Below the pieces are notes generated by a model. The model was not told the DNA's origin and did no database searches. It saw nothing but the letters and a program-made list of their open reading frames with translations. Positions 1 through 64,000 of a DNA stretch of 64,000 nucleotides are shown here, one piece after another; position 1 is the first letter of the stretch; the number at the start of each line of letters is the position of its first letter. The DNA is taken from assembly GCF_000422305.1 (NCBI RefSeq), contig NZ_AULN01000017.1:62001-126000 (forward strand), written 5' to 3'. This stretch comes from Luteimonas mephitis DSM 12574. GTDB taxonomy: Bacteria; Pseudomonadota; Gammaproteobacteria; Xanthomonadales; Xanthomonadaceae. Both the position numbers and the translations under genes were made by a program.

Positions 1-782
1 TCGCCTGGGTGACGATGTGGCTGGAGCCGGAAACCTCGGGACTGGTCGACGGCAAGCCATGGCTGTCGCCGGCGCAGCGCGAGGCCGTGTGGTCGCCGCA
101 GACGATCATGCCGCTGTCGCGGCGGATGCGTGACTGGGACGACAGCCACTACTCGGCGTACGGTTACGGCTGGCGCCTGGCCGACGTGGACGGGACCCAG
201 AAGGTGTCGCATACCGGCACGCTTTCTGGCATGTATTCGGCGGTCACGCTGCTGCCACAGGCGCACGTCGGCTTCGTGATCCTGATCAACACCGACGCAG
301 ACGACGCGCGCACCGTGCTCAACCAGGTGCTGGTGAAACATTTCACCGCGCCCGCGCAGCGGCGCACGGTGGCCGAGTACGCCGACGAGCTGGATCGCGA
401 TGCGCGCACGGCGAAGGTGGAGCGGCCGCTGCCCGATACCTCGTCGCGGCAACCGGCCACGGCGGCCGCCCTGGGCGACCGGATCGGGGTGTACCGCGAC
501 CCGTGGTTCGGCGACGTGGCGATCTGCCCGGCCGGCGACGGTGTGCGATTCGCTTCGGACAAGTCGCCCTTGATGGTCGGCGACGTGATGCGGTCAGGCG
601 ACCGTCTGCTCGTGCAATGGCGGGGCAGCGGCGCGGATACCGAGCCATGGCTGGAGTTCGGGCCGGCGACGTCGACGCCGGTGACGCTGAAGATGTCGAA
701 GATCGACCCGGACGCCGACTTCAGCAGCGATTTCGAAGATCTTTCTTTCGTGCGCGTCGGCGATTGCCGCGGAGGTGGCTGA
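1..782 (+). CDS. Serine hydrolase of the beta-lactamase/PBP fold, C-terminal part (5' end outside window)
   Basis: This is the C-terminal ~260 residues of a periplasmic serine hydrolase related to class C beta-lactamases and low-molecular-mass penicillin-binding proteins. The segment reading GYGWRL..KVSHTGTLSGM carries the HTG triad that takes the place of KTG in this family, followed by the usual LLPQ..VGFVILINTD strand. The SXXK and YXN motifs would lie upstream of the window. A ~140-residue extra domain after the fold is typical of the bacterial family members with unknown substrates. The reading frame is open from base 3. Its TGA overlaps the ATG of the next gene by one base, so the two are translationally coupled. 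Substrate cannot be predicted. Confidence 0.8.
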   Translation, partial: AWVTMWLEPETSGLVDGKPWLSPAQREAVWSPQTIMPLSRRMRDWDDSHYSAYGYGWRLADVDGTQKVSHTGTLSGMYSAVTLLPQAHVGFVILINTDADDARTVLNQVLVKHFTAPAQRRTVAEYADELDRDARTAKVERPLPDTSSRQPATAAALGDRIGVYRDPWFGDVAICPAGDGVRFASDKSPLMVGDVMRSGDRLLVQWRGSGADTEPWLEFGPATSTPVTLKMSKIDPDADFSSDFEDLSFVRVGDCRGGG

Positions 783-1495
783 TGTCCGGGATTCGCGTCC
801 TGCTGTGCCCGCTGCTGTTTGCCGTCGCCGGCTGCGCGACGACGCCGCCACCGACGGTGTCGCCTGCAACCGATGCCGAGTCCGCCGGCATGGTGGACAT
901 CCAGTCGCTGGTGCCGGACATCCGCCTCGACATCCGCTACGCCGGCCACCACAACTTCGTCGGCGTGCCCATCGATGGCTATGACGCGCCGCGCTGCTAC
1001 CTGCTGCGCCCGGTGGCCGAGGCGCTGCAGCGCGTGGAGAAGAGCCTGCGCACGCGCCATCGGCGCCTGCAGGTCTTCGATTGCTATCGCCCGGTGCGGG
1101 CCGTGCAGCACTTCACGCGCTGGGTGCACGACGCGCAGGATCAACGCAACAAGGCGGAGTTCTATCCGACGCTGGACAAGCGCCAGCTGATGCCCGGGTA
1201 CATCGCAGAGCATTCCGGCCACAGCCGCGGGGCGACCATCGACCTGACCGTGATGCAGTGCGACGCCAGCGGCAACGACTGCGTGCCGCTCGACATGGGC
1301 ACCGGCTTCGACTACTTCGGCGAACTGGCGCATACCGACTCGCCGAACGCGACCGCCGCGCAGCGCCACAACCGCCACCTGCTGCGCGACGCGATGCAGG
1401 CGCAGGGCTTCGGCAACTACGCCGACGAGTGGTGGCACTACACGCTGCGCCCGGAACCCGACCCGCGGACGGCGTACGACTTCCCGCTGCGCTGA
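782..1495 (+). CDS. VanX/DdpX-like D-alanyl-D-alanine dipeptidase, lipoprotein
   Basis: This is a zinc D-Ala-D-Ala dipeptidase of peptidase family M15D, 237 residues. The N-terminus is a lipoprotein signal with the lipobox VAGC, cysteine at residue 18, so the enzyme is probably anchored in the envelope. SGHSRGATIDLTV gives the zinc ligands His147 and Asp154. DEWWHY gives the catalytic Glu216 and the third ligand His219. YRP at 102-104 carries the conserved substrate Arg. The start was chosen at the ATG overlapping the upstream stop (TGATG); the open frame further upstream lacks a plausible signal. Pairing with a beta-lactamase-fold hydrolase suggests peptidoglycan turnover or recycling of cell-wall peptides. 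Vancomycin resistance is not implied. Confidence 0.88.
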   Translation: MSGIRVLLCPLLFAVAGCATTPPPTVSPATDAESAGMVDIQSLVPDIRLDIRYAGHHNFVGVPIDGYDAPRCYLLRPVAEALQRVEKSLRTRHRRLQVFDCYRPVRAVQHFTRWVHDAQDQRNKAEFYPTLDKRQLMPGYIAEHSGHSRGATIDLTVMQCDASGNDCVPLDMGTGFDYFGELAHTDSPNATAAQRHNRHLLRDAMQAQGFGNYADEWWHYTLRPEPDPRTAYDFPLR

Positions 1496-1565
1496 GCGGG
1501 CGCCGGTTGCGGGAGGCGATGCCCGGCTCGCCGCGACCTGTTCAAGCTTCTCGCATCCTGCTCCG

Positions 1566-1646
1566 GTGGGAGCGACGAGAGCAGCGAGCTTCCCGGGCCG
1601 CCCGCGGGCAAGCCTGGGAAGCTCGCGGCTTCCGCCGCTCCTGCGC
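1566..1646. repeat. REP-like palindromic repeat, family A (diverged copy)
   Basis: Two facing half-elements, GGTGGGAGCGACGAGAGC and the reverse form ending GCCGCTCCTGCG, surround a GC-rich spacer. They match the family of GGAGCGGC...GCCGCTCC repeats seen throughout the window. The rest of 1496-1837 shows no convincing gene. Confidence 0.6.
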
Positions 1647-1837
1647 CGCTCCCGTCGTGGCTTGCAGGGCGGGGAATCAACTCTGCGACTGTTCCGATGC
1701 CTGTTGTCGTGCCCACGGGATCGCTTGTTGCGACCGGGGCGGCATGTCCAGCATTGCCGCCGGAAATGATGCCATGCGTATCCATGCCGCCACCCATGGA
1801 AACGGGCGCATTCTTCCGGTTCTTTTCCGGCAGGCAC

Positions 1838-1879
1838 AAAAAAGGCCGGAAGCCCTGGACTTCAGGGTTTGCCGGCCTT
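1838..1879 (-). terminator. Rho-independent terminator behind tRNA-Ala
   Basis: Read on the minus strand, AAGGCCGG pairs with CCGGCCTT and is followed by a run of T. The loop holds a second short hairpin, CCCTGAAGTCCAGGG. It lies about 30 bp beyond the 3' end of the tRNA and probably ends the rnd-tRNA transcript. Confidence 0.8.
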
Positions 1880-1908
1880 CGTTGTACGTCCAGGGACGTT
1901 TACGTGAG

Positions 1909-1984
1909 TGGTGGAGCGGAGGGGGATCGAACCCCTGACCTCCACGATGCGAACGTGGCGCTCTCCCAGCTGAGCTACCGCCCC
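1909..1984 (-). tRNA. tRNA-Ala(CGC)
   Basis: The minus strand folds into a complete 76-nt cloverleaf. The acceptor stem pairs GGGGCGG with CCGCTCC and contains the G3:U70 wobble pair that identifies alanine tRNAs. The anticodon stem-loop CCACG-TTCGCAT-CGTGG shows anticodon CGC, which reads GCG. TTCGATC is the T-loop and the 3' CCA is encoded. Only 13 bp separate the tRNA from the stop codon of rnd upstream, so it is probably co-transcribed with the RNase D gene and released by processing. Confidence 0.95.
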
Positions 1985-1997
1985 ACGAGGTTGCGGA

Positions 1998-3125
1998 TTA
2001 TACGGAGGTGTCCGCCGCTAGGCCAGAACCCCCTTCGCCTGGCGACAGGATCGGGCCAAGCGCCGGTTCGAGTTCGGCTCGGCGCCAGCCCGAGAGCGGG
2101 CCCGGCCAGCGATTGCCGCTCTCGGCGGCAGCGAGCAGCTGTTCGAGCCAGCGTCGCGAGGCCAGCACGCCATCGGGAAGCCCGAGGTCGGCGCTGCGCG
2201 ACGCCGTGGCTTCCTGCAGCCGACGCAGCGCCTGCTTGTCGCGATCCTCGTTGCGCGGCTCCGGCGCCTGCGCCTCGTCGTCGAGCGGGGTCTGCAGGGC
2301 CTGCCAGATCGCGTCGGCCAGCTTGCGCGGCGCCTTGGGGTGGGCGTCGAGCTGGCGCTGCAGCTGAGCGAGGCTGCCAGCCGGTTCGCGAGCCAGCAGC
2401 ACGGCCAGTTCGTTGTCCAGGATCCAGCTGCGCGGACGGTCGGCGCGGCGCGCGTGCGCTTCGCGCCAGCGCAGCAGCCGCAGCAGGCGATGGCGTGCGG
2501 CTTCGTCGAGGAACTGGGCGGCGCGCAGCGACAGGTGCGGCCAGCGATCGCCGTCGTCGCGCTCGGCGTTGGCCACCATGCGCGCGCAATCCTCCTGCAG
2601 CCAGGCTTCGCGCCCCAGCCCGAGCAGGCGCGCGTCGAGCGCGTCGTGCAGGGCGAACAGGTGGCGGACGTCATCGGCGGCGTACTCGAGTTGCGACGGC
2701 GACAGCGGCCTGCGCAGCCAGTCCGATCGGGTCTCGCCCTTGGCGAGCGCGACTCCCAGCGCGTCCTGCACCAGTCGCTGGTAACCCATGCCGGCGGCGA
2801 TGCCGGCCAGCGCCGCCGCGGCCTGGGTATCGAACAGCGGCTGCGGCACCACGCCGCAGGCATGCCTGAACGCGACCAGGTCCTCGCTGGGGCTGTGCAT
2901 CACCTTGAGCACAGCTGCGTCGGCAAGCAGCGGCCGCAGTGAGTCGGTGATGCCGGGGGCGAGCGTGTCGACCAGCAGGATGTCGTCGTCCAGCGCGATC
3001 TGCACCAGCGCCAACTGCGGCCAGTAGGTGCGTTCGCGGATGAATTCGGTATCCAGCCCGACGCGATGGGGGCGGCGCGCGATGCGGTGGTCCAGTTCCC
3101 TGGGGTCGGTGATCCAGTGCGGCAC
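1998..3125 (-). CDS. rnd: Ribonuclease D
   Basis: RNase D is a 3'-5' exoribonuclease that trims tRNA and small-RNA precursors. The DEDD exonuclease core is clear: LDTEF with Asp and Glu near residue 25, then LLVDTL, VLKVMHSPSEDLVAF and the YAADDVRHLFAL motif that provides the last catalytic residues. Two HRDC-like helical regions follow (about 205-290 and 295-375). With a GTG start at 3125 the protein is 375 residues, the length of the E. coli enzyme. A TTG at 3140 would add five residues; an in-frame ATG at 3254 would give an implausible extension. The tRNA-Ala gene follows after 13 bp, a fitting neighbour for a tRNA-trimming enzyme. Confidence 0.9.
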   Translation of the reverse strand: MPHWITDPRELDHRIARRPHRVGLDTEFIRERTYWPQLALVQIALDDDILLVDTLAPGITDSLRPLLADAAVLKVMHSPSEDLVAFRHACGVVPQPLFDTQAAAALAGIAAGMGYQRLVQDALGVALAKGETRSDWLRRPLSPSQLEYAADDVRHLFALHDALDARLLGLGREAWLQEDCARMVANAERDDGDRWPHLSLRAAQFLDEAARHRLLRLLRWREAHARRADRPRSWILDNELAVLLAREPAGSLAQLQRQLDAHPKAPRKLADAIWQALQTPLDDEAQAPEPRNEDRDKQALRRLQEATASRSADLGLPDGVLASRRWLEQLLAAAESGNRWPGPLSGWRRAELEPALGPILSPGEGGSGLAADTSV

Positions 3126-3262
3126 GGTATCTGGGTTCAAGGGTGATGCACGCAGCCTAACGGTCGCGAGCGGCCAGCGGCAAATGCGCGGCAAGCCGGG
3201 CGCCGCGCCCCGGCATGCCAGGAGCCGGGGTGATGGCGTAATCTGGCGGCCCATCCCGCCGG

Positions 3263-5113
3263 GTGCAGGGTTTGCGCGAAGTTTTCAGGATCGTGGTGGT
3301 GGCATTGCTGCTCGCGGGTTGCACGCGCAATCCGGGAGACGCGGCGCGTGACGATCCGGCCGAGCAGGCGGCGCAGGCGCGCGAAGGCATCGTCACCATC
3401 AGCGGCGACGATGCGATCTCCGAGTCACTGACCTGGCGCCCGCCGGAGGTCGACGTCCCGGCCGACGGCGTCGAGGATGCCCGCAAGCGCGCCGAGGCGG
3501 CGCTGGAGGCGGGGAACCTGGCAGAGGACGCGAATTCGGCGATCCCGTTGCTGCTGGTGCTGTCGAAGCAGGTGCCGGACGACAAGCGCGTGCGGGCCGA
3601 CCTGCGGCGCGCGCTGCTGGCGGTGATTGCCCGGGGCGACGCCGCGCTGGCGCGTGCGGACGACGACATCGCGGCGCTGCGCGAGGCGCACGAGATGGCG
3701 GCCGTGGCGCGGGCCACGGACGGCGACGACGAGGCGGTTGTCGATTATCTCGAGAGGATCGACCAGGCCGACACGCTCTGGGAACTCAATCGCGACGGCG
3801 AACGCGCGCTGGCCGGCGGTCGCCTTGGCGAGGACGGCGCCGGAGCGTTGGCCCGGTTCCGCGAGGCACTGGCGCTGCGGCCCGGGCAGGCGCGGGCGAT
3901 GCAGGGCCTGGCGGCGACGGAAAGCGCAATGATCCGCAACGCGGAGGTCGCGGCGGAGCAGGGCGACTTCGACGCGGCGAAGCGCTGGCTGGACGTGGCG
4001 GCAAAAGTCCGCCCGGACATGCCCACCGTGCCCGACGCGGTCGCCCGCATCGAGCGCATGCGCGGTGCCCGCATCGCGCGCCTGCGCGACCTGGGCATCG
4101 CCGCGCTGGCGCAGCCGGATGGCATTGCGACCGCGCGACGCCACCTTGCCGCGATCCTGCTGGTCGCCAGGCCCGGCGACCCGATGGCGGCGGAGTTGCG
4201 CGAGCGCATCGACCTGGCCGAGCACTACGGCCAGTTCCGCCCCGGCCAGCAGTTCACCGACGGCCTGAAGCACGGCGCGCGCGGGCCGCAGATGGTGGTG
4301 GTGCCGCACGGCGGCTACCGCATGGGCGCCGAGCCCGGCGACGTGCACGCCGAGGACAGCGAGAGTCCGCAGCACGCCATCCGCTTCGACCGCGGTTTTG
4401 CGATGTCGATCACCGAGGTCACGGTGGGCGACTATCGCCGCTTCATCAATGCCACCGGCCGCAAGACGCGCGCGCAACGGCGCGGCTATTCGATGGCATA
4501 TGACGAACGCAGCGGCAATTTCGCGCGCGTCAGCGGCGTCGACTGGCGCAGTGATTACGCCGGCAACCCGGCCGACGAGGACCTGCCGGTGCTGCACGTC
4601 AGCGCCCAGGATGCCGAGGCATACGCGACCTGGTTGTCGGAGCAGAGCGGAAATCGCTACCGCCTGCCCAGCGAGGCCGAGTTCGAGTACGCGCTGCGCG
4701 CGGGCAGCCGATCGGTCTATCCGTGGGGCGACGGCGTACCGCCCCGGGATGCAGGCAACTTCACCGGTGAACGCGACCGCTCGCCCACCGGTCGGCACTG
4801 GAACAATGCCTTCAAGGGCTATGGCGACGGGTACTGGGGTCCGGCTCCGGCCGGGCGTTTCGCCGCCAATCCCTGGGGCGTGCGCGGGCTGGCAGGAAAC
4901 GTGAGCGAGTGGGTTGCCGACTGCTGGCATGATGGCTATCGGCGGGCGCCGGTGGACGGCTCGGCCTGGCTCAACCCCGGTTGCCGGACACGCGTGGTCC
5001 GCGGCGGTTCCTGGGCCAGTGCGCCGGAACAGACACGCTCGTCGTGGCGGGCCCCGGCGGGGGTGGACAGCACCAACGGACGCATCGGCTTCCGCGTGGT
5101 GCGCGAGATCTAG
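3263..5113 (+). CDS. Lipoprotein with C-terminal SUMF1/formylglycine-generating-enzyme-like domain
   Basis: This 616-residue protein begins with a lipoprotein signal (VVVALLLAGC, lipobox Cys about residue 20) from a GTG start. Residues ~70-330 are helical, Ala- and Glu-rich and resemble degenerate TPR-like repeats. From about 345 a SUMF1/FGE-sulfatase domain runs to the end, with the family landmarks YRMGAEPGD, VTVGDYRRF, RLPSEAEFEYA, YPWGD, GLAGNVSEWVADCW, RVVRGGSW and GRIGFRVV. In true formylglycine-generating enzymes two active-site cysteines oxidise a sulfatase Cys; most bacterial members with this architecture instead act as binding or scaffold proteins (inference). It sits just upstream of an M48 protease gene on the same strand. 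Confidence 0.85.
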   Translation: MQGLREVFRIVVVALLLAGCTRNPGDAARDDPAEQAAQAREGIVTISGDDAISESLTWRPPEVDVPADGVEDARKRAEAALEAGNLAEDANSAIPLLLVLSKQVPDDKRVRADLRRALLAVIARGDAALARADDDIAALREAHEMAAVARATDGDDEAVVDYLERIDQADTLWELNRDGERALAGGRLGEDGAGALARFREALALRPGQARAMQGLAATESAMIRNAEVAAEQGDFDAAKRWLDVAAKVRPDMPTVPDAVARIERMRGARIARLRDLGIAALAQPDGIATARRHLAAILLVARPGDPMAAELRERIDLAEHYGQFRPGQQFTDGLKHGARGPQMVVVPHGGYRMGAEPGDVHAEDSESPQHAIRFDRGFAMSITEVTVGDYRRFINATGRKTRAQRRGYSMAYDERSGNFARVSGVDWRSDYAGNPADEDLPVLHVSAQDAEAYATWLSEQSGNRYRLPSEAEFEYALRAGSRSVYPWGDGVPPRDAGNFTGERDRSPTGRHWNNAFKGYGDGYWGPAPAGRFAANPWGVRGLAGNVSEWVADCWHDGYRRAPVDGSAWLNPGCRTRVVRGGSWASAPEQTRSSWRAPAGVDSTNGRIGFRVVREI

Positions 5114-5154
5114 ATCGTCGGCAGCGACAGCGGCAACAGCAGGGAGAAAGGCAG

Positions 5155-6066
5155 ATGCGTCAGAATCCATTTGGTGAAGGGCAGGCACGGGGCGGGCGGC
5201 GCGGGTTCGGTTTCAGCCCGCGGCTGCTGATCCTCGTGGCGTTCATCGCCTACGGTGCCTATTACTATTTCTCCAATCGTTCGACCGACCCGCTGACCGG
5301 CGAGACCGTGCTGATCGACAAGGGCATCTCGCCGCAGGACGAGAAGGCGCTGGGCCTGCAGGCCTACCAGGAAATCCTCGCGCAGGAGAGCCCCGTCGAC
5401 CCGGACTCGCAGATCTCGCGGCAGGTGCGCGAGATCGCGCAGCGGCTGATCGTGAAGATCCCGGAGGTCGAGGATGCGCTGGCGGCCGAGCACGGCATGA
5501 AGGCCCAGCACATCGAGGATTCGTTCGACTGGGACGTGACCGTGCTGCAGTCCGACCAGGCCAATGCGTTCTGCCTGCCCGGCGGCAAGATGGCCGTTTA
5601 CACCGGCCTGGTGCCGGTGGCGCAGAACGCCGACGCGATGGCGATCGTGATGGGCCACGAGATCACCCACGCCCTGCTGCGCCACGGCGCGCAGCGCATG
5701 ACCGAGCAGAAGCTGGCGCAGCTCGGGCAGATGGCCGGGGCGATGAGCGGCATGGACCAGCAGCAGCTGCAGATGGCGATGGCGGTGTACGGGTACGGGC
5801 GCTCGTTGCCGTATGCGCGCAAGCAGGAGTCGCAGGCCGACGAGATGGGCCTGATGCTCGCCGCCGCGGCCTGCTACAACCCGGAAGAGGCGATCCCCCT
5901 GTGGGAGCGCATGGGCCAGGCCAGTGGCGGACAGGCGCCGCCAGAGTTTTCGTCGACGCACCCGAGTTCGGCCACCCGCATCCAGAACCTCAGGGCGCTG
6001 ATGCCCAAGGCGCAGGAGTACCGCAAGCGGTTCTGCACCGGCGGAGGTGCCGTAGGCGCGCGGTAG
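5155..6066 (+). CDS. M48-family zinc metalloprotease (YggG/LoiP-like)
   Basis: This is a membrane-anchored M48 metallopeptidase of 303 residues. One transmembrane segment lies at about 23-40 (LLILVAFIAYGAYYYF), placing the catalytic domain in the periplasm. The zinc motif is HEITH (His168, Glu169, His172) and the third ligand is Glu225 in ESQADE. NAFCLPGGKMAVYTGL is the conserved strand before the active site. The ATG at 5155 follows AGGGAGAAAGGC. Family members degrade misfolded envelope proteins. The TAG stop is formed by the first bases of the downstream repeat (GTAGGTTGGGG). Confidence 0.88.
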   Translation: MRQNPFGEGQARGGRRGFGFSPRLLILVAFIAYGAYYYFSNRSTDPLTGETVLIDKGISPQDEKALGLQAYQEILAQESPVDPDSQISRQVREIAQRLIVKIPEVEDALAAEHGMKAQHIEDSFDWDVTVLQSDQANAFCLPGGKMAVYTGLVPVAQNADAMAIVMGHEITHALLRHGAQRMTEQKLAQLGQMAGAMSGMDQQQLQMAMAVYGYGRSLPYARKQESQADEMGLMLAAAACYNPEEAIPLWERMGQASGGQAPPEFSSTHPSSATRIQNLRALMPKAQEYRKRFCTGGGAVGAR

Positions 6067-6150
6067 GTTGGGGTTACATCCCCGACGGTTCTTGTATCAG
6101 CCACGGCGTATGCGTCCGGGACAACAGCCATCGGGGCGTAGCCCCGACCC
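6063..6150. repeat. REP-like palindromic repeat, family B (GTAGGTCGGGGCTACGCCCCCGAC type)
   Basis: GTAGGTTGGGGTTACATCCC faces GGGGCGTAGCCCCGACC, separated by about 35 bp. Related copies occur at 48257-48354 and 52810-52874. The first TAG serves as the stop codon of the M48 gene. Confidence 0.75.
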
Positions 6151-6165
6151 GCGGTTGCCGCGCCT

Positions 6166-6906
6166 TCAGAACGACATGAACATCCCGCCGTTGACCGGGA
6201 TGTTGGCGCCGGTGATGAAACCGGCGTCGTCGGCGGCCAGGAAGGCCACGGTGCGTGCGATTTCGTCCGGCTGGCCGAGCCGCCCGACCGGCACGTCGTC
6301 GATGATGCGCGCGCGGATTTCCTCCGGCATCGCCATCACCAGCGCGGTTTCGCAATAACCCGGCGACACCGAGTTGACGGTCACGCCCTTGCGCGCGACT
6401 TCGCGCGCCAGTGCCATGGTGAAGCCGTGCATCCCGGCCTTGGCCGCGGCGTAGTTGGTCTGCCCGAACTGGCCGGTCTGCCCGTTCACCGAACTGATGT
6501 TGACGATCCGGCCGAAGCCGCGCGCGGCCATGTCGTCGATGGCGTGGCGGCACAGGTTGAACACGCCGTCCAGGTTGACCCGCAGCACCGCGTCCCACTG
6601 CGCCCGCTGCATCTTGCGCAGGGTGGTGTCGCGGGTGATGCCGGCGGCGTTGACCAGGATGTCGAGCGAGCCGTGCGCGGCGACGATGCCTTCGACCAGC
6701 CGGCCGCAGGCGTCGAAATCGGAGACGTCGCCGGCGATGAAATGGATGTCGAGGCCGGCGGTTTCCCGGGCGAAGGCTTCGATGCGCTCCTCGCGGTCGC
6801 CCAGGTCGATGGCGACCACGGTGCGGCCCTGCGCCGCCAGTGATTTGCAGATCGCGGTGCCGAGACCGCCGATGCCGCCGGTGACGGCAGCGATGCGCTT
6901 GTTCAA
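6166..6906 (-). CDS. phaB: Acetoacetyl-CoA reductase (PhaB-type SDR), copy 1
   Basis: A 246-residue short-chain dehydrogenase matching PhaB, the NADPH-dependent acetoacetyl-CoA reductase that makes (R)-3-hydroxybutyryl-CoA for polyhydroxybutyrate. TGGIGGLG at 9-16 is the nucleotide-binding loop. NAAGI, NISSVNGQTGQFGQTNYAAAK and the SPGY segment follow the PhaB pattern, giving a Ser139-Tyr152-Lys156 triad. The start is a TTG behind GGGGGACTCCAG. It is downstream of phaR and a second phaB-like gene on the same strand. FabG-type ketoacyl-ACP reductase is the alternative, but the NGQ.GQFGQTNY string favours PhaB. Confidence 0.88.
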   Translation of the reverse strand: MNKRIAAVTGGIGGLGTAICKSLAAQGRTVVAIDLGDREERIEAFARETAGLDIHFIAGDVSDFDACGRLVEGIVAAHGSLDILVNAAGITRDTTLRKMQRAQWDAVLRVNLDGVFNLCRHAIDDMAARGFGRIVNISSVNGQTGQFGQTNYAAAKAGMHGFTMALAREVARKGVTVNSVSPGYCETALVMAMPEEIRARIIDDVPVGRLGQPDEIARTVAFLAADDAGFITGANIPVNGGMFMSF

Positions 6907-6919
6907 CTGGAGTCCCCCG

Positions 6920-7411
6920 CTACTTGCCGCGCTTGGCGTCCTTGTCCCGGGCCGCGCCGGGGGCGGTGCGGCCCATCCCGGCGACCAGGTTTTCCTGGAA
7001 GTCCTTCCACAATTCCATGTTGCGCTCGGTGAGCTGGTTCATCATCGACCACGGGGTCTGCCCGAGCACGCCGCCCATCTGCTGGCGGAACTGCGCCTGC
7101 TGCTCCATGAAGGTCTGCATCGAGCGGTCGAGGTAGGTGCCCATGAAGCCCTGCAGCGAATCGCCGTACAGGCGGATGATCTGGCTCAGCATCTGCGTCG
7201 ACAGCATCGGCTGCCCGTTCTGTTCGTGCTCGGCGATGATCTGCAGCAGCACCTGCCGGGTGAGGTCTTCGCCGCTCTTGGCATCCCGGACTTCGAAGTC
7301 TTCGCCGTCGACGATCAGCTGACGGACGTCCTCGATGGTGATGTAGCTCGAAATATCGGTGTCGTAGAGGCGACGGTTCGGATATTTCTTGATGACGCGC
7401 GTCTTGGTCAT
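6920..7411 (-). CDS. phaR: Polyhydroxyalkanoate synthesis repressor PhaR
   Basis: PhaR represses phasin and PHA-granule genes by binding DNA until it is titrated by nascent granules. The N-terminal DNA-binding domain begins with VIKKYPNRRLYDT followed by SYITIEDVRQLI, the family signature. The PHB accumulation regulatory domain spans about 65-140, with QMLSQIIRLYGDSLQGFMGTYL. Length is 163 residues. It lies between two phaB-like genes on the same strand, 13 bp before the downstream one, which suggests co-expression with the reductase. No PHA synthase gene (phaC) is in the window. Confidence 0.93.
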   Translation of the reverse strand: MTKTRVIKKYPNRRLYDTDISSYITIEDVRQLIVDGEDFEVRDAKSGEDLTRQVLLQIIAEHEQNGQPMLSTQMLSQIIRLYGDSLQGFMGTYLDRSMQTFMEQQAQFRQQMGGVLGQTPWSMMNQLTERNMELWKDFQENLVAGMGRTAPGAARDKDAKRGK

Positions 7412-7474
7412 GGAGCAACGGCTCTAAACAATGCGTTCCTGCAGCATGGCGCAGTGCAGCACGGGTTGCAAGGA

Positions 7475-7597
7475 GCCGGGATTCGGCGGGGATTCGGGCC
7501 TTGCGAGTGCGTCGCGGCCCGCGAAGGCCGGAACGGAGCAGCTGCCTGCCTTCAATGGCTGTCCGCTTTCCTGAACCCCCAATCCTCAATCCCGGCC
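7475..7597. repeat. Inverted pair of GGGATTCGG / CCCAATCC heptanucleotide blocks
   Basis: GCCGGGATTCGGCGGGGATTCGGG on one side faces CCCCCAATCCTCAATCCCGG on the other. This is a short, degenerate example of the heptanucleotide repeat seen at 27356-27501, 33038-33209, 47553-47590 and 56473-56583. The 7412-7601 gap shows nothing else. Confidence 0.55.
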
Positions 7598-7601
7598 TCC
7601 C

Positions 7602-8342
7602 TCACCACCCCATGTACTGGCCGCCGTTCGCCGACAGGTTCGCCCCGGTGATCCAGCTCGCCTCGTCGGGGATGAAGAAACTCACTGCGTAGGCGATCTC
7701 GTCCGGATTGCCCAAGCGGCCGGTCGGGATCTGCGCGATGATCTTGTTGCGGACATCCTCGGGCACGGCCATCACCATGTCGGTGCCGATGTAGCCCGGC
7801 GAGACGGTGTTGACGGTGATGCCGAAGCGCGCGTTTTCCTGCGCCAGCGAGATGGTGAAGCCGTGCATGCCGGCCTTGGCCGCGGCGTAGTTGGCCTGGC
7901 CGTACTGGCCCTTCTGGCCGTTGATCGAGCTGATCTGGATGATCCGGCCCCACTTGCGCTCGCGCATCCCCTCGATCACCGGCCGGGTGACGTTGAACAC
8001 CGAGTTGAGGTTGGTGTTGATGACCTCCTGCCACTGCTGCGCGGTCATCTTGTGGAACGTGCCGTCGCGGGTGATGCCGGCGTTGTTGACCAGGATGTCG
8101 ATCGGGCCGAGTTGGCGCTCCACCTCGCGCACCATTGCCTCGGCCTCCTCCGGCGTCGAGACATCACCCTTGGCCAGCGCCACCTCGAAACCGTCGGCCT
8201 GCATCCGCGCCTGCCACTCGCGCGCCCTTTCCTCGTTGCGGTAGTTGGTCGCGACCCGGAGGCCGTTGGCGGCCAGCCGCCTGCAGATCGCCGTGCCGAT
8301 CCCGCCCGTCCCACCGGTCACCAAAGCCACGCGTGTGCCCAT
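7602..8342 (-). CDS. phaB: Acetoacetyl-CoA reductase (PhaB-type SDR), copy 2
   Basis: A second 246-residue PhaB-type short-chain dehydrogenase, alignable end to end with the copy at 6166-6906. TGGTGGIG at 9-16 binds the nucleotide, and Ser139, Tyr152 and Lys156 form the catalytic set within QISSINGQKGQYGQANYAAAK. The ATG at 8342 follows GGAGATGGCGAC, a good ribosome-binding site. It is upstream of phaR and phaB copy 1 on the same strand. This copy is closer to the canonical PhaB sequence around NNAGITRDGTF. Why two reductases flank the repressor is not evident; they may differ in substrate chain length (inference). Confidence 0.9.
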   Translation of the reverse strand: MGTRVALVTGGTGGIGTAICRRLAANGLRVATNYRNEERAREWQARMQADGFEVALAKGDVSTPEEAEAMVREVERQLGPIDILVNNAGITRDGTFHKMTAQQWQEVINTNLNSVFNVTRPVIEGMRERKWGRIIQISSINGQKGQYGQANYAAAKAGMHGFTISLAQENARFGITVNTVSPGYIGTDMVMAVPEDVRNKIIAQIPTGRLGNPDEIAYAVSFFIPDEASWITGANLSANGGQYMGW

Positions 8343-8394
8343 GTCGCCATCTCCTGATCCGGCATGGAGAGCCAGTTCCCCATTGCGGGTGATT

Positions 8395-9300
8395 CTATGC
8401 GGCGTCGATGGCGGCGGCGTTGTGCAATGCGGCGAGCGCCGTCGGCGGAGTGCGCGGGATGCGGTCGGACTCGAATGCGCGAACCGCGGCGTCGAGCGCC
8501 ATGGGCAGGGAATCGCAAGCCGGCCATGCCTGCTGCTGGCCCAGCGCCAGCCATGCGGCGCGAAGCGCGGGCAGCGGATCGTTGCCGTCCACCGGCATCG
8601 CCGCCAGCGATTTCGACAGCTTGCGGCCGTCGGCATCGAGCACCAGCGGCAGGTGCGCATGGCGCGGTGTCGGCAAGCCGAGCCTGCGCTGCAGGAAGAT
8701 CTGGCGCGGCGTGGAGTCGAGCAGGTCCGCGCCGCGCACCACTTCGGTGATGCCCTGCGCGGCGTCGTCGACGACCACGGCCAGCTGGTAGGCCCAGGGG
8801 CCATCCGCGCGCCGGAGCACGAAGTCGCCGACGTCGCGTGCAACATCCTGCGTCACCGCGCCCTGCACGCGATCGTCGAAGCCGATGCGGGTGCCGTCGG
8901 GCACGCGCAGCCGGATTGCCGGGTCCGCGCGCCGCGCGCCGGCGACGCAGGCGCGATGGACGCCGCCGCTGCCGGCCAGGTCGCTGCGGCTGCAGTGGCA
9001 CTCGAAGGCGTCACCGCTGGCGAGCAGGCGGTCGAGCGCCTGCCGGTAGTGCGCATCGCGTTCGCCCTGGCGCAGCACGGGTTCGTCGGAGACCAGTCCG
9101 AAGCGCTCCAGCGTGCGCAGCTGTTCGCCGGATGCACCGCGGACCTCGCGAGGCGGGTCCAGGTCCTCGATTCGTACCAGCCACTTTCCGCCGGCCTGGC
9201 GTGCGATCAGCCAGCTGCCGAATGCGGCCAGCAGCGAGCCGAAATGCAGCGGCCCGGTGGGCGAGGGTGCGAAACGGCCGCGGTAGGAAGGAAGATGCAT
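8395..9300 (-). CDS. gluQ: Glutamyl-Q tRNA(Asp) synthetase
   Basis: GluQRS (YadB) is a truncated glutamyl-tRNA synthetase paralogue that attaches glutamate to the queuine base of tRNA-Asp. The 301-residue length lacks the anticodon-binding domain. FAPSPTGPLHFGSL near residue 10 is the HIGH-motif region, and KLSKS in DADGRKLSKSL is the KMSKS equivalent. ECHCSR plus HRACVAG supply the zinc-binding cysteines. The ATG at 9300 was preferred to one 21 bp upstream because the protein then begins at the conserved YRGRFAPSPTG. E. coli keeps this gene next to dksA; here the dksA-like gene is 12 kb away. Confidence 0.92.
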   Translation of the reverse strand: MHLPSYRGRFAPSPTGPLHFGSLLAAFGSWLIARQAGGKWLVRIEDLDPPREVRGASGEQLRTLERFGLVSDEPVLRQGERDAHYRQALDRLLASGDAFECHCSRSDLAGSGGVHRACVAGARRADPAIRLRVPDGTRIGFDDRVQGAVTQDVARDVGDFVLRRADGPWAYQLAVVVDDAAQGITEVVRGADLLDSTPRQIFLQRRLGLPTPRHAHLPLVLDADGRKLSKSLAAMPVDGNDPLPALRAAWLALGQQQAWPACDSLPMALDAAVRAFESDRIPRTPPTALAALHNAAAIDAA

Positions 9301-9304
9301 GGAA

Positions 9305-9392
9305 CGGTGGGAGCGGCCCATGGCCGCGAGTTTTTCGTCGAATCATCCGCCGCAGCCCGAAAGCCCGCGGCCATGGACCGCTCCTACCCGGG
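9305..9392. repeat. REP-like palindromic repeat pair, family A
   Basis: GTGGGAGCGGCCCATGGCCG faces CGCGGCCATGGACCGCTCCT with ~40 bp between. It fills the gap between gluQ and fimX. Confidence 0.7.
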
Positions 9393-9406
9393 CAGGAACC
9401 TGGCGG

Positions 9407-11491
9407 TCACTCGAAGTCGTAACTCATGTCCGGCCCGGCGCCGGCGAGGAACAGGCCTTCGACGTAATCCACGCCGGCCGAGAACAGGATCGACATGCTG
9501 GCCGCGTCGCTGACGAACTCGGCGATGGTGCCGATGCCCAGTTCGCGCGCCTTGCCGGCGATCTCGCGGATGCGTTCCTGGTTGGCGGCATTCTTCGGCA
9601 GGTCCTCGACGAAGCTGCGGTCGATCTTGATCAGGTTCGGCTTGAGGTGCGCGAGCAGCTGGAACGAGTCCAGGCCCGCGCCGAACTGTTCCAGCGCGAT
9701 CCGGCAGTCGAGCTTGCCGATGGCCGCCGCGAACTCCTGCGCGGCCTTCAGGTGGGTGAACACCTTCGCCTCCGGCAGCTGCACCACCAGGTACTCGCCG
9801 GGCACGCCGTGCGCGGTCAGCTGTTCGCCGATGTAGCGCACCAGGCTGTCGTCGTCGAGCGAAGCCTGGCTGACCTTGACCAGCAGGGTGGTCGGTTTGC
9901 CGGCGCTGATGCGCTGGCCGATCGCAGCGATGGTGTGGCCGATGACATAGCGGTCGATCTCCCACAGCAGGCCGTGCTCCTCGGCGATCTGCAGGAAGCT
10001 CAGCGGCTTGACCAGTTCGCCGTCGCCGGCGTCCAGGCGCAGGAAGGTCTCGTAGACCGCGCCGGTATCGCCCTGCAGGCTGATCACCGGCTGGTAGTGC
10101 AGCACGAAGCCTTCCTGGTCGAGCGCGTCGCGCAGACGCGTGACCCAGGCCTGGACGTGTTCTTCCTCGGCGCGTTCGACCGCACTGGGATCGAAGATCT
10201 CGAAGCGGTTGCCGCCCACGCCGATCGACGACTGCACGCCCTGGTTGGCCTTCGCCAGCACCTGGGTGACGCTGGCGATCTTCTCGCCGATCTGCACGCC
10301 GCCGATGCTGGCTGTGATCACGCTGGAGCGGTTGCCGATCGGGAACACGTGCGAGGCGAACGCCTCGCGGATGCGCTCGGCCAGCGCGGTGGTCCGGGCG
10401 TAGTCGCTGCCGCGGATCAGCACCGCGAGGCTGTGTTCGGAGAAGCGCGCGGCCACGGCATCCTCGCCGATCGCGGTCTGCAGGCGCTCGGCCATGGCCG
10501 CCAGCATGGCGTCGGCGGCGTCCAGGCCGATCTCGTGCAGCAGGCGCTGGTGGTGGTCCGGCTCGAGCAGCAGCAGCCCGTGCTGGCCCTTGTCCTGTGC
10601 GGCATCGGCGACCGCGTCCTCCAGCAGGTGCAGGAAGGTGGGACGGTTGAGCAGGCCGGTCACCTGGTCGCGCTGGCGCAGTTCCTCGAGCTCCTGCGCC
10701 AGGCCCGGGTCGATCTCCTGCTCGTGGCGGCGGAAGATCACCTGCTGGCAGGCTTCGCCTTCGTAAAGCGCAGAGGCGAACTCCATCGAGGCGGGGAAAC
10801 CGTTGCCATCCAGGTCGCGGGCCTCCAGCTCATAGCGCGGCGGTGGCGGCTCGCCCCTGGACAGGTCCTTGAGCAGCTGCTTGAAGTCCTCGACGTGCTG
10901 CGGCGCGACCAGGTCGAGCAGCGATATGCCTTCGAGATCTTCGAACGAGTCGTAGCCGAACATCTCCAGGTAGGCGCTGTTGGCGCGGATGTGCATGCCC
11001 TGGTGAACGTAGGCGATGGGGTCGCGCGAGGATTCGATGAGGGTGTCGCAGCGGCGCTCGGTTTCCCGCACGCGCGCCTCCAGCCGGCGCAGTGCGCGGC
11101 GGCCTTCGAGGTCGTCCCACTCGCTGCGCACCGTTGCCAGCAGCTGCTGCGGCTTTTCGCGCAGGGCGATGTTGCGGGCGCCGGCGCTCTGCGCCTCGTG
11201 GAAGCTGGCGTCGTCGATGCCGTTGCTCACCGCCACCACCGGGATGTCCTTGCCGCTGGCGGCAACCGCCTGCATCACGTTCGCGAACGGGATGTCCTTG
11301 CCCTGCTGCGCGGCCAGGACCAGGTCGATCTGCTGGGTGGCGAGCGTGGTGGCCAGTTCCTGGTCCGACGCCGGCCGCAGCGGCCGCACCGCGATCCCGG
11401 AGTTGCGCAGGGCGCTGACGATGGCCTCGGCGTCCTCGACGCTGTCGTCGACGATCATCAGGCGCAGGGCTTGGTCCGGGTTCTTCGACAT
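9407..11491 (-). CDS. fimX: FimX-type REC-PAS-degenerate GGDEF-EAL type IV pilus regulator
   Basis: This 694-residue protein has the FimX domain order: receiver-like domain (~10-120), PAS (~145-255), GGDEF (~275-425) and EAL (~445-694). The GGDEF signature is replaced by SEHSL at 351-355 in ARFSEHSLAVL. The EAL triad is replaced by ETF at 481-483 in VYETFLRL. Neither cyclase nor phosphodiesterase activity is therefore expected. In Xanthomonas and Pseudomonas FimX binds c-di-GMP through such a degenerate EAL domain and works with PilZ and PilB to assemble type IV pili at the pole. The receiver has a D-rich start (VDDSVED) but no clear phospho-acceptor strand. No pil genes are adjacent. Confidence 0.82.
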   Translation of the reverse strand: MSKNPDQALRLMIVDDSVEDAEAIVSALRNSGIAVRPLRPASDQELATTLATQQIDLVLAAQQGKDIPFANVMQAVAASGKDIPVVAVSNGIDDASFHEAQSAGARNIALREKPQQLLATVRSEWDDLEGRRALRRLEARVRETERRCDTLIESSRDPIAYVHQGMHIRANSAYLEMFGYDSFEDLEGISLLDLVAPQHVEDFKQLLKDLSRGEPPPPRYELEARDLDGNGFPASMEFASALYEGEACQQVIFRRHEQEIDPGLAQELEELRQRDQVTGLLNRPTFLHLLEDAVADAAQDKGQHGLLLLEPDHHQRLLHEIGLDAADAMLAAMAERLQTAIGEDAVAARFSEHSLAVLIRGSDYARTTALAERIREAFASHVFPIGNRSSVITASIGGVQIGEKIASVTQVLAKANQGVQSSIGVGGNRFEIFDPSAVERAEEEHVQAWVTRLRDALDQEGFVLHYQPVISLQGDTGAVYETFLRLDAGDGELVKPLSFLQIAEEHGLLWEIDRYVIGHTIAAIGQRISAGKPTTLLVKVSQASLDDDSLVRYIGEQLTAHGVPGEYLVVQLPEAKVFTHLKAAQEFAAAIGKLDCRIALEQFGAGLDSFQLLAHLKPNLIKIDRSFVEDLPKNAANQERIREIAGKARELGIGTIAEFVSDAASMSILFSAGVDYVEGLFLAGAGPDMSYDFE

Positions 11492-11539
11492 GCGGGCGTT
11501 TATGCCACGGGGCGACCGGCCTAGTCTACGTCGACGCTG

Positions 11540-12574
11540 TCACAGTGCGCGCTTGGAGGCATCTCCCGCAACCTCGCGCACCAGCCTGGGCACGAGGTAG
11601 CCCGACAGCCGGGCGACGAGCGCGGCGTGCAGTTCCAGCGCACGGGCATCGGGCACCTCGAAGTGCGCGGCGCCGGCGACGCGGTCGAGCTGGTGCAGGT
11701 AGTAGGGCAGCACGCCGGCGGCGAAGCTGCGCTCGGACAGGTCCGCCAGCGCGTCGACCGAGTCGTTGACGCCGCGCAGCAGCACCGCCTGGTTGAGCAC
11801 GCTGGCGCCGGTGCCGCGCAGCCGCGCCATGGCCGCGTCCACGCTGGCGTCGAACTCGAACGCGTGGTTGGCGTGCACCACCACCGCGACCGGCCACGGC
11901 AGCGAGCGCAGCCAGGCTTCGAACTCGTCATCGACGCGTTCGGGCAGCACCACCGGCAGGCGGGTATGGATGCGCAGGCGACGCAGCTGCGGCAGGTCGC
12001 GCAGCAGTTCGGCCAGTTCGGCCAGCTTCGGGGTTGCCAGCGACAGCGGGTCGCCGCCGGACAGGATCACCTCGTGGATCGAGGCATCCATGCGGATCGC
12101 CGCAACCGCCTCGCGCCAGCCGCCCGCGGCCGCGGTTTCCTCGGCGTAGGGGAAGTGGCGGCGGAAGCAGTAGCGGCAGTGCACCGCGCAACTGCCGGTG
12201 GCGACCAGCAGCGCGCGGCCCCGGTATTTGTGGATTACGCCGTGGCCGGCACGCGCCGCGGCGTCGCCCACCGCATCCAGCGTGAACCCGGGCACCGGCC
12301 GCATTTCCTCGTCCAGCGGCAGCACCTGGCGCAGCAGCGGGTCGTGCGGATCGCCGGGGCGCATGCGGGCGACGAAACCGCGTGGCACCCGCAGCGGGAA
12401 CTGCGCCGCAGCGGCGTCGGACAGGCCCGGCACGCGGCCCTCGAGGCCGAGCAGGGCCAGCAGTTCGCGCGGGTCGCGCACCGCCTCGCGCCACAGGCGC
12501 TTCCAGCCGATGGCGTCGCGGGTGCCCGCGCCGGCCGGGGCGGGCTGCAGGGCAGGGGAGGCTGCAGGTATCAT
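11540..12574 (-). CDS. epmB: EF-P beta-lysylation protein EpmB (lysine 2,3-aminomutase family)
   Basis: EpmB is a radical-SAM lysine 2,3-aminomutase that makes (R)-beta-lysine, which EpmA then attaches to EF-P. The radical SAM cluster motif CAVHCRYC gives Cys129, Cys133 and Cys136. ILSGGDPLSL and RIHTRLPVVLPERVD are family landmarks, and HANHAFEFD and LNQAVLLRGVND fit the barrel. The protein has 344 residues from the ATG at 12574. It is divergent from efp, its target, with about 105 bp between the starts, the usual proteobacterial arrangement. The cognate epmA is not in this window. Confidence 0.93.
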   Translation of the reverse strand: MIPAASPALQPAPAGAGTRDAIGWKRLWREAVRDPRELLALLGLEGRVPGLSDAAAAQFPLRVPRGFVARMRPGDPHDPLLRQVLPLDEEMRPVPGFTLDAVGDAAARAGHGVIHKYRGRALLVATGSCAVHCRYCFRRHFPYAEETAAAGGWREAVAAIRMDASIHEVILSGGDPLSLATPKLAELAELLRDLPQLRRLRIHTRLPVVLPERVDDEFEAWLRSLPWPVAVVVHANHAFEFDASVDAAMARLRGTGASVLNQAVLLRGVNDSVDALADLSERSFAAGVLPYYLHQLDRVAGAAHFEVPDARALELHAALVARLSGYLVPRLVREVAGDASKRAL

Positions 12575-12679
12575 TCGGGGTCTGTTCCGGGGCTGTTCCA
12601 GCCGCGCCGGAGCCCAATCCCCACATTCTAGCCGCTGCCGCGGCTCGACCCGACCCGCCACGATTTCCCAGGAGTACCG

Positions 12680-13246
12680 ATGGCCAGCTACGGCATGAAC
12701 GACGTCAAGAACGGAATGAAGATCCTGATCAACAACGATCCCGCGATCATCACCGACACCGAGTACGTCAAGCCGGGCAAGGGCCAGGCGTTCACCCGCG
12801 TCAAGTACCGCCTGATCAAGTCCGGGCGGGTGCAGGAAGTCACCATGAAGAGCACCGACTCGGTCGATGCCGCCGACGTGGTCGACACCGACATGCAGTA
12901 CCTGTACGCCGACGGCGAGTACTGGCACTTCATGAACCCGGAATCCTTCGAGCAGGTCCAGGCCGACAAGGCAGGCATGGGCGGCGCCGAAAAGTGGCTC
13001 AAGGGCGAGGAAGACTGCGTGGTGACGCTGTGGAACGGCACCCCGATCCAGGTCACCCCGCCCAATTTCGTCGAACTCAAGATCACCGAGACCGATCCGG
13101 GTGTGCGCGGCGACACCTCCGGCGGCGGCGGCAAGCCGGCCACGCTGGAGACCGGCGCCGTGGTCCGCGTGCCGCTGTTCGTGGGCCAGGACGAAGTGAT
13201 CAAGGTCGACACGCGTTCGGGCGAGTACGTCTCGCGCGTGAAGTAA
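12680..13246 (+). CDS. efp: Elongation factor P
   Basis: EF-P binds between the P and E sites and relieves ribosomes stalled on polyproline. The 188-residue protein has the KOW-like N-terminal domain ([16 protein letters not shown]) with the loop [10 protein letters not shown]; Lys34 is the residue that receives beta-lysine. OB domains II and III end with [15 protein letters not shown]. The ATG follows CCCAGGAGTACCG. epmB lies divergently upstream. mtaD starts 3 bp after the stop, so the two are very probably one transcript. Confidence 0.97.
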
Positions 13247-13249
13247 GCG

Positions 13250-14587
13250 ATGTCCGAAGGCCAGCGCGAGACGTGTGACCTGCTGATCGAAGCAGGCTTC
13301 GTGGTTCCGGTCGAACCGCACGGCGTGGTGCTCGAGGACCATGCCGTGGCCGTCCGCGATGGCGCCATCGTCGCCGTGCTGCCGCGCGCCGAGGCACGGG
13401 CGCGGTTCGACGCCGCCGAAACCGTGTCGCGCCCGGACGGCGCGCTGGTCCCCGGCTTCGTCAACAGCCACGCCCACAACCCGATGACCCTGCTGCGCGG
13501 GGTCGCCGACGACCTGCCGCTCAAGGTCTGGCTGCAGCAGCACATCTGGCCGATCGAAGGCGCGGTGATCGGTCCTGACTTCGTCGCCGATGGCGTCACC
13601 CTGGCGATCGCCGAGATGCTCCGCGGCGGCACCACCTGCGTCAACGAGAACTATTTCTTTCCCGACGTGCAGGCCGCGGTCTACAAGCGCCACGGTTTCC
13701 GCGCGCGCGTGGGCCTGCCGGTGATCGACTTCCCCACCGCGTGGGCGAAGAACGACGACGAGTATTTCGACAAGGCCGGCGAAGTCCACGACCAGTGGCG
13801 TGACGACCCGCTGGTCGCCACCGCATTCGCGCCGCACGCGCCGTACACGGTCAACGACGCGAATTTCGAGCGCGTGCGCATGCTGTCCGACCAGCTCGAC
13901 GTCCCGGTGCACCTGCACCTGCACGAGACCGCGCAGGAAGTGCAGCAGTCGCAGGACAAGCACGGCCAGCGCCCGATCGCGCGGCTGGACCGCCTCGGCC
14001 TGTTCAACGACCGCCTGATCGCGGTGCACATGACCCAGCTGACCGATGCCGAAGTGCACCTGTGCGTCGAGCGCGGCGTGAGCGTGGTGCACTGCCCGGA
14101 ATCCAACCTCAAGCTGGCATCCGGGTTCTGTCCGGCCTGCGCGCTGGAACGCGCGGGCGTGAACCTGGCCATCGGCACCGATGGTTGCGCCAGCAACAAC
14201 GACCTGGACATGGTCGGCGAGACGCGCACCGCGGCGATCCTGGCCAAGGCGGTGGCGGAAGACGCCGCGGCGTTCGACGCCTTCACCGCGCTGCGCGCGG
14301 CCACGCTGGGCGGCGCGAAGGCGATCGGCTTCGACCATCTGGTCGGCTCGATCGAGCCGGGCAAGCAGGCCGACCTGGCCTGCTTCGACCTGTCGGCGCT
14401 GGAAACGCAGCCGCTGCACCATGTCGTCTCGCAGCTGGTCTACGCGGCCGGTCGCCACCAGGTCAGCGACGTATGGATCGCGGGCCGGCACAAGCTGCGC
14501 GAACGCGAACTGCCGGGCATGGATGTCGACGCGATCGTCGCCAACGCAAGGCAGTGGCGCGCCCGCATCGCCGCGATCTCCCTGTAG
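13250..14587 (+). CDS. mtaD: 5-methylthioadenosine/S-adenosylhomocysteine deaminase (TRZ/ATZ amidohydrolase)
   Basis: This 445-residue amidohydrolase deaminates the adenine ring of methylthioadenosine or S-adenosylhomocysteine. Metal ligands are visible as HAH (His74, His76) in [27 protein letters not shown] provides the third His and [17 protein letters not shown] the catalytic Asp region. [14 protein letters not shown] is typical of the TRZ/ATZ group. It starts 3 bp after efp and precedes ubiG. The methionine-salvage genes mtnBDC lie 32 kb away. Its TAG stop is the TAG of the repeat GTAGGAGCGCCCC. Guanine or cytosine deaminase activity is a less likely alternative. Confidence 0.85.
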
Positions 14588-14612
14588 GAGCGCCCCATGG
14601 GCGCGATGGCCT
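14584..14612. repeat. REP-like half-element, family A
   Basis: GTAGGAGCGCCCCATGGGCG begins inside the stop codon of mtaD. It is a single arm, with no clear partner before ubiG. Confidence 0.65.
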
Positions 14613-14667
14613 TCCCGGCAAGAGCCCTCACGTACAGCGGCGCTCCCGCCACCGCCACGAGGTACGC

Positions 14668-15417
14668 ATGAACGCTTCGACCGCACCTGCTCGCGATCCG
14701 CAGGGGAGCAACTTCCGCCAGTCCGAGCTCGACAAGTTCGCCGCGCTCGCCAACCGTTGGTGGGACCCGAAAGGTCCGCAGAAGGCGCTGCATGCGCTGA
14801 ATCCGGTGCGGCTTGCCTATGTCGCGGATCGTGTCGCGCTGCGCGGCGCGAAAGTGCTCGACGTCGGCTGTGGCGGCGGCCTGCTCAGCGAGGCGCTGGC
14901 GCGCGCGGGCGCGGACGTCACCGCGATCGACCTGGCCGCCGACCTGATCAAGGTCGCGAAGCTGCACGGACTCGAATCCGGGGTGAAGGTCGATTACCGC
15001 GTGCAGCCGGTGGAGACCCTGGCCGCGGAGCAGCCGGGTGCGTTCGACGCGGTGACCTGCATGGAAATGCTCGAGCACGTGCCCGATCCCGGCGCGATCC
15101 TTTCGGCCTGCGCGTCCTTGCTCAAGCCTGGCGGGCGCCTGTTCGTGTCCACGCTCAACCGCACCCCGGCAGCGTTCGCGCTGGCAATCGTCGGCGCCGA
15201 GTATGTCGCGCGCCTGCTGCCGAAGGGCACGCACCAGTATCGCGACTTCATCAAGCCGTCCGAACTTGGCGCATGGCTGCGCGAGTCGGGGCTGCAGCTG
15301 GAAGACGTCAGCGGGCTGGTGTACGAGCCGTGGCGCGACGCCGCGCGGATTTCGCGGCGCACCGAGGTGAACTACCTCGCTTGCGCGCTGAAACCGGGGG
15401 CTGGCGATGCCGGGTGA
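14668..15417 (+). CDS. ubiG: Ubiquinone biosynthesis O-methyltransferase UbiG
   Basis: UbiG performs both O-methylations in ubiquinone synthesis using S-adenosylmethionine. The 249-residue protein opens with the family motif [39 protein letters not shown] is SAM motif [10 protein letters not shown] motif post-I and [13 protein letters not shown] motif [19 protein letters not shown] is specific to UbiG. The ATG at 14668 follows ACGAGGTACGC. The S-adenosylhomocysteine it releases is a possible substrate of the deaminase encoded just upstream. gph follows on the same strand. Confidence 0.95.
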
Positions 15418-15510
15418 CCCGGCCTGCATGCGCCTCCTTGCGGAGGGATGCGATGCGCTGGCTCCGTCGTTATCGCCGATTCACGGCGGCAGCAGGCGGT
15501 GGACAGCCCG

Positions 15511-16176
15511 ATGACCGGATTCCCGCGGCTGGTGCTGTTCGACCTCGACGGCACGCTGCTCGACAGCGCGCCGGACATGCTGGCGGCGATCAACGTGCTG
15601 CGCGCAGCGCGCGGGGAAACCCCAGCAGCGCTGGCCGAACTGCGCCCGCACGTGTCGCGCGGCGCGCGCGCGATGCTTGCGGCCAGCTTTCCCCTGCTCG
15701 ACGACGCTGCGCGCGAGGCGCTGGTGCAGCCTTTCCTCGACGCCTACGAGCGCGAGATCGGCCTGCACGGCAGGCCGTTCGATGGCATCGAGGCCATGCT
15801 TGCGGCGATCGAGGCCGATGGCGCGCGCTGGGGGATCGTCACCAACAAGCCCGAGTACCTCGCGCGGCAAGTGCTGCCTGCCTTCGACTGGGACGCGCGC
15901 AGCGCGATCCTGGTCGGCGGTGACACCCTGGCCGAGCGCAAGCCGCACCCGCTGCCGCTGCAGCATTCGGCGCGCGTGCTCGGGATCGAGCCGGCACGAT
16001 GCGTCTATGTCGGCGACGACGAGCGCGACATCGTTGCCGCGCGCGCGGCGGGCATGCCGTCCGTCGTCGCGCTGTGGGGCTATCGTCGGGGCGATGACGA
16101 TCCGGCGGCCTGGCAGGGCGACGTGATGGCCGAAACGCCGCACGACCTGCTCAACCCCGCGCAGTGGCCCCGGTAG
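15511..16176 (+). CDS. gph: Phosphoglycolate phosphatase (HAD family)
   Basis: A 221-residue HAD-superfamily phosphatase. DLDGTLLDS at 11-19 is motif I, with nucleophile Asp11 and general acid Asp13. GIVTNKP gives motif II, ERKPHPLPL the motif III lysine, and VGDDERDI the metal-binding motif IV. RPHVSRGARAML in the cap matches Gph/MupP-type enzymes. The gene lies after ubiG, as in many gammaproteobacteria; in Pseudomonas the equivalent gene is mupP (MurNAc-6-P phosphatase), so that activity is an alternative. The ATG at 15511 begins at the conserved beta strand. The stop TAG is part of the following repeat. Confidence 0.85.
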   Translation: MTGFPRLVLFDLDGTLLDSAPDMLAAINVLRAARGETPAALAELRPHVSRGARAMLAASFPLLDDAAREALVQPFLDAYEREIGLHGRPFDGIEAMLAAIEADGARWGIVTNKPEYLARQVLPAFDWDARSAILVGGDTLAERKPHPLPLQHSARVLGIEPARCVYVGDDERDIVAARAAGMPSVVALWGYRRGDDDPAAWQGDVMAETPHDLLNPAQWPR

Positions 16177-16239
16177 GAGCGCCCCATGGGCGCGATGGCT
16201 TTGCCGCCAAAACGCTCGCGCCCATGGGGCGCTCCTACA
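16173..16239. repeat. REP-like palindromic repeat pair, family A
   Basis: GTAGGAGCGCCCCATGGGCG faces CGCGCCCATGGGGCGCTCCT. The first TAG ends gph, and the far arm runs up to the start of the next gene, even supplying an in-frame ATG. Confidence 0.8.
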
Positions 16240-16247
16240 ATGACGCC

Positions 16248-16928
16248 GTGAAAGCCGCCGACGAATTCATTGCCAAGTGGCACGCGCGCTGGCCCGAGTG
16301 GGGCATCGGCGCGGTATTCCTGCCCGAGGCCGAGCGCGAGACCGCATTTGCGTGGTTTGCGCTTGTGCAGGAGCTGACCGACGCCGCCTGGGGCGGCGCC
16401 GACGCGACGCCCGGCCTGGCCAAGCTGGCGTGGTGGAACGAGGAGCTGCAAGGCTGGGCGAAAGGCGCGCGCCGGCATCCGCTGGGCGAGATCCTGCAGC
16501 CGCGGCCCGCGCCGTGGCGGGAGCTGGCTGCCAGCCTGCTGTCGCTGCAGGCCAGTCGGGAACTGCCGCCGGCGAGCGATCCGGTGACCGCGGGCCTGGC
16601 ACCGTTCGCGCACGCCGTGGACGGTTGCGAGCAAGGCCTGTTCGGTGAAGCAGCCAATGTCTCGCCGGATGAGGACCGCGCCGTGGCGATCGGGTTCGAC
16701 CTGCTTGCGCAACGCCAGCTGCTGCAGGGCGAAGCCGCCGATGCCCGCAACCTGCTGGTCGCCGCCCCCACGGCCGGCAACAACACGCGACCCAGGCGCG
16801 TGCAATCGGCACTGCTGCGCCAGCGCCTGCGGGCCATGGCGACAGGCGGGCAGGCACGCCCACCCGGAGCCTGGCGCAGCCTGTGGCGTGCCTGGCGCGC
16901 CGCGCGGGCCACGGCGCGGCCCCGGTAG
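16248..16928 (+). CDS. Squalene/phytoene synthase-like protein
   Basis: A 226-residue, mostly helical protein resembling a trans-isoprenyl diphosphate synthase of the squalene/phytoene synthase group, but short. WFALVQELTDAAW..TPGLAKLAWWNEEL is the recognisable family segment. The canonical DXXXD motifs are not obvious, and a typical enzyme has 270-300 residues, so catalysis is uncertain. A GTG at 16248 begins the likely protein; an upstream in-frame ATG at 16224 lies inside the repeat and is less likely. The C-terminal 30 residues are Arg-, Ala- and Trp-rich. The TAG stop again comes from a repeat (GTAGGCGCGGC). Confidence 0.6.
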   Translation: MKAADEFIAKWHARWPEWGIGAVFLPEAERETAFAWFALVQELTDAAWGGADATPGLAKLAWWNEELQGWAKGARRHPLGEILQPRPAPWRELAASLLSLQASRELPPASDPVTAGLAPFAHAVDGCEQGLFGEAANVSPDEDRAVAIGFDLLAQRQLLQGEAADARNLLVAAPTAGNNTRPRRVQSALLRQRLRAMATGGQARPPGAWRSLWRAWRAARATARPR

Positions 16929-17002
16929 GCGCGGCTTCAGCCGCGAGTTCCCGATTTCCTGGCAGCCATCCGGAAAGGCTTGCGCGCGAAGCCGCTCCTG
17001 CA
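16925..17002. repeat. REP-like palindromic repeat pair, family A
   Basis: GTAGGCGCGGCTTCAGCCGC faces GCGAAGCCGCTCCTGCAA, with a ~30 bp spacer. It provides the stop codon of the preceding gene. Confidence 0.7.
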
Positions 17003-17111
17003 AGCGCCATCCCAAGGGGCACACCGGCGCAAATCCGGGAAACGCAGCGTTGCGCGGGCATTCTGGCGATAGCCGGTAAACTGCGCGCCTGTCCTGCTCC
17101 CCCGAATCGCC

Positions 17112-18035
17112 GTGAATCCTCCCCGCTCCAATCCCCTGCCGGACGTCGCCGGCGACCTCGCCATCGCCGCGCGCCCGCTCGACTGGGTGGGCATGGAGCG
17201 CATCGCGCTGCCGCTGTCGATCCCCGGCGCGAACGGCGCGCCGCTGCAGGTGGCGGCGTCCGCCGACGTCTTCGTCGACCTGGTCGAACCCGACGCGCGC
17301 GGCATCCACATGTCGCGACTGTACCTGCGGCTGCAGGATGCACTGGTGGCCGAGGCGATCACGCCAGCCGGCCTGCGCCGGGTGCTGCAGGACTGCATCG
17401 ATTCGCAGGGCGGGCTGTCGACGCGCGCGCGCATCGTGCTGCGCTACGAACAGCTGCTCAAGCGCCAGGCGCTGGCCAGCGACAACGCCGGCTGGAAGCG
17501 CTACCCGGTCGAGATCGACGCGACGCTCGCCAGTGGCCACCTCGCGCTGACGCTGGCGTTCGCGGTCGAATATTCCAGCACCTGCCCGGCCTCGGCTGCA
17601 CTGTCGCGGCAGCTCAATGCCGAGCGCTTCGCGGACGATTTCGCGGCGGCAAGGCCGCTGTCCACGGGCGTGGTGCGCGACTGGCTGGCCTCCGAACGCG
17701 GCCTGGCTGCAACGCCGCATGCGCAACGCAGCCGCGCCGACGTGCGCGTGCAGCTCAAGCCATCGTTCGGCCAGCTGTCGATCGAAAGCCTGGTTGACGG
17801 GATCGAAGCTGCGCTCGGCACGCCCGTGCAGACCGCGGTCAAGCGCGAGGACGAACAGGCCTTCGCGCGGTTGAACGCCGATAACCTGATGTTCTGCGAA
17901 GACGCCGCGCGCCGCGTCGCGGCCGCGCTGTCGGCCGACGCGCGCATCGAACGTTTCGACGCCACCGTCTCGCACTTCGAGAGCCTGCACGCCCATGACG
18001 CGGTGGCACGGGTAAGCGGCGGCAGCGCGACGTAG
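17112..18035 (+). CDS. folE2: GTP cyclohydrolase FolE2 (type IB)
   Basis: FolE2 converts GTP to dihydroneopterin triphosphate at the start of folate synthesis and, unlike FolE, does not strictly need zinc. The 307-residue protein has ARGIHMSRLYL, EYSSTCPASAALS with the metal-ligand Cys, and VKREDEQAFARLNADNLMFCEDAARR, all family signatures. The start is a GTG at 17112. The preceding neighbour is the synthase-like gene; a partly duplicated peptidase 3' end follows in opposite orientation. No Zur-type operator was recognised upstream, though this was checked only by eye. Confidence 0.93.
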   Translation: MNPPRSNPLPDVAGDLAIAARPLDWVGMERIALPLSIPGANGAPLQVAASADVFVDLVEPDARGIHMSRLYLRLQDALVAEAITPAGLRRVLQDCIDSQGGLSTRARIVLRYEQLLKRQALASDNAGWKRYPVEIDATLASGHLALTLAFAVEYSSTCPASAALSRQLNAERFADDFAAARPLSTGVVRDWLASERGLAATPHAQRSRADVRVQLKPSFGQLSIESLVDGIEAALGTPVQTAVKREDEQAFARLNADNLMFCEDAARRVAAALSADARIERFDATVSHFESLHAHDAVARVSGGSAT

Positions 18036-18103
18036 CGCGGGTTTTGTTTGGTTGTTGGCGACAAGCTCGGAGCTGAATCGCCCCTGCAGAATCCAATGTG
18101 TCC

Positions 18104-18131
18104 GTAGGAGCGGCTTCAGCCGCGAGCTCTT
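18104..18131. repeat. REP-like half-element, family A
   Basis: GTAGGAGCGGCTTCAGCCGC followed by GAGCTCTTGAG. It stands next to the degenerate copies of the peptidase 3' end. Confidence 0.7.
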
Positions 18132-18150
18132 GAGGGTTTGCTGCTGCGCT

Positions 18151-18393
18151 CTCCAGCACCAGCAGCGGATCCACGCGCACGTCGAACCGCGCCCCGTGAT
18201 CCACGGGGGGCAGTGATGATGAACGCGCCGCAGCGCGCCGTGAAACGAACCGCCGTTGCCTACTGCGTGCGCTCCAGCACCAGCAGCGGATCCACGCGCA
18301 CGTCGAACCGCGCCCCCGTGACCCACGGGTGGCAGTGATGATGAACGCGCCGCAGCGCGCCGCGAAACGAACCGCCGTCGCCTACTGCGTCCG
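18151..18393 (-). pseudogene. Two degenerate tandem copies of the M23 peptidase 3' end (~122-bp unit)
   Basis: The block CTCCAGCACCAGCAGCGGAT occurs at 18151, 18272 and 18394; the last is the true end of the M23 gene. Each ~122-bp unit carries, on the minus strand, a remnant reading (GA)RFDVRVDPLLVLE(RTQ) plus the downstream intergenic DNA. The copies retain an HCHP-WVTGARFD string resembling the usual HLHWG-V-W--ARFDVRVDP C-terminus of such peptidases. They lie after the functional stop and have no start, so they are non-coding relics of unequal recombination. 18036-18150 holds nothing else but a REP half-element. Confidence 0.75.
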
Positions 18394-19215
18394 CTCCAGC
18401 ACCAGCAGCGGATCCACGCGAATGTCGAACCAGTTCATCCCCCAATGCAGATGCGGCCCCGTCGCCCGCCCGGTCGCGCCGACCGCCCCGACCACCTGCC
18501 CCTGCGCCACCCGGTCGCCGACCTTCACGTCGATCCGCGACAGGTGCAGGAAATTCGAACTCACCCCATGGCCGTGGTCGATCAGCAGGGTGCCGCCGGT
18601 GAGGTAGAGGTCCGGGTCGGCGAACGTCACCACGCCCGCGGCCGGTGCCTGCACCGGCGTCCCGGTCGGCACCGCGATGTCCATGCCCGAATGTCCCGCG
18701 CCGGGCTGGCCGTTGTAAACGCGGCCGCTGCCGAAGCGGCCGCTGATGCGTCCGCGCACCGGCCAGGTGAACGGCGCTGCGAAATCGGCGCGGTCGTCGT
18801 CGCGGGCGCGCGCTGCCGTCACCCGGGCCTGCTCGCGGCGGATGCGCTCGGCGATCGCCGGCGGCGGATTCACGGTCTTCGGCGGCACGCCGTCGACGCG
18901 CTCAAGCGGCCAGTCGCGCGCGTTCACCGCGATGCTTTCGGCTGTCCTCGTGCCATCTGCGCGAAGTACCTCCAGTCGCAGCGGCCCGGCTTCCTGCCGA
19001 TCCACGCCGAAGACAACGGTGCCGTAGGACGTCGGCCGCAATTCGCGGCCCGCGTAGCGCACCACGCTGCCGGCCGGCACCTTGCCGAATACCAGCGCGC
19101 CTTGCGACACACTGGCGGGAAACACGATGCGGTCGCCGCCAGCGGCGCCCTGCGCGGATGCGCTGCCGGCCGCGCCAAGCGCAAGGACGCATGCCAGCGT
19201 TTGCAGCAAGCGCAT
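18382..19215 (-). CDS. M23-family (LytM-type) zinc peptidase, secreted
   Basis: A 277-residue secreted protein with a signal peptide (MRLLQTLACVLALGAAGSASAQ). The C-terminal LytM/M23 domain spans ~145-270: GHSGMDIAVP (His175, Asp179), NFLHLSRI (His224) and GPHLHWG (His255, His257) supply all metal and catalytic residues, so it should be an active peptidoglycan endopeptidase. The N-terminal ~110 residues form a beta-rich domain seen in Xanthomonadaceae homologues. Its ATG overlaps the pyrC stop by one base (TGATG). The C-terminus FDIRVDPLLVLERTQ is repeated downstream as relic copies. Confidence 0.88.
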   Translation of the reverse strand: MRLLQTLACVLALGAAGSASAQGAAGGDRIVFPASVSQGALVFGKVPAGSVVRYAGRELRPTSYGTVVFGVDRQEAGPLRLEVLRADGTRTAESIAVNARDWPLERVDGVPPKTVNPPPAIAERIRREQARVTAARARDDDRADFAAPFTWPVRGRISGRFGSGRVYNGQPGAGHSGMDIAVPTGTPVQAPAAGVVTFADPDLYLTGGTLLIDHGHGVSSNFLHLSRIDVKVGDRVAQGQVVGAVGATGRATGPHLHWGMNWFDIRVDPLLVLERTQ

Positions 19216-20561
19216 CAACGATCGAACTCCATCCGCCGGCCCTGCGGCTCGCCGACGATGCGTTCGCCATCCCAGACCAGCTGGCCGTTGACCCAGGTGG
19301 CGGCGATCCGCGAGTGGAACGTAGTGCCTTCGAACGGAGACCAGGCGCACTTCGACAGCACGTCCTCGTTGCGCACCGTGAACGGCGTGTCGTCGATAAG
19401 CGCCAGGTCCGCCCAGTAGCCTTCGCGCAGGAAGCCGCGCTGCTTCACGTCGAACAGCTGCGCTGGCGCGTGCGCGAGCTTCTGCACCACTTGGGTGTTG
19501 CTCAGCCGGCCCTCGCGCACCAGCTCCAGCGCCGCGACCAGCGCGTACTGCACCAGTGGCAGGCCGCTGGGCGCGCGCACATAGGGATTGTGCTTTTCCT
19601 CCCAGGTGTGCGGCGCGTGGTCGGTTGCGAGCACGTCGATCACGTCGGAGGCCAGCGCGTTGATCAGCGCTTCGCGGTCGCTCGCGTCCTTGATCGCCGG
19701 GTTGCATTTGATGAGGTGCCCGAGGCGCGCGTAGTCGCCACGGTCGAAGCGCAGGAAGTGGATGCAGGTCTCGGCGGTAATGCGCTTGCGAACGCCGTTG
19801 CCGTCGATCAGCGGGCCGGGCGTGAACAGCGCCAGTTCGTCGGCGGTGGAGATGTGCAGCACGTGCAGGCGGGTACCGTGGGTGCGTGCCAGTTCCAGCG
19901 CCAGCCGCGTCGACTTGATGCAGGCCTCGCGCGAGCGGATGTCGGGATGGCAGGCGGCCGGGATGTCGTCGCCGTACTCGGCGCGGTACTTCGCCAGCAT
20001 CGCGTCGATCATCGGCGTGTCTTCGCAGTGGGTGATGATCGGCACCGGCGTTTCGCGGAAGATGCCAGCCAGCGTTTCCGGATCGTCGACCAGCATGTTG
20101 CCCGTCGACGCGCCCATGAACACCTTCACTCCCGGGGTTGCGAGCGGATCGATGACGCGGATCGCCGCGAGGTTGTCGTTGCTAGCGCCCATGTAGAAAC
20201 CGTAGTTGGCGCGGGCGCGGCCGGCTGCGCGCTGATACTTGTTTTCCAGCGCCTCGGCCGACAGCGTCGGCGGGCTGGTGTTGGGCATGTCCATGAAGCT
20301 GGTCACGCCGCCGGCGACCGCGGCGGTGGATTCGGTGGCCATGTCGGCCTTGTATTCCATGCCCGGTTCGCGGAAATGCACCTGATCGTCGATCATCCCC
20401 GGCAGCAGCCGTCGGCCGTTGGCGTCGACCACCGTTTCGCCGTCGCGCGCGGCCAGGCCGCTGCCGATGGCGTCGATGCGCCCGTGCGAAATGCGCAGGT
20501 CGGCGTCGAACTCGCGCCCCTCGTTGACCAGGCGGGCGTTGACGATCAGCGTGTCGGACAT
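19215..20561 (-). CDS. pyrC: Dihydroorotase (pyrimidine synthesis)
   Basis: Dihydroorotase cyclises carbamoyl-aspartate to dihydroorotate. This 448-residue amidohydrolase has GMIDDQVHFREPG, GGVTSFMDMPNT, the carboxylated-lysine region GVKVFMGASTGN, ITHCED, LHVLHIS and ATDHAPH, all dihydroorotase landmarks. The usual HXH of the first metal site is Q60-V-H62 here; I recall the same DDQVHFREPG string from Bacteroidetes enzymes, so this is probably a subfamily trait. It starts 10 bp after the yidD stop and overlaps the M23 peptidase by one base, forming a three-gene operon. Confidence 0.9.
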   Translation of the reverse strand: MSDTLIVNARLVNEGREFDADLRISHGRIDAIGSGLAARDGETVVDANGRRLLPGMIDDQVHFREPGMEYKADMATESTAAVAGGVTSFMDMPNTSPPTLSAEALENKYQRAAGRARANYGFYMGASNDNLAAIRVIDPLATPGVKVFMGASTGNMLVDDPETLAGIFRETPVPIITHCEDTPMIDAMLAKYRAEYGDDIPAACHPDIRSREACIKSTRLALELARTHGTRLHVLHISTADELALFTPGPLIDGNGVRKRITAETCIHFLRFDRGDYARLGHLIKCNPAIKDASDREALINALASDVIDVLATDHAPHTWEEKHNPYVRAPSGLPLVQYALVAALELVREGRLSNTQVVQKLAHAPAQLFDVKQRGFLREGYWADLALIDDTPFTVRNEDVLSKCAWSPFEGTTFHSRIAATWVNGQLVWDGERIVGEPQGRRMEFDR

Positions 20562-20570
20562 GAACGGTTC

Positions 20571-20798
20571 CTAGGGGTTGGGTGCGGGCGGGACCGGGTC
20601 GTGGCCGCCCGGATGCAGGGGATGGCAGCGGCCGATGCGTCGCAGCGCCAGCCAGCCGCCACGCAGGGCGCCGTGGCGTGCGATCGCCTGCATGGCGTAT
20701 TCGGAGCAGGTCGGCACGAACCGGCAGCGCGGCCCGAGCAGCGGGCTCAGCCAGCGTTTGTAGGCGCGCAGGAGGGCGATGAGGAGACGATCGATCAC
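20571..20798 (-). CDS. yidD: Membrane protein insertion efficiency factor YidD
   Basis: YidD is a small inner-membrane-associated protein that helps YidC insert membrane proteins. The 75-residue product has the family pattern [33 protein letters not shown]...GHDPVP, including the conserved CRF.PTCS cysteines. The start is a GTG at 20798. It is usually between rnpA and yidC; here it has left that cluster and leads an operon with pyrC and an M23 peptidase. Confidence 0.95.
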
Positions 20799-20930
20799 GT
20801 CGGGTTTTGCAAGAACGCTCGGAAAAGGCCCGCGCGGTTGCCGCTGTAGTCAGGGCAGGGTATAACAGCGCGCTTTCCCATCCAAGGGAATCACATCCCC
20901 GGCAAGGGGATCAGGAAGGATTGCAACAAC

Positions 20931-21944
20931 GTGGCTGTCAAGAAAACCGTGAAAAAGGCCGCCAAGGCCGCCAAGAAGCCCGCCGGGCCCGCCGCCAGGA
21001 AGCCCGCCGCGAAATCCGCCGCCAAGAAATCCAGCGTGAAGCCGGCCGCGAAGAAGGCCGTTGCCAGGAAACCCGCGCCGAAGAAGGCGCCGGTGAAGAA
21101 GGCCGCCCCGAAGGCCGCGCCGAAGAAGGTCGTAGCCAAGCCGGCGAAGAAGGCCGTGAAGGTTGCGAAGACGGCAAAGCCCGCGCCGGCCAAGGCCGTG
21201 AAGAAGTCGCCGTTGAAAAAGACGCCCGGGAAGAAGCCCGCCAAGCCGGTCGCCAAGGCCGCGCCGGTCGCGAAGAAGGTTGCCAAGGCCGCTCCGAAGA
21301 AGACGCCTGCGCCCAAGCCGGTTGCCGAAAAGAAGCGCACGCTGCCGGCCAAGCAGGCCGCGTCCGCCTCGAAGCAGCAGAAGCATGACACCGCGAGGCC
21401 CGCGGTCGTGCGTTCGCCGTTCGCGCCGCGCCCGGTGGGCAAGGTGGCGGTCGCGGTGATCTCGCGCACGCCGACGCCCGCACCAAAGACCAAATACAAG
21501 GTCGTGCCCTACAAGACCGACGGGACGACCGGCCGCCCGATCCTGCCGAAGGACTACCGGCCGAGCGCGGAAGAGGAGTACATGAGTCCGCTGCAGACCG
21601 AGTACTTCCGCCAGCGCCTGATCAGCTGGCGCGAGGACCTGGTCGAAGAGTCCAAGCAGACCATCGAGAACCTCAAGGACGAAGTGCGCGACGTCGGCGA
21701 CGAGGCCGAGCGCGCCACCCGCGAAACCGAGAACTCGCTGGAACTGCGCACCCGCGACCGCTACCGCAAGCTGATCGGCAAGATCGAAAGCACGCTCAAG
21801 CGGCTGGATTCGGGCGAGTACGGCTACAGCGTCGATTCGGGCGAAGAGATCGGCCTGGACCGCCTCGAAGCCCGCCTCACCGCCGAACGCACCATCGACG
21901 AGCAGGAGCGCTGGGAGCATCTGCAGAAGCAGATCGGCGACTGA
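20931..21944 (+). CDS. DksA-like protein with long Lys/Ala/Pro N-terminal tail and no zinc-finger cysteines
   Basis: The C-terminal ~120 residues match DksA, which enters the RNA polymerase secondary channel and works with ppGpp. The coiled coil reads YFRQRLISWREDLVEES...DRYRKLIGKIES. In the zinc-finger region the four Cys positions are Ser300, Ser303, Thr321 and Glu324 (GYSVDSGEEIG..AERTIDEQ). The tip motif DXXDXA reads DEAERA, so the second Asp is Glu. Residues 1-150 are low-complexity KKA/PAKK repeats like histone H1 tails, probably binding nucleic acid. The start is GTG after AGGAAGGA. A hairpin terminator follows. Length is 337 residues against ~150 for E. coli DksA. Confidence 0.8.
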   Translation: MAVKKTVKKAAKAAKKPAGPAARKPAAKSAAKKSSVKPAAKKAVARKPAPKKAPVKKAAPKAAPKKVVAKPAKKAVKVAKTAKPAPAKAVKKSPLKKTPGKKPAKPVAKAAPVAKKVAKAAPKKTPAPKPVAEKKRTLPAKQAASASKQQKHDTARPAVVRSPFAPRPVGKVAVAVISRTPTPAPKTKYKVVPYKTDGTTGRPILPKDYRPSAEEEYMSPLQTEYFRQRLISWREDLVEESKQTIENLKDEVRDVGDEAERATRETENSLELRTRDRYRKLIGKIESTLKRLDSGEYGYSVDSGEEIGLDRLEARLTAERTIDEQERWEHLQKQIGD

Positions 21945-21983
21945 TCGGGCACGCGTTCGATCCGCGAATCGTGTTTCCACGAA

Positions 21984-22006
21984 AACCCGGCTTCGGCCGG
22001 GTTTTT
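21984..22006 (+). terminator. Rho-independent terminator of the dksA-like gene
   Basis: ACCCGGC-TTCG-GCCGGGT is followed by TTTTC. The stem is 7 bp with a stable UUCG loop, 40 bp after the stop codon. Confidence 0.9.
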
Positions 22007-22154
22007 CGTGCGCGGCCATCAGGCGCCCGCCGCCGTCCTGCGTGGTGTGCAGCGGCCTGGGTGGCCGAGACGCTGGTGGCGCGCCGCAGCCGGCGCAGCG
22101 AATTGGATTGACCTCCCGGGAAACCTCGATTCCGGCCCAACCCGGGCCACCGTT

Positions 22155-23408
22155 TCACTGCAGTTCGCGCAAGTCCAGCCGCCGTAGCTTCGGCGCTTTC
22201 CAGCCGGTGATGCCGACCACGCCCAGGGTCACGCAGCCGCCCACCACCACGGCCGGCACCAGGCCCAGCAAGCGCGCCATCACGCCGTCGTAGAACGCGC
22301 CCAGTTCGTTCGACGAGCCGATGAAGATGCCGTTGATCGACGACACCCGGCCGCGCATCTCGTCGGGCGTGACCAGCTGCATGATCGTCGAGCGCATCAC
22401 CACCGAGACGCCGTCGCACATGCCATAGGCGACCAGGATCGCCGCCGACAGCCAGAAGTGCCGCGACAGGCCGAATGCAATCGTGCACAGGCCGAAGCAC
22501 GCCACCGCGATCATCAGCACCCCCCCGGCGTGCTTCTGCAGCGGATGCCGCGCGAGCCACAGCGCCACGCAGATCGAACCCAGCGCCGGCGCGGCGCGCA
22601 GGATGCCGAGCCCCTCAGGGCCGTAGTGCAGGATGTCCTTGATGAAGGCCGGCAGCATCGACACCGCGCCGCCGAGCAGCACGCAGAACATGTCCAGCGC
22701 CATCGCACCGAGCATGATCTGGTTGCCGAACACGAACTGCAGCCCTTCGCGGATGCTGGAGAACACCGGCGCACGTTGCAGCAGTTGCGGAGGCTCGGTG
22801 ACGCGCAGGGTGCCGATCGCGATCGCCGCGACCACCACGATGCAACCGGCGGCACCGTAGGCGATGCTCTTGCCGGCCCAGCCAACCAGCACGCCGCCCA
22901 GTGCCGGCCCGATCACCATGCCGCTCTGGAATACCACGCTGCCCAGGCTCGCGCCTTTCACGAACTGTTGGCGCGGCAGCACCCGTGCAAACAGCGCGTT
23001 GTAGACCGGGCCGAGGAAGCTGCGCGCCACGCCGGTGAAAGCGATCGCCGCGTAGATCGGCCACACGTGGCTGGTCGGCAACCAGTCCTGCGTCACGGCG
23101 ACCAGGGCCACCGCCGTGAGCAACAGCCCGCAGCAGGCGGCGACGCCGAGCTTGCGCCGCGGCAGGTGGTCGACCAGGTAGCCGGCAAACGGCGCCACGC
23201 AGAAGTACGGCAGCACCTCGGCCAGGCCGATCAGGCCGAGCGCGAACGGGCTGCGGGTGATTTCGTAGACGTGCCAGCCGACGGTGACCGCAACGACCTG
23301 GTAGGAGAGGATCGTGCAGATCCGGTATGCCATCAGCGCGCGGAACCCCGGGTTGCGCAGCGGCGAGGAGGGCGCCTCGTCGGCCGACGGCGACCCGGCG
23401 ATGCTCAC
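22155..23408 (-). CDS. MFS transporter (EntS-like/DHA3-type exporter)
   Basis: A 417-residue integral membrane protein with about 12 hydrophobic segments. PYFCVAPFAGYLVDHLPRRKLG is the MFS loop 2-3 motif region. GRVSSINGIFIGSSNELGAF and SGMVIGPALGGVL match the EntS/YfiS-like drug or siderophore exporter group (DHA3). The substrate cannot be inferred. It starts with GTG, overlapping the sufE stop by 4 bases (GTGA), so it is co-translated with sufE. The 3' end falls ~150 bp from the dksA-like terminator on the other strand. Confidence 0.85.
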   Translation of the reverse strand: MSIAGSPSADEAPSSPLRNPGFRALMAYRICTILSYQVVAVTVGWHVYEITRSPFALGLIGLAEVLPYFCVAPFAGYLVDHLPRRKLGVAACCGLLLTAVALVAVTQDWLPTSHVWPIYAAIAFTGVARSFLGPVYNALFARVLPRQQFVKGASLGSVVFQSGMVIGPALGGVLVGWAGKSIAYGAAGCIVVVAAIAIGTLRVTEPPQLLQRAPVFSSIREGLQFVFGNQIMLGAMALDMFCVLLGGAVSMLPAFIKDILHYGPEGLGILRAAPALGSICVALWLARHPLQKHAGGVLMIAVACFGLCTIAFGLSRHFWLSAAILVAYGMCDGVSVVMRSTIMQLVTPDEMRGRVSSINGIFIGSSNELGAFYDGVMARLLGLVPAVVVGGCVTLGVVGITGWKAPKLRRLDLRELQ

Positions 23409-23842
23409 GCGGTGCGCTGGGCCGTGTCGTGGATGAAGGCGAGCAGCGAGGCCAGGCCGTTGCTGCGCGTTGGCGACAGATGTTTTGCCAAACCGATGTC
23501 GGCGATGTAGTCCGCCGGCGTGTCGATGATCTCGCGGGCGCTGCGGCCCGAGTAGACCCGCAGCGCAAGGTAGACCAGGCCCGAGACGATGGCCGAGTCG
23601 CTGATCGCGGCGAAGTCCAGCCGCTGCGCGTTACCGGACGGCACGATCCACACCATCGACTGGCAGCCGAGCAGGCGGTGTTCCTCGGTCTTCCATTCCT
23701 CCGGGAACGCCGGCAGCTTGCGGCCGAGGTCGATCAGGTACTGGTAGCGCTCGGACCAGTCGCCGAAGAAGCCGAACTCCTCCTTGATGGCCTGCTGGGC
23801 CTGGGTGGCGGAGGGTTCGAGCGGGAAGGGGGTATCGGTCAC
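23405..23842 (-). CDS. sufE: SufE-type cysteine desulfuration protein
   Basis: SufE accepts persulfide sulfur from a SufS/CsdA cysteine desulfurase for Fe-S cluster assembly. The 145-residue protein carries the acceptor cysteine Cys60 in HRLLGCQSMVW. FGDWSERYQYLIDLGRKLP and GLVYLALRVYSGRSAREI are standard family blocks, and HLSPTRSNGLASLL ends the domain. The start is a GTG at 23842. The desulfurase partner is not nearby. The gene overlaps an MFS transporter downstream. Confidence 0.93.
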   Translation of the reverse strand: MTDTPFPLEPSATQAQQAIKEEFGFFGDWSERYQYLIDLGRKLPAFPEEWKTEEHRLLGCQSMVWIVPSGNAQRLDFAAISDSAIVSGLVYLALRVYSGRSAREIIDTPADYIADIGLAKHLSPTRSNGLASLLAFIHDTAQRTA

Positions 23843-23915
23843 GTGCGGGTTGCCGAGGGGCGTCCAGGGGCGGGCCGCCTATTGTCGCAAAGGCTGCCCC
23901 CTGTGCCGAACTGCC

Positions 23916-24092
23916 GTAGGAGCGGCTTCAGCCGCGAGCTTTCGAACAGGAACACACTCTCTCGCAGGATCGGCGGAAGCCGCGAACGCTTTCCAGGAAG
24001 GCATCGCGGCTTCCACCGCTCCTGCAAACGAACAACTCGCAGCTTCCGACGTTGCTGCCAAGACAGAGCTCGCGGCTGAAGCCGCTCCTACG
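23916..24092. repeat. Cluster of family A REP-like repeats
   Basis: GTAGGAGCGGCTTCAGCCGC opens the cluster and CGCGGCTGAAGCCGCTCCTA closes it. A diverged inner pair (CGGAAGCCGCGAACG and GCGGCTTCCACCGCTCC) lies between. It fills the whole gap between sufE and cysS. Confidence 0.8.
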
Positions 24093-24097
24093 GGTGG

Positions 24098-25468
<1,371 letters not shown>

Positions 25469-25596
25469 CGCGTTCGGTCACGGGGGCGACCCACGATTCT
25501 ACCGGCCGGGCCCGGAGCACGACAGCCGCTATTCAGCCCTTTCCGTCGGGCTGCCCCTAAACTGAAGTCCGGTCCGGATGGTCCCTGCCTGTCGAG

Positions 25597-26079
25597 ATGC
25601 TTCGAATCCGCATGCTTTCCCCAATGCTGGTGGCGATCCTGCTTGCGGCGTCGGCCGCCTTGCCGGTGCATGCGCAGCAGACGGTGATCCAGATCGAGAA
25701 CGTGCGCACCGAGTATGCCCGCGTGCTGCGCGCCCAGCCGGTCTACCAGACCCTGCGCGCAACGGCGATGGTGGAGCAGTGCGAAGACGATGCGACGGTC
25801 GATGGCGCCGAGCCCAGGCGTGGCCTCGCGCGGGTGGTGGGTGCGGTCAAGGATGCCCTGACGCCCAATTCCGATGACAAGGACAAGCCGGCCGACCCGG
25901 AACCCCCGGCGAAAGGCTGCGAGCTGGTCCCGACCGAGCGCGAGTTCCGCCGGCCGATCGCCTACGACGTCGATTACGTCCACCACGGGGTGAAGTACCG
26001 CTCGCGCCTGCCCTACGACCCGGGCAACCGGCTGCGGGTGCGGGTGTCGATCACCCCGATCGTTTCCGGCAGCCGCTAG
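25597..26079 (+). CDS. Small secreted protein, C-terminus like the glycine-zipper/17-kDa outer-membrane family
   Basis: A 160-residue exported protein with a signal peptide cleaved after VHAQ. The mature part holds QPVYQTLRAT, two cysteines in EQCEDD and KGCELV, and the block REFRRPIAYDVDYVHHGVKYRSRLPYDPGNRLRVRVSITP. That last block resembles the end of glycine-zipper 2TM (Rickettsia 17-kDa antigen-like) proteins, but the glycine zipper itself is missing; a short VVGAVKDAL is all that remains. Function is unknown. It precedes the arginine leader region by ~45 bp. Confidence 0.6.
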   Translation: MLRIRMLSPMLVAILLAASAALPVHAQQTVIQIENVRTEYARVLRAQPVYQTLRATAMVEQCEDDATVDGAEPRRGLARVVGAVKDALTPNSDDKDKPADPEPPAKGCELVPTEREFRRPIAYDVDYVHHGVKYRSRLPYDPGNRLRVRVSITPIVSGSR

Positions 26080-26122
26080 GATGCTTGCGGCCCGCGCCGT
26101 CGCATGCGAGCATTCCCGCCCG

Positions 26123-26224
26123 ATGCAGACCCAGCACGCCAGCGCCGACATCCTGACCTCCGCCCGCATGGCGGCGGGCATGACCTCGCGCGCGCGCCGA
26201 CCGGAAACCCGACTCGCTGGGTAG
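26123..26224 (+). CDS. Putative arginine-rich leader peptide
   Basis: A 33-codon reading frame, MQTQHASADILTSARMAAGM then TSRARRPETRLAG, lies upstream of argF'. Six of its codons encode Arg, five within the last twelve (CGC, CGC, CGA, CGA around positions 24-31). Internal in-frame ATGs at 26168 and 26180 could give shorter versions. The stop TAG is inside a segment able to pair with the terminator arm downstream. It has no protein homologue I recognise; its role would be to sense arginyl-tRNA by ribosome stalling (inference). Confidence 0.45.
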   Translation: MQTQHASADILTSARMAAGMTSRARRPETRLAG

Positions 26225-26283
26225 CCGGACCTGCCGCCATTTGCAGTTCCAGGAACAGACCCGGCCTTCGCGCTGGGTTTTTT
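26200..26283 (+). promoter_or_regulatory. Putative transcription attenuator of the arginine operon
   Basis: Three segments can pair in competing ways. ACCC (before GACTCGCT) pairs with GGGT as hairpin 1:2, flanked by CCGG/CCGG. GCTGGGT at 26216-26222 can also pair with ACCCGGC at 26259-26265 as an antiterminator 2:3. ACCCGGC can instead pair with GCTGGGT at 26272-26278 as terminator 3:4. A ribosome stalled on Arg codons would cover segment 1, favouring 2:3 and read-through. This is hand-folded and has no experimental support here. Confidence 0.5.
26259..26283 (+). terminator. Rho-independent terminator in the argF' leader
   Basis: ACCCGGC-CTTCGC-GCTGGGT is a 7-bp stem with one G-U pair, followed by six T. 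It stands 58 bp before argF'. It could alternatively simply end the upstream small-protein gene. Confidence 0.8.
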
Positions 26284-26341
26284 CGTTTCCAGAGCGGCGA
26301 AAAGCAGGCCAACCCCCTCACCCCGACTCCAGACCCCGACC

Positions 26342-27388
26342 ATGACCAGGCACTTCCTCAACACCCAGGACTGGACCCGCGCCGAACTCGACGCGGTCCT
26401 CGCGCAGGCAGCACGGTTCAAGCGCAGCCCCGCGGGCGACGCGCTCAAGGGGAAGTCCATCGCGCTGGTGTTCTTCAACCCTTCGCTGCGCACCCGCACC
26501 AGCTTCGAACTCGGCGCCTTCCAGCTCGGCGGGCACGCGGTGGTGCTGCAGCCGGGCAAGGACGCCTGGCCGATCGAGTTCGACCTGGGCACGGTCATGG
26601 ACGGTGAAACCGAGGAGCACATTGCCGAAGTGGCGAAGGTGCTCAGCCGCTACGTCGACATGATCGGCGTGCGCGCATTCCCGAAGTTCGTCGACTGGTC
26701 GGTCGACCGCCAGGACCGCGTGCTGCAGGGCTTCGCGAAGTACGCCACGGTGCCGGTGGTCAACATGGAGACCATCACCCATCCATGCCAGGAACTGGCC
26801 CACGTGCTGGCCCTGCAGGAGCGCTTCGGCACCACCGACCTGCGCGGCAAAAAGTACGTCCTCACCTGGACCTACCATCCCAAGGCGCTCAATACCGCGG
26901 TCGCGAACTCCGCGCTGACCATCGCCACCCGCATGGGCATGGACGTGACCCTGCTGTGCCCCACGCCGGAGTACGTGCTCGACGAGCGCTACATGGGCTG
27001 GGCCGCGGCGAACGTGGCCGAAAGCGGCGGTTCGCTGCGGGTCAGCCACGACATCGACAGCGCTTACGCCGGTGCCGACGTCGTCTACGCCAAGAGCTGG
27101 GGCGCGCTGCCGTACTTCGGTGACTGGGCGCGCGAAAAGCCGATCCGCGACGAATACCGGCACTTCATCGTCGACGAGGCCAAGATGGCGAGGACCAACC
27201 ACGGCGTCTTCAGCCACTGCCTGCCGCTGCGCCGCAACGTCAAGGCCACCGACGCGGTGATGGATTCGCCGGACTGCATTGCGATCGAGGAAGCGGAGAA
27301 CCGCTTGCACGTGCAGAAGGCCGTCATGGTGGCGCTGGCGCGCCACCACGACGGCCGGGATTCGGGATTGGGGATCGGGGATTCGTAA
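26342..27388 (+). CDS. argF': N-acetylornithine carbamoyltransferase
   Basis: This enzyme carbamoylates N-acetylornithine to N-acetylcitrulline in the acetylated arginine route of Xanthomonadaceae and Bacteroidetes. Carbamoyl-phosphate is bound by [17 protein letters not shown] (~44-60) and HPCQ (147-150). Glu92 in [11 protein letters not shown] is the position that distinguishes acetylornithine from succinylornithine enzymes. [10 protein letters not shown] ends with Lys301, equivalent to the carboxylated lysine of the Xanthomonas enzyme. The last dozen residues ([11 protein letters not shown]) are encoded by a GGGATTCGGGATTGGGG repeat and are probably dispensable. It heads the arg operon, behind a leader/terminator. 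Confidence 0.97.
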
Positions 27389-27501
27389 AAGCCTCCGGCC
27401 CCTTCTTTCGCCTTCGAAACAACTTTCCATGGATATCCCCATGTCGCCGCAATCCGCTTCATCCAATCCCCAATCCCCGACCCCCAATCCCGGCTCCACC
27501 G
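27356..27501. repeat. Inverted pair of heptanucleotide blocks overlapping argF' 3' and argG 5' ends
   Basis: GGGATTCGGGATTGGGGATC at the end of argF' faces CCAATCCCCAATCCCCGACC inside the first codons of argG. Both are translated, as DSGLGIGDS and [11 protein letters not shown]. Confidence 0.75.
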
Positions 27502-28685
27502 ACATCGTCCTCGCCTTCTCCGGCGGCCTCGACACGAGTTTCTGCGTGCCGTGGCTGCAGGAGCGCGGCTGGAAAGTGCATACCGTGTTCGCCGACACCG
27601 GCGGCGTCGATGCGGAGGAACGCCGCACGATCGAGGCGCGCGCCGCGGAACTGGGCGTGGCCAGCCACGTCACCATCGACGGCGGTCCGGCGATCTGGGA
27701 CGGCTTCGTCAAGCCCTTCGTGTGGGCGGGTGAGGGCTACCAGGGACAGTATCCGCTGCTGGTGTCCGACCGTTACCTGATCGTCGACGCCGCGCTGGCG
27801 CGCGCGCACGACCTGGGTACGAATGCGATCGCGCACGGCTGCACCGGCATGGGCAACGACCAGGTGCGCTTCGACCTTGCGGTGAAGTCCAGCGGCGACT
27901 ACCGGATCGTCGCGCCGATCCGCGAAATCCAGAAGGAACACACCCAGACCCGCGCCTACGAGCAGCAATACCTCGAGGAGCGCGGCTTCGGCGTGCGGGC
28001 GAAGCAGAAGGCCTACACGATCAACGAGAACCTGCTGGGCCTGACCATGTCCGGCGGCGAGATCGACCGCTGGGAGGCACCCGGCGACGGCGCACGCGGC
28101 TGGTGCGCGCCGCGCAATGCCTGGCCGGCGGAGCCGCTGCGCGCAACGCTGCAATTCGTCGGGGGCGAGGCGGTGGCGCTGGACGGCAACGAGATGCCGG
28201 GGCACAAGTTGCTGGCAAAGCTCAATACGCTGTTCGCGCAGTACGGCGTGGGGCGCGGGCTGTACACCGGCGACACCACCATCGGCCTGAAGGGGCGGAT
28301 CGTGTTCGAAGCCCCGGGATTGACGGCGTTGCTGGTGGCGCATCGCGCGCTGGAGGAAACGGTGCTGAGCAAGCAGCAGAACCGCTTCAAGCCCGACGTG
28401 GCGCGCAAGTGGGTCGAACTGGTGTACGAGGGCTTCTTCCACGATCCGCTGAAGACCGACCTGGAGGCCTTCCTCGCCTCGTCGCAGCAGATGGTCAATG
28501 GCGAGGTGGTGCTGGAAACCCGCGGCGGCCGTGCCGATGCCGTCGCCGTGGCGTCGCCGCACATCCTCAACAGCAGCGGCGCGACCTATGCGCAGTCCGC
28601 GGACTGGGGCGTGGAGGAAGCCGAGGGTTTCATCAAGCTGTTCGGGATGAGCAGCACGCTGTGGGCGGGGGTCAATCGCGGGTGA
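27429..28685 (+). CDS. argG: Argininosuccinate/acetylcitrulline-pathway argininosuccinate synthase
   Basis: Argininosuccinate synthase joins citrulline and aspartate using ATP. The 418-residue protein has the PP-loop [10 protein letters not shown] beginning near residue 28, the [12 protein letters not shown] aspartate/citrulline loop, and [12 protein letters not shown]-like and [19 protein letters not shown] blocks. Residues 9-23 ([15 protein letters not shown]) are extra relative to typical ArgG and are encoded by heptanucleotide repeats, so the true N-terminus may be shorter or simply extended. ATG 27429 was chosen; ATG 27441 is an alternative. It follows argF' by 40 bp in the same operon. 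Confidence 0.95.
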
Positions 28686-28693
28686 AATCAGCT

Positions 28694-28797
28694 CCCTCCC
28701 CTGCGAAGGCAGGGGAGGGTTGGGGAGGGGTGCCCTTGGCAACGCCGCGAACCGTGGGCACCCACTCCAAACCTCCCCTGCCTTCGCAGGGAGAGGG
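28694..28797. repeat. MITE-like imperfect inverted repeat (CTCCCCTGCGAAGGCAGGGG type)
   Basis: CCCTCCCCTGCGAAGGCAGG with GGAGGGTTGGGGAGGGGTGCCC faces GGGCACCCACTCCAAACCTC with CCCTGCCTTCGCAGGG. The arms are ~40 nt and flank ~20 bp. The arms resemble those of the DUF559 cassette at 63512-63982, so this may be an internally deleted relative. Confidence 0.65.
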
Positions 28798-28802
28798 ACA
28801 AG

Positions 28803-28833
28803 ACAAGAGCTCGCGGCTGAAGCCGCTCCTACC
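28803..28833. repeat. REP-like half-element, family A
   Basis: GAGCTCGCGGCTGAAGCCGC followed by TCCTACC lies 27 bp before argE'. Confidence 0.7.
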
Positions 28834-28859
28834 GGCAATCGGGAATCCAGACAGACGAC

Positions 28860-29963
28860 ATGCTTGACCAGGTCCTCCAACACCTCACCGCACTGGTGTC
28901 CTTCGATACCCGCAACCCGCCGCGCCGGATCGGGGTCGGCGGCATCTTCGACTACCTGCGCGCGCAGTTGCCCGGATTCCGCGTGGAAGTCACCGACCAC
29001 GGCGATGGCGCGGTGTCGCTGTTCGCCGTGCGCGGTGCGCCCGAGGTGCTGTTCAACGTGCACCTGGACACGGTGCCGTCGTCGCCGGCCTGGACCGGCG
29101 ATCCGCTGGCGCTGCGGGTGACCCGCAGCCGTGCGATCGGCCTGGGGGCCTGCGACATCAAGGGCGCGGCGGCCTGCCTGGTGGCCGCGGCACAGGCGTC
29201 GCGCGGGGATGCGGCGTTCCTGTTCGGCAGTGACGAGGAGGCCAACGACGCGCGCTGCATCGAGGCCTTCCTCAAGCGCCCGCACGAGTTCGCGCATGTC
29301 GTCGTCGCCGAGCCGACCAGCGGCGAAGCCGTGCTGGCGCATCGGGGCATCAGTTCGGTGCTGCTGCGCTTCAAGGGCCAGGCCGGCCATGCTTCCGGTG
29401 CCGATGCGATCGACTCCAGTGCGCTGCACCAGGCAATGCGCTGGGGCGCCGACGCGCTGGCCTTCGTCGAAGGCGAGTCGCACCGTCGCTTCGGCGGCCT
29501 GACAGGCCTGCGCTTCAACATCGGCCGCGTCGAGGGCGGGATCAAGGCCAACGTGATCGCGCCCTCGGCGGAGGTGCGCTTCGGTTTCCGGCCGCTGCCG
29601 TCGCACGACATCGACGAGCTCCATGCGCGCCTTGGCGGGTTGGCCGACGTCGGCGCGCTGGAACGCTACGAAGAGACCTTCCGCGGCCCGTCGCTGCCGG
29701 CCGGGGACGTCGCCGAAGCCGAGGAGCGCCGGTTGGCCGCGCGTGACCTGGCCGACGCCCTCGGGTTTCCGATCGGCAACGCGGTCGACTTCTGGACCGA
29801 GGCCTCGCTGTTTTCCGCCGCCGGGCTCAATGCGCTGGTGTGCGGCCCGGGCAACATCGCCCAGGCGCACACCGCCGACGAATGGGTGTCGCTGTCGGAG
29901 CTGCGTGACTACGCCGAGGCCGTGCGGCGGATCATCGCCCGCAACAGCAGGGCCGGCCCCTGA
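28860..29963 (+). CDS. argE': N-acetylcitrulline (acetylornithine) deacetylase, M20 family
   Basis: In the Xanthomonas-type pathway this enzyme removes acetate from N-acetylcitrulline. The 367-residue M20 metallohydrolase has the dinuclear zinc ligands His68 and Asp70 (VHLDTV), Asp99 (GACDIKG), the catalytic Glu126-Glu127 pair in GSDEEAND and a C-terminal His in IAQAHTADEW. The dimerisation domain is the segment GISSVLLRFKGQAGHAS..GIKANVIAP. Its place between argG and the NAG synthase-kinase, together with argF', supports acetylcitrulline over acetylornithine as substrate (inference from context). Confidence 0.93.
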   Translation: MLDQVLQHLTALVSFDTRNPPRRIGVGGIFDYLRAQLPGFRVEVTDHGDGAVSLFAVRGAPEVLFNVHLDTVPSSPAWTGDPLALRVTRSRAIGLGACDIKGAAACLVAAAQASRGDAAFLFGSDEEANDARCIEAFLKRPHEFAHVVVAEPTSGEAVLAHRGISSVLLRFKGQAGHASGADAIDSSALHQAMRWGADALAFVEGESHRRFGGLTGLRFNIGRVEGGIKANVIAPSAEVRFGFRPLPSHDIDELHARLGGLADVGALERYEETFRGPSLPAGDVAEAEERRLAARDLADALGFPIGNAVDFWTEASLFSAAGLNALVCGPGNIAQAHTADEWVSLSELRDYAEAVRRIIARNSRAGP

Positions 29964-30045
29964 CGCTCGACCTGCGCAGCGCAGCCGCGCATGCGCCCTG
30001 ACACCTGCCTCGTATCCGCAACATCTATCCCCTGGAGACCTGACC

Positions 30046-30129
30046 ATGTTCATGCACGCCGTCGAACCCGACATCGTCGCCTCGACCGCCCTGGCCGGCG
30101 ATCGGGGGGCGCTTCCGGCCCCGCGCTGA
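30046..30129 (+). CDS. Possible small ORF between argE' and argAB
   Basis: A 27-codon frame, [19 protein letters not shown] then RGALPAPR, begins 4 bp after GGAGACCTG, a good ribosome-binding site. It ends 16 bp before the NAG synthase-kinase start. That gene has a weak ribosome-binding site of its own, so the small ORF may serve translational coupling. No homologue recognised; it may be fortuitous. Confidence 0.35.
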
Positions 30130-30145
30130 CGGACGGCTGCTGACG

Positions 30146-31453
30146 ATGAAAGACCTGCGCACCACGATCGTCCGCCTGCTGTCCAACATGGGCAGCACGA
30201 AGGAAATCAACCAGTACCTCAAGCGCTTCTCGCAGCTCGACGCGGCGCGCTTCGCCGTGGTCAAGGTCGGCGGCGCCGTGCTGCGCGACGAACTCGACGC
30301 GCTGGTGTCGTCGCTGGCCTTCCTGCAGCAGGTCGGGCTGACGCCGATCGTCGTGCACGGGGCCGGTCCCCAGCTCGACGAGGCGATGCAGGCGGCCGGT
30401 ATCGAGAAGAAGACCGTCGACAACCTGCGCCACACCGATGCCGCCGTGCTGGCCGTGGTGCGCCGGGTGCTGCGCCGCGAGAACCTGCGGCTGGTCGAGG
30501 CACTGCAGGCCGAAGGCGTGCGCGCGACGTCGATCCAGTCGGGCGTGTTCGAGTCGGCCTTCCTCGACCGCGACCGCTACGGGCTCGTGGGCAGGGTGAG
30601 CCGGGTCGACACCGATGGCATCCAGGCCGCGATCAGGGTCGGCTCGATCCCGGTGATCGCCTCGCTGGGGGAAACCGCCGACGGCCAGATCGTCAACGTC
30701 AACGCCGACTGGGCGGCCAACGAACTGATCAAGACGCTGCAGCCGTACAAGATCGTCTTCCTCACCGCCACCGGCGGCCTGCTGGACGGCGCGGGCAGGG
30801 TGATCGACTCGATCAACCTGAGCACAGAGTATGACGAGCTGCTGGCGCAGCCGTGGCTGCATTCGGGCATGCGGGTGAAGATCGAGCAGATCCACGACCT
30901 GCTGATGGCGCTGCCGCCGTCATCGTCGGTGTCGATCACCCGGCCGGCGGAGCTGGCCAACGAGCTGTTCACGCACAAGGGCTCGGGCACGCTGGTGCGC
31001 CGCGGCGAGCGGGTGCTGCGCGCGCAGCGCTGGGACCAGCTCGACCTGCCGCGCCTGCGCGAGCTGATCGAGTCGGCTTTCGGCCGCCGCCTGGTCGATG
31101 ACTACTTCGAGCGCACGCCGCTGCTGCGCGCATACGTCAGCGAGCACTACCGCACCGCGGTGATCCTCACCGAAGTCGATGGCGTGCCGTACCTGGACAA
31201 GTTCGCGGTGCTCGACGACGCCCAGGGCGAAGGCCTCGGGCGCGCGGTGTGGCAGGTGATGCGGGAAGAAACGCCAAGCCTGTTCTGGCGCTCGCGCCAC
31301 CACAACGCGGTCAACATCTTCTACTACGCCGAGTCCGACGGCTGCTACCGGCAGGAGAAGTGGAAGGCGTTCTGGTACGGGCTGGATGGCTTCGCGGAAA
31401 TCGAACGCGCGGTGGCGCACTGTGCCGTGCGCGAACCCACCTTGCGGGACTGA
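30146..31453 (+). CDS. argAB: Bifunctional N-acetylglutamate synthase/kinase
   Basis: This fusion makes N-acetylglutamate and phosphorylates it, the first two arginine steps. Residues ~1-285 are an amino-acid kinase domain: [16 protein letters not shown] binds phosphate, [13 protein letters not shown] follows, and [15 protein letters not shown] lies in the acetylglutamate site. Residues ~295-435 form a GNAT acetyltransferase domain ([21 protein letters not shown] contains the acetyl-CoA loop). At 435 residues it matches the Xanthomonas NAGS-K (about 447), the relative of vertebrate NAGS. These enzymes are usually arginine-inhibited. Confidence 0.95.
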
Positions 31454-31456
31454 GCG

Positions 31457-32074
31457 ATGGATGCACGCGAACACGCCTGGAACACCCAGCCGCGCCTTGC
31501 CGGCCGCAACGTCGTGCTCGAACCGCTGTCGCACGCGCACGCCGACGGCCTTCGCGCGGCGCTTGGCGACGGCGAACTCTCGCGCTGCTGGTACATCAGC
31601 GTGCCGCCACCGCAGGATGCCGGCGCGTACATCGCCGCTGCGCTGGAGAAACAGGCGCGCGGTGATTCGTGGGCGTTCGCCGTGCTCGATGCCGCGGGCG
31701 AGGTGGTCGGCAGCACCCGCTGCTACGACATGGATGCTGCCGTCCCGCGGCTGCAGCTGGGCTACACCTTCTACGCGCCGCGCGTGCAGCGCACCGGCGT
31801 CAACACCGAAGCCAAGCTGCTGCTGCTCGGGCATGCGTTCGAAGTGCTGGGCTGCATTTGCGTGGGCTTCGAAACCAGCTGGTTCAACCAGCGCTCGCGC
31901 GCCTCGATCGCACGGCTGGGCGCGAAGCAGGACGGCATCCTGCGCAGCCACCGCCGCCACGCCGATGGCAGTGTGCGCGACACGGTGGCGTTCTCGATCA
32001 TCGAAGCGGAGTGGCCGGCGGTGAAGCGCAACCTGCAGGATCGACTCGAGCGCGGAGGGCGCGACAATGGCTGA
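31457..32074 (+). CDS. GNAT N-acetyltransferase (RimJ/RimL-like)
   Basis: A 205-residue GNAT-fold acetyltransferase of the RimJ/RimL group. [20 protein letters not shown] is the N-terminal strand; [30 protein letters not shown] contains the acetyl-CoA-binding helix, and [28 protein letters not shown] is the common C-terminal block. The gene starts 3 bp after argAB and overlaps argC by 8 bp, so it is within the arg operon. Its substrate is unknown. It is not required for the textbook arginine pathway, but an equivalent gene stands in the same place in the Xanthomonas cluster as I remember it. Confidence 0.85.
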
Positions 32075-33032
32075 GAACACGCTGATGGATGCGAGGACCG
32101 TCGGCATCGTCGGTGCGCGCGGCCACACCGGCGCCGAGCTGATCCGGCTGATCGCGGGGCATCCGCGCTTCGAGCTGGCATTCGTGTCCTCGCGCGAGCT
32201 CGACGGCCAGCCGGTGTCGGCGCACGTACCGGAGTACCGGGGCACGCTGCACTACGCCAACATCGCCCACGAGTCGCTCGGCGACTTCGCCGTAGACGCC
32301 TGCGTGCTCGCGCTGCCCAACGGCAAGTCGGGCGCCTGCATCGCCGGCCTGCTCGCGCACGGCGGGGATCCGGTGATCGTCGACCTGTCGGCCGACCACC
32401 GCTTCGACGACAACTGGTACTACGGCCTGCCGGAGCTCACCCGCGGCCGCTACGCCGGGCAGAACCACATCGCCAACCCCGGCTGCTACGCCAGCGCGAT
32501 GCAGTTCGCGATCGCGCCGGTGCGCGACCTGGTCGAGGGACCGGTGCAGTGCTTCGGCGTGTCGGGCTACTCGGGCGCTGGCACCACGCCGTCGGACCGC
32601 AACGATGTCGACAAGCTGCGCGACAACCTGATGCCGTATGCGCTGGTCGACCACCTGCACGAGCGCGAGGTCAGCCGCCAGTCCGGGCTGGCGATCGAGT
32701 TCATGCCGCACGTGGCCCCGCATTTCCGCGGCCTCACGGTCACCGCCAACCTGCACCTGCGCGAACCGGCGACGCTCGACGCCGTGCGCGCGCGGTACGC
32801 GGAGCGCTATGGCGACGAACCGCTGCTGCGCGTCGACGACGAGGCGCCGTGGGTCAGCCAGGTCGCCGGCCGCCACGGCGCCGAGGTCGGCGGCTTCACG
32901 CTCAGCGACGATGGTCGGCGGCTGGTGGTGGTGGCCACGCTCGACAACCTGCTCAAGGGCGCCGCGACCCAGGCGCTGCAGAACCTCAACCTGGCCTTCG
33001 GCTTCCCGGAAACCGAGGGCATCCCGGTGTAG
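32067..33032 (+). CDS. argC: N-acetyl-gamma-glutamyl-phosphate reductase
   Basis: ArgC reduces N-acetylglutamyl phosphate to the semialdehyde with NADPH. The 321-residue protein has [18 protein letters not shown] for nucleotide binding, and the catalytic Cys140 in [23 protein letters not shown] and [18 protein letters not shown] line the active site, with His residues for acid-base catalysis. The ATG sits behind GCGGAGGGCG and inside the end of the GNAT gene. A block of heptanucleotide repeats separates it from argH. Confidence 0.97.
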
Positions 33033-33037
33033 ACGCC

Positions 33038-33065
33038 GGGATTGGGGATTGGGGATTGGGGATTG
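33038..33065. repeat. (GGGATTG)4 tandem repeat
   Basis: Four perfect copies of GGGATTG begin 6 bp after the argC stop. Facing units of opposite sense follow at 33161-33209. Confidence 0.9.
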
Positions 33066-33100
33066 GGAAGAGCCAGGGCAGAACAGCATTCCCAGAATCT

Positions 33101-33209
33101 CTTATCCCTTATCCCTTATCCCTTATCCCTATATCCCTATATCCCTATATCCCTATATCCCGAATCCCGAATCCCGAATCCCGAATCCCGAATCCCGAAT
33201 CCCGAATCC
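33101..33209. repeat. Compound tandem repeat: (CTTATCC)4 (CTATATCC)4 (CGAATCC)7
   Basis: Three perfect arrays are joined end to end: 4 x 7 bp at 33101-33128, 4 x 8 bp at 33129-33160 and 7 x 7 bp at 33161-33209. The last array ends 10 bp before the argH ATG. Twenty-one bases of CGAATCC encode NPESRIP, and the frame is open into argH. Exact copy number makes slippage likely. Confidence 0.95.
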
Positions 33210-33219
33210 CGAGAAAGCC

Positions 33220-34527
33220 ATGTCCGATTTGCTCTGGCAGAAACCCGGCGTCGCCGTCGACACGCAGATCCAGGCCTTCCTGGCCGGCGACGACGTGATC
33301 CTGGACCGCGAGTTCTTCCTCCACGACATCGCGGCCAGCCGCGCGCATGCCGAAGGGCTGCAGCATCTCGGCATCCTCGACACCGGCGCGCTGGATGACA
33401 TCGCGCGCGAGCTCGCGGTGCTCGCCGATGACTTCCGCAGCGGCACCTTCGTGCTCGACGAACGCTTCGAGGACGGGCACTCGGCGATCGAGGCGCGCCT
33501 GGTCGAACGCCTCGGCGACACCGGCCGGCGCATCCACACCGGCCGCAGCCGCAACGACCAGGTGCTGGTCGCCACGCGACTTTGGCTGAAGGAGAAGCTG
33601 GCCCGCACGCAGGCGATGTGCATCGAAACCGCGGACGTCGCCCTGCGGCGCGCGCGCGCCGAGGCCGACGTGCCGCTGCCCGGCTACACCCACCTGCAGC
33701 GCGCCGTGGTGTCGTCGCTGGGGATGTGGTGGGGCGCGTGGGCCGAGGCGTTCATCGACAACGCGACGCGCGCCCGGGACACCGCGGCCTGGATCGACGC
33801 CAACCCGCTCGGCAGCGCCGCCGGCTACGGCGTCAACCTGGCGCTGGACCGCGACCACACCACCGCCGCGCTCGGCTTCGCGCGCATGCAGGTCTCGCCG
33901 CCGTACGCGCAGCTTTCGCGCGGCAAGTTCGAGCTGGCCGCGCTCGAAGCACTCGGCAGCGCGATGCTCGACCTGCGCCGCGTGGCCTGGGACCTGAGCC
34001 TGTTCACCAGCGCCGAGTTCGGCTTCGTCGCGCTTCCCGCGCAGTACACCACCGGCAGCTCGATCATGCCCAACAAGCGCAACCCCGACGTGATCGAACT
34101 GATGCGCGCGACCTACGCCAGCGTTGCCGCCGCGCGCTGCGAGATCGAGCAGCTGCTGTCGCTGCCATCGGGTTACCACCGCGACCTGCAGGTGTCGAAG
34201 GGCGCGCTGTTCCACGGCTTCGGCAAGGGCCTGCAGGCGCTGGCGCTGCTGCCCGACCTGCTGCGCAACCTGGAATGGAAGCCCGAGCGCATGCGCGCCG
34301 CGCTGGAGCCGTCGATGTATGCCACCGATCTTGCGGTGGAGATGGCGAAGGACGGCGTGCCGTTCCGCGACGCCTATCGCCAGGCCGCCGACCCTGCGCG
34401 CTGGGCGGCGGGCGATCCCGCCGCGAGCCTCGCCATGCGCACCTCACCCGGCGCGGCAGGCGACCTGCGGCTGGACGAACTGGGTGCCCGGCTGGCAGCC
34501 CTGAGTACCGGCGAAACCGCCGCGTAG
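33220..34527 (+). CDS. argH: Argininosuccinate lyase
   Basis: ArgH splits argininosuccinate into arginine and fumarate. The 435-residue protein belongs to the fumarase/aspartase superfamily, with [10 protein letters not shown] (~106-115), YTHLQRAV, and the signature [12 protein letters not shown] at 279-290 containing the catalytic Ser281. The ATG at 33220 follows GAGAAAGCC; the frame runs open further upstream through the CGAATCC repeats (NPESRIP heptads), so an extended form cannot be excluded but is unlikely. Its TAG stop is the first TAG of a family A repeat. This ends the arg operon. Confidence 0.97.
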
Positions 34528-34552
34528 GAGCGCCCCACGGGCGCGACCGGGC
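34524..34552. repeat. REP-like half-element, family A
   Basis: GTAGGAGCGCCCCACGGGCG follows from the argH stop codon. 34553-34724 beyond it shows no clear gene. Confidence 0.65.
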
Positions 34553-34724
34553 TTCACCGGAAAGCCATCGCCCGGTTCAAGCCGCGCTGCAAGGCAGCGT
34601 CGGCTTGAATGAATTGCCGGGACGTGGCGTGGACCGGAACCGGCGCCGGGTGGAACGGCACGAGGGCCACCGGCCGGCCGCGCGAAACCCGGGCGGATGA
34701 GACTCTGGAACGCACCGGCCGGGG

Positions 34725-35015
34725 AAGAAGACTCATGGATGAGTCCCCAGGCGTCGCCGCCGAGCCAGAAAGTCTCACGCATGAGGCTCCGGGACTCACG
34801 CACGAGGCAAAAAGTCTCGCGCATTAGGAGAAAAGTCTCAGGCATGAGGTAAAAAGTCTCACGCGTGAGACTTCAAGGCTCACGGATGAGGAAAAAAGTC
34901 TCGCGCATGAGGAGAAAAGTCTCACGCATGAGGAAAAAAGCCTCGCGCATGAGGAAAAAAGCCTCGCGCGTGAGGGAAGAAGCCTCACGCACCAGGCTCC
35001 GTGGCTCATCGCCGG
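34725..35015. repeat. 21-bp tandem array with phased A-tracts and palindromic cores
   Basis: Units of the type AAAAAAGTCTCACGCATGAGG recur at an exact 21-bp spacing. The CTC anchor is at 34774, 34795, 34816, 34837, 34858, 34879, 34900, 34921, 34942, 34963, 34984 and 35005; a diverged unit is at 34732. Each core is an inverted repeat (CTCACGC/TGAG; perfect CTCACGCGTGAG in one unit), and A-tracts of 4-6 bases alternate with it. No indels disturb the period. It lies between the convergent ends of argH and an MFS gene. Neither strand has a convincing gene, though both have open frames with 7-residue periodicity. Confidence 0.9.
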
Positions 35016-35124
35016 CTTGGAACCGTCAGCACAAGAGGCTGGAAAGCCCGGAACCGGAGGCCCGGGCGCCGAAACACCCCATCAAGCGTCCTGGCGCGCC
35101 AAGGCGGCGCTCCTGCGCCGGGCA

Positions 35125-36387
35125 TCACCACGCGTCTTCCAGCACCCGCGGCTTGCACGCCTGCCAGCCGCCGACCACCATCACCACCACGCTTGCCGCG
35201 AGCATCGCGAACGGCCATGCCCAGCCGCCGGTGGCTTCGTGCAGCACGCCGAACAGCACCGGCCCCAGGCTCGCCAGCGCGTAGCCCACGCCCTGCATGA
35301 AGCCCGACAGCGACGCCGAGCCGCCCGGCGTGCGCGTGCGCAGGTTGATCAGGGTCAGGCCGAGCGGAAACGTGCTGGGGCCAAGCCCGACCAGCGGCAC
35401 CCACAGTAGCGGCGCGGCCATCGGTGCGAGCAGCAGGCCGGCAAAGCCGCCGAAGTGGCAGGCGGCGCAGGCCAGCACCAGCGGAAACGGATTCGCCACG
35501 CGCACCGCCAGCGCCGGGATCGTCAGCGCACTCACCAGCCCCAGCGCCGAATACAGCGCCACCATCGCGCCGCCGAACGCAGGCGTGGCGCCGGCTTCGG
35601 TGAGGATCTTCGGCAGCCAGGTGAACATCGAATACGTCGCCAGCGACGTCATGCCGAACATCAACGCCATGCCCCAGCCCAGCGAGGTGCGCCAGACCTT
35701 GCCGCGCGGCGCGGGCGCGGCCAGCTCCGGGGCCTCGTCACCGGCCGCGACGGCGGCATCGTGGCAGCGGGCCAGGCCGGACTCCTTGCGGCGCTCGATC
35801 CACAGCACACCGATCCACGGCAGCGCCGCGGCGATCGCCACCAGTGCCCAGGCGCCCATCGAGATGCGCCAGCCCACCGCCGCGGCCACCGGAACCGCGA
35901 CCAGTGCCGGCAGGATCGTGCCCATCTGCAGCACGGTGATGTAGAGCGTGCTGAGCGTGCCGACGCGATCGGCGAAGTAGCGCTTGACCAGCGGCGGCAG
36001 CACCACGTTGCCGATGCCCATGCCGGCCAGCGCGACGATCGAGCCCAGCAGCAGCCCGCCGGTGCCGCCGGCGAGCGAGCGCAGCACCAGGCCCAGCGCG
36101 GCCAGCGCCATCGACAGCAGCGCGGCGCGTTCGAGCCCGATGCGGTGGGCGATGGCGGGCGTGGCGACGCCGAACACCGCGAACGCAGCGCTCGGCAGCA
36201 TCCCCAGCACACCGGCCATGGTGCCGCCGAAGTCGAACACCCGGCCGAGCTCGTCGAGCAGCGGCGTGATCGAGGTGACCGCGGTGCGCAGGTTCAGCGC
36301 CGACAGCACGATGCCGGCCAGCACCAGCGCGCGGCCTTCCACCAGCCCGGGCCGGGCGGAGGAGGGCTGGGGTGCCTGCGTGCTCAT
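35125..36387 (-). CDS. MFS transporter, CynX/NimT (cyanate-permease-like) family
   Basis: A 420-residue membrane protein with about 12 hydrophobic segments. LVLAGIVLSALNLRTAVTSITPLLDEL at the N-terminus is characteristic of the CynX/NimT/YycB family (cyanate, 2-nitroimidazole). LGPSTFPLGLTLINLRTRTPGGSASLSGFMQGVGYALASLGP near the end is the matching C-terminal block. The central loop (~200-225) is hydrophilic. Substrate unknown. It starts at ATG 36387 and converges on argH, with the 21-bp array between. Confidence 0.88.
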   Translation of the reverse strand: MSTQAPQPSSARPGLVEGRALVLAGIVLSALNLRTAVTSITPLLDELGRVFDFGGTMAGVLGMLPSAAFAVFGVATPAIAHRIGLERAALLSMALAALGLVLRSLAGGTGGLLLGSIVALAGMGIGNVVLPPLVKRYFADRVGTLSTLYITVLQMGTILPALVAVPVAAAVGWRISMGAWALVAIAAALPWIGVLWIERRKESGLARCHDAAVAAGDEAPELAAPAPRGKVWRTSLGWGMALMFGMTSLATYSMFTWLPKILTEAGATPAFGGAMVALYSALGLVSALTIPALAVRVANPFPLVLACAACHFGGFAGLLLAPMAAPLLWVPLVGLGPSTFPLGLTLINLRTRTPGGSASLSGFMQGVGYALASLGPVLFGVLHEATGGWAWPFAMLAASVVVMVVGGWQACKPRVLEDAW

Positions 36388-36455
36388 GCGGTCGGAATCC
36401 AGGGACGGCGCGGCGGAGTGCGCGGCGGAAATACCGGGAGAAAGTGGCCGGAAAC

Positions 36456-36479
36456 GAAAAAACCGGCGCGGGCCGGTTT
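36456..36479 (-). terminator. Rho-independent terminator behind tRNA-Pro
   Basis: On the minus strand AACCGGC-CCGC-GCCGGTT is followed by TTTTC. It lies 22 bp past the tRNA 3' end. Confidence 0.9.
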
Positions 36480-36500
36480 CGTCTAAACCATTGATTCAAT

Positions 36501-36577
<77 letters not shown>

Positions 36578-36735
36578 ACTGGGTGAGCCGCGCATTGTAA
36601 AGAGCCGGGCAGGGTCGCGGCAATAGGTCGGCGTGCAATCGTCGCGTCGTCGTTCGCGCGCTGGCGCCGTTGCGCGGGTCGAGCGGGGCGCAGCGGCTAA
36701 ACTGTGCGGCTAGCGAATCCGCCCGGAGTCCTGCC

Positions 36736-38112
36736 TTGATCAAGCCCCGCACCCCGCCCGGGGTCATGGAGCTGCTGCCCCGTGACCAGATCGCGTTCCA
36801 GCGCATGCTGGACACGATCCGCCTGACGTTCGAGCGCTTCGGTTTCCTGCCGGTGGAAACACCGGTCTTCGAGCTGTCCGAGGTGCTGCTGACCAAGTCC
36901 GGCGGCGAGACCGAGCGGCAGGTGTACTTCGTGCAGTCGACCGGGGCGCTGGAGAAGCAGGGCGAGGGCCTGCCCGAACTTGCCCTGCGCTTCGACCTGA
37001 CCGTGCCCTTGGCTCGCTACGTGGCCGAACACGAGCACGAACTCGCGTTCCCGTTCCGCCGCTACCAGATGCAGCGCGTCTATCGCGGCGAACGCGCCCA
37101 GCGCGGCCGCTTCCGCGAGTTCTACCAGTGCGACATCGACGTGATCGGCAAGGACGCGCTGTCGCCGCGCCATGACGCCGAGATTCCCGCGGTCATCGCG
37201 TCGGTGTTCGAGGCGCTGGATATCGGGCAGTTCACCATCTGGCTCAACCACCGCAAGCTGCTGCGCGGGTTCTTCGAGGGGCAGGGCATCGAAGGTGAAC
37301 GCCAGCTCGCGGTGCTGCGCGAGCTCGACAAGCTCGACAAGCGCGGCGAGGACGCGGTGCGTTCGACGCTGGTCGGCGAGGATTTCGGCCTTGCCGCGGA
37401 CGTTGCCGACAGGCTGCTGGCGTTCTCGCGCGTGCGCTCGGCCGGGCACGACGACGCGCTGGCGAAGCTCGACGCGCTCGGCGCGGGCACCCCACTGTTC
37501 GAGGAAGGCCGCGCCGAACTGCGCGAGCTGCTCGGCCGGTTGAAGGCGATGGGCGTGCCCGAGTCGCGCTACGCGATCAACCTGTCGATCGCGCGCGGCC
37601 TGGACTACTACACCGGCATGGTCTACGAGACCACGCTCGACGCCTACCCGCAGATCGGTTCGATCTGCTCGGGCGGCCGCTACGACAACCTCGCCAGCCA
37701 CTACACCAAGTCGAAGCTGCCGGGCGTGGGCATTTCGATCGGCCTGACGCGCCTGTTCTTCCAGCTGCGCGACGCCGGCCTGGTCGCGGGCGCCGACAGC
37801 TCGGTCGACGCGCTGGTGACCCTGCTCGACGATGCCGGCCTCGACCACGCTTTGGCGCTGTCGCAGCAGCTGCGCGCGGCCGGGCTCAACGTCGAAACCC
37901 AGCTGGAACCGCGCAAGCTGGCGAAGCAGCTGCAGTACGCCGACCGCGCCGGGATTCGCTTCGTGGTGATCCGTGGCGGCGACGAGGCGGCCAGGGGCGC
38001 GGTGGCGGTCAAGGACCTGCGGCGCGGGGAACAGTTTGAAGTGGCCGATGCCGGGCTGGCGCACAGGCTGCTTGTCGAGCGCGGGCAATCGAGCGTCGCA
38101 GGCAACCCGTGA
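36736..38112 (+). CDS. hisS: Histidyl-tRNA synthetase
   Basis: HisRS charges tRNA-His. The 458-residue class II enzyme has motif 1 (around [14 protein letters not shown]), motif 2 ([29 protein letters not shown]), the histidine A motif [14 protein letters not shown] and motif 3 ([13 protein letters not shown]). The C-terminal anticodon domain spans ~360-450. The start is a TTG at 36736 after CCGGAG, beginning [15 protein letters not shown]; no good ATG is available. The family of longer eukaryote-like HisRS is indicated by the [15 protein letters not shown] pattern. Confidence 0.95.
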
Positions 38113-38118
38113 CCTTCC

Positions 38119-38234
38119 GCAGGAGCGGCTTCAGGCGCGAGCTCCTGGCCTGGCATGGCAGGCTGTTTGCAGGAGCGAGCTCCTGGCCTGGCATGGCAGG
38201 CTGTTTGCAGGAGCGAGGGAAGCCGCTCCTGCAG
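38119..38234. repeat. Family A REP-like repeat with a 38-bp internal tandem duplication
   Basis: GCAGGAGCGGCTTCAGGCGC opens and GAAGCCGCTCCTGCAG closes the element. Between them a 38-bp unit containing GAGCTCCTGGCCTGGCATGG is present twice in tandem (38137-38212). Confidence 0.8.
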
Positions 38235-38288
38235 CAATCCGGACGGCCGGACGTCACCCGAGTTGAATACAACCCACAGGATCGCAGC

Positions 38289-40187
38289 ATGAAATCCATT
38301 CACCTCGACGGCCAGTCGCTGACCGGCCGGCAACTGCTCGCAGTCGCCCACGGCGCCACAGTCGAACTCGACGACGGCGCGCTGCGCAAGGTCGCGCGCG
38401 CGGCCGAGTTCCTCGCCGAACAGGTGCGCCGCGAGGAGCCGATCTACGGCGTCTCCACCGGCTTCGGCAGCAACGCCGACAAGCTGCTCGGCGCGCACCC
38501 GCTGCGCGACGAATTGCCGGGCGCACGGCCCAGCGGCCGTTCGCTGCACGAAGAGCTGCAGACCAACCTGATCGTCACCCACGCGGTGTGCGTGGGCGAG
38601 CCGTTCGCGCCCGAAGTCGTCCGCGCGATGCTCTGCATCCGCGTCAACACGCTGCTCAAGGGCCATTCGGGCATCCGGGTGCAGACCCTGCAGGCGCTGG
38701 CGGCGATGCTCAACGCCGGCGTGGTGCCGGTGGTGCCGCAGCTGGGTTCGGTGGGCGCGTCGGGCGACCTCGCCCCGCTGTCGCACCTGGCCATCGTCCT
38801 GCTGGGCGGCGGCGAGGCATTCTTCGAAGGCCAGCGCATGCCGGGCGCGGACGCGCTGCGGCGCGCCGGCCTGCAGCCGGTGTCGCTGTCGTACAAGGAA
38901 GGCCTGGCGCTGAACAACGGCACCGCGCAGATGCTCGCCACCGGCATGCTGGCCGTGCAGAAGCTCGAAGACCTGCTCGACACCGCCGACCTTGCCGCGG
39001 CGATGACCATCGACGCCTTCGCCGGTCGCCTGGGCGCGTTCGCCGAGGAAGTACACGCGCTGCGCCCGCACCCGGGCCAGGTGCAGGTGGCGGCCGGACT
39101 GCGCTCGCTGCTGGACGGTTCCACGCTCGCCGACATCCCGTACCACCTGGTGCCCAGGTTCCGTTCGTGGCAGCCGTCGAGCTGGGAGTCGGATTCGCCG
39201 CAGCAGCCCAACTTCGACATCGGCTGGGAGTGGGTGCCGTTCTCGCAGCGCCACGGCCGCGAAAAGTTCTACCAGCGCTTCAAGCCCTTCCGCGGCGGCA
39301 AGAAGCACCAGCCGCAGGACAGCTATTCGCTGCGCTGCATCCCGCAGGTGCACGGTGCGGTGCGCGACGCGGTGGCACAGGCGCGGCGCGTGCTCGACAT
39401 CGAGCTCAACGCGGTCACCGACAACCCGCTGGTATTCCCCGACAGGCAGGCCGAGCACGTCGAGCAACAGGTGATTTCCGCCGGCCATTTCCACGGCATG
39501 CCGCTGGCGCTGGCGATGAGCTACGTCAAGGCCGCGATCCCGGTGCTGGCCTCGATCTCCGAGCGCCGCCTCAACAAGCTGGTCGACCCGGCCACCAACG
39601 ACGGCCTGCCGGCGTTCCTGATCGGCAACGAGGACGGCACCGAGTCGGGCTTCATGATCGTGCAGTACACGGCGGCCGCGATCGTCAACGACCTCACCAG
39701 CCGCGCGATGCCGGCGTCGGTGTATTCGATCCCGACCAGCGCCAACGCCGAGGACCACGTGTCGATGGGCGCCAACGAGGCGCGCCACGTGCTGGCGATG
39801 GCCGACGACCTGGGCAAGGTGCTGGCGCTGGAGTTGTACACCGCCGCGCAGGCGCTGGACCTGCGCCGCCGGATGATCAGCGCCGCGCGCGATCTTGCCG
39901 GGCGCGCCGATGCCCGAGCGCTGGCGGCGAAGATCCATGGCGCACCGGCGACCGACGCCGCCGAGCACGCCGGGTTCCTCGACGAGGTGGAGGCGCTGCG
40001 CGTCGAGCTCGCCTCGGGCGACGACTACCACCCGGGCGCCGCGGTCGCCGCCGCGCACGCCGCCCTGCGCGACGCCATCGCCTTCCTCGACCGCGACCGC
40101 GCGCTCGACGGCGAAGTCGCCACCGCCGTGCGCCTGGTCGCCGACGGCAGCCTGCTCGCCGCCGCACGCGGCGTCGGCCCGGCATGA
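38289..40187 (+). CDS. Histidine ammonia-lyase-like aromatic amino acid lyase with an internal insertion
   Basis: A member of the MIO-containing ammonia-lyases, which release ammonia from His, Phe or Tyr. Ala157-Ser158-Gly159 in GSVGASGDLAPLSHLA forms the MIO cofactor. YGVSTGFG (Tyr53) supplies the catalytic tyrosine, and LIVTHAVCVGEPF is closer to histidine lyases than to Phe/Tyr lyases. At 632 residues it is ~120 longer than HutH; an extra, aromatic-rich stretch at about 285-341 (SWQPSSWESD...) precedes the normal QDSYSLRC segment. No hutU, hutI or hutG is nearby, so histidine catabolism is not assured. Confidence 0.78.
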   Translation: MKSIHLDGQSLTGRQLLAVAHGATVELDDGALRKVARAAEFLAEQVRREEPIYGVSTGFGSNADKLLGAHPLRDELPGARPSGRSLHEELQTNLIVTHAVCVGEPFAPEVVRAMLCIRVNTLLKGHSGIRVQTLQALAAMLNAGVVPVVPQLGSVGASGDLAPLSHLAIVLLGGGEAFFEGQRMPGADALRRAGLQPVSLSYKEGLALNNGTAQMLATGMLAVQKLEDLLDTADLAAAMTIDAFAGRLGAFAEEVHALRPHPGQVQVAAGLRSLLDGSTLADIPYHLVPRFRSWQPSSWESDSPQQPNFDIGWEWVPFSQRHGREKFYQRFKPFRGGKKHQPQDSYSLRCIPQVHGAVRDAVAQARRVLDIELNAVTDNPLVFPDRQAEHVEQQVISAGHFHGMPLALAMSYVKAAIPVLASISERRLNKLVDPATNDGLPAFLIGNEDGTESGFMIVQYTAAAIVNDLTSRAMPASVYSIPTSANAEDHVSMGANEARHVLAMADDLGKVLALELYTAAQALDLRRRMISAARDLAGRADARALAAKIHGAPATDAAEHAGFLDEVEALRVELASGDDYHPGAAVAAAHAALRDAIAFLDRDRALDGEVATAVRLVADGSLLAAARGVGPA

Positions 40188-40558
40188 ACCTCGCGCTGCA
40201 CAGCGGCTGGCTGGGCGCGCTGGAAGCGGGCGCGATCGCCTTCGCAATCGGCCTGCTGGCCTACCTGCTGAGCCACGTCATCGCCCGCGCGCTGCGCTGG
40301 CCGGAGGGCCATGCCATCGGCTGGGCCGCGTTCGCCGGGGTCGCGATCGGTGGCGGCATCGACCTTTGGCACCTGTTCTCGCTGTTCTTCGTCAATCCCG
40401 GCTCGCCGGCGCGGGTGCAACTGGCGCTGGCTGGCATCAACGACCCGGGCGGCTTGGGCATGCGCGTGGTGATGGAAATCGTGGGTGCCTGCAGCGGCGC
40501 GCTGGTCGGGTGGATGGCGTTCGAGTCGCGTCGCGCGGATGACGCGCCGCCGCCGTAG
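40184..40558 (+). CDS. Small integral membrane protein, unknown function
   Basis: A 124-residue protein with three or four hydrophobic segments (~10-32, 45-70, 95-115). Its ATG overlaps the stop of the ammonia-lyase gene (ATGA), so the two are coupled in translation. Landmarks are IDLWHLFSLFFVNPGSPARVQ and a short charged C-terminus. I recognise no family. The coupling suggests a role linked to the lyase, for example substrate or product passage (inference only). Confidence 0.65.
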   Translation: MNLALHSGWLGALEAGAIAFAIGLLAYLLSHVIARALRWPEGHAIGWAAFAGVAIGGGIDLWHLFSLFFVNPGSPARVQLALAGINDPGGLGMRVVMEIVGACSGALVGWMAFESRRADDAPPP

Positions 40559-40593
40559 GAACTCCCGGGACGGCACCCTCGCAGGGCTGCGAG

Positions 40594-41868
40594 TCAGGAG
40601 GCGGGTTCGAGCAACCCGGCGCGACGCAGCGCGTCGATCAGCAACTGCCGGTTCGCCGTTGGCGAGCTTGACCAGCCGGTCACGCTCTCGACGACCTTGC
40701 CTTGGCGCACGATGTGGAATTTCGGCATCGACCAGGTCGGAAGGAGCGACCATTCGTCGCGGTCGTGGATCATCTCCGCCCGTGCGGTGGGGAAGCGCCG
40801 GTTCCATTCGCGGACCGCGTCGATGGACTCCACGCCCGGCGTGCCGACCAGCCAGTGCGCGTGTCGGGCGAAGATGGGGCCCAGTACCGGGTCGGCGGAG
40901 ATGTCTTTGGCGGCGTCGGTCGAGAAATGGCAGCCGGCGGTGACCAGGATCTGCGTGGGCCCGAGGTCGATGGCAGTGCGCGTGACGCGGCTGCTATCAG
41001 CATTCATGCGCCACACCGTGGCGGCGCGCGTGTCGCGCGCCAATGGATCATCAAAGGCGGGCAGTGCGGGGAGGTCGGCATCCGGGTGGGTGGCGGTGAA
41101 GCGACGGGCCTGCCCGAAGCGACGCCCCGAGAGCAGGATGCTGCGCATCTGGCGCAAGTCATGCAGGTCCACGATGCCGCGACCTTCGCATTCCTTGAAG
41201 ACGGACGAAGCCTTGCCGGCATTCGTGGACGATGGCGCAGCCAGCGCCACCTGTGCGGCGGCGCGCCAGAGCAGGCGCAGGTCGTGGTCGGCCAGGCGGT
41301 GCAGGTCTTCGGGCTGATCCGCTTCGGGGAAGAGCACTTTGAAGCGCGAGGCGGTGATGCCCGCGATCGCGAGGTCGTCGTGCGCCCGGCCCGCGGCATT
41401 GAGCTGCTGCTGGTACAGCGCGTAGCGTCGTTCCAGGTCGCTGATGTGATCCCGGTCGCCGGGATCGCGATGCAGCCCAATTGCGGCCGCGCGGCTGGCA
41501 GGCGCATAGGCAATCATGTTGCTGCCAAAGAGTGCGAGCACCGCGTGGATCCGTGCGTCGTCGAGTTCCTCGGCAAGGTCGGCCGGATCGAAGCCACCGA
41601 GGCCGTGGCTGCTCCATTCCAGGCTGGACAGGAATCGCGCGCGGGCGCCTGCCGAGAACGCATCCAGCGGCGTCGATTCGCCCGCGGCTGCATGCCGGCG
41701 CAGGTAGTCGTCGAGCTGCGCCTGGCTGCGGAGCACGAGGTCGCGGTGCTCTGCCGGTGGTTCTGTGCCCACCACGGTCTGCGCATTTGCGTGCCGCCCG
41801 GGCACGCCGAGCAGCAGGATCAGGAGCGCCAGCAGCACGGTGCAGTGGCTTGGCGATGTCATTTTCAT
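40594..41868 (-). CDS. Exported protein of unknown function with thioredoxin-like C-terminus
   Basis: A 424-residue protein with a signal peptide (HCTVLLALLILLLGVPGRHANAQ). The N-terminal two thirds are helical and charged, without a recognised family. The C-terminal ~120 residues (PTQILVTAGCHFSTDAAKDI...WSMPKFHIVRQGKVVESVTGW) resemble a thioredoxin-like fold, with VTAGCHFS in the place of the CXXC but only one Cys. ATG 41868 follows AGGATGTCGA; ATG 41862 is an alternative. Flanked by an uncharacterised membrane protein gene and a repeat cluster. Confidence 0.6.
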   Translation of the reverse strand: MKMTSPSHCTVLLALLILLLGVPGRHANAQTVVGTEPPAEHRDLVLRSQAQLDDYLRRHAAAGESTPLDAFSAGARARFLSSLEWSSHGLGGFDPADLAEELDDARIHAVLALFGSNMIAYAPASRAAAIGLHRDPGDRDHISDLERRYALYQQQLNAAGRAHDDLAIAGITASRFKVLFPEADQPEDLHRLADHDLRLLWRAAAQVALAAPSSTNAGKASSVFKECEGRGIVDLHDLRQMRSILLSGRRFGQARRFTATHPDADLPALPAFDDPLARDTRAATVWRMNADSSRVTRTAIDLGPTQILVTAGCHFSTDAAKDISADPVLGPIFARHAHWLVGTPGVESIDAVREWNRRFPTARAEMIHDRDEWSLLPTWSMPKFHIVRQGKVVESVTGWSSSPTANRQLLIDALRRAGLLEPAS

Positions 41869-41930
41869 TCGACATCCTGAAACAGCAGACCCGCAGGGTA
41901 GCAGCCGACAGTCCATTGCCCACGCAAGCC

Positions 41931-42103
41931 TTGTGGGAGCGGCTTCAGCCGCGAGCGCCAACGGAGGTACGCGGGCATTGCCCTCGCAGGAGCGCGCCTG
42001 GGCACCACCGCCTTATCGGGGAAAGCAGGCTGCGCCCAAGCGCGCTCCTGCAACAATGCATCGCTGCAACATCGAAGAGCTCGCGGCTGAAGCCGCTCCT
42101 ACA
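41931..42103. repeat. Cluster of family A REP-like repeats
   Basis: GTGGGAGCGGCTTCAGCCGC opens and GCGGCTGAAGCCGCTCCTAC closes the cluster. An inner pair (CAGGAGCGCGCCTGGGC, GCGCCCAAGCGCGCTCCTGC) is nested inside, giving a cruciform-like arrangement. Confidence 0.8.
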
Positions 42104-42128
42104 AGGGCAGGTGCAGGATTCCCCGGGA

Positions 42129-43952
42129 TCAGGCGGCGCTGATCGACGTCTTCACGCAATCACGCCCGTTGGCCTTGGCGGCGTAGAGCGCGCGGTCGGC
42201 GATCTCGATCGCGGCGTCGATGTCATCGACCGACCCGGGCGCGATCGTATGCACGCCGACGCTGGCGGAGATCCGGATGCTGTGGCCCTGGGCGCCGCAC
42301 GGGCTCTCGACCAGCGCACGGCGCAGGCCTTCGGCCACTTCCACGGCTTCGTGCAGGCCGTGCCTGGGCAACCCGACCACGAACTCCTCGCCGCCGAAGC
42401 GGGCCAGCAGCGCATCGTGCGCGCGCAGCACCTTGCCGATCCGCTGTGCGGTGAAACGCAGGCAGTCGTCGCCGACCAGGTGGCCGTGGCGATCGTTGAT
42501 GGCCTTGAAATGGTCGAGGTCGATCATCAGCAGCGACACCGCCTGGTGCGACTGCTGGCCATCGACCAGCATCTTCTCGAACGCCTCGTGGAAGTACGTG
42601 CGGTTGTACAGCCCGGTCAGGCCGTCGCGCCGGCTGGAGTCGCGCAGGCGACCGTGTGCTTCTTCCAGCTGCACCAGCGCGGCGCGGACTTCCTGGGTGC
42701 GCTGCGCCACCTTGCGTTCAAGCTTCTGGTTGGCGTCGCTGACGATGCGCTCGTTCTCCCTGCGCAGCGAGGCATAACGATTGCCCAGCGCGATCGACAG
42801 CAGCAGCATTTCGGTGGCCGAACCGATCTGCACACCGTACTCGGTGTAGAAGGTCTTGGGCAGGACGCCGAAGGCGACCAGGGTGAACATCGTGGTGCCC
42901 AGCAGGAACATCGACCAGGCCAGCATGAACAGCCTGGCGGGCACGTAACCGCGCCGGACCACGACGATGCCGGCCACGGCGATCCACAGCACGCCCACCA
43001 GCACCGCGCGCGCCGCGATCGGGGTGGACATGCGGTACGGCAGCCACAGCGAGGCGATGCCCAGCAGCAGGAAAAAGCCGATCAGTGCGAGGCTGACCAG
43101 GTTGCCGCGCGGGAAGCGCTCCTTCAGCTCAAGGAAGGTACGGGCAAACTGCTGCATGCCGATCAGCGCCAGGCAGATCGACAGCGGCACCGATTTGTCG
43201 GTCATCCACGCCGAGTTCGGCCACAGGTACTCGAAGCCCAGGCCGTTGAGAGTGAACAGCACCATGCCGAACGCGCTGAGGTGGAACAGGTACCAGAAAT
43301 AGCTGGCATCGCGCAGCATCAGCCAAAGCACGAGGTTGTAGAAGAACAGCGCCAGCAGGATCCCGTAATAGATGCCGATCGCGAACTGCGCGTCGCGGGC
43401 GAGCGACGCGAACGCGGTGGTGGTGAACAGCGCCAGCGGCACCTGCATCGAGCTTTCGCTCTGCACCCGCACCAGCAACTCGACCGGTTGCCCGGTCGGC
43501 AGGTCGAACTGGAAGTTGGGGTGGCGGTCGTGGATGCTGCGCGAACCGAACGGGCGGTGGTCGCCGCTGGCCTGGTGGACGACGCGGCCGTCGGCGTAGC
43601 GCACGTACAGGTCGATGTAGTCGCTCAGCGCGTACTGCTGCACGAGGATCCAGCGGGTCTCGACGGCGTCGTGGTTCACCACGTTGGCGTGGAACCAGTA
43701 GGCGCCCGGCTGGAAGCCGAATTCCGACTGTCCCCCCGGCAGCGGCGAGAACTCGCCGGCCGCATAACGACGGAACGCGTCCGTGGCATCGTCGATGCCG
43801 CCGCTGTCGTGGCGATAGGCGAGGTAGGACGACAGCTGGATATCGCCGTGCCCCGGTTCGAGCTGCAGCACCTGCTGTGCCGAGGCGACGCCCGGAAGCC
43901 ATGCCGCGACGAGGATCGCGAACAGACATGCGAGCATCCGTACGTTGCGCAT
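42129..43952 (-). CDS. Diguanylate cyclase with 7TMR-DISM sensor
   Basis: A 607-residue membrane sensor that should make c-di-GMP. After a signal peptide come a 7TMR-DISM extracellular domain (~25-160), seven transmembrane segments (~185-385), a short coiled coil and a GGDEF domain (~440-600). The catalytic signature is GGEEF in ARFGGEEFVV, intact, with the metal-binding LMIDLDHFKAINDRHGH. DISM domains bind small ligands, often carbohydrates, in the periplasm. The ATG at 43952 was chosen because it begins the signal peptide (MRNVRMLACLFAIL). Confidence 0.92.
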   Translation of the reverse strand: MRNVRMLACLFAILVAAWLPGVASAQQVLQLEPGHGDIQLSSYLAYRHDSGGIDDATDAFRRYAAGEFSPLPGGQSEFGFQPGAYWFHANVVNHDAVETRWILVQQYALSDYIDLYVRYADGRVVHQASGDHRPFGSRSIHDRHPNFQFDLPTGQPVELLVRVQSESSMQVPLALFTTTAFASLARDAQFAIGIYYGILLALFFYNLVLWLMLRDASYFWYLFHLSAFGMVLFTLNGLGFEYLWPNSAWMTDKSVPLSICLALIGMQQFARTFLELKERFPRGNLVSLALIGFFLLLGIASLWLPYRMSTPIAARAVLVGVLWIAVAGIVVVRRGYVPARLFMLAWSMFLLGTTMFTLVAFGVLPKTFYTEYGVQIGSATEMLLLSIALGNRYASLRRENERIVSDANQKLERKVAQRTQEVRAALVQLEEAHGRLRDSSRRDGLTGLYNRTYFHEAFEKMLVDGQQSHQAVSLLMIDLDHFKAINDRHGHLVGDDCLRFTAQRIGKVLRAHDALLARFGGEEFVVGLPRHGLHEAVEVAEGLRRALVESPCGAQGHSIRISASVGVHTIAPGSVDDIDAAIEIADRALYAAKANGRDCVKTSISAA

Positions 43953-44106
43953 TCCCGTGCCCCCGTATCGTCCCCGGGGCGCCGCAGCGACCCCTGCCGG
44001 CATTCTACGTCAGCTGGATGCCGGGGTAACCGGGGCCCGCTTCGCGCACGGCCGGGTGCCTGCGCGGCGGCATAATGGAAGCGGTTTCGACAACGGGAGG
44101 TCCACG

Positions 44107-45693
44107 ATGCGGCGTGGGCTGGCGGCGGTACTCTGGCTGGCGTGCGGTGTCGCTTCCGCGCAGCCGCAGGGCGGGGTGGTGTTCGACGACGGCAACGGCA
44201 ACGGCGTTCGCGATGCCGGGGAGGCGGGCATTGCCGGCGTCGCGGTGTCGAACGGGCACAGGGTTGTGCGCACCGACGGGCAGGGCCGCTACGCCTTGCA
44301 GATGGCTGCTGGCGAGACGATCTTCGTGGTCAAGCCGGCCGGCTGGAAGGTACCTGCGGGCGCGGAGGGGCTGCCGGCGTTCTGGCGGCAGCAGCCGCTG
44401 CGCGCGCCCTCGGCGCTGCATTACGGCGGATTGCCGGCGGGGCCGCTGCAGGAACGCATCGATTTCGCGCTGCGCCGCGCACCTGGGCCGGACACTGACC
44501 TCGACGTGCTCGTCTTCGCTGATCCGCAGCCGAAATCGCGCACCGACATCGACTATTACCGCCGCGACATCGTCGCCCCGCTGCTCGGCAACACGCCCGC
44601 GACGCTGGGCCTGGGCCTGGGCGACATCGTCGACGACGACCTGTCGCTGTACCCGGCCATCAATGCCGTCACCACCTCGCTGCACGTGCCTTGGCTGCAC
44701 TTGGCCGGCAACCACGACATGGACACCGATGCGGCGACCGACGCCGATGCACTGCAGACCTTCCGCCGCCATTTCGGCCCCGACACCTTCGCCTGGGAAG
44801 AGTCGCGCGCCACCTTCGTGATGCTCGACGACGTGATCCACCAGCCGGGGCAGAAGCCGGCGTACGTCGGCGGCTTCCGCGACGACCAGTTCGCCTTCCT
44901 CGAAGCCTACCTGCCGACCGTCCCTAAGGACCACCTGCTGGTCCTGGGCATGCACATCCCGCTGTTCGAGGCCGCGGGCCGGGAGACGTTCCGTGATGCC
45001 GACCGCGAGCGCCTGTTCGCGCTGCTGCGCGACTTCCCGCACGTGCTGGTTCTCAGCGCGCACAGCCACACCCAGCAGCACTGGTTCCATGACGCAGGCA
45101 CCGGCTGGCACGGCGCGCAGCCGCTGCACGAGTACAACGTCGGCGCCAACTGCGGTGCGTTCTGGTCGGGAGTGAAGGATGCCGACGGGATTCCCGACGC
45201 GACCATGGCCGACGGCACGCCCAACGGTTACGCCACGCTGCGGGTTTCGCGCGACGGGGAGTACGCGCTGGCCTGGCATCCGGCGCGGCTGCGTGGCGGC
45301 GACCCGGCCTTCACCGCGGCGATGGCGCTGCATGCGCCAAAGGTGCTGCGCGAAGGCGCCTATCCTGCCTGGGGCGTGTACGCCAACGTGTTCATGGGCC
45401 GCGACGACACGCGCGTGGAATACCGGGTTGATGGCGGCGACTGGACGCCGATGGCGAAGGTGGCGCAGACCGATCCGCGGCTGCTGGTGGAGAACGTCCG
45501 TGACGATCTTGCCGATGCGCTGCGCGGCTACGACCGTTCGCCGGAGGCCAAGCCATCCGCGCACCTGTGGCGCGGCGCGTTGCCGACCGGCCTGGGCATT
45601 GGCGAGCACCGCGTCGAAGTGCGGGCATTCGATGCATCGTTGAGTGAACAGCGGGCGACCATCACCTACCGGCTGCAGGGGGCCGTGGAATAG
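44107..45693 (+). CDS. Calcineurin-like metallophosphoesterase with SdrD-B-like N-terminus, secreted
   Basis: A 528-residue exported protein (MRRGLAAVLWLACGVASAQ). Residues ~22-95 form a beta-sandwich of the SdrD-B/Cna-B type (FDDGNGNGVRDAGEAGIAGV). The phosphoesterase domain (~125-370) carries FADPQPK, GLGDIVDD, AGNHDMD, LGMHIPLF and SAHSHTQQHW, a full set of metal ligands. A C-terminal calcineurin-associated domain follows (~375-528). This architecture occurs in Gram-negative secreted phosphodiesterases whose substrates are not well defined. It diverges from the diguanylate cyclase gene. Confidence 0.88.
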   Translation: MRRGLAAVLWLACGVASAQPQGGVVFDDGNGNGVRDAGEAGIAGVAVSNGHRVVRTDGQGRYALQMAAGETIFVVKPAGWKVPAGAEGLPAFWRQQPLRAPSALHYGGLPAGPLQERIDFALRRAPGPDTDLDVLVFADPQPKSRTDIDYYRRDIVAPLLGNTPATLGLGLGDIVDDDLSLYPAINAVTTSLHVPWLHLAGNHDMDTDAATDADALQTFRRHFGPDTFAWEESRATFVMLDDVIHQPGQKPAYVGGFRDDQFAFLEAYLPTVPKDHLLVLGMHIPLFEAAGRETFRDADRERLFALLRDFPHVLVLSAHSHTQQHWFHDAGTGWHGAQPLHEYNVGANCGAFWSGVKDADGIPDATMADGTPNGYATLRVSRDGEYALAWHPARLRGGDPAFTAAMALHAPKVLREGAYPAWGVYANVFMGRDDTRVEYRVDGGDWTPMAKVAQTDPRLLVENVRDDLADALRGYDRSPEAKPSAHLWRGALPTGLGIGEHRVEVRAFDASLSEQRATITYRLQGAVE

Positions 45694-45844
45694 GGCGGGC
45701 GATGGCCATCGAAGCGCCCATCGACTTGCCCGACAGGCATTTCCGCAACGCGTCGGCTTGGAAGACGTGGCGGTCGTCGCACGCCGGAGACCGCGGGCCG
45801 TGGCGATGCTCGCGAGGAGCGAGAAGATCCACGGTTGACGCCGC

Positions 45845-45918
45845 GTAGGAGCGGCCCATGGCCGCGAGCTCCTGCTTCTCCGGACGGGAAAGCCTCGCGG
45901 CCATGGGCCGCTCCTACG
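45845..45918. repeat. REP-like palindromic repeat pair, family A
   Basis: GTAGGAGCGGCCCATGGCCG faces GCGGCCATGGGCCGCTCCTA. The far TAG, read on the minus strand, is the stop codon of the C13 peptidase gene. 45694-45844 shows no clear gene. Confidence 0.85.
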
Positions 45919-46852
45919 GGGGCGGCGGCAGGGGCATCGATGGTTCGCCGCGTTCCGCTGGTTCCTGCGGCGCGGCAACCGCATCGTAGGGATACGGCAC
46001 GACCGGCCCCGGCTCGAGTTGCGACCGCCACCGCTGCAGCATCGGGATGATCGCATCGCCCACGTCGATCTGCGGCAGTGATGGCGTCTCGCCATCCTCG
46101 TCTTCCCACTGCGAGATTTCATCGGCGGCGATGCCATAGGCGTCGATGAAGCTGGTGGTGCGATTGAGCCCGTCCACCAGCCAGGCGCGGCCGAAATAGG
46201 TGGCGTCGGATTCGCTGCCGCAGCCGAACGAGCTGCGGTCGGCGCGGGCGGCGGTCACCACCAGCGTGCGTGCGTCGCGCAGCGCGGGGATGAAGCCGCC
46301 CGAGTAGCAGGCCGAGATCGCCACCACCCGATTGCGGATGCCGGCGTCGTCGAGCGCCGCACGCAGTTCGCGCGGCGTGATCCACTGTTCCAGGACCGGC
46401 GGCAGCTGCACGGCCAGTTCGTGCTCCTCGGTGCCGTGCAGGGTCAGGTAGAGCAGCAGCACGTCCTCGTCGCGGTCCATCGCCTTGCCCACGCCGGCCA
46501 GCGCGATGCGCAGGTTCTCCAGGGTCGCGAGCGGCCGCGGCGCGGTGGTCAGGCTGTCGAGGTGGTTGACCAGGGTCACCACGCGGCCGTGCGCGCCGAA
46601 TCGCGTCGACATCAGCGCGTCGAGGTAGGCGACCTCGTTGCGGAACACGTCCTCGGTGCTGTCGCCGGCAAAGCCGACGACGTAGAGATCGACCTGGCCG
46701 GGGCGCTGCGGCGTGAGCGCCGCGATGTCGGCGGCAAGCAGGCGCTGGTCGCGCGCGGTGATGCTCTCGTCCTCGGCGCATGCCGGCAGCAGCAACAGGG
46801 CAGCGACCCCCAACACGGCGGCGACGATGCCCGGGCGCCGCCACCGGGTCAT
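45914..46852 (-). CDS. Peptidase C13 (legumain-like) lipoprotein
   Basis: A 312-residue protein of the legumain/caspase clan. The lipobox LLPAC places the lipid-modified cysteine at residue 25. The catalytic dyad is visible as His139 in [13 protein letters not shown] and Cys182 in [33 protein letters not shown] matches bacterial C13 proteins. The C-terminus is Pro-rich. Its ATG overlaps the mtnC stop by 4 bases, so it is co-translated at the end of the mtnBDC operon. A link with methionine salvage is not obvious. Cleavage specificity is unknown. Confidence 0.85.
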
Positions 46853-47550
46853 GTCGCGACGGGGTCGATGTCGGTGAAGCGCTCCACCCGCGCGTGGCCG
46901 TTCGTCGCGGCGCCGGTGCGCGGTTGCGGGTAATCATCGCGGCGGTCGACCAGCACCGTGCGCATGCCGGCGTCGCGCGCGGCGTCCAGCTCCTCGACCA
47001 CGTCGGACAGGAACAGCACGTCGGCCGGTTCGCGGCCGAGCGAGCGGGCGATGCCGCGGTAGCTGTCCGCCTCGCGCTTGTGGCCGACCGCGGTGTCGAA
47101 GAAGGCATGGAACAGCGGCAGCAGGTCGCCGGCGTCGGAGTTGCCGAACAGCAGCCGCTGCGCCGGCACCGAGCCGGAGGAATACACGGCCAGCGTGTAA
47201 CCGGCCTCGTCCCAGCGACGCAGCGCCTCGACGGCATCGGGATACACCGGCGCGGTGAAATCGCGGCTGCGGTAGCCGGCCTCCCAGACCATGCCCTGCA
47301 GCGCCTTGAGCGCAGTGTGCTTGCGGTCCTGGTCGATCCAGCCCTGCAGCGTTTCGACGATCATCGAGTCCTGGCACATGCCGCCGTTTTCCATGGCGAC
47401 CTGGTCCAGCCAGTGGCGCACCTGCGGCTCGCTTCCGCGTGCGCGCACGAAGCCGGGCAGGGCCTGGCGGGCATAGGGGAACAGCACGTCCTTGACGAAG
47501 GAAATGCTGCTGGTGGTGCCTTCGATGTCGGTGAGGATGACGGGTTTCAT
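46849..47550 (-). CDS. mtnC: Acireductone synthase (enolase-phosphatase E1)
   Basis: MtnC converts 2,3-diketo-5-methylthiopentyl-1-phosphate to acireductone in methionine salvage. The 233-residue HAD protein starts with [23 protein letters not shown], with Asp8 and Glu10 at the active site. [14 protein letters not shown] is motif II and [14 protein letters not shown] the last motif. It lies between mtnD and a C13 peptidase gene on the same strand. Confidence 0.96.
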
Positions 47551-47552
47551 TG

Positions 47553-47590
47553 GGAGCCGGGATTGGGATTCGTGATTCGGGATTCGGAAC
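47553..47590. repeat. GGATTGG/GATTCGG heptanucleotide block
   Basis: GCCGGGATTGGGATTCGTGA continues as TTCGGGATTCGG. It sits just upstream of mtnC. Confidence 0.7.
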
Positions 47591-47643
47591 GAGAGGCCGG
47601 GCGGGATGGGGATGTCGCGTTTCCGGATCCCCGTTGCCGGTTC

Positions 47644-48189
47644 CTACTCCCTGTAGCGCGGGAAGCGCCGGGCGATGTCGGTGCCGGTGAAGTGGCCGAC
47701 CCAGCCGTCCGGCTCGGTGAAGAAGCGGATCGCCACGAAGCTCGGTTCCGGCCCCATGTCGAACCAGTGGGTGGTGCCGTCGGGCACCGCGATCAGGTCG
47801 TCCTTCACGCACTCGATCTCGTAGACCCTGTCGCCCACGTGCAGGGTGAACAGACCGGAGCCGGCGACGAAGAAGCGCACCTCGTCTTCCTTGTGGAAGT
47901 GCTCGTCGAGAAACTTGGCGCGCATTTCCTCGCGCTTGGGATTGTCAGGCGCAATGCTGACCACATCCACCGACTTGAAGCCGCGCTCGGCGACGAGCCG
48001 GTCGATGTCCGCGCGATAGGCGGCCATTACATCCTCCGCACTGGCGCCGGGCGCGATCGGCTGCGCGGCCTGCCAGCGTTCGAAGGTGACGCCGATCTCC
48101 TGCAGCTCGCGGGCGATCGCGTCGCCGTCGCTGCTGTCGAACTCGGGAGTGTCGGGGGCGTTCTCGGCAAAGATGCGCAGGCGGCTCAT
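47644..48189 (-). CDS. mtnD: Acireductone dioxygenase
   Basis: MtnD oxidises acireductone to the 2-keto precursor of methionine (with Fe) or to an off-pathway product (with Ni). The 181-residue cupin has the metal ligands His97, His99 and Glu103 in [13 protein letters not shown] and His141 in TTHWFD. Residues 1-60 include the RFxE-like N-terminal ARD block. Upstream is mtnB, downstream mtnC. Confidence 0.96.
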
Positions 48190-48256
48190 GGCAATGACTC
48201 GGGTGGGGAGGCCAGCCTACCGAGGCTGGCCTGCGCGGGCACGGGGGAGCTGTGGC

Positions 48257-48354
48257 CCGTAGGTCGGGGCTATGCCCCCGACGCTCGATCGATCGGTGGC
48301 GGCGCATGTATCGGATGGCGCGGGGCGTCGGGGGCGTAGCCCCGACCTACGGCC
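48257..48354. repeat. REP-like palindromic repeat pair, family B
   Basis: GTAGGTCGGGGCTATGCCCC faces GGGGCGTAGCCCCGACCTAC around ~50 bp. Located between mtnB and mtnD. Confidence 0.85.
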
Positions 48355-48392
48355 GGTGATCGATCGTGACATGGGTTTTGGGTGGCGCGAGG

Positions 48393-49034
48393 CTACCTGC
48401 AGCCGAGCTTGCGCAGCTCCAGTTCGCAGCCGAGCAGGAATTCGAACGCTTCGAGGTGGCGCCGCGCCTCGGCCATGTCGCGGCCCCAGGCGTACAGGCC
48501 GTGGCCGTCGATCAGGTAGCCCCACATGCGGCCCTGGTCGAGCAGGGCGTCGACCTGCGCCGCCAGCACCGCCATGTCCTGGGTGTTGGGCAGCACCGGC
48601 AGGTCGAGTTCGGTCTCGTGCGTGGTGTTGCCGCTGAAGGCCTTGAGCAGTTCGTAGCCTTCCAGGTGCACGTGGCCGTTGCCGGCGTACAGCCGCGAAG
48701 CCACGGTCTGCACCTGCGAGTGGGTGTGCAGCACGCAGCCGATATCCGGGAAGCGGCGGTACAGCTGCGTGTGCAGCCCGGTTTCCGCGGACGGGCGGTG
48801 GTCGCTGCCGACGGCGCGGCCGTCGAAGTCGACGACCATGATGTCGGCCTCGCGCAGCTTGCCCTTGTCGCGGCCGGAGACGGTGATCGCGGCGTGGCGG
48901 TCGTCGAGGCGGCGCGAGAAATTGCTGCTGGTCGCGGGGGTCCAGCCGAGCGCTGACAGTTCGCGCACGTTGACGATGATTTCGCCGGCCAGCTCGTACA
49001 GGCGGTGGGTGTCGTAGGGGAGGGCGTTGCTCAT
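48393..49034 (-). CDS. mtnB: Methylthioribulose-1-phosphate dehydratase
   Basis: MtnB dehydrates methylthioribulose-1-phosphate. The 213-residue class II aldolase-fold enzyme has [20 protein letters not shown], the catalytic Glu84 in SAETGLH and zinc ligands His103 and His105 in VLHTHSQ. The last ligand is in [11 protein letters not shown]. It leads the mtnB-mtnD-mtnC-C13 peptidase series. An mtnA/mtnK pair is not in the window. Confidence 0.95.
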
Positions 49035-49091
49035 GCCTGCGAGTTTACCGCCGCGGCAGCGGCGATGGCTGCTCGGCGAGGGCGTTGCGGA

Positions 49092-50387
49092 TCAGGCCCG
49101 CTTCGCGCCCCGCCCGAACCCGCGCCACGCCGCCCACGCCAGCAGCGCGACGATCAGCGCGCCCACCAGCGTTTTCACCGGGCTGGAGTACACCAGCAGG
49201 CCGCAGGCGGCCAGCGCGCCCATGCCGAGCAGGCGCTCGCGCGTGCCCGAGGGCTTGCCGGGCGCGCCCAGCAGCAGGCTCAGGCCGGCGGCGATGTAGG
49301 CCATCACCACCAGCATCACCACCATGTCGATCAGGGTCCGGAACTGGTCGCCGACCGTGGGCGCCGAGGTGATCACGACGATCGCCGACATCGCCGCCGC
49401 GACGATAAGCAATCCCCACCCGGCCGAGCCGTTGGCGCGCAGGCGGCCGAAGATCGACGGCAGCATCCCGCGCTGGGCGGCGCGCGCGCCGGATTCGCCG
49501 GTGACCAGCATCCAGCCGCCCAGCGTGCCGGTGGCCTTGAGCGCCGCCGCGGCCGCAATGAGCGGGATCGCCCAGGCGCCGAACATCTTGCCGGCGACCA
49601 GCGCGAACGGCGCGCTCGACGCGGCCATCTCGGGCGCCGGCACGATGCCCATCATCAGCACCGACGACACCAGGTACACCACGCCGGCGATGAGGATGCC
49701 GCCGATGGTCGCGCGCGGCACATTGCGGTCGGGGTCGTCGACCACGCCGGCGATCATCGCGCCGGTTTCCAGGCCGACGAAGGCCCAGAAGATCGGCGCC
49801 AGCGAGCTGAACACCACCGAGGCGTCGGAATGCCCGGTGACGTTCCACGCCGCGCGGTAGATGTCGCCGTCGAAACTCGCCCATCCGGCGGTCAGCACCG
49901 CAACGACCGGGAGCAGGCCGAAGACCACGCACATCGACTGGAACCGCGCGATCCCGCGCGGTCCGAGCAGGTTGAGCGCGAACATCAGCCAGATCAGCAC
50001 GACCTGCCCGACCAGCCGCACCGCCGGGCTGTCGTCGATCGGCAGCAGGATCACCAGGTAGCCGAACGCGGCCACCGCGATTGCGTTGTTGCCGACCCAC
50101 GACGAGATCCAGTACAGCGTGGTGGCGAGGAAGCCCATGTCGCGGCCCAGCGCCGGGCGCACGTAGTCATCGGGCGACTGCATGTCCGGGTACTGCCGCG
50201 CCAGCCGCGCGAACGCGCCGCCCAGCACCACCGCCAGCACCGTGCCCAGCAGCCAGGCCAGCGCGGTGACGCCGCCCGACTGCGCCAGCGTCGCCGGGAG
50301 CAGGAAGAAACCGGAGCCGATCATGTTGTTGGCGACCACGAAGGTCGCGAGCACCGGCCCGATCTTGCGCGCGGAAGAAGCATTCAT
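49092..50387 (-). CDS. APC-family amino acid permease (PotE/AdiC-like)
   Basis: A 431-residue transporter with ~12 transmembrane segments. KIGPVLATFVVANNMIGSGFFLLPATLA is the APC TM1 motif (normally GXGXF; here GSGFF). Later blocks include GLETGAMIAGVVDDPDRNVPRATIGG, as in arginine/agmatine and polyamine antiporters. The specific substrate cannot be assigned. The ATG at 50387 follows GGGGACCGGCG. It lies downstream of a second APC transporter on the same strand, with a strong hairpin between. Confidence 0.85.
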   Translation of the reverse strand: MNASSARKIGPVLATFVVANNMIGSGFFLLPATLAQSGGVTALAWLLGTVLAVVLGGAFARLARQYPDMQSPDDYVRPALGRDMGFLATTLYWISSWVGNNAIAVAAFGYLVILLPIDDSPAVRLVGQVVLIWLMFALNLLGPRGIARFQSMCVVFGLLPVVAVLTAGWASFDGDIYRAAWNVTGHSDASVVFSSLAPIFWAFVGLETGAMIAGVVDDPDRNVPRATIGGILIAGVVYLVSSVLMMGIVPAPEMAASSAPFALVAGKMFGAWAIPLIAAAAALKATGTLGGWMLVTGESGARAAQRGMLPSIFGRLRANGSAGWGLLIVAAAMSAIVVITSAPTVGDQFRTLIDMVVMLVVMAYIAAGLSLLLGAPGKPSGTRERLLGMGALAACGLLVYSSPVKTLVGALIVALLAWAAWRGFGRGAKRA

Positions 50388-50439
50388 CGCCGGTCCCCTC
50401 GTGGCCGATGGTTTCGCCCGCGACCTCCGGGCGGCAGAT

Positions 50440-50473
50440 GGAAGAATGGCGCGGTCATCCGCGCCATTCTTCC
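50440..50473. promoter_or_regulatory. Perfect 14-bp inverted repeat between two permease genes
   Basis: GGAAGAATGGCGCG and its exact complement CGCGCCATTCTTCC surround a 6-base loop (GTCATC). No T-run follows on either strand, so it is not a standard intrinsic terminator. It may be an mRNA-stability hairpin or a protein-binding site. Confidence 0.75.
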
Positions 50474-50503
50474 CTGTAGCAAGTGTTCCATCCCGCCTCG
50501 CCG

Positions 50504-52072
50504 TCAGGCCTGCGGGCCCTCGTGGAACGGCGGCTCCGGCGGCGGCACGTTGCCGTCCTCGGCGTCGCGGATGCCGCGGCCCAGGTCGCTGTGGCGATAG
50601 CCGTAGAAGCGATAGACGATGATGCCGATGATCGCCCAGCCGAAGAACAGGCTGATGGTGTACAGCGACAGGTTCACGAACAGCAGCAGGCAGCCGGCGA
50701 TCGCGAGCGGGCAGACGATCCACACCAGCGGCGTGCGGAACGGGCGGTGGCGGTTGGGCTGCTGCTTGCGCAGGATCATCACTCCGATCGACACCATGAT
50801 GAAGGCGAACAGCGTGCCCGAATTGGAGATGTCGGCCAGCACGCCGACCGGGAACATCGCCGCGAACATCGCCACGAACACGCCGGTGATGACCGTGATC
50901 ACGTGCGGGGTGTGGTACTTCGGGTGCACCTTCGACAGGAACTCGGGCAGCAGGCCGTCGCGCGACATGGTGAAGAAGATGCGGGTCTGGCCGTAGATCA
51001 TCATCAGGATCACCGACGGCAGCGCCAGCGCCGCGGCCAGGCCGATCATGTTGCCAACGCCGCCGAATCCGATCATGCGCATCACGTGTGCCAGCGGCTC
51101 CTTGCTGCAGACCAGCGCCTCGGTGTGGCTGAGGCAGGCCGCGGCCATTTCCGGCGTGCCGGGCTGCAGGAAGCTGCCATCGGCGCCGACCATTGGCGCC
51201 GAACCCGCGGCGCCCACCGCGCCGTAGCCGACCAGCAGGTAGAAGATGGTGCAGATCAGCAGCGAACCGAGCAGTCCGATCGGGATGTTGCGGTTGGGAT
51301 TCTTGGTTTCTTCCGATGCGGTCGACACCGCATCGAAACCGACATAGGCGAAGAAGATCGAAGCCGCGGCGCCGAGCACGCCGATACCGCCCATCGGGCT
51401 GCCCCAGCCGGTCGGGAAGAAGGGTTCGAAGTTGGCGCTCTGCACCGCCGGCAGCGAGATCGCGATGAAGGCGATCAGGGCCGCGACCTTGATCGAAACA
51501 AGTACCGCGTTGACCTTGGCCGACTTGGAGGTGCCGATCACCAGCAGCCAGGTCACCAGCAGGGCGATGCCGCAGGCCAGGATGTTGAACGTGCCGCCGT
51601 CGTAAGGACCCGAGCGCAGCGCGCGGGGCAGTGCCAGCGACCCTTCCTCTACCAGGCCGAACAGGTTGGTGTGCATCAGCAGGCCATTCATGTAGCCCGA
51701 CCAGCCGACCGAGACCGCGCCGGCCGCCACCGCGTACTCGAGCACCAGCGCCCAGCCGACCACCCAGGCCAGCCCTTCGCCGAGCACGCCGTAGGTGTAG
51801 GTGTAGGCGGAGCCGGCGACCGGCACCATCGAGGCAAGTTCGGCATATGCCAGCGCGGCCAGCGCGCAGACCACCGCGGCAATGACGAACGCGAGCATCA
51901 TCGCCGGACCGGCCTTCTGCCCGGCCTCGGCGGTGAGCACGAAGATGCCGGTGCCGATGACCGCACCGATGCCGAGCATGGTCAGCTGGAATGCCCCCAA
52001 TTGCCTGGTCAGCGCCTTCTTGCCGGCGGTTTCGAGAATCTTGTCGAGCGGCTTGACGCGCCAAAAAAGCAT
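50504..52072 (-). CDS. Cationic amino acid transporter-like APC permease (YfnA/CAT family)
   Basis: A 522-residue membrane protein with ~12-14 transmembrane segments. LTRQLGAFQLTMLGIGAVIGTGIFVLTAEAGQKAGPA is the CAT-type TM1 region with the GTGIF motif. VGFDAVSTASEETKNPNRNIPIGLLGSL in TM6-7 is the family hallmark. The C-terminus is hydrophilic and Pro-rich. The ATG at 52072 starts MLFWRVKPLDKIL. In Xanthomonadaceae one or more such genes are common; substrate choice (cationic or branched-chain) cannot be read from sequence alone. Confidence 0.9.
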   Translation of the reverse strand: MLFWRVKPLDKILETAGKKALTRQLGAFQLTMLGIGAVIGTGIFVLTAEAGQKAGPAMMLAFVIAAVVCALAALAYAELASMVPVAGSAYTYTYGVLGEGLAWVVGWALVLEYAVAAGAVSVGWSGYMNGLLMHTNLFGLVEEGSLALPRALRSGPYDGGTFNILACGIALLVTWLLVIGTSKSAKVNAVLVSIKVAALIAFIAISLPAVQSANFEPFFPTGWGSPMGGIGVLGAAASIFFAYVGFDAVSTASEETKNPNRNIPIGLLGSLLICTIFYLLVGYGAVGAAGSAPMVGADGSFLQPGTPEMAAACLSHTEALVCSKEPLAHVMRMIGFGGVGNMIGLAAALALPSVILMMIYGQTRIFFTMSRDGLLPEFLSKVHPKYHTPHVITVITGVFVAMFAAMFPVGVLADISNSGTLFAFIMVSIGVMILRKQQPNRHRPFRTPLVWIVCPLAIAGCLLLFVNLSLYTISLFFGWAIIGIIVYRFYGYRHSDLGRGIRDAEDGNVPPPEPPFHEGPQA

Positions 52073-52209
52073 TGAGTGACTCCCCGGGACTGATGTTGCT
52101 GGATGGACGGCATACCGGCCGCTGTGCGGCCGGGACTGCGCGACCATAACCGCCGCGGCACCGCGCGCACAAGCGCCATCGGCGCCCGCTGCATCGCTAG
52201 AATTGCGCC

Positions 52210-52812
52210 ATGGAGAACGGGAACCCCTTGCCGCACCGCAACATCGACGCCTCCCCCGCGGCGTCCGATTGCGCGCTGCAGGCGGCGCTGCATGACTACG
52301 CCCGGCGCTGGCCCGCCGAGGCCGGCTGCGTCGACGATTTCCTCGTCCTGCTGGCCGATCACGACGATCCGTTCATGCGCGAACGGCTTGCCGGGCACTT
52401 CACCGCATCGGCGTGGCTGGTCGACCGCGGCGGCACGCGCATCCTGCTTACCCACCATCGCAAGCTCGGCCTGTGGCTGCAGTTGGGCGGGCATGCCGAT
52501 GGCGACCGGGACCTTGCGCGTGCCGCGCTGCGCGAGGCGGAAGAAGAGTCCGGCCTGGCCGGCCTGAGGGTGGTGCCCGGCATCTTCGACCTCGACCGCC
52601 ACCGGATTCCCGAGCACAAGGGAGTGCCCGCGCACTGGCACCATGATGTGCGCTACGTCGTACGCGCAGGCGACGATGAGAACTTCGTGGTCAGCCACGA
52701 ATCCCATACGCTGGCGTGGCGCGACATCGCATCTCTGGCACGCGACGAGGGCGCCGACGCGTCGCTGCGGCGCATGGCCGTGAAGTGGCTCGAACATCCC
52801 GCAAGTGCGTAG
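52210..52812 (+). CDS. Nudix hydrolase-like protein
   Basis: A 200-residue protein of the Nudix fold. The Nudix box is GGHADGDRDLARAALREAEE followed by ESGL. The REUXEEXGU half is intact, but the upstream Glu of GX5E is Arg. The 60 residues before the domain are helical (QAALHDYARRWPAEAG..VDDFLVLLADHDDPFMRERLAGHFTAS), a pattern common in bacterial members that have no defined substrate. HHDVRYVV and SHESHTLAWRDI complete the fold. The TAG stop begins the following family B repeat. Confidence 0.85.
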   Translation: MENGNPLPHRNIDASPAASDCALQAALHDYARRWPAEAGCVDDFLVLLADHDDPFMRERLAGHFTASAWLVDRGGTRILLTHHRKLGLWLQLGGHADGDRDLARAALREAEEESGLAGLRVVPGIFDLDRHRIPEHKGVPAHWHHDVRYVVRAGDDENFVVSHESHTLAWRDIASLARDEGADASLRRMAVKWLEHPASA

Positions 52813-52874
52813 GTCGGGGCTACGCCCCCGACGCTTCGGGATCTGTGGCGTCCGGGACGTAGCCCCGACCTACT
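52810..52874. repeat. REP-like palindromic repeat pair, family B
   Basis: TAGGTCGGGGCTACGCCCCC faces GGACGTAGCCCCGACCTAC. Its first TAG ends the Nudix gene. Confidence 0.85.
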
Positions 52875-52933
52875 GTTGTGCGACGCCACAAGATATCAAT
52901 CGGCACGGCAGGCGACGCGCGATCCGATTGTCC

Positions 52934-53000
52934 GCAGGAGCGCCCCATGGGCGATGGCTCCGCGGGCGATGACGGTCGCGCCCATGGGGCGCTCCTGCAA
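52934..53000. repeat. REP-like palindromic repeat pair, family A
   Basis: GCAGGAGCGCCCCATGGGCG faces CGCGCCCATGGGGCGCTCCT. With the family B copy it fills the gap between the Nudix gene and serA. Confidence 0.85.
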
Positions 53001-53024
53001 GGCGCAGGATCCGGCCTGCCTCGA

Positions 53025-54260
<1,236 letters not shown>

Positions 54261-54382
54261 CGTCGGCGGGGGGAGGGGGACGAAATCAGTTTGCCAGCAA
54301 CCGGGCGCATTTGCTGCACTGCCGCACTGGACGCACGAAAGTCCGGCTGGCACGCTGGGCGCCCGCCTGCCGCCGCCACGCC

Positions 54383-55771
54383 ATGACCGATCCGCGCCTC
54401 GAGTCGTTGTTGCAGGCAGTCCCCGGACTGCGCCTGGAAACCGCCCAGGCGGAGCTTGAGCACTACGGCCGCGACTGGACCCGGCGCTGGACGCCGGCGC
54501 CGCTGGCGATCGCGCTGCCGGCGGACGCGGTGCAGGTGCAGTCCATCGTCCGCTGGGCCGGCGTGAACGGGGTCGCGATCGTGCCCTCCGGCGGCCGCAC
54601 CGGCCTGTCCGGCGGCGCGGTGGCGGCCAACGGCGAACTGGTGCTGAGCCTGGCGCGCATGAACCGGGTGCTCGGCTTCGACGCCATCGATCGCACGCTC
54701 ACCGTGCAGGCCGGGATCACGCTGCAGGCGGTGCACGAGGCCGCGGCGGAACACGGGCTGGCCTATCCGGTCGATTTCGCCGCGCGCGGCTCGTGCAGCA
54801 TCGGCGGCAACATCGCCACCAATGCCGGTGGCATCCGCGTCCTGCGCCACGGCAACACCCGCGAATGGATCGCCGGGCTGAAGCTGGTGGCCGGCACCGG
54901 TGAATCGCTCGACCTCGGCCGCGGCCTGGTCAAGAACTCCAGCGGCTACGACCTGCGCCACCTGGCGATCGGTTCGGAGGGCACGCTGGGAATCGTGGTG
55001 GAAGCCACGCTGAAGCTCACCGATCCACCGCCGCCGACCCAGGTGATGCTGCTGGCGCTGCCCTCGTTCGAGGTGCTGATGGAAGTGTTCGCGCAGCTGC
55101 GCAGCCGCCTGCGGCTGGAAGCGTTCGAATTCTTCACCGACCGCGCGCTGCACCACGTGCTCGCGCACGGCGGACAGGCACCGTTCGATGAGGTGCATCC
55201 GTATTACGTGGTCACCGAATTCGCGATGCAGGGTGACACGGACGAAGCGGCGATGCTGGCCGCGTTCGAGCATTGCACGGAGCGCGGCTGGGTCAGCGAC
55301 GGCGTCATCGCCCAGGGTGAATCGCAGGCGGCGCAGCTGTGGCGGCTGCGCGAAGGCATCACCGAGAGCCTGGCGCGGTACACGCCGTACAAGAATGACG
55401 TGTCGGTGCGGGTGTCGGCGATGCCGGCGTTCCTCGCCGAGGCGCAGGCGCTGCTGGCGCGCGGGTATCCGCAGTTCGACGTGGTCTGGTTCGGCCACAT
55501 AGGCGACGGCAACCTGCACATCAACGTGCTCAAGCCCGAAGGCATGGTCGATGCGGAATTCGTCGGCCAGTGCGAGCAGGTCACCAGGGTGCTCGCCGAA
55601 ACGCTGCAGCGCCATGGCGGCAGCATCTCCGCAGAGCACGGGATCGGGCTGGTGAAGAAGCCTTACCTCGGGTCGACGCGCAGCGCGGCGGAGATCGAAG
55701 TGATGCGCGGGATCCGGCGGGTGCTGGACCCGCACGGGATCATGAATCCGGGGAAGCTGTTCGATCCTTGA
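54383..55771 (+). CDS. FAD-binding D-2-hydroxyglutarate dehydrogenase
   Basis: A 462-residue flavoprotein of the FAD-binding-4/FAD-oxidase-C type. IVPSGGRTGLSGGAVAANGE, YPVDFAARGSCSIGGNIATNAGGIRVLRHGN and GSEGTLGIVVEATLKL form the FAD domain (~35-215). FGHIGDGNLHINV supplies the metal-binding His residues of the C-terminal domain, and AEHGIGLVKKPYL is conserved. The divergent serA neighbour matches the Pseudomonas pairing in which D2HGDH re-oxidises the 2-hydroxyglutarate made by SerA and so drives serine synthesis. A D-lactate or glycolate dehydrogenase (GlcD-like) is the alternative. Confidence 0.88.
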   Translation: MTDPRLESLLQAVPGLRLETAQAELEHYGRDWTRRWTPAPLAIALPADAVQVQSIVRWAGVNGVAIVPSGGRTGLSGGAVAANGELVLSLARMNRVLGFDAIDRTLTVQAGITLQAVHEAAAEHGLAYPVDFAARGSCSIGGNIATNAGGIRVLRHGNTREWIAGLKLVAGTGESLDLGRGLVKNSSGYDLRHLAIGSEGTLGIVVEATLKLTDPPPPTQVMLLALPSFEVLMEVFAQLRSRLRLEAFEFFTDRALHHVLAHGGQAPFDEVHPYYVVTEFAMQGDTDEAAMLAAFEHCTERGWVSDGVIAQGESQAAQLWRLREGITESLARYTPYKNDVSVRVSAMPAFLAEAQALLARGYPQFDVVWFGHIGDGNLHINVLKPEGMVDAEFVGQCEQVTRVLAETLQRHGGSISAEHGIGLVKKPYLGSTRSAAEIEVMRGIRRVLDPHGIMNPGKLFDP

Positions 55772-55780
55772 CCGCAATAC

Positions 55781-55873
55781 TGTAGGAGCGGCCCATGGCC
55801 GCGAGCTCTTGATTCTGCGCCGGCCACCAGTTCGCGGGAATCAGAAGCTCGCGGCCACGGGCCGCTCCTGCAA
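55781..55873. repeat. REP-like palindromic repeat pair, family A
   Basis: GTAGGAGCGGCCCATGGCCG faces GCGGCCACGGGCCGCTCCTG with ~45 bp between. It separates the dehydrogenase from efpL. Confidence 0.85.
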
Positions 55874-55904
55874 AGGCAGGGGCAGGGAGCCGGAGTGCGG
55901 GACG

Positions 55905-56471
55905 TCAGTCCGCGCGGCCGCCGAATTCGCCGGTCGTGGTATTCACCCACACCCGCTCGCCGTTGCCGATGTACTCGGGCACCTGGATCTCGATCCCGGT
56001 GCTGAGCTTCGCCGGCTTGGGGCGCTTGGTCGCGGTGCCGCCCTTGAGTTCGGGCGGCGTCTCGACCACTTCCAGCACCACGCTCTGCGGCAACTGCAGC
56101 GCCACCGGCTGTTCGTCGATGATCTGCACGTAGCACTCGGCCAGGCCGTCGCTGATGTAGCCCGCGTCGTCGCCGACGACGTCCGCGTCGAGCGTGTACG
56201 GCGTGTAGTCCTCGTCGTCCATGAACACGAACGCGTCGCCGTCCTTGTACGAGAACGTCACCTGCCGGCGTGACAGCTCGACTTCCTTGAGCTCGTCGTC
56301 GCCGCCGAGGCTCAGGTCGAACTTGTTGCCGCCGGGCACCGAGTACATGGTGAAACGGAACTTGACGTTGCCGCCGCGGCCCTGCGGCGAACTGCGCTCG
56401 ATGTCGCGCACCTGGTACACGGTACCGTTGTGCTCGACCACGTTTCCTTTCTTGACGTCGTAGGCTTTCAT
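55905..56471 (-). CDS. efpL: Elongation factor P-like protein EfpL (YeiP)
   Basis: EfpL is the EF-P paralogue that also relieves ribosome stalling. The 188-residue protein begins [20 protein letters not shown] and has an arginine (Arg32, in [10 protein letters not shown]) at the loop tip in place of the modifiable lysine, as in E. coli Yei[14 protein letters not shown] and ELPQSV-like [21 protein letters not shown] are YeiP-specific, and [10 protein letters not shown] is the expected end. It therefore should not need EpmB. ATG 56471 is preceded directly by (GGATTCG)n repeats. Confidence 0.95.
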
Positions 56472-56472
56472 T

Positions 56473-56583
56473 GGATTCGGGATTCGGGATTCGGGATTCG
56501 GGATTCGGGATTGGAAGAAGCCGGGTCGGGGCGGGTTGGCGGTCTCTTTCGCGAATCCCCAATCCCCAATCCCCAATCCCGGC
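56473..56583. repeat. Inverted pair of heptanucleotide arrays: (GGATTCG)5 and (CCAATCC)3
   Basis: Five perfect GGATTCG units at 56473-56507, then one GGATTGG, face CGAATCC plus three CCAATCC units at 56552-56580. The two blocks could form one hairpin. They occupy the whole region between efpL and the SDR gene. Confidence 0.9.
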
Positions 56584-56589
56584 TTCACC

Positions 56590-57360
56590 TCACTTGGGCG
56601 CCAGCCGCACCGCGCCGTCGAGGCGGATGGTTTCGCCGTTGAGGTAGCGGTTGCCGAGGATGTACGCGACCAGGTCGGCGAACTCCTCCGGCTTGCCCAG
56701 GCGCGACGGGAATGGGATCGAGGCGGAGAGCGACTGCTGCACGTCGTCGGGCATGCCGTCGACCATCGGCGTCCAGAAGATGCCCGGCGCGATGGTGTTG
56801 ACGCGGATGCCGAAGCGGGCCAGTTCGCGCGCCATCGGCAGGGTCATGCCGACCACGCCGCCTTTCGATGCGGAATACGCGGCCTGGCCGATCTGGCCCT
56901 CGTAGGCGGCCACCGAGGCGGTGTTGACGATCGCGCCGCGCTCGCCGTCGTCGCCGGCGTCGTTGTGCTGCATCTGCGCGGCAGCGGCCTTGGCGACGTT
57001 GAAGCTGCCGACCAGGTTGACCATCACCGTGGCGGCGAAATTCTTCAGCGGCATCGGCGCCTCGCGGCCGAGCACGCGGCCGGCACCGAGGATGCCGGCG
57101 CAGTTGATCGCGGCGTTGAGCCCGCCGAGGAACTCCTTCGCCGCGGCAACGTTGGCGGCCACGCCGTCCTCGTCGGTGACGTCGGTGCGGAAGTAGTGCG
57201 CGTTGGCGTCGCCGAGCGCCGCGACCGCCGCCGCGCCCTTGTCGTCGTTGACGTCGAACAGGGCGGCCTTGCCGCCGTCGGCGACGATGCGCGTGGCCAC
57301 GGCCAGGCCCAGGCCGGAAACGCCGCCGGTGACGACGGCGCGGATTGAATCGGATTGCAT
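56590..57360 (-). CDS. SDR dehydrogenase, 3-hydroxyacyl-CoA dehydrogenase type (HSD17B10-like)
   Basis: A 256-residue short-chain dehydrogenase. [17 protein letters not shown] is the glycine-rich NAD loop, [23 protein letters not shown] and [37 protein letters not shown] hold the Ser-Tyr-Lys triad, and [19 protein letters not shown] is the type-specific region. This pattern matches human type 10 17beta-HSD/3-hydroxyacyl-CoA dehydrogenase homologues, which act in isoleucine and fatty-acid breakdown. The ATG at 57360 follows GGGATATCC-type DNA. The leucine-degradation genes 4 kb away suggest an acyl-CoA role. Confidence 0.85.
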
Positions 57361-57435
57361 GGGGATATCCGGGAAGGCGGAAACCGGCGATTTTAACCGC
57401 GATGGCGCAGGTCCGGGCCAATCCTCCGGGTCGAT

Positions 57436-57503
57436 GCAGGAGCGCGTCGAGGGCGCGTTGGGTTTCGCCAGTGAGGCATCGCGCCCATGGGGCGCTCCTA
57501 CAG
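57436..57503. repeat. REP-like palindromic repeat pair, family A
   Basis: TGCAGGAGCGCGTCGAGGGC faces CGCGCCCATGGGGCGCTCCT. Its far TAG, read on the minus strand, is the stop codon of the next gene. Confidence 0.75.
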
Positions 57504-57986
57504 GTCCCGCAGGTAGAAGGTGTTGCAGCCGCCGTGGCCGGTGGCGCCCAGCGGGCCGTCGATGCGCCGGAAGCCGCTGCGCTCGTAGAGCTTCATCGCC
57601 GCGTCCATGCCGCACAGGCTCTCGAGGTAGCACTGGCGGAACCCGAAGCCGCGGGCGGCGTCCAGGCAGCGCGCCATCATGGCCGCGCCCACGCCGCGGC
57701 CGCGCAGTTCCGGCAGGAAGTACATCTTGCGCAGTTCGCAGGTGTCGTCGCTGCCGCCGAGCAGGGGTGCGATGCCGCAGCCACCCTTGACCTCGCCGGC
57801 GTCGACGACGACGAAGTACGCCGCGCGCTCGATGGCATACGCGCGGTGCATCCAGTCGACTTCCGGATCGTTGATCGCGAAGCCGTCGCCGACCGCGCCG
57901 AACTCCGGCATGACCGCGCGGATGACAGCGGCCATCGCGGCGTCGTCGCCGGCTTCGATCGGGCGGATGCGCGGCGCGTCAGGCAT
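57498..57986 (-). CDS. GNAT N-acetyltransferase
   Basis: A 162-residue single-domain GNAT enzyme. ELRKMYFLPELRGRGVGAAMMARCLDAAR contains the acetyl-CoA motif RGRGVG, and GFRQCYLESLCGMDAAMKLYERSGFRRI is the C-terminal strand-helix block. GPLGATGHGGCNTFYLRDL at the end is typical of small GNATs of this class. The ATG overlaps the stop of the GGDEF-EAL gene by 8 bp, so it is translated with it. Substrate unknown. Confidence 0.85.
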   Translation of the reverse strand: MPDAPRIRPIEAGDDAAMAAVIRAVMPEFGAVGDGFAINDPEVDWMHRAYAIERAAYFVVVDAGEVKGGCGIAPLLGGSDDTCELRKMYFLPELRGRGVGAAMMARCLDAARGFGFRQCYLESLCGMDAAMKLYERSGFRRIDGPLGATGHGGCNTFYLRDL

Positions 57987-60561
57987 CGGTTTGGGTCGCC
58001 TGGTTGCCCAGGCGTCGCGCGAACTCGTCCGGCCGCAGGCCCGGCGCGAACAGGAAGCCCTGGCCGATCGGCACGCCCATCTCGAGCAGGAACTGGCGCT
58101 GCTGCTCGGACTCCACGCCCTCCGCGACCAGTCCCAGGCCGAGGCTTCGGGCAATGCCGGCAACCGCCTGGCAGACCGCGACGTCGGACTTGTTGCCCGG
58201 CACGCCCTCGACGAACAGCTGGCTCAGCTTCAGGCCGTGGATCGGCAGCCGCCGCAGGTAGTTGAGCGCGCTGTAGCCCTCGCCGAAGTCGTCGATGGTC
58301 AGCACCACGCCCTGTTCGCGCAGCCGGGCGAAGGTGCGCAGCGTGTCCGGGGCATCCTCGATCAGCACGCGTTCGGTGAATTCCAGTTCCAGTGCCGTGC
58401 CCGGCAGGTCGAATTCGGCCAGCACCCCGCGCACGTTGTCGGCCAGGTCGTCGCCGAGGAACTGGCGGTAGGACACGTTGACCGCGACGCGCACGATGCC
58501 CAGCCCGGCATCGCGCCACTGGGCGACCTGGCGGCAGGCTTCGCGCAGCACCCAGCTGCCGATGCGGACGATGTCGCCGGTGGTCTCGGCGTGGCCGATG
58601 AAGTGGTCCGGGCGCATCTCGCCGAGCTGGCGGTTCTGCCAGCGGATCAGGGCCTCGGCCGCGACGATGCGGCCGCCCTTGAGGGCGACCTGGGGCTGGT
58701 AGACCAGATGGAACTCGTTGTTGTCGGTGGCGCGGCGCAGGTGCGTCTCCACGCGCAGGCGGTCCTGCTGGCTCTGCGCCAGGGCGGGCGTGAACACCTG
58801 CCAGCCGTTGCGGATGCGCCGCTTGCTGTCGTACATCGCCGCGTCGGCGTTGTGGATCAGCGTCTGCGGCCGGTCGCCGTGCTCGGGCGCGCGCGCGATG
58901 CCGATGCTGGCGGTGATCGCGAACTCTTCCTTTTCGAAGCGGAAACTGTCGCCGAACGCATCGAGGATCGCATCGGCGACGCGTTCGGGTCGGCCGGGAT
59001 CGTCGTCGGTGCTGCACACCACCAGGAACTCGTCGCCGCCGAAGCGGGCGATCAGGCCCTCGGTGCCCACCGCGCGCAGGATCCGGCGCGCGGCGCTGGT
59101 CAGCAACTCGTCGCCGGCGTTGTGGCCGAGCACATCGTTGACCACCTTGAAGCGGTCCAGGTCGATGTAGAGCACCGCGACGCCGGACTGCGTCGGGTCG
59201 GCCAGGCGCGCACTGATCTCGCCGAGGATCGCATCGCGGTTCATCAGCCCGGTGAGCGGGTCGCTGCGCGCCTGCACGCGCAGGGTTTCCTCGCCGTGCT
59301 TGAGTTCGGTGATGTCCTGCAGGGTGCCGGTCAGGTGCGAAGTGGCCGGGTCGCCCGGCACGCCGCCGCCGATGACCCGCACCCAGAACGCGTGGCCGTC
59401 GGCGCGTGCGCCCTGCAGCTCGAGGTCGAAGTCGCGCCCTTCGCTGATCGCCAGGTCCAGCGCCGCGTGCAGGCGCAGGCGGTCGCTGGCGGCGAGGCAG
59501 TCGATCATCTGCAGCATCGTCGCCGGCGGCGCCTGCTGCGCGAGGATGCGCACCGACTCGTCGGTGAGGTAGAGCTCGTCGCTGGTGCAGTCCCATTCCC
59601 AGCCGCCGATGTGCGCCAGCGCCTGCACGCGATCGAACAGGGCGCTGTCGCGCTTGAGTTCGGTGACGTCGCTGAACATCGACAGCACCTGGTGCGGCTT
59701 GTCGGCGTCGGCTGCGAACTGCGGCACCACCGTGACCGACAGCCAGCTCAGCTGGCGCCGCTGGCGATGGTAGAGGCCGATCAGGGTGCTCTCGATGATC
59801 CTGCCTTCCTGCATCGCGCGCACCGCCGGATACTCTGCTTCCGGCATCACCGTGCCGTCCTCGCGCACCAGCATCCAGTGCTCGAGCCGCATCGCTTCGT
59901 CGAGCGATTCGCTGCCGTCGATGCCCAGCAGGCGCAGTGCCGCCGAGTTGCCGTAGGTGAAGTTGAGGAACTCGTCCTGGACGACGATGCCCTTGTCGAT
60001 CACCTCCATCAGCTCGCGGTAGCGCAGCTCGGCCTCGTGGCGGCTGCTCAGGTCGCGCGCCACCGCGACCAGGCACTTGCGGCCGTCATGCGTGAAGCCG
60101 GCCGAATGCACCTCGACCGGGAACCGGGTGCCGTCGGCGCGCATGTTGGTCACTTCGATGACGTAGGTGCGTCCGCGGTTGATCGTGTCCCAGACCGGGC
60201 CGAGGTGGCCCTTGGGCAGGTCCGGGTTCAGCACTTCGATCGGCTGGCCGATGATCTCCTCGCGCGGCCGCCGGTAGGCGCTCATGCCGGCCTTGTTGAG
60301 GTCGAGCACGATGCCGCGCTCGTCGAGGATGCTGACCGGGTCGGGCACGGCGTCGAACAGGGCGTGATAGCGCAGGCGCGCGGTCTCGGCGTCATTGCTG
60401 GCCGAGTGCAAGGCGTCGCGCGCAGCGGCCAGCAGCAGGCGCACGTCGGCGGGGATCGCCAGGTCGCGGCAGGCCGCGTCCAGCGCCAGCGCGATCTGCG
60501 CGGTGCCGTCGTTGGCCGACAGCCTCGAAGTCTCCTCCGGCAGCTGGCGGCCCGTGCTCAT
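57979..60561 (-). CDS. PAS-PAS-PAS-GGDEF-EAL c-di-GMP signalling protein
   Basis: An 860-residue cytoplasmic protein without transmembrane segments. Three PAS-like domains lie at about 65-185, 190-310 and 320-425. The GGDEF domain (~440-595) keeps the full signature in ARFGGDEFLVV and YIDLDRFKVVNDVLGHNAGD. The EAL domain (~610-855) keeps EALIR and DDFGEGYSALNYLRRLPIHGLKL with metal-binding residues. So both cyclase and phosphodiesterase activity are possible; many such proteins act mainly as phosphodiesterase. The ATG at 60561 overlaps the HMG-CoA lyase stop (ATGA). Confidence 0.93.
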   Translation of the reverse strand: MSTGRQLPEETSRLSANDGTAQIALALDAACRDLAIPADVRLLLAAARDALHSASNDAETARLRYHALFDAVPDPVSILDERGIVLDLNKAGMSAYRRPREEIIGQPIEVLNPDLPKGHLGPVWDTINRGRTYVIEVTNMRADGTRFPVEVHSAGFTHDGRKCLVAVARDLSSRHEAELRYRELMEVIDKGIVVQDEFLNFTYGNSAALRLLGIDGSESLDEAMRLEHWMLVREDGTVMPEAEYPAVRAMQEGRIIESTLIGLYHRQRRQLSWLSVTVVPQFAADADKPHQVLSMFSDVTELKRDSALFDRVQALAHIGGWEWDCTSDELYLTDESVRILAQQAPPATMLQMIDCLAASDRLRLHAALDLAISEGRDFDLELQGARADGHAFWVRVIGGGVPGDPATSHLTGTLQDITELKHGEETLRVQARSDPLTGLMNRDAILGEISARLADPTQSGVAVLYIDLDRFKVVNDVLGHNAGDELLTSAARRILRAVGTEGLIARFGGDEFLVVCSTDDDPGRPERVADAILDAFGDSFRFEKEEFAITASIGIARAPEHGDRPQTLIHNADAAMYDSKRRIRNGWQVFTPALAQSQQDRLRVETHLRRATDNNEFHLVYQPQVALKGGRIVAAEALIRWQNRQLGEMRPDHFIGHAETTGDIVRIGSWVLREACRQVAQWRDAGLGIVRVAVNVSYRQFLGDDLADNVRGVLAEFDLPGTALELEFTERVLIEDAPDTLRTFARLREQGVVLTIDDFGEGYSALNYLRRLPIHGLKLSQLFVEGVPGNKSDVAVCQAVAGIARSLGLGLVAEGVESEQQRQFLLEMGVPIGQGFLFAPGLRPDEFARRLGNQATQTDA

Positions 60562-61457
60562 GCGGCCATCGAGGCCCGGGTGACCTTGCTGCCGGTATCG
60601 CGCCCGAGCAGCGCCGCGAGCCAGCGACCGGTGTCGCTGAGCGCGGCGAGGTCGATGCCGGTCGCGATGCCCATGCCATGCAGCATGTACGCGACGTCTT
60701 CGCTGGCGACGTTGCCGGTCGCGCCCTTGGCATAGGGGCAGCCGCCGGTGCCGGAGACGGCGGCGTCGACCACCGCCACGCCTTCTTCCAGGCAGGCCAG
60801 GATGTTGGCCAGCGCCTGGCCGTAGGTGTCGTGGAAATGCACCGCCAGCGCCGGCATCGGCACCGCTTCGGCCACCGCGCGCAGCATCGCGCGTGCCTTG
60901 CCGGGGGTGCCGACGCCGATGGTGTCCCCCAGCGAAACCTCGTAGCAGCCCATGTCGTGCAGGGCGCGCGCCACGCGCACCACGTCGGCGACCGGCACTT
61001 CGCCCTGGTACGGGCAGCCGAGCACGGTGGAGACATAGCCGCGCACGGGGATGCCGTCGGCCTTCGCACGCGCCAGCACCGGGGCGAAGCGGGCCAGCGA
61101 TTCGTCGATGGTCGCGTTGATGTTGGCCTTGTTGAACGCTTCCGACGCGGCGGTGAACACCGCGATCTCGTCGGCACCGGCGGCGCGCGCACGTTCGTAG
61201 CCCTGTTCGTTGGGCACCAGCACCGGGTACCGCACGCCGGGCCTGCGGCGGATACCGGCGTAGACCTCGGCGGCGTCGGCCAGCTGCGGCACCCACTTCG
61301 GGCTGACGAAGCTGGTCGCCTCGATGGTCTGCAGCCCCGTGGCCGAAAGCCGGTCGACCAGTTCGATCTTGGCCGCGGTCGGGATGATCGTTTTTTCGTT
61401 CTGCAGCCCGTCGCGCGGGCCGACCTCGACGATGCGCACGGACGCGGGCAGGGCCAC
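60558..61457 (-). CDS. mvaB: Hydroxymethylglutaryl-CoA lyase
   Basis: HMG-CoA lyase cleaves HMG-CoA to acetoacetate and acetyl-CoA, the last step of leucine breakdown. The 299-residue protein starts with a GTG 2 bp after the stop of the carboxylase gene. VEVGPRDGLQNEKTIIPTAAKIELVDRLS, EATSFVSPKWVPQLAD and SGTGGCPYAKGATGNVASEDVAYMLHGMGI, with the catalytic cysteine, are the family signatures; HFHDTYGQALAN gives metal ligands. The gene follows the methylcrotonyl-CoA carboxylase alpha gene, as in liu clusters. Confidence 0.95.
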   Translation of the reverse strand: MALPASVRIVEVGPRDGLQNEKTIIPTAAKIELVDRLSATGLQTIEATSFVSPKWVPQLADAAEVYAGIRRRPGVRYPVLVPNEQGYERARAAGADEIAVFTAASEAFNKANINATIDESLARFAPVLARAKADGIPVRGYVSTVLGCPYQGEVPVADVVRVARALHDMGCYEVSLGDTIGVGTPGKARAMLRAVAEAVPMPALAVHFHDTYGQALANILACLEEGVAVVDAAVSGTGGCPYAKGATGNVASEDVAYMLHGMGIATGIDLAALSDTGRWLAALLGRDTGSKVTRASMAA

Positions 61458-61459
61458 GG

Positions 61460-63484
<2,025 letters not shown>

Positions 63485-63511
63485 GCGGTGTCGCTCTTGT
63501 TCTTGAGCCGC

Positions 63512-63547
63512 CCCCTTCAAGGGGAGGGTTGGGTGGGGATGGGTTTC
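63512..63547. repeat. 36-bp inverted repeat, left arm of DUF559 cassette
   Basis: CCCCTTCAAGGGGAGGGTTG continues as GGTGGGGATGGGTTTC. It is the perfect reverse complement of 63947-63982. It carries the last codons and stop of the DUF559 gene. Confidence 0.92.
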
Positions 63548-63906
63548 GTACGGTCTCGCAGCGCAGCCAGGATCATTTCCCGTACTCCTTCCCGGTTCTC
63601 TAAGACATCGTGGTCCCAGAAGCGCAATACGGCAAAGCCTGCCTGTTCCAGCTGCCGCGTCTGCCAGCCATCGTACTTCGTCGACTCGGCATGCTGTCCT
63701 CCGTCCAGTTCGACTACGAGCTTTCGTTCGACGCAGGCGAAATCGAGCATGCAATCGCCGAAGGGGTGTTGTCTGCGGAACTTGGCGCCGTCGAGCTGCC
63801 TGCCTCGCAAATGTCGCCAAAGTTCGCGTTCGGAGTCGGTCGAATTGCGGCGCAGTGTACGTTGGCGTTGTTCGGTGTGGATTCGCTCGCTGGTTTGGCC
63901 TTCCAT
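63517..63906 (-). CDS. DUF559-domain endonuclease-like protein inside a 36-bp inverted repeat
   Basis: A 129-residue DUF559 protein, a small PD-(D/E)XK-type nuclease related to very-short-patch repair endonucleases. RTLRRNSTDSERELWRHLRGRQLDGAKFRRQHP and DCMLDFACVERKLVVELDGGQHAE are the family blocks, with likely metal ligands Asp55 and Glu66. The C-terminal KPIPTQPSP is encoded by the inverted repeat. The gene sits between the carboxylase gene and whatever lies upstream, on the same strand. DUF559 genes are frequent in GC-rich proteobacteria, often in repeat-rich contexts, but the function of the family is unestablished. Confidence 0.85.
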   Translation of the reverse strand: MEGQTSERIHTEQRQRTLRRNSTDSERELWRHLRGRQLDGAKFRRQHPFGDCMLDFACVERKLVVELDGGQHAESTKYDGWQTRQLEQAGFAVLRFWDHDVLENREGVREMILAALRDRTKPIPTQPSP

Positions 63907-63946
63907 GGCACTCGATCCCTTGTTGTAGTGATGCCTGTTCGTTGGG

Positions 63947-63982
63947 GAAACCCATCCCCACCCAACCCTCCCCTTGAAGGGG
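63947..63982. repeat. 36-bp inverted repeat, right arm of DUF559 cassette
   Basis: GAAACCCATCCCCACCCAAC continues as CCTCCCCTTGAAGGGG. It pairs exactly with 63512-63547. The window ends 18 bp later. Confidence 0.92.
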
Positions 63983-64000
63983 AGGGCTTTGATCGGTTGT

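Follow-up and report, generated by a model that had tools for sequence, protein, structure and literature searches.

The intergenic DNA between two genes in the window (the whole stretch of 64,000 nucleotides analysed) holds a head-to-tail array of 21-bp units, which raises the question of whether so regular a structure is used by its host as DNA, as RNA or as protein, or is merely carried. We favour, at a probability of roughly 0.42, the reading of the array as a non-coding intergenic DNA satellite that belongs to a dispersed family, is constrained as DNA and probably offers pairs of half-sites to a protein; both this protein and the benefit behind the arrays we infer. Its main rival is a selfish satellite; less probable are an RNA element and translation, each of which has a result in its favour.

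Array architecture

Each repeated unit joins a dyad core, CTCR-N4-YGAG, to a 9-bp spacer. The genes on either side of the array are convergent, as originally predicted, and were recognized by their Pfam domains, Lyase_1 for the argH-like gene on the plus strand (E 1.3e-47) and MFS_1 on the minus strand (E 3.5e-17). TRF places the array at 34769-34991 with a period of 21, 10.6 copies, a score of 222 and 0% indels, and the periods it returns here are 21 and 84, none being 7. Fifteen 21-bp slots remain in register without an indel from 34690 to 35004, eleven of them (34774-35004) being clear units. The exact core is present in 10 of the 16 slots that start at 21-bp steps from 34690 to 35005, namely the slot at 34732 and nine of the eleven from 34774 to 34984; the slots at 34816 and 34984 each have one arm base of the core changed, and those at 34690, 34711 and 34753 are diverged. 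The family is defined by at least four CTCR-N4-YGAG cores in exact 21-bp register; across 34837-34984, seven exact cores follow one another. The original prediction counted twelve units without an indel; the register is upheld but the count is not, because slot 35005 retains the left arm alone, so that eleven clear units are followed by a half unit. The proposed inverted repeat is likewise borne out by the dyad, though it is imperfect, the core CTCACGCATGAG having 4-bp arms CTCA/TGAG about a non-palindromic CGCA centre. Chance is excluded as the origin of the array, because the pattern of three cores matches the genome of the window six times and its reversed control not once. Elsewhere in the window, a 38-bp repeat of 2.3 copies with a GAGCTC palindrome lies directly after the histidyl-tRNA synthetase gene (38132-38217), and a 122-bp direct repeat of 2.3 copies with 95% matches by TRF lies at 18151-18431.

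Table 1. Features at and around the array, in window coordinates.
Feature	Coordinates	Strand	Remarks
argH-like gene	33220..34527	+	Frame tested from 33214; 33220 is the first ATG, the start codon being our reading
Similarity to the second copy	34627..35095	.	34627-34954, 73.8% over 328 bp; 34693-35095, 66.7% over 403 bp; overlapping registers
Tail and first units, gap-free alignment to the second copy (L052 5135-5238)	34682..34785	-	104 bp with 18 differences, six at each codon position of the best frame; contains the 23-mer common to both copies
Diverged slots (four), in register with the clear units	34690..34773	.	Exact core at 34732
Eleven clear 21-bp units, core CTCRNNNNYGAG and 9-bp spacer	34774..35004	.	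9 of 11 cores exact
Spacers of the clear units	34774..35004		A-rich on the plus strand, T-rich on the minus strand
Terminator-like hairpin of adjacent units, then T-run	34966..34992	-	1, against 1.3 in shuffles
Terminal half unit	35005..35016	.	Left arm alone
MFS transporter gene	35125..36387	-	Convergent to argH

Distribution of related arrays

A second, diverged array in the same genome (G000:C1:195839-196190) is flanked by an AcrB-family frame and, at its opposite end, by tRNA-Lys and queC, and the window array matches it at 73.8% identity over 328 bp, the common tail included. Related non-coding arrays, which define a dispersed satellite, therefore occur at separate sites of this genome. 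A 23-mer identical in both tails has no match in the other 296 of the 297 family genomes with up to three mismatches allowed. Searching by DNA similarity with the array gave no match in 60 relatives; plain similarity fails because the units diverge, and the pattern of core and register was used instead. Three CTCN6GAG cores at 9-bp gaps were then found in 8 of the 297 family genomes, from 7 of 54 genera, with none for the reversed control, and a contig of Luteimonas weifangensis (L167) has the same array as G140:C41. Three genomes of the window's genus (G016, G355 and G362) keep the convergent gene pair with protein alignments 64, 94 and 70 bp apart, compared with 600 bp in the window; these gaps are too short for an array, which is thus absent from the junction and dispensable there. 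In two further genomes (G007 and G019), about 1.1 kb of other DNA separates the argH and MFS alignments, and that of G007 contains no core. For relatives whose locus lies on the minus strand, the absence of the array is taken from the similarity search.

Outside the family, scanning the genomes of named species for four cores yielded at least 112 stretches, many of them in Nostocales. Overlapping three-core matches number 3-169 in each of twelve genomes with such loci, the controls giving 0 except for 1 and 3 in two genomes, and 19-169 in each of ten cyanobacterial genomes. The strict CTCR/YGAG pattern was found in 4 of 146 genomes from the phylum of Calothrix brevissima NIES-22, that genome included, and its control in none. 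Between related genomes, arrays are gained or lost and their length changes in steps of one unit or more: orthologous arrays persist across species with sizes shifted by whole units (1056 and 1077 bp in L108 and L141), and where strain CHAB 5715 has 14 units, the same site in CHAB 5714 has 667 bp of other DNA between flanks that are 94.5-96.1% identical. At this intergenic site of two close Nostoc strains, the array lies at L249 2817-3157 and the other DNA at L250 2593-3259. A plasmid search using a Nostoc array, in which low-complexity filtering may mask matches, found none. A partition site fits the arrays poorly, because there are several per cyanobacterial genome and none at the junction in the three congeners. 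Several Nostoc 21-bp arrays adjoin G-rich heptamer runs, and in L078, L095 and L163 such runs on one side face their C-rich complement on the other, forming a larger inverted repeat. Two further 21-bp arrays of a Bacteroidetes MAG (L087, 1240-1404 and 5501-5794) have other palindromic units (GTTCGGAAC and AAGTTTGGTAAACTT, TRF consensus), and palindromic 21-bp arrays with other codes may therefore exist.

Constraint on register and sequence

Successive family cores no more than 70 bp apart in 46 loci are spaced by 21 bp in 397 cases, by 42 bp in 30 and by 63 bp in 5, and by no other distance, although these spacings are not independent events since units copied from one another share them. With the gap left free from 0 to 30, there were 317 matches, and the 75 listed from the plus strand all lie at 21 or 42 (hand count). 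A variable unit length in relatives, which would have told against the original prediction, is not seen, the core spacing always being a multiple of 21 bp in the loci examined. The core register is kept also in the 6 of 78 arrays that contain spacers of both orientations. Orientation was assigned for 50 of 116 arrays, those with at least eight units and at least 60% family cores, and the shuffle test was made on 47 of these (605 units), L075, L131 and L158 being dropped. A symmetric conservation profile of the units was rejected as an artefact of mixed array orientation.

Orthologous arrays at six loci differ at 18 of 438 sites in the arms, 110 of 438 in the core interiors and 96 of 657 in the spacers, a contrast between arms and interiors that is inflated because the arrays were found by their arms. 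As the search required the arms, only positions such as 15, in the spacer, escape this bias; position 15 differs in none of 73 orthologous unit pairs and is T at 0.99 in the cyanobacterial profile. In the 47 oriented arrays this position is also the T that ends 445 of 471 four-fold codons of slot 5, while the residue varies. The conservation of the arms and of some spacer bases acts on the nucleotides themselves. Combinations at positions 4 and 9 occur about as often as expected (GC 249 against 243.5, GT 122 against 123.8, AC 43 against 47.5 and AT 25 against 24.2); these positions are independently purine and pyrimidine, as separate half-sites would predict and base pairing would not. The half-site, ANMCTCR, is present on both strands, with A at -3 at 0.92 and A or C at -1 at 0.93 in cyanobacteria, and is weaker in the family of the window (0.46 and 0.77 respectively).

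The simplest reading of the fixed arms, the independent R and Y, the strand-neutral placement and the two-turn register is a row of dimeric sites along duplex DNA. A dimeric DNA-binding protein would find two half-sites in each unit, one on either strand and each approximately 5'-ANMCTCR-3', and all the dimers would lie on one helical face, because 21 bp is two turns of the helix. Loaded with such a row of protein at an intergenic site where genes end, the array might act as a local architectural or insulating element, with unit duplication and recombination spreading and re-homogenizing it. The third-position excess among cyanobacterial orthologues, considered below with translation, argues against a DNA site, since a symmetric site does not predict such an excess.

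Do the arrays serve their hosts?

A possible alternative is that the arrays are selfish or neutral satellites generated by slippage, unequal exchange and template switching, whose copying favours a dyad and a fixed length and which have neither host function nor cognate protein. The sporadic occurrence of the arrays, in 8 of the 297 family genomes and 4 of the 146 drawn from the phylum of Calothrix brevissima, would be as expected of such elements, as would the gain or loss between the close strains CHAB 5715 and CHAB 5714, the whole-unit length changes of L108 and L141 and the heptamer repeats that some arrays adjoin. The constraint between species at positions that were not searched for speaks against it, as do the lack of any off-register core spacing in 46 loci and the recurrence of the same code in distant groups.

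To measure this recurrence, arrays were compared with a profile built from 42 cyanobacterial arrays, using the 15 positions that the search pattern leaves free and taking 500 permutations of these positions as the background. Nine of ten arrays from the family of the window match at p<=0.05, or six of seven when counted by genus, rows from one genome or genus not being independent. The p values are 0 (0/500) for both the window array and the second copy, 0 for L035 (two full units only), 0.004 for L037, 0.012 for L044, 0.024 for L039, 0.028 for L167, 0.032 for L038 and 0.048 for L040; L041 is the misfit (p 0.68). Of 38 rows from other phyla 2 fit, Aquimarina (L124) and Nocardia (L143), while 4 of 41 extra cyanobacterial rows do not (L135, L158, L159 and L168; these rows lie outside the profile, some from the same genomes; both hand counts). 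Carriage of the arrays by phage was rejected, as 1 of 27 scored viral-contig arrays fits the profile (28 stretches collected; hand count); the one that fits is at L192 920-994 (p 0.012). The profile match supports a common code in the arrays of cyanobacteria and of the window's family, which may be due to descent, transfer or common function, the likeness between the two consisting of this match alone, with no syntenic or flanking link. It is doubtful whether one may go further and see a single dyad code, with ANMCTCR half-sites in 21-bp phase, that a widespread putative DNA-binding protein would read in both groups, the array then being a reusable insulating or anchoring element spread horizontally.

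RNA, coding and bending

Some room for a role as RNA is left by the pairing across the dyad and the single-strand folding, both above shuffles, yet it is unlikely that hairpins in transcripts through the array terminate or stabilize the messages of the flanking genes. Fold z-scores against shuffles are -6.22 on the plus and -9.25 on the minus strand, but good folding is to be expected of one strand from any palindromic array. Pairing exceeds column shuffles, which ignore relatedness, at positions 1/12 (z 4.2), 6/7 (z 6.5), 4/9 (z 3.1) and 13/21 (z 3.0), whereas positions 4/9 show no covariation in units with intact arms. On the MFS strand, the terminator-like hairpin with its T-run fits such an element, but sites of this kind are no more numerous than in shuffles (Table 1); promoter and terminator scans of the array gave nothing above chance, and no Rfam family reaches threshold in 34400-35200. 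Among 39 arrays with two callable neighbours by crude ORF calls (11 of 50 being excluded as wanting these or lying near the end of the locus), 20 lie between co-directional, 13 between convergent and 6 between divergent genes, and the surplus of convergent over divergent sites would suit such an RNA element. The T-rich strand, though, is sense at 10 and antisense at 10 of the 20 co-directional sites.

That the array encodes a protein of seven-residue repeats with LxxE heptads is very unlikely. In its favour, 21 is a multiple of three, 38 of 50 arrays have an open best frame, compared with 20 for the frame on the other strand, and cyanobacterial orthologues differ at 56, 55 and 113 sites by codon position, a third-position excess in the best frame that falls mainly on unit positions 9, 18 and 6. 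Some pattern matches in other phyla also sit in long open frames resembling coiled-coil genes; many of these bare-pattern matches have that resemblance and were left out of the family. At the locus itself, the open frames proposed for both strands are refuted, all six being interrupted across 34732-34983, four by one stop each and the other two by 9 and 7. Stops in the best frame of the 47 arrays are as frequent as in column shuffles (13, against 16.4 +/- 2.4; 63 of 500 at or below), and C ends 550 of 559 four-fold Leu codons in the 47 oriented arrays (605 units, seed units included). Five array frames did not reach the Pfam cut-off, and the tail of the paralogue differs evenly by codon position (6/6/6). 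A coding minisatellite is rejected for the window on the six-frame stops, the column shuffles, Pfam and the paralogue tail, and this part of the original prediction finds no support there.

Still less probable is that an intrinsically bent segment made by phased A-tracts is the function of the array: AA/TT power at 10.5 bp (0.102) exceeds the maximum of 500 dinucleotide shuffles (0.074), so that the predicted phasing stands for the window, but bending is not the common property of the family, because relatives with the same core and register have spacers without A-tracts (L050 GCTCGGAGC, L053 GTCTGGAAC, L057 GCAAATCGG/CCGCCGGGA). The seven runs of at least four A in the window array start 19-23 or 41 bp apart, and its GC content is 54%, compared with 73% in the flanks.

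Relation to known repeats

A CRISPR array is defined by unique long spacers between its repeats and was rejected here, where the spacers are 9 bp long and several are near-identical. Iterons and partition-site arrays are phased tandem dyads able to seat a row of protein, as those of the 21-bp array could; unlike them, the array is chromosomal, beside argH and the MFS gene, and many such arrays occur per cyanobacterial genome. No description of the 21-bp unit was found in the open-licence PMC literature searched. The extragenic palindromes of REP/BIME elements, as described in the available part of PMC3733652, are similar in kind, but the present array runs head to tail in a 21-bp register; REP/BIME was rejected, 34690-35025 having no GTAG or CTAC and a single CGTC, at 34752, outside the clear units.

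Dispersed non-coding satellites are rare in prokaryotes according to the accessible text of PMC6749651. The Leptospira satellites given there resemble the present family in being non-coding, tandem and present as related arrays at several sites per genome, but consist of 37-69 nt repeats in one species, compared with palindromic 21-bp units that occur in several genera and in no fewer than two phyla; the sequence tables of that source could include arrays like the 21-bp satellite. The present family has 19-169 overlapping matches per genome in ten cyanobacteria, a helically rigid register, constraint on positions that the search did not require and a counterpart in a distant family; with it, experiments on culturable cyanobacteria can ask directly whether the satellites of bacteria are bound and put to use or merely carried.

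Intergenic heptamer repeats are reported, in the portions of the sources available, as GGGNATC in Xanthomonas and Nostoc (PMC4692102) and as TAACTGA in Beggiatoaceae, Cyanobacteria and Bacteroidetes (PMC4679880). The arrays share with them an intergenic tandem arrangement, occurrence in distant bacteria, abundance in Nostoc-type genomes and a unit that is a multiple of 7, but differ from what is described there in the 21-bp length, the dyad core, the variable interior and a register unbroken in the loci examined. A heptamer STRR was rejected on the TRF period of 21, the unit not being 7 bp. Heptamer-type repeats proper (GGGATTG, ATCCCGA, GGATTCG and the like, by TRF) are present in the window at 33038-33212, 47549-47644, 56473-56580 and 27463-27491, and are of the GGGNATC kind known, from the part of PMC4692102 available, in Xanthomonas and Nostoc.
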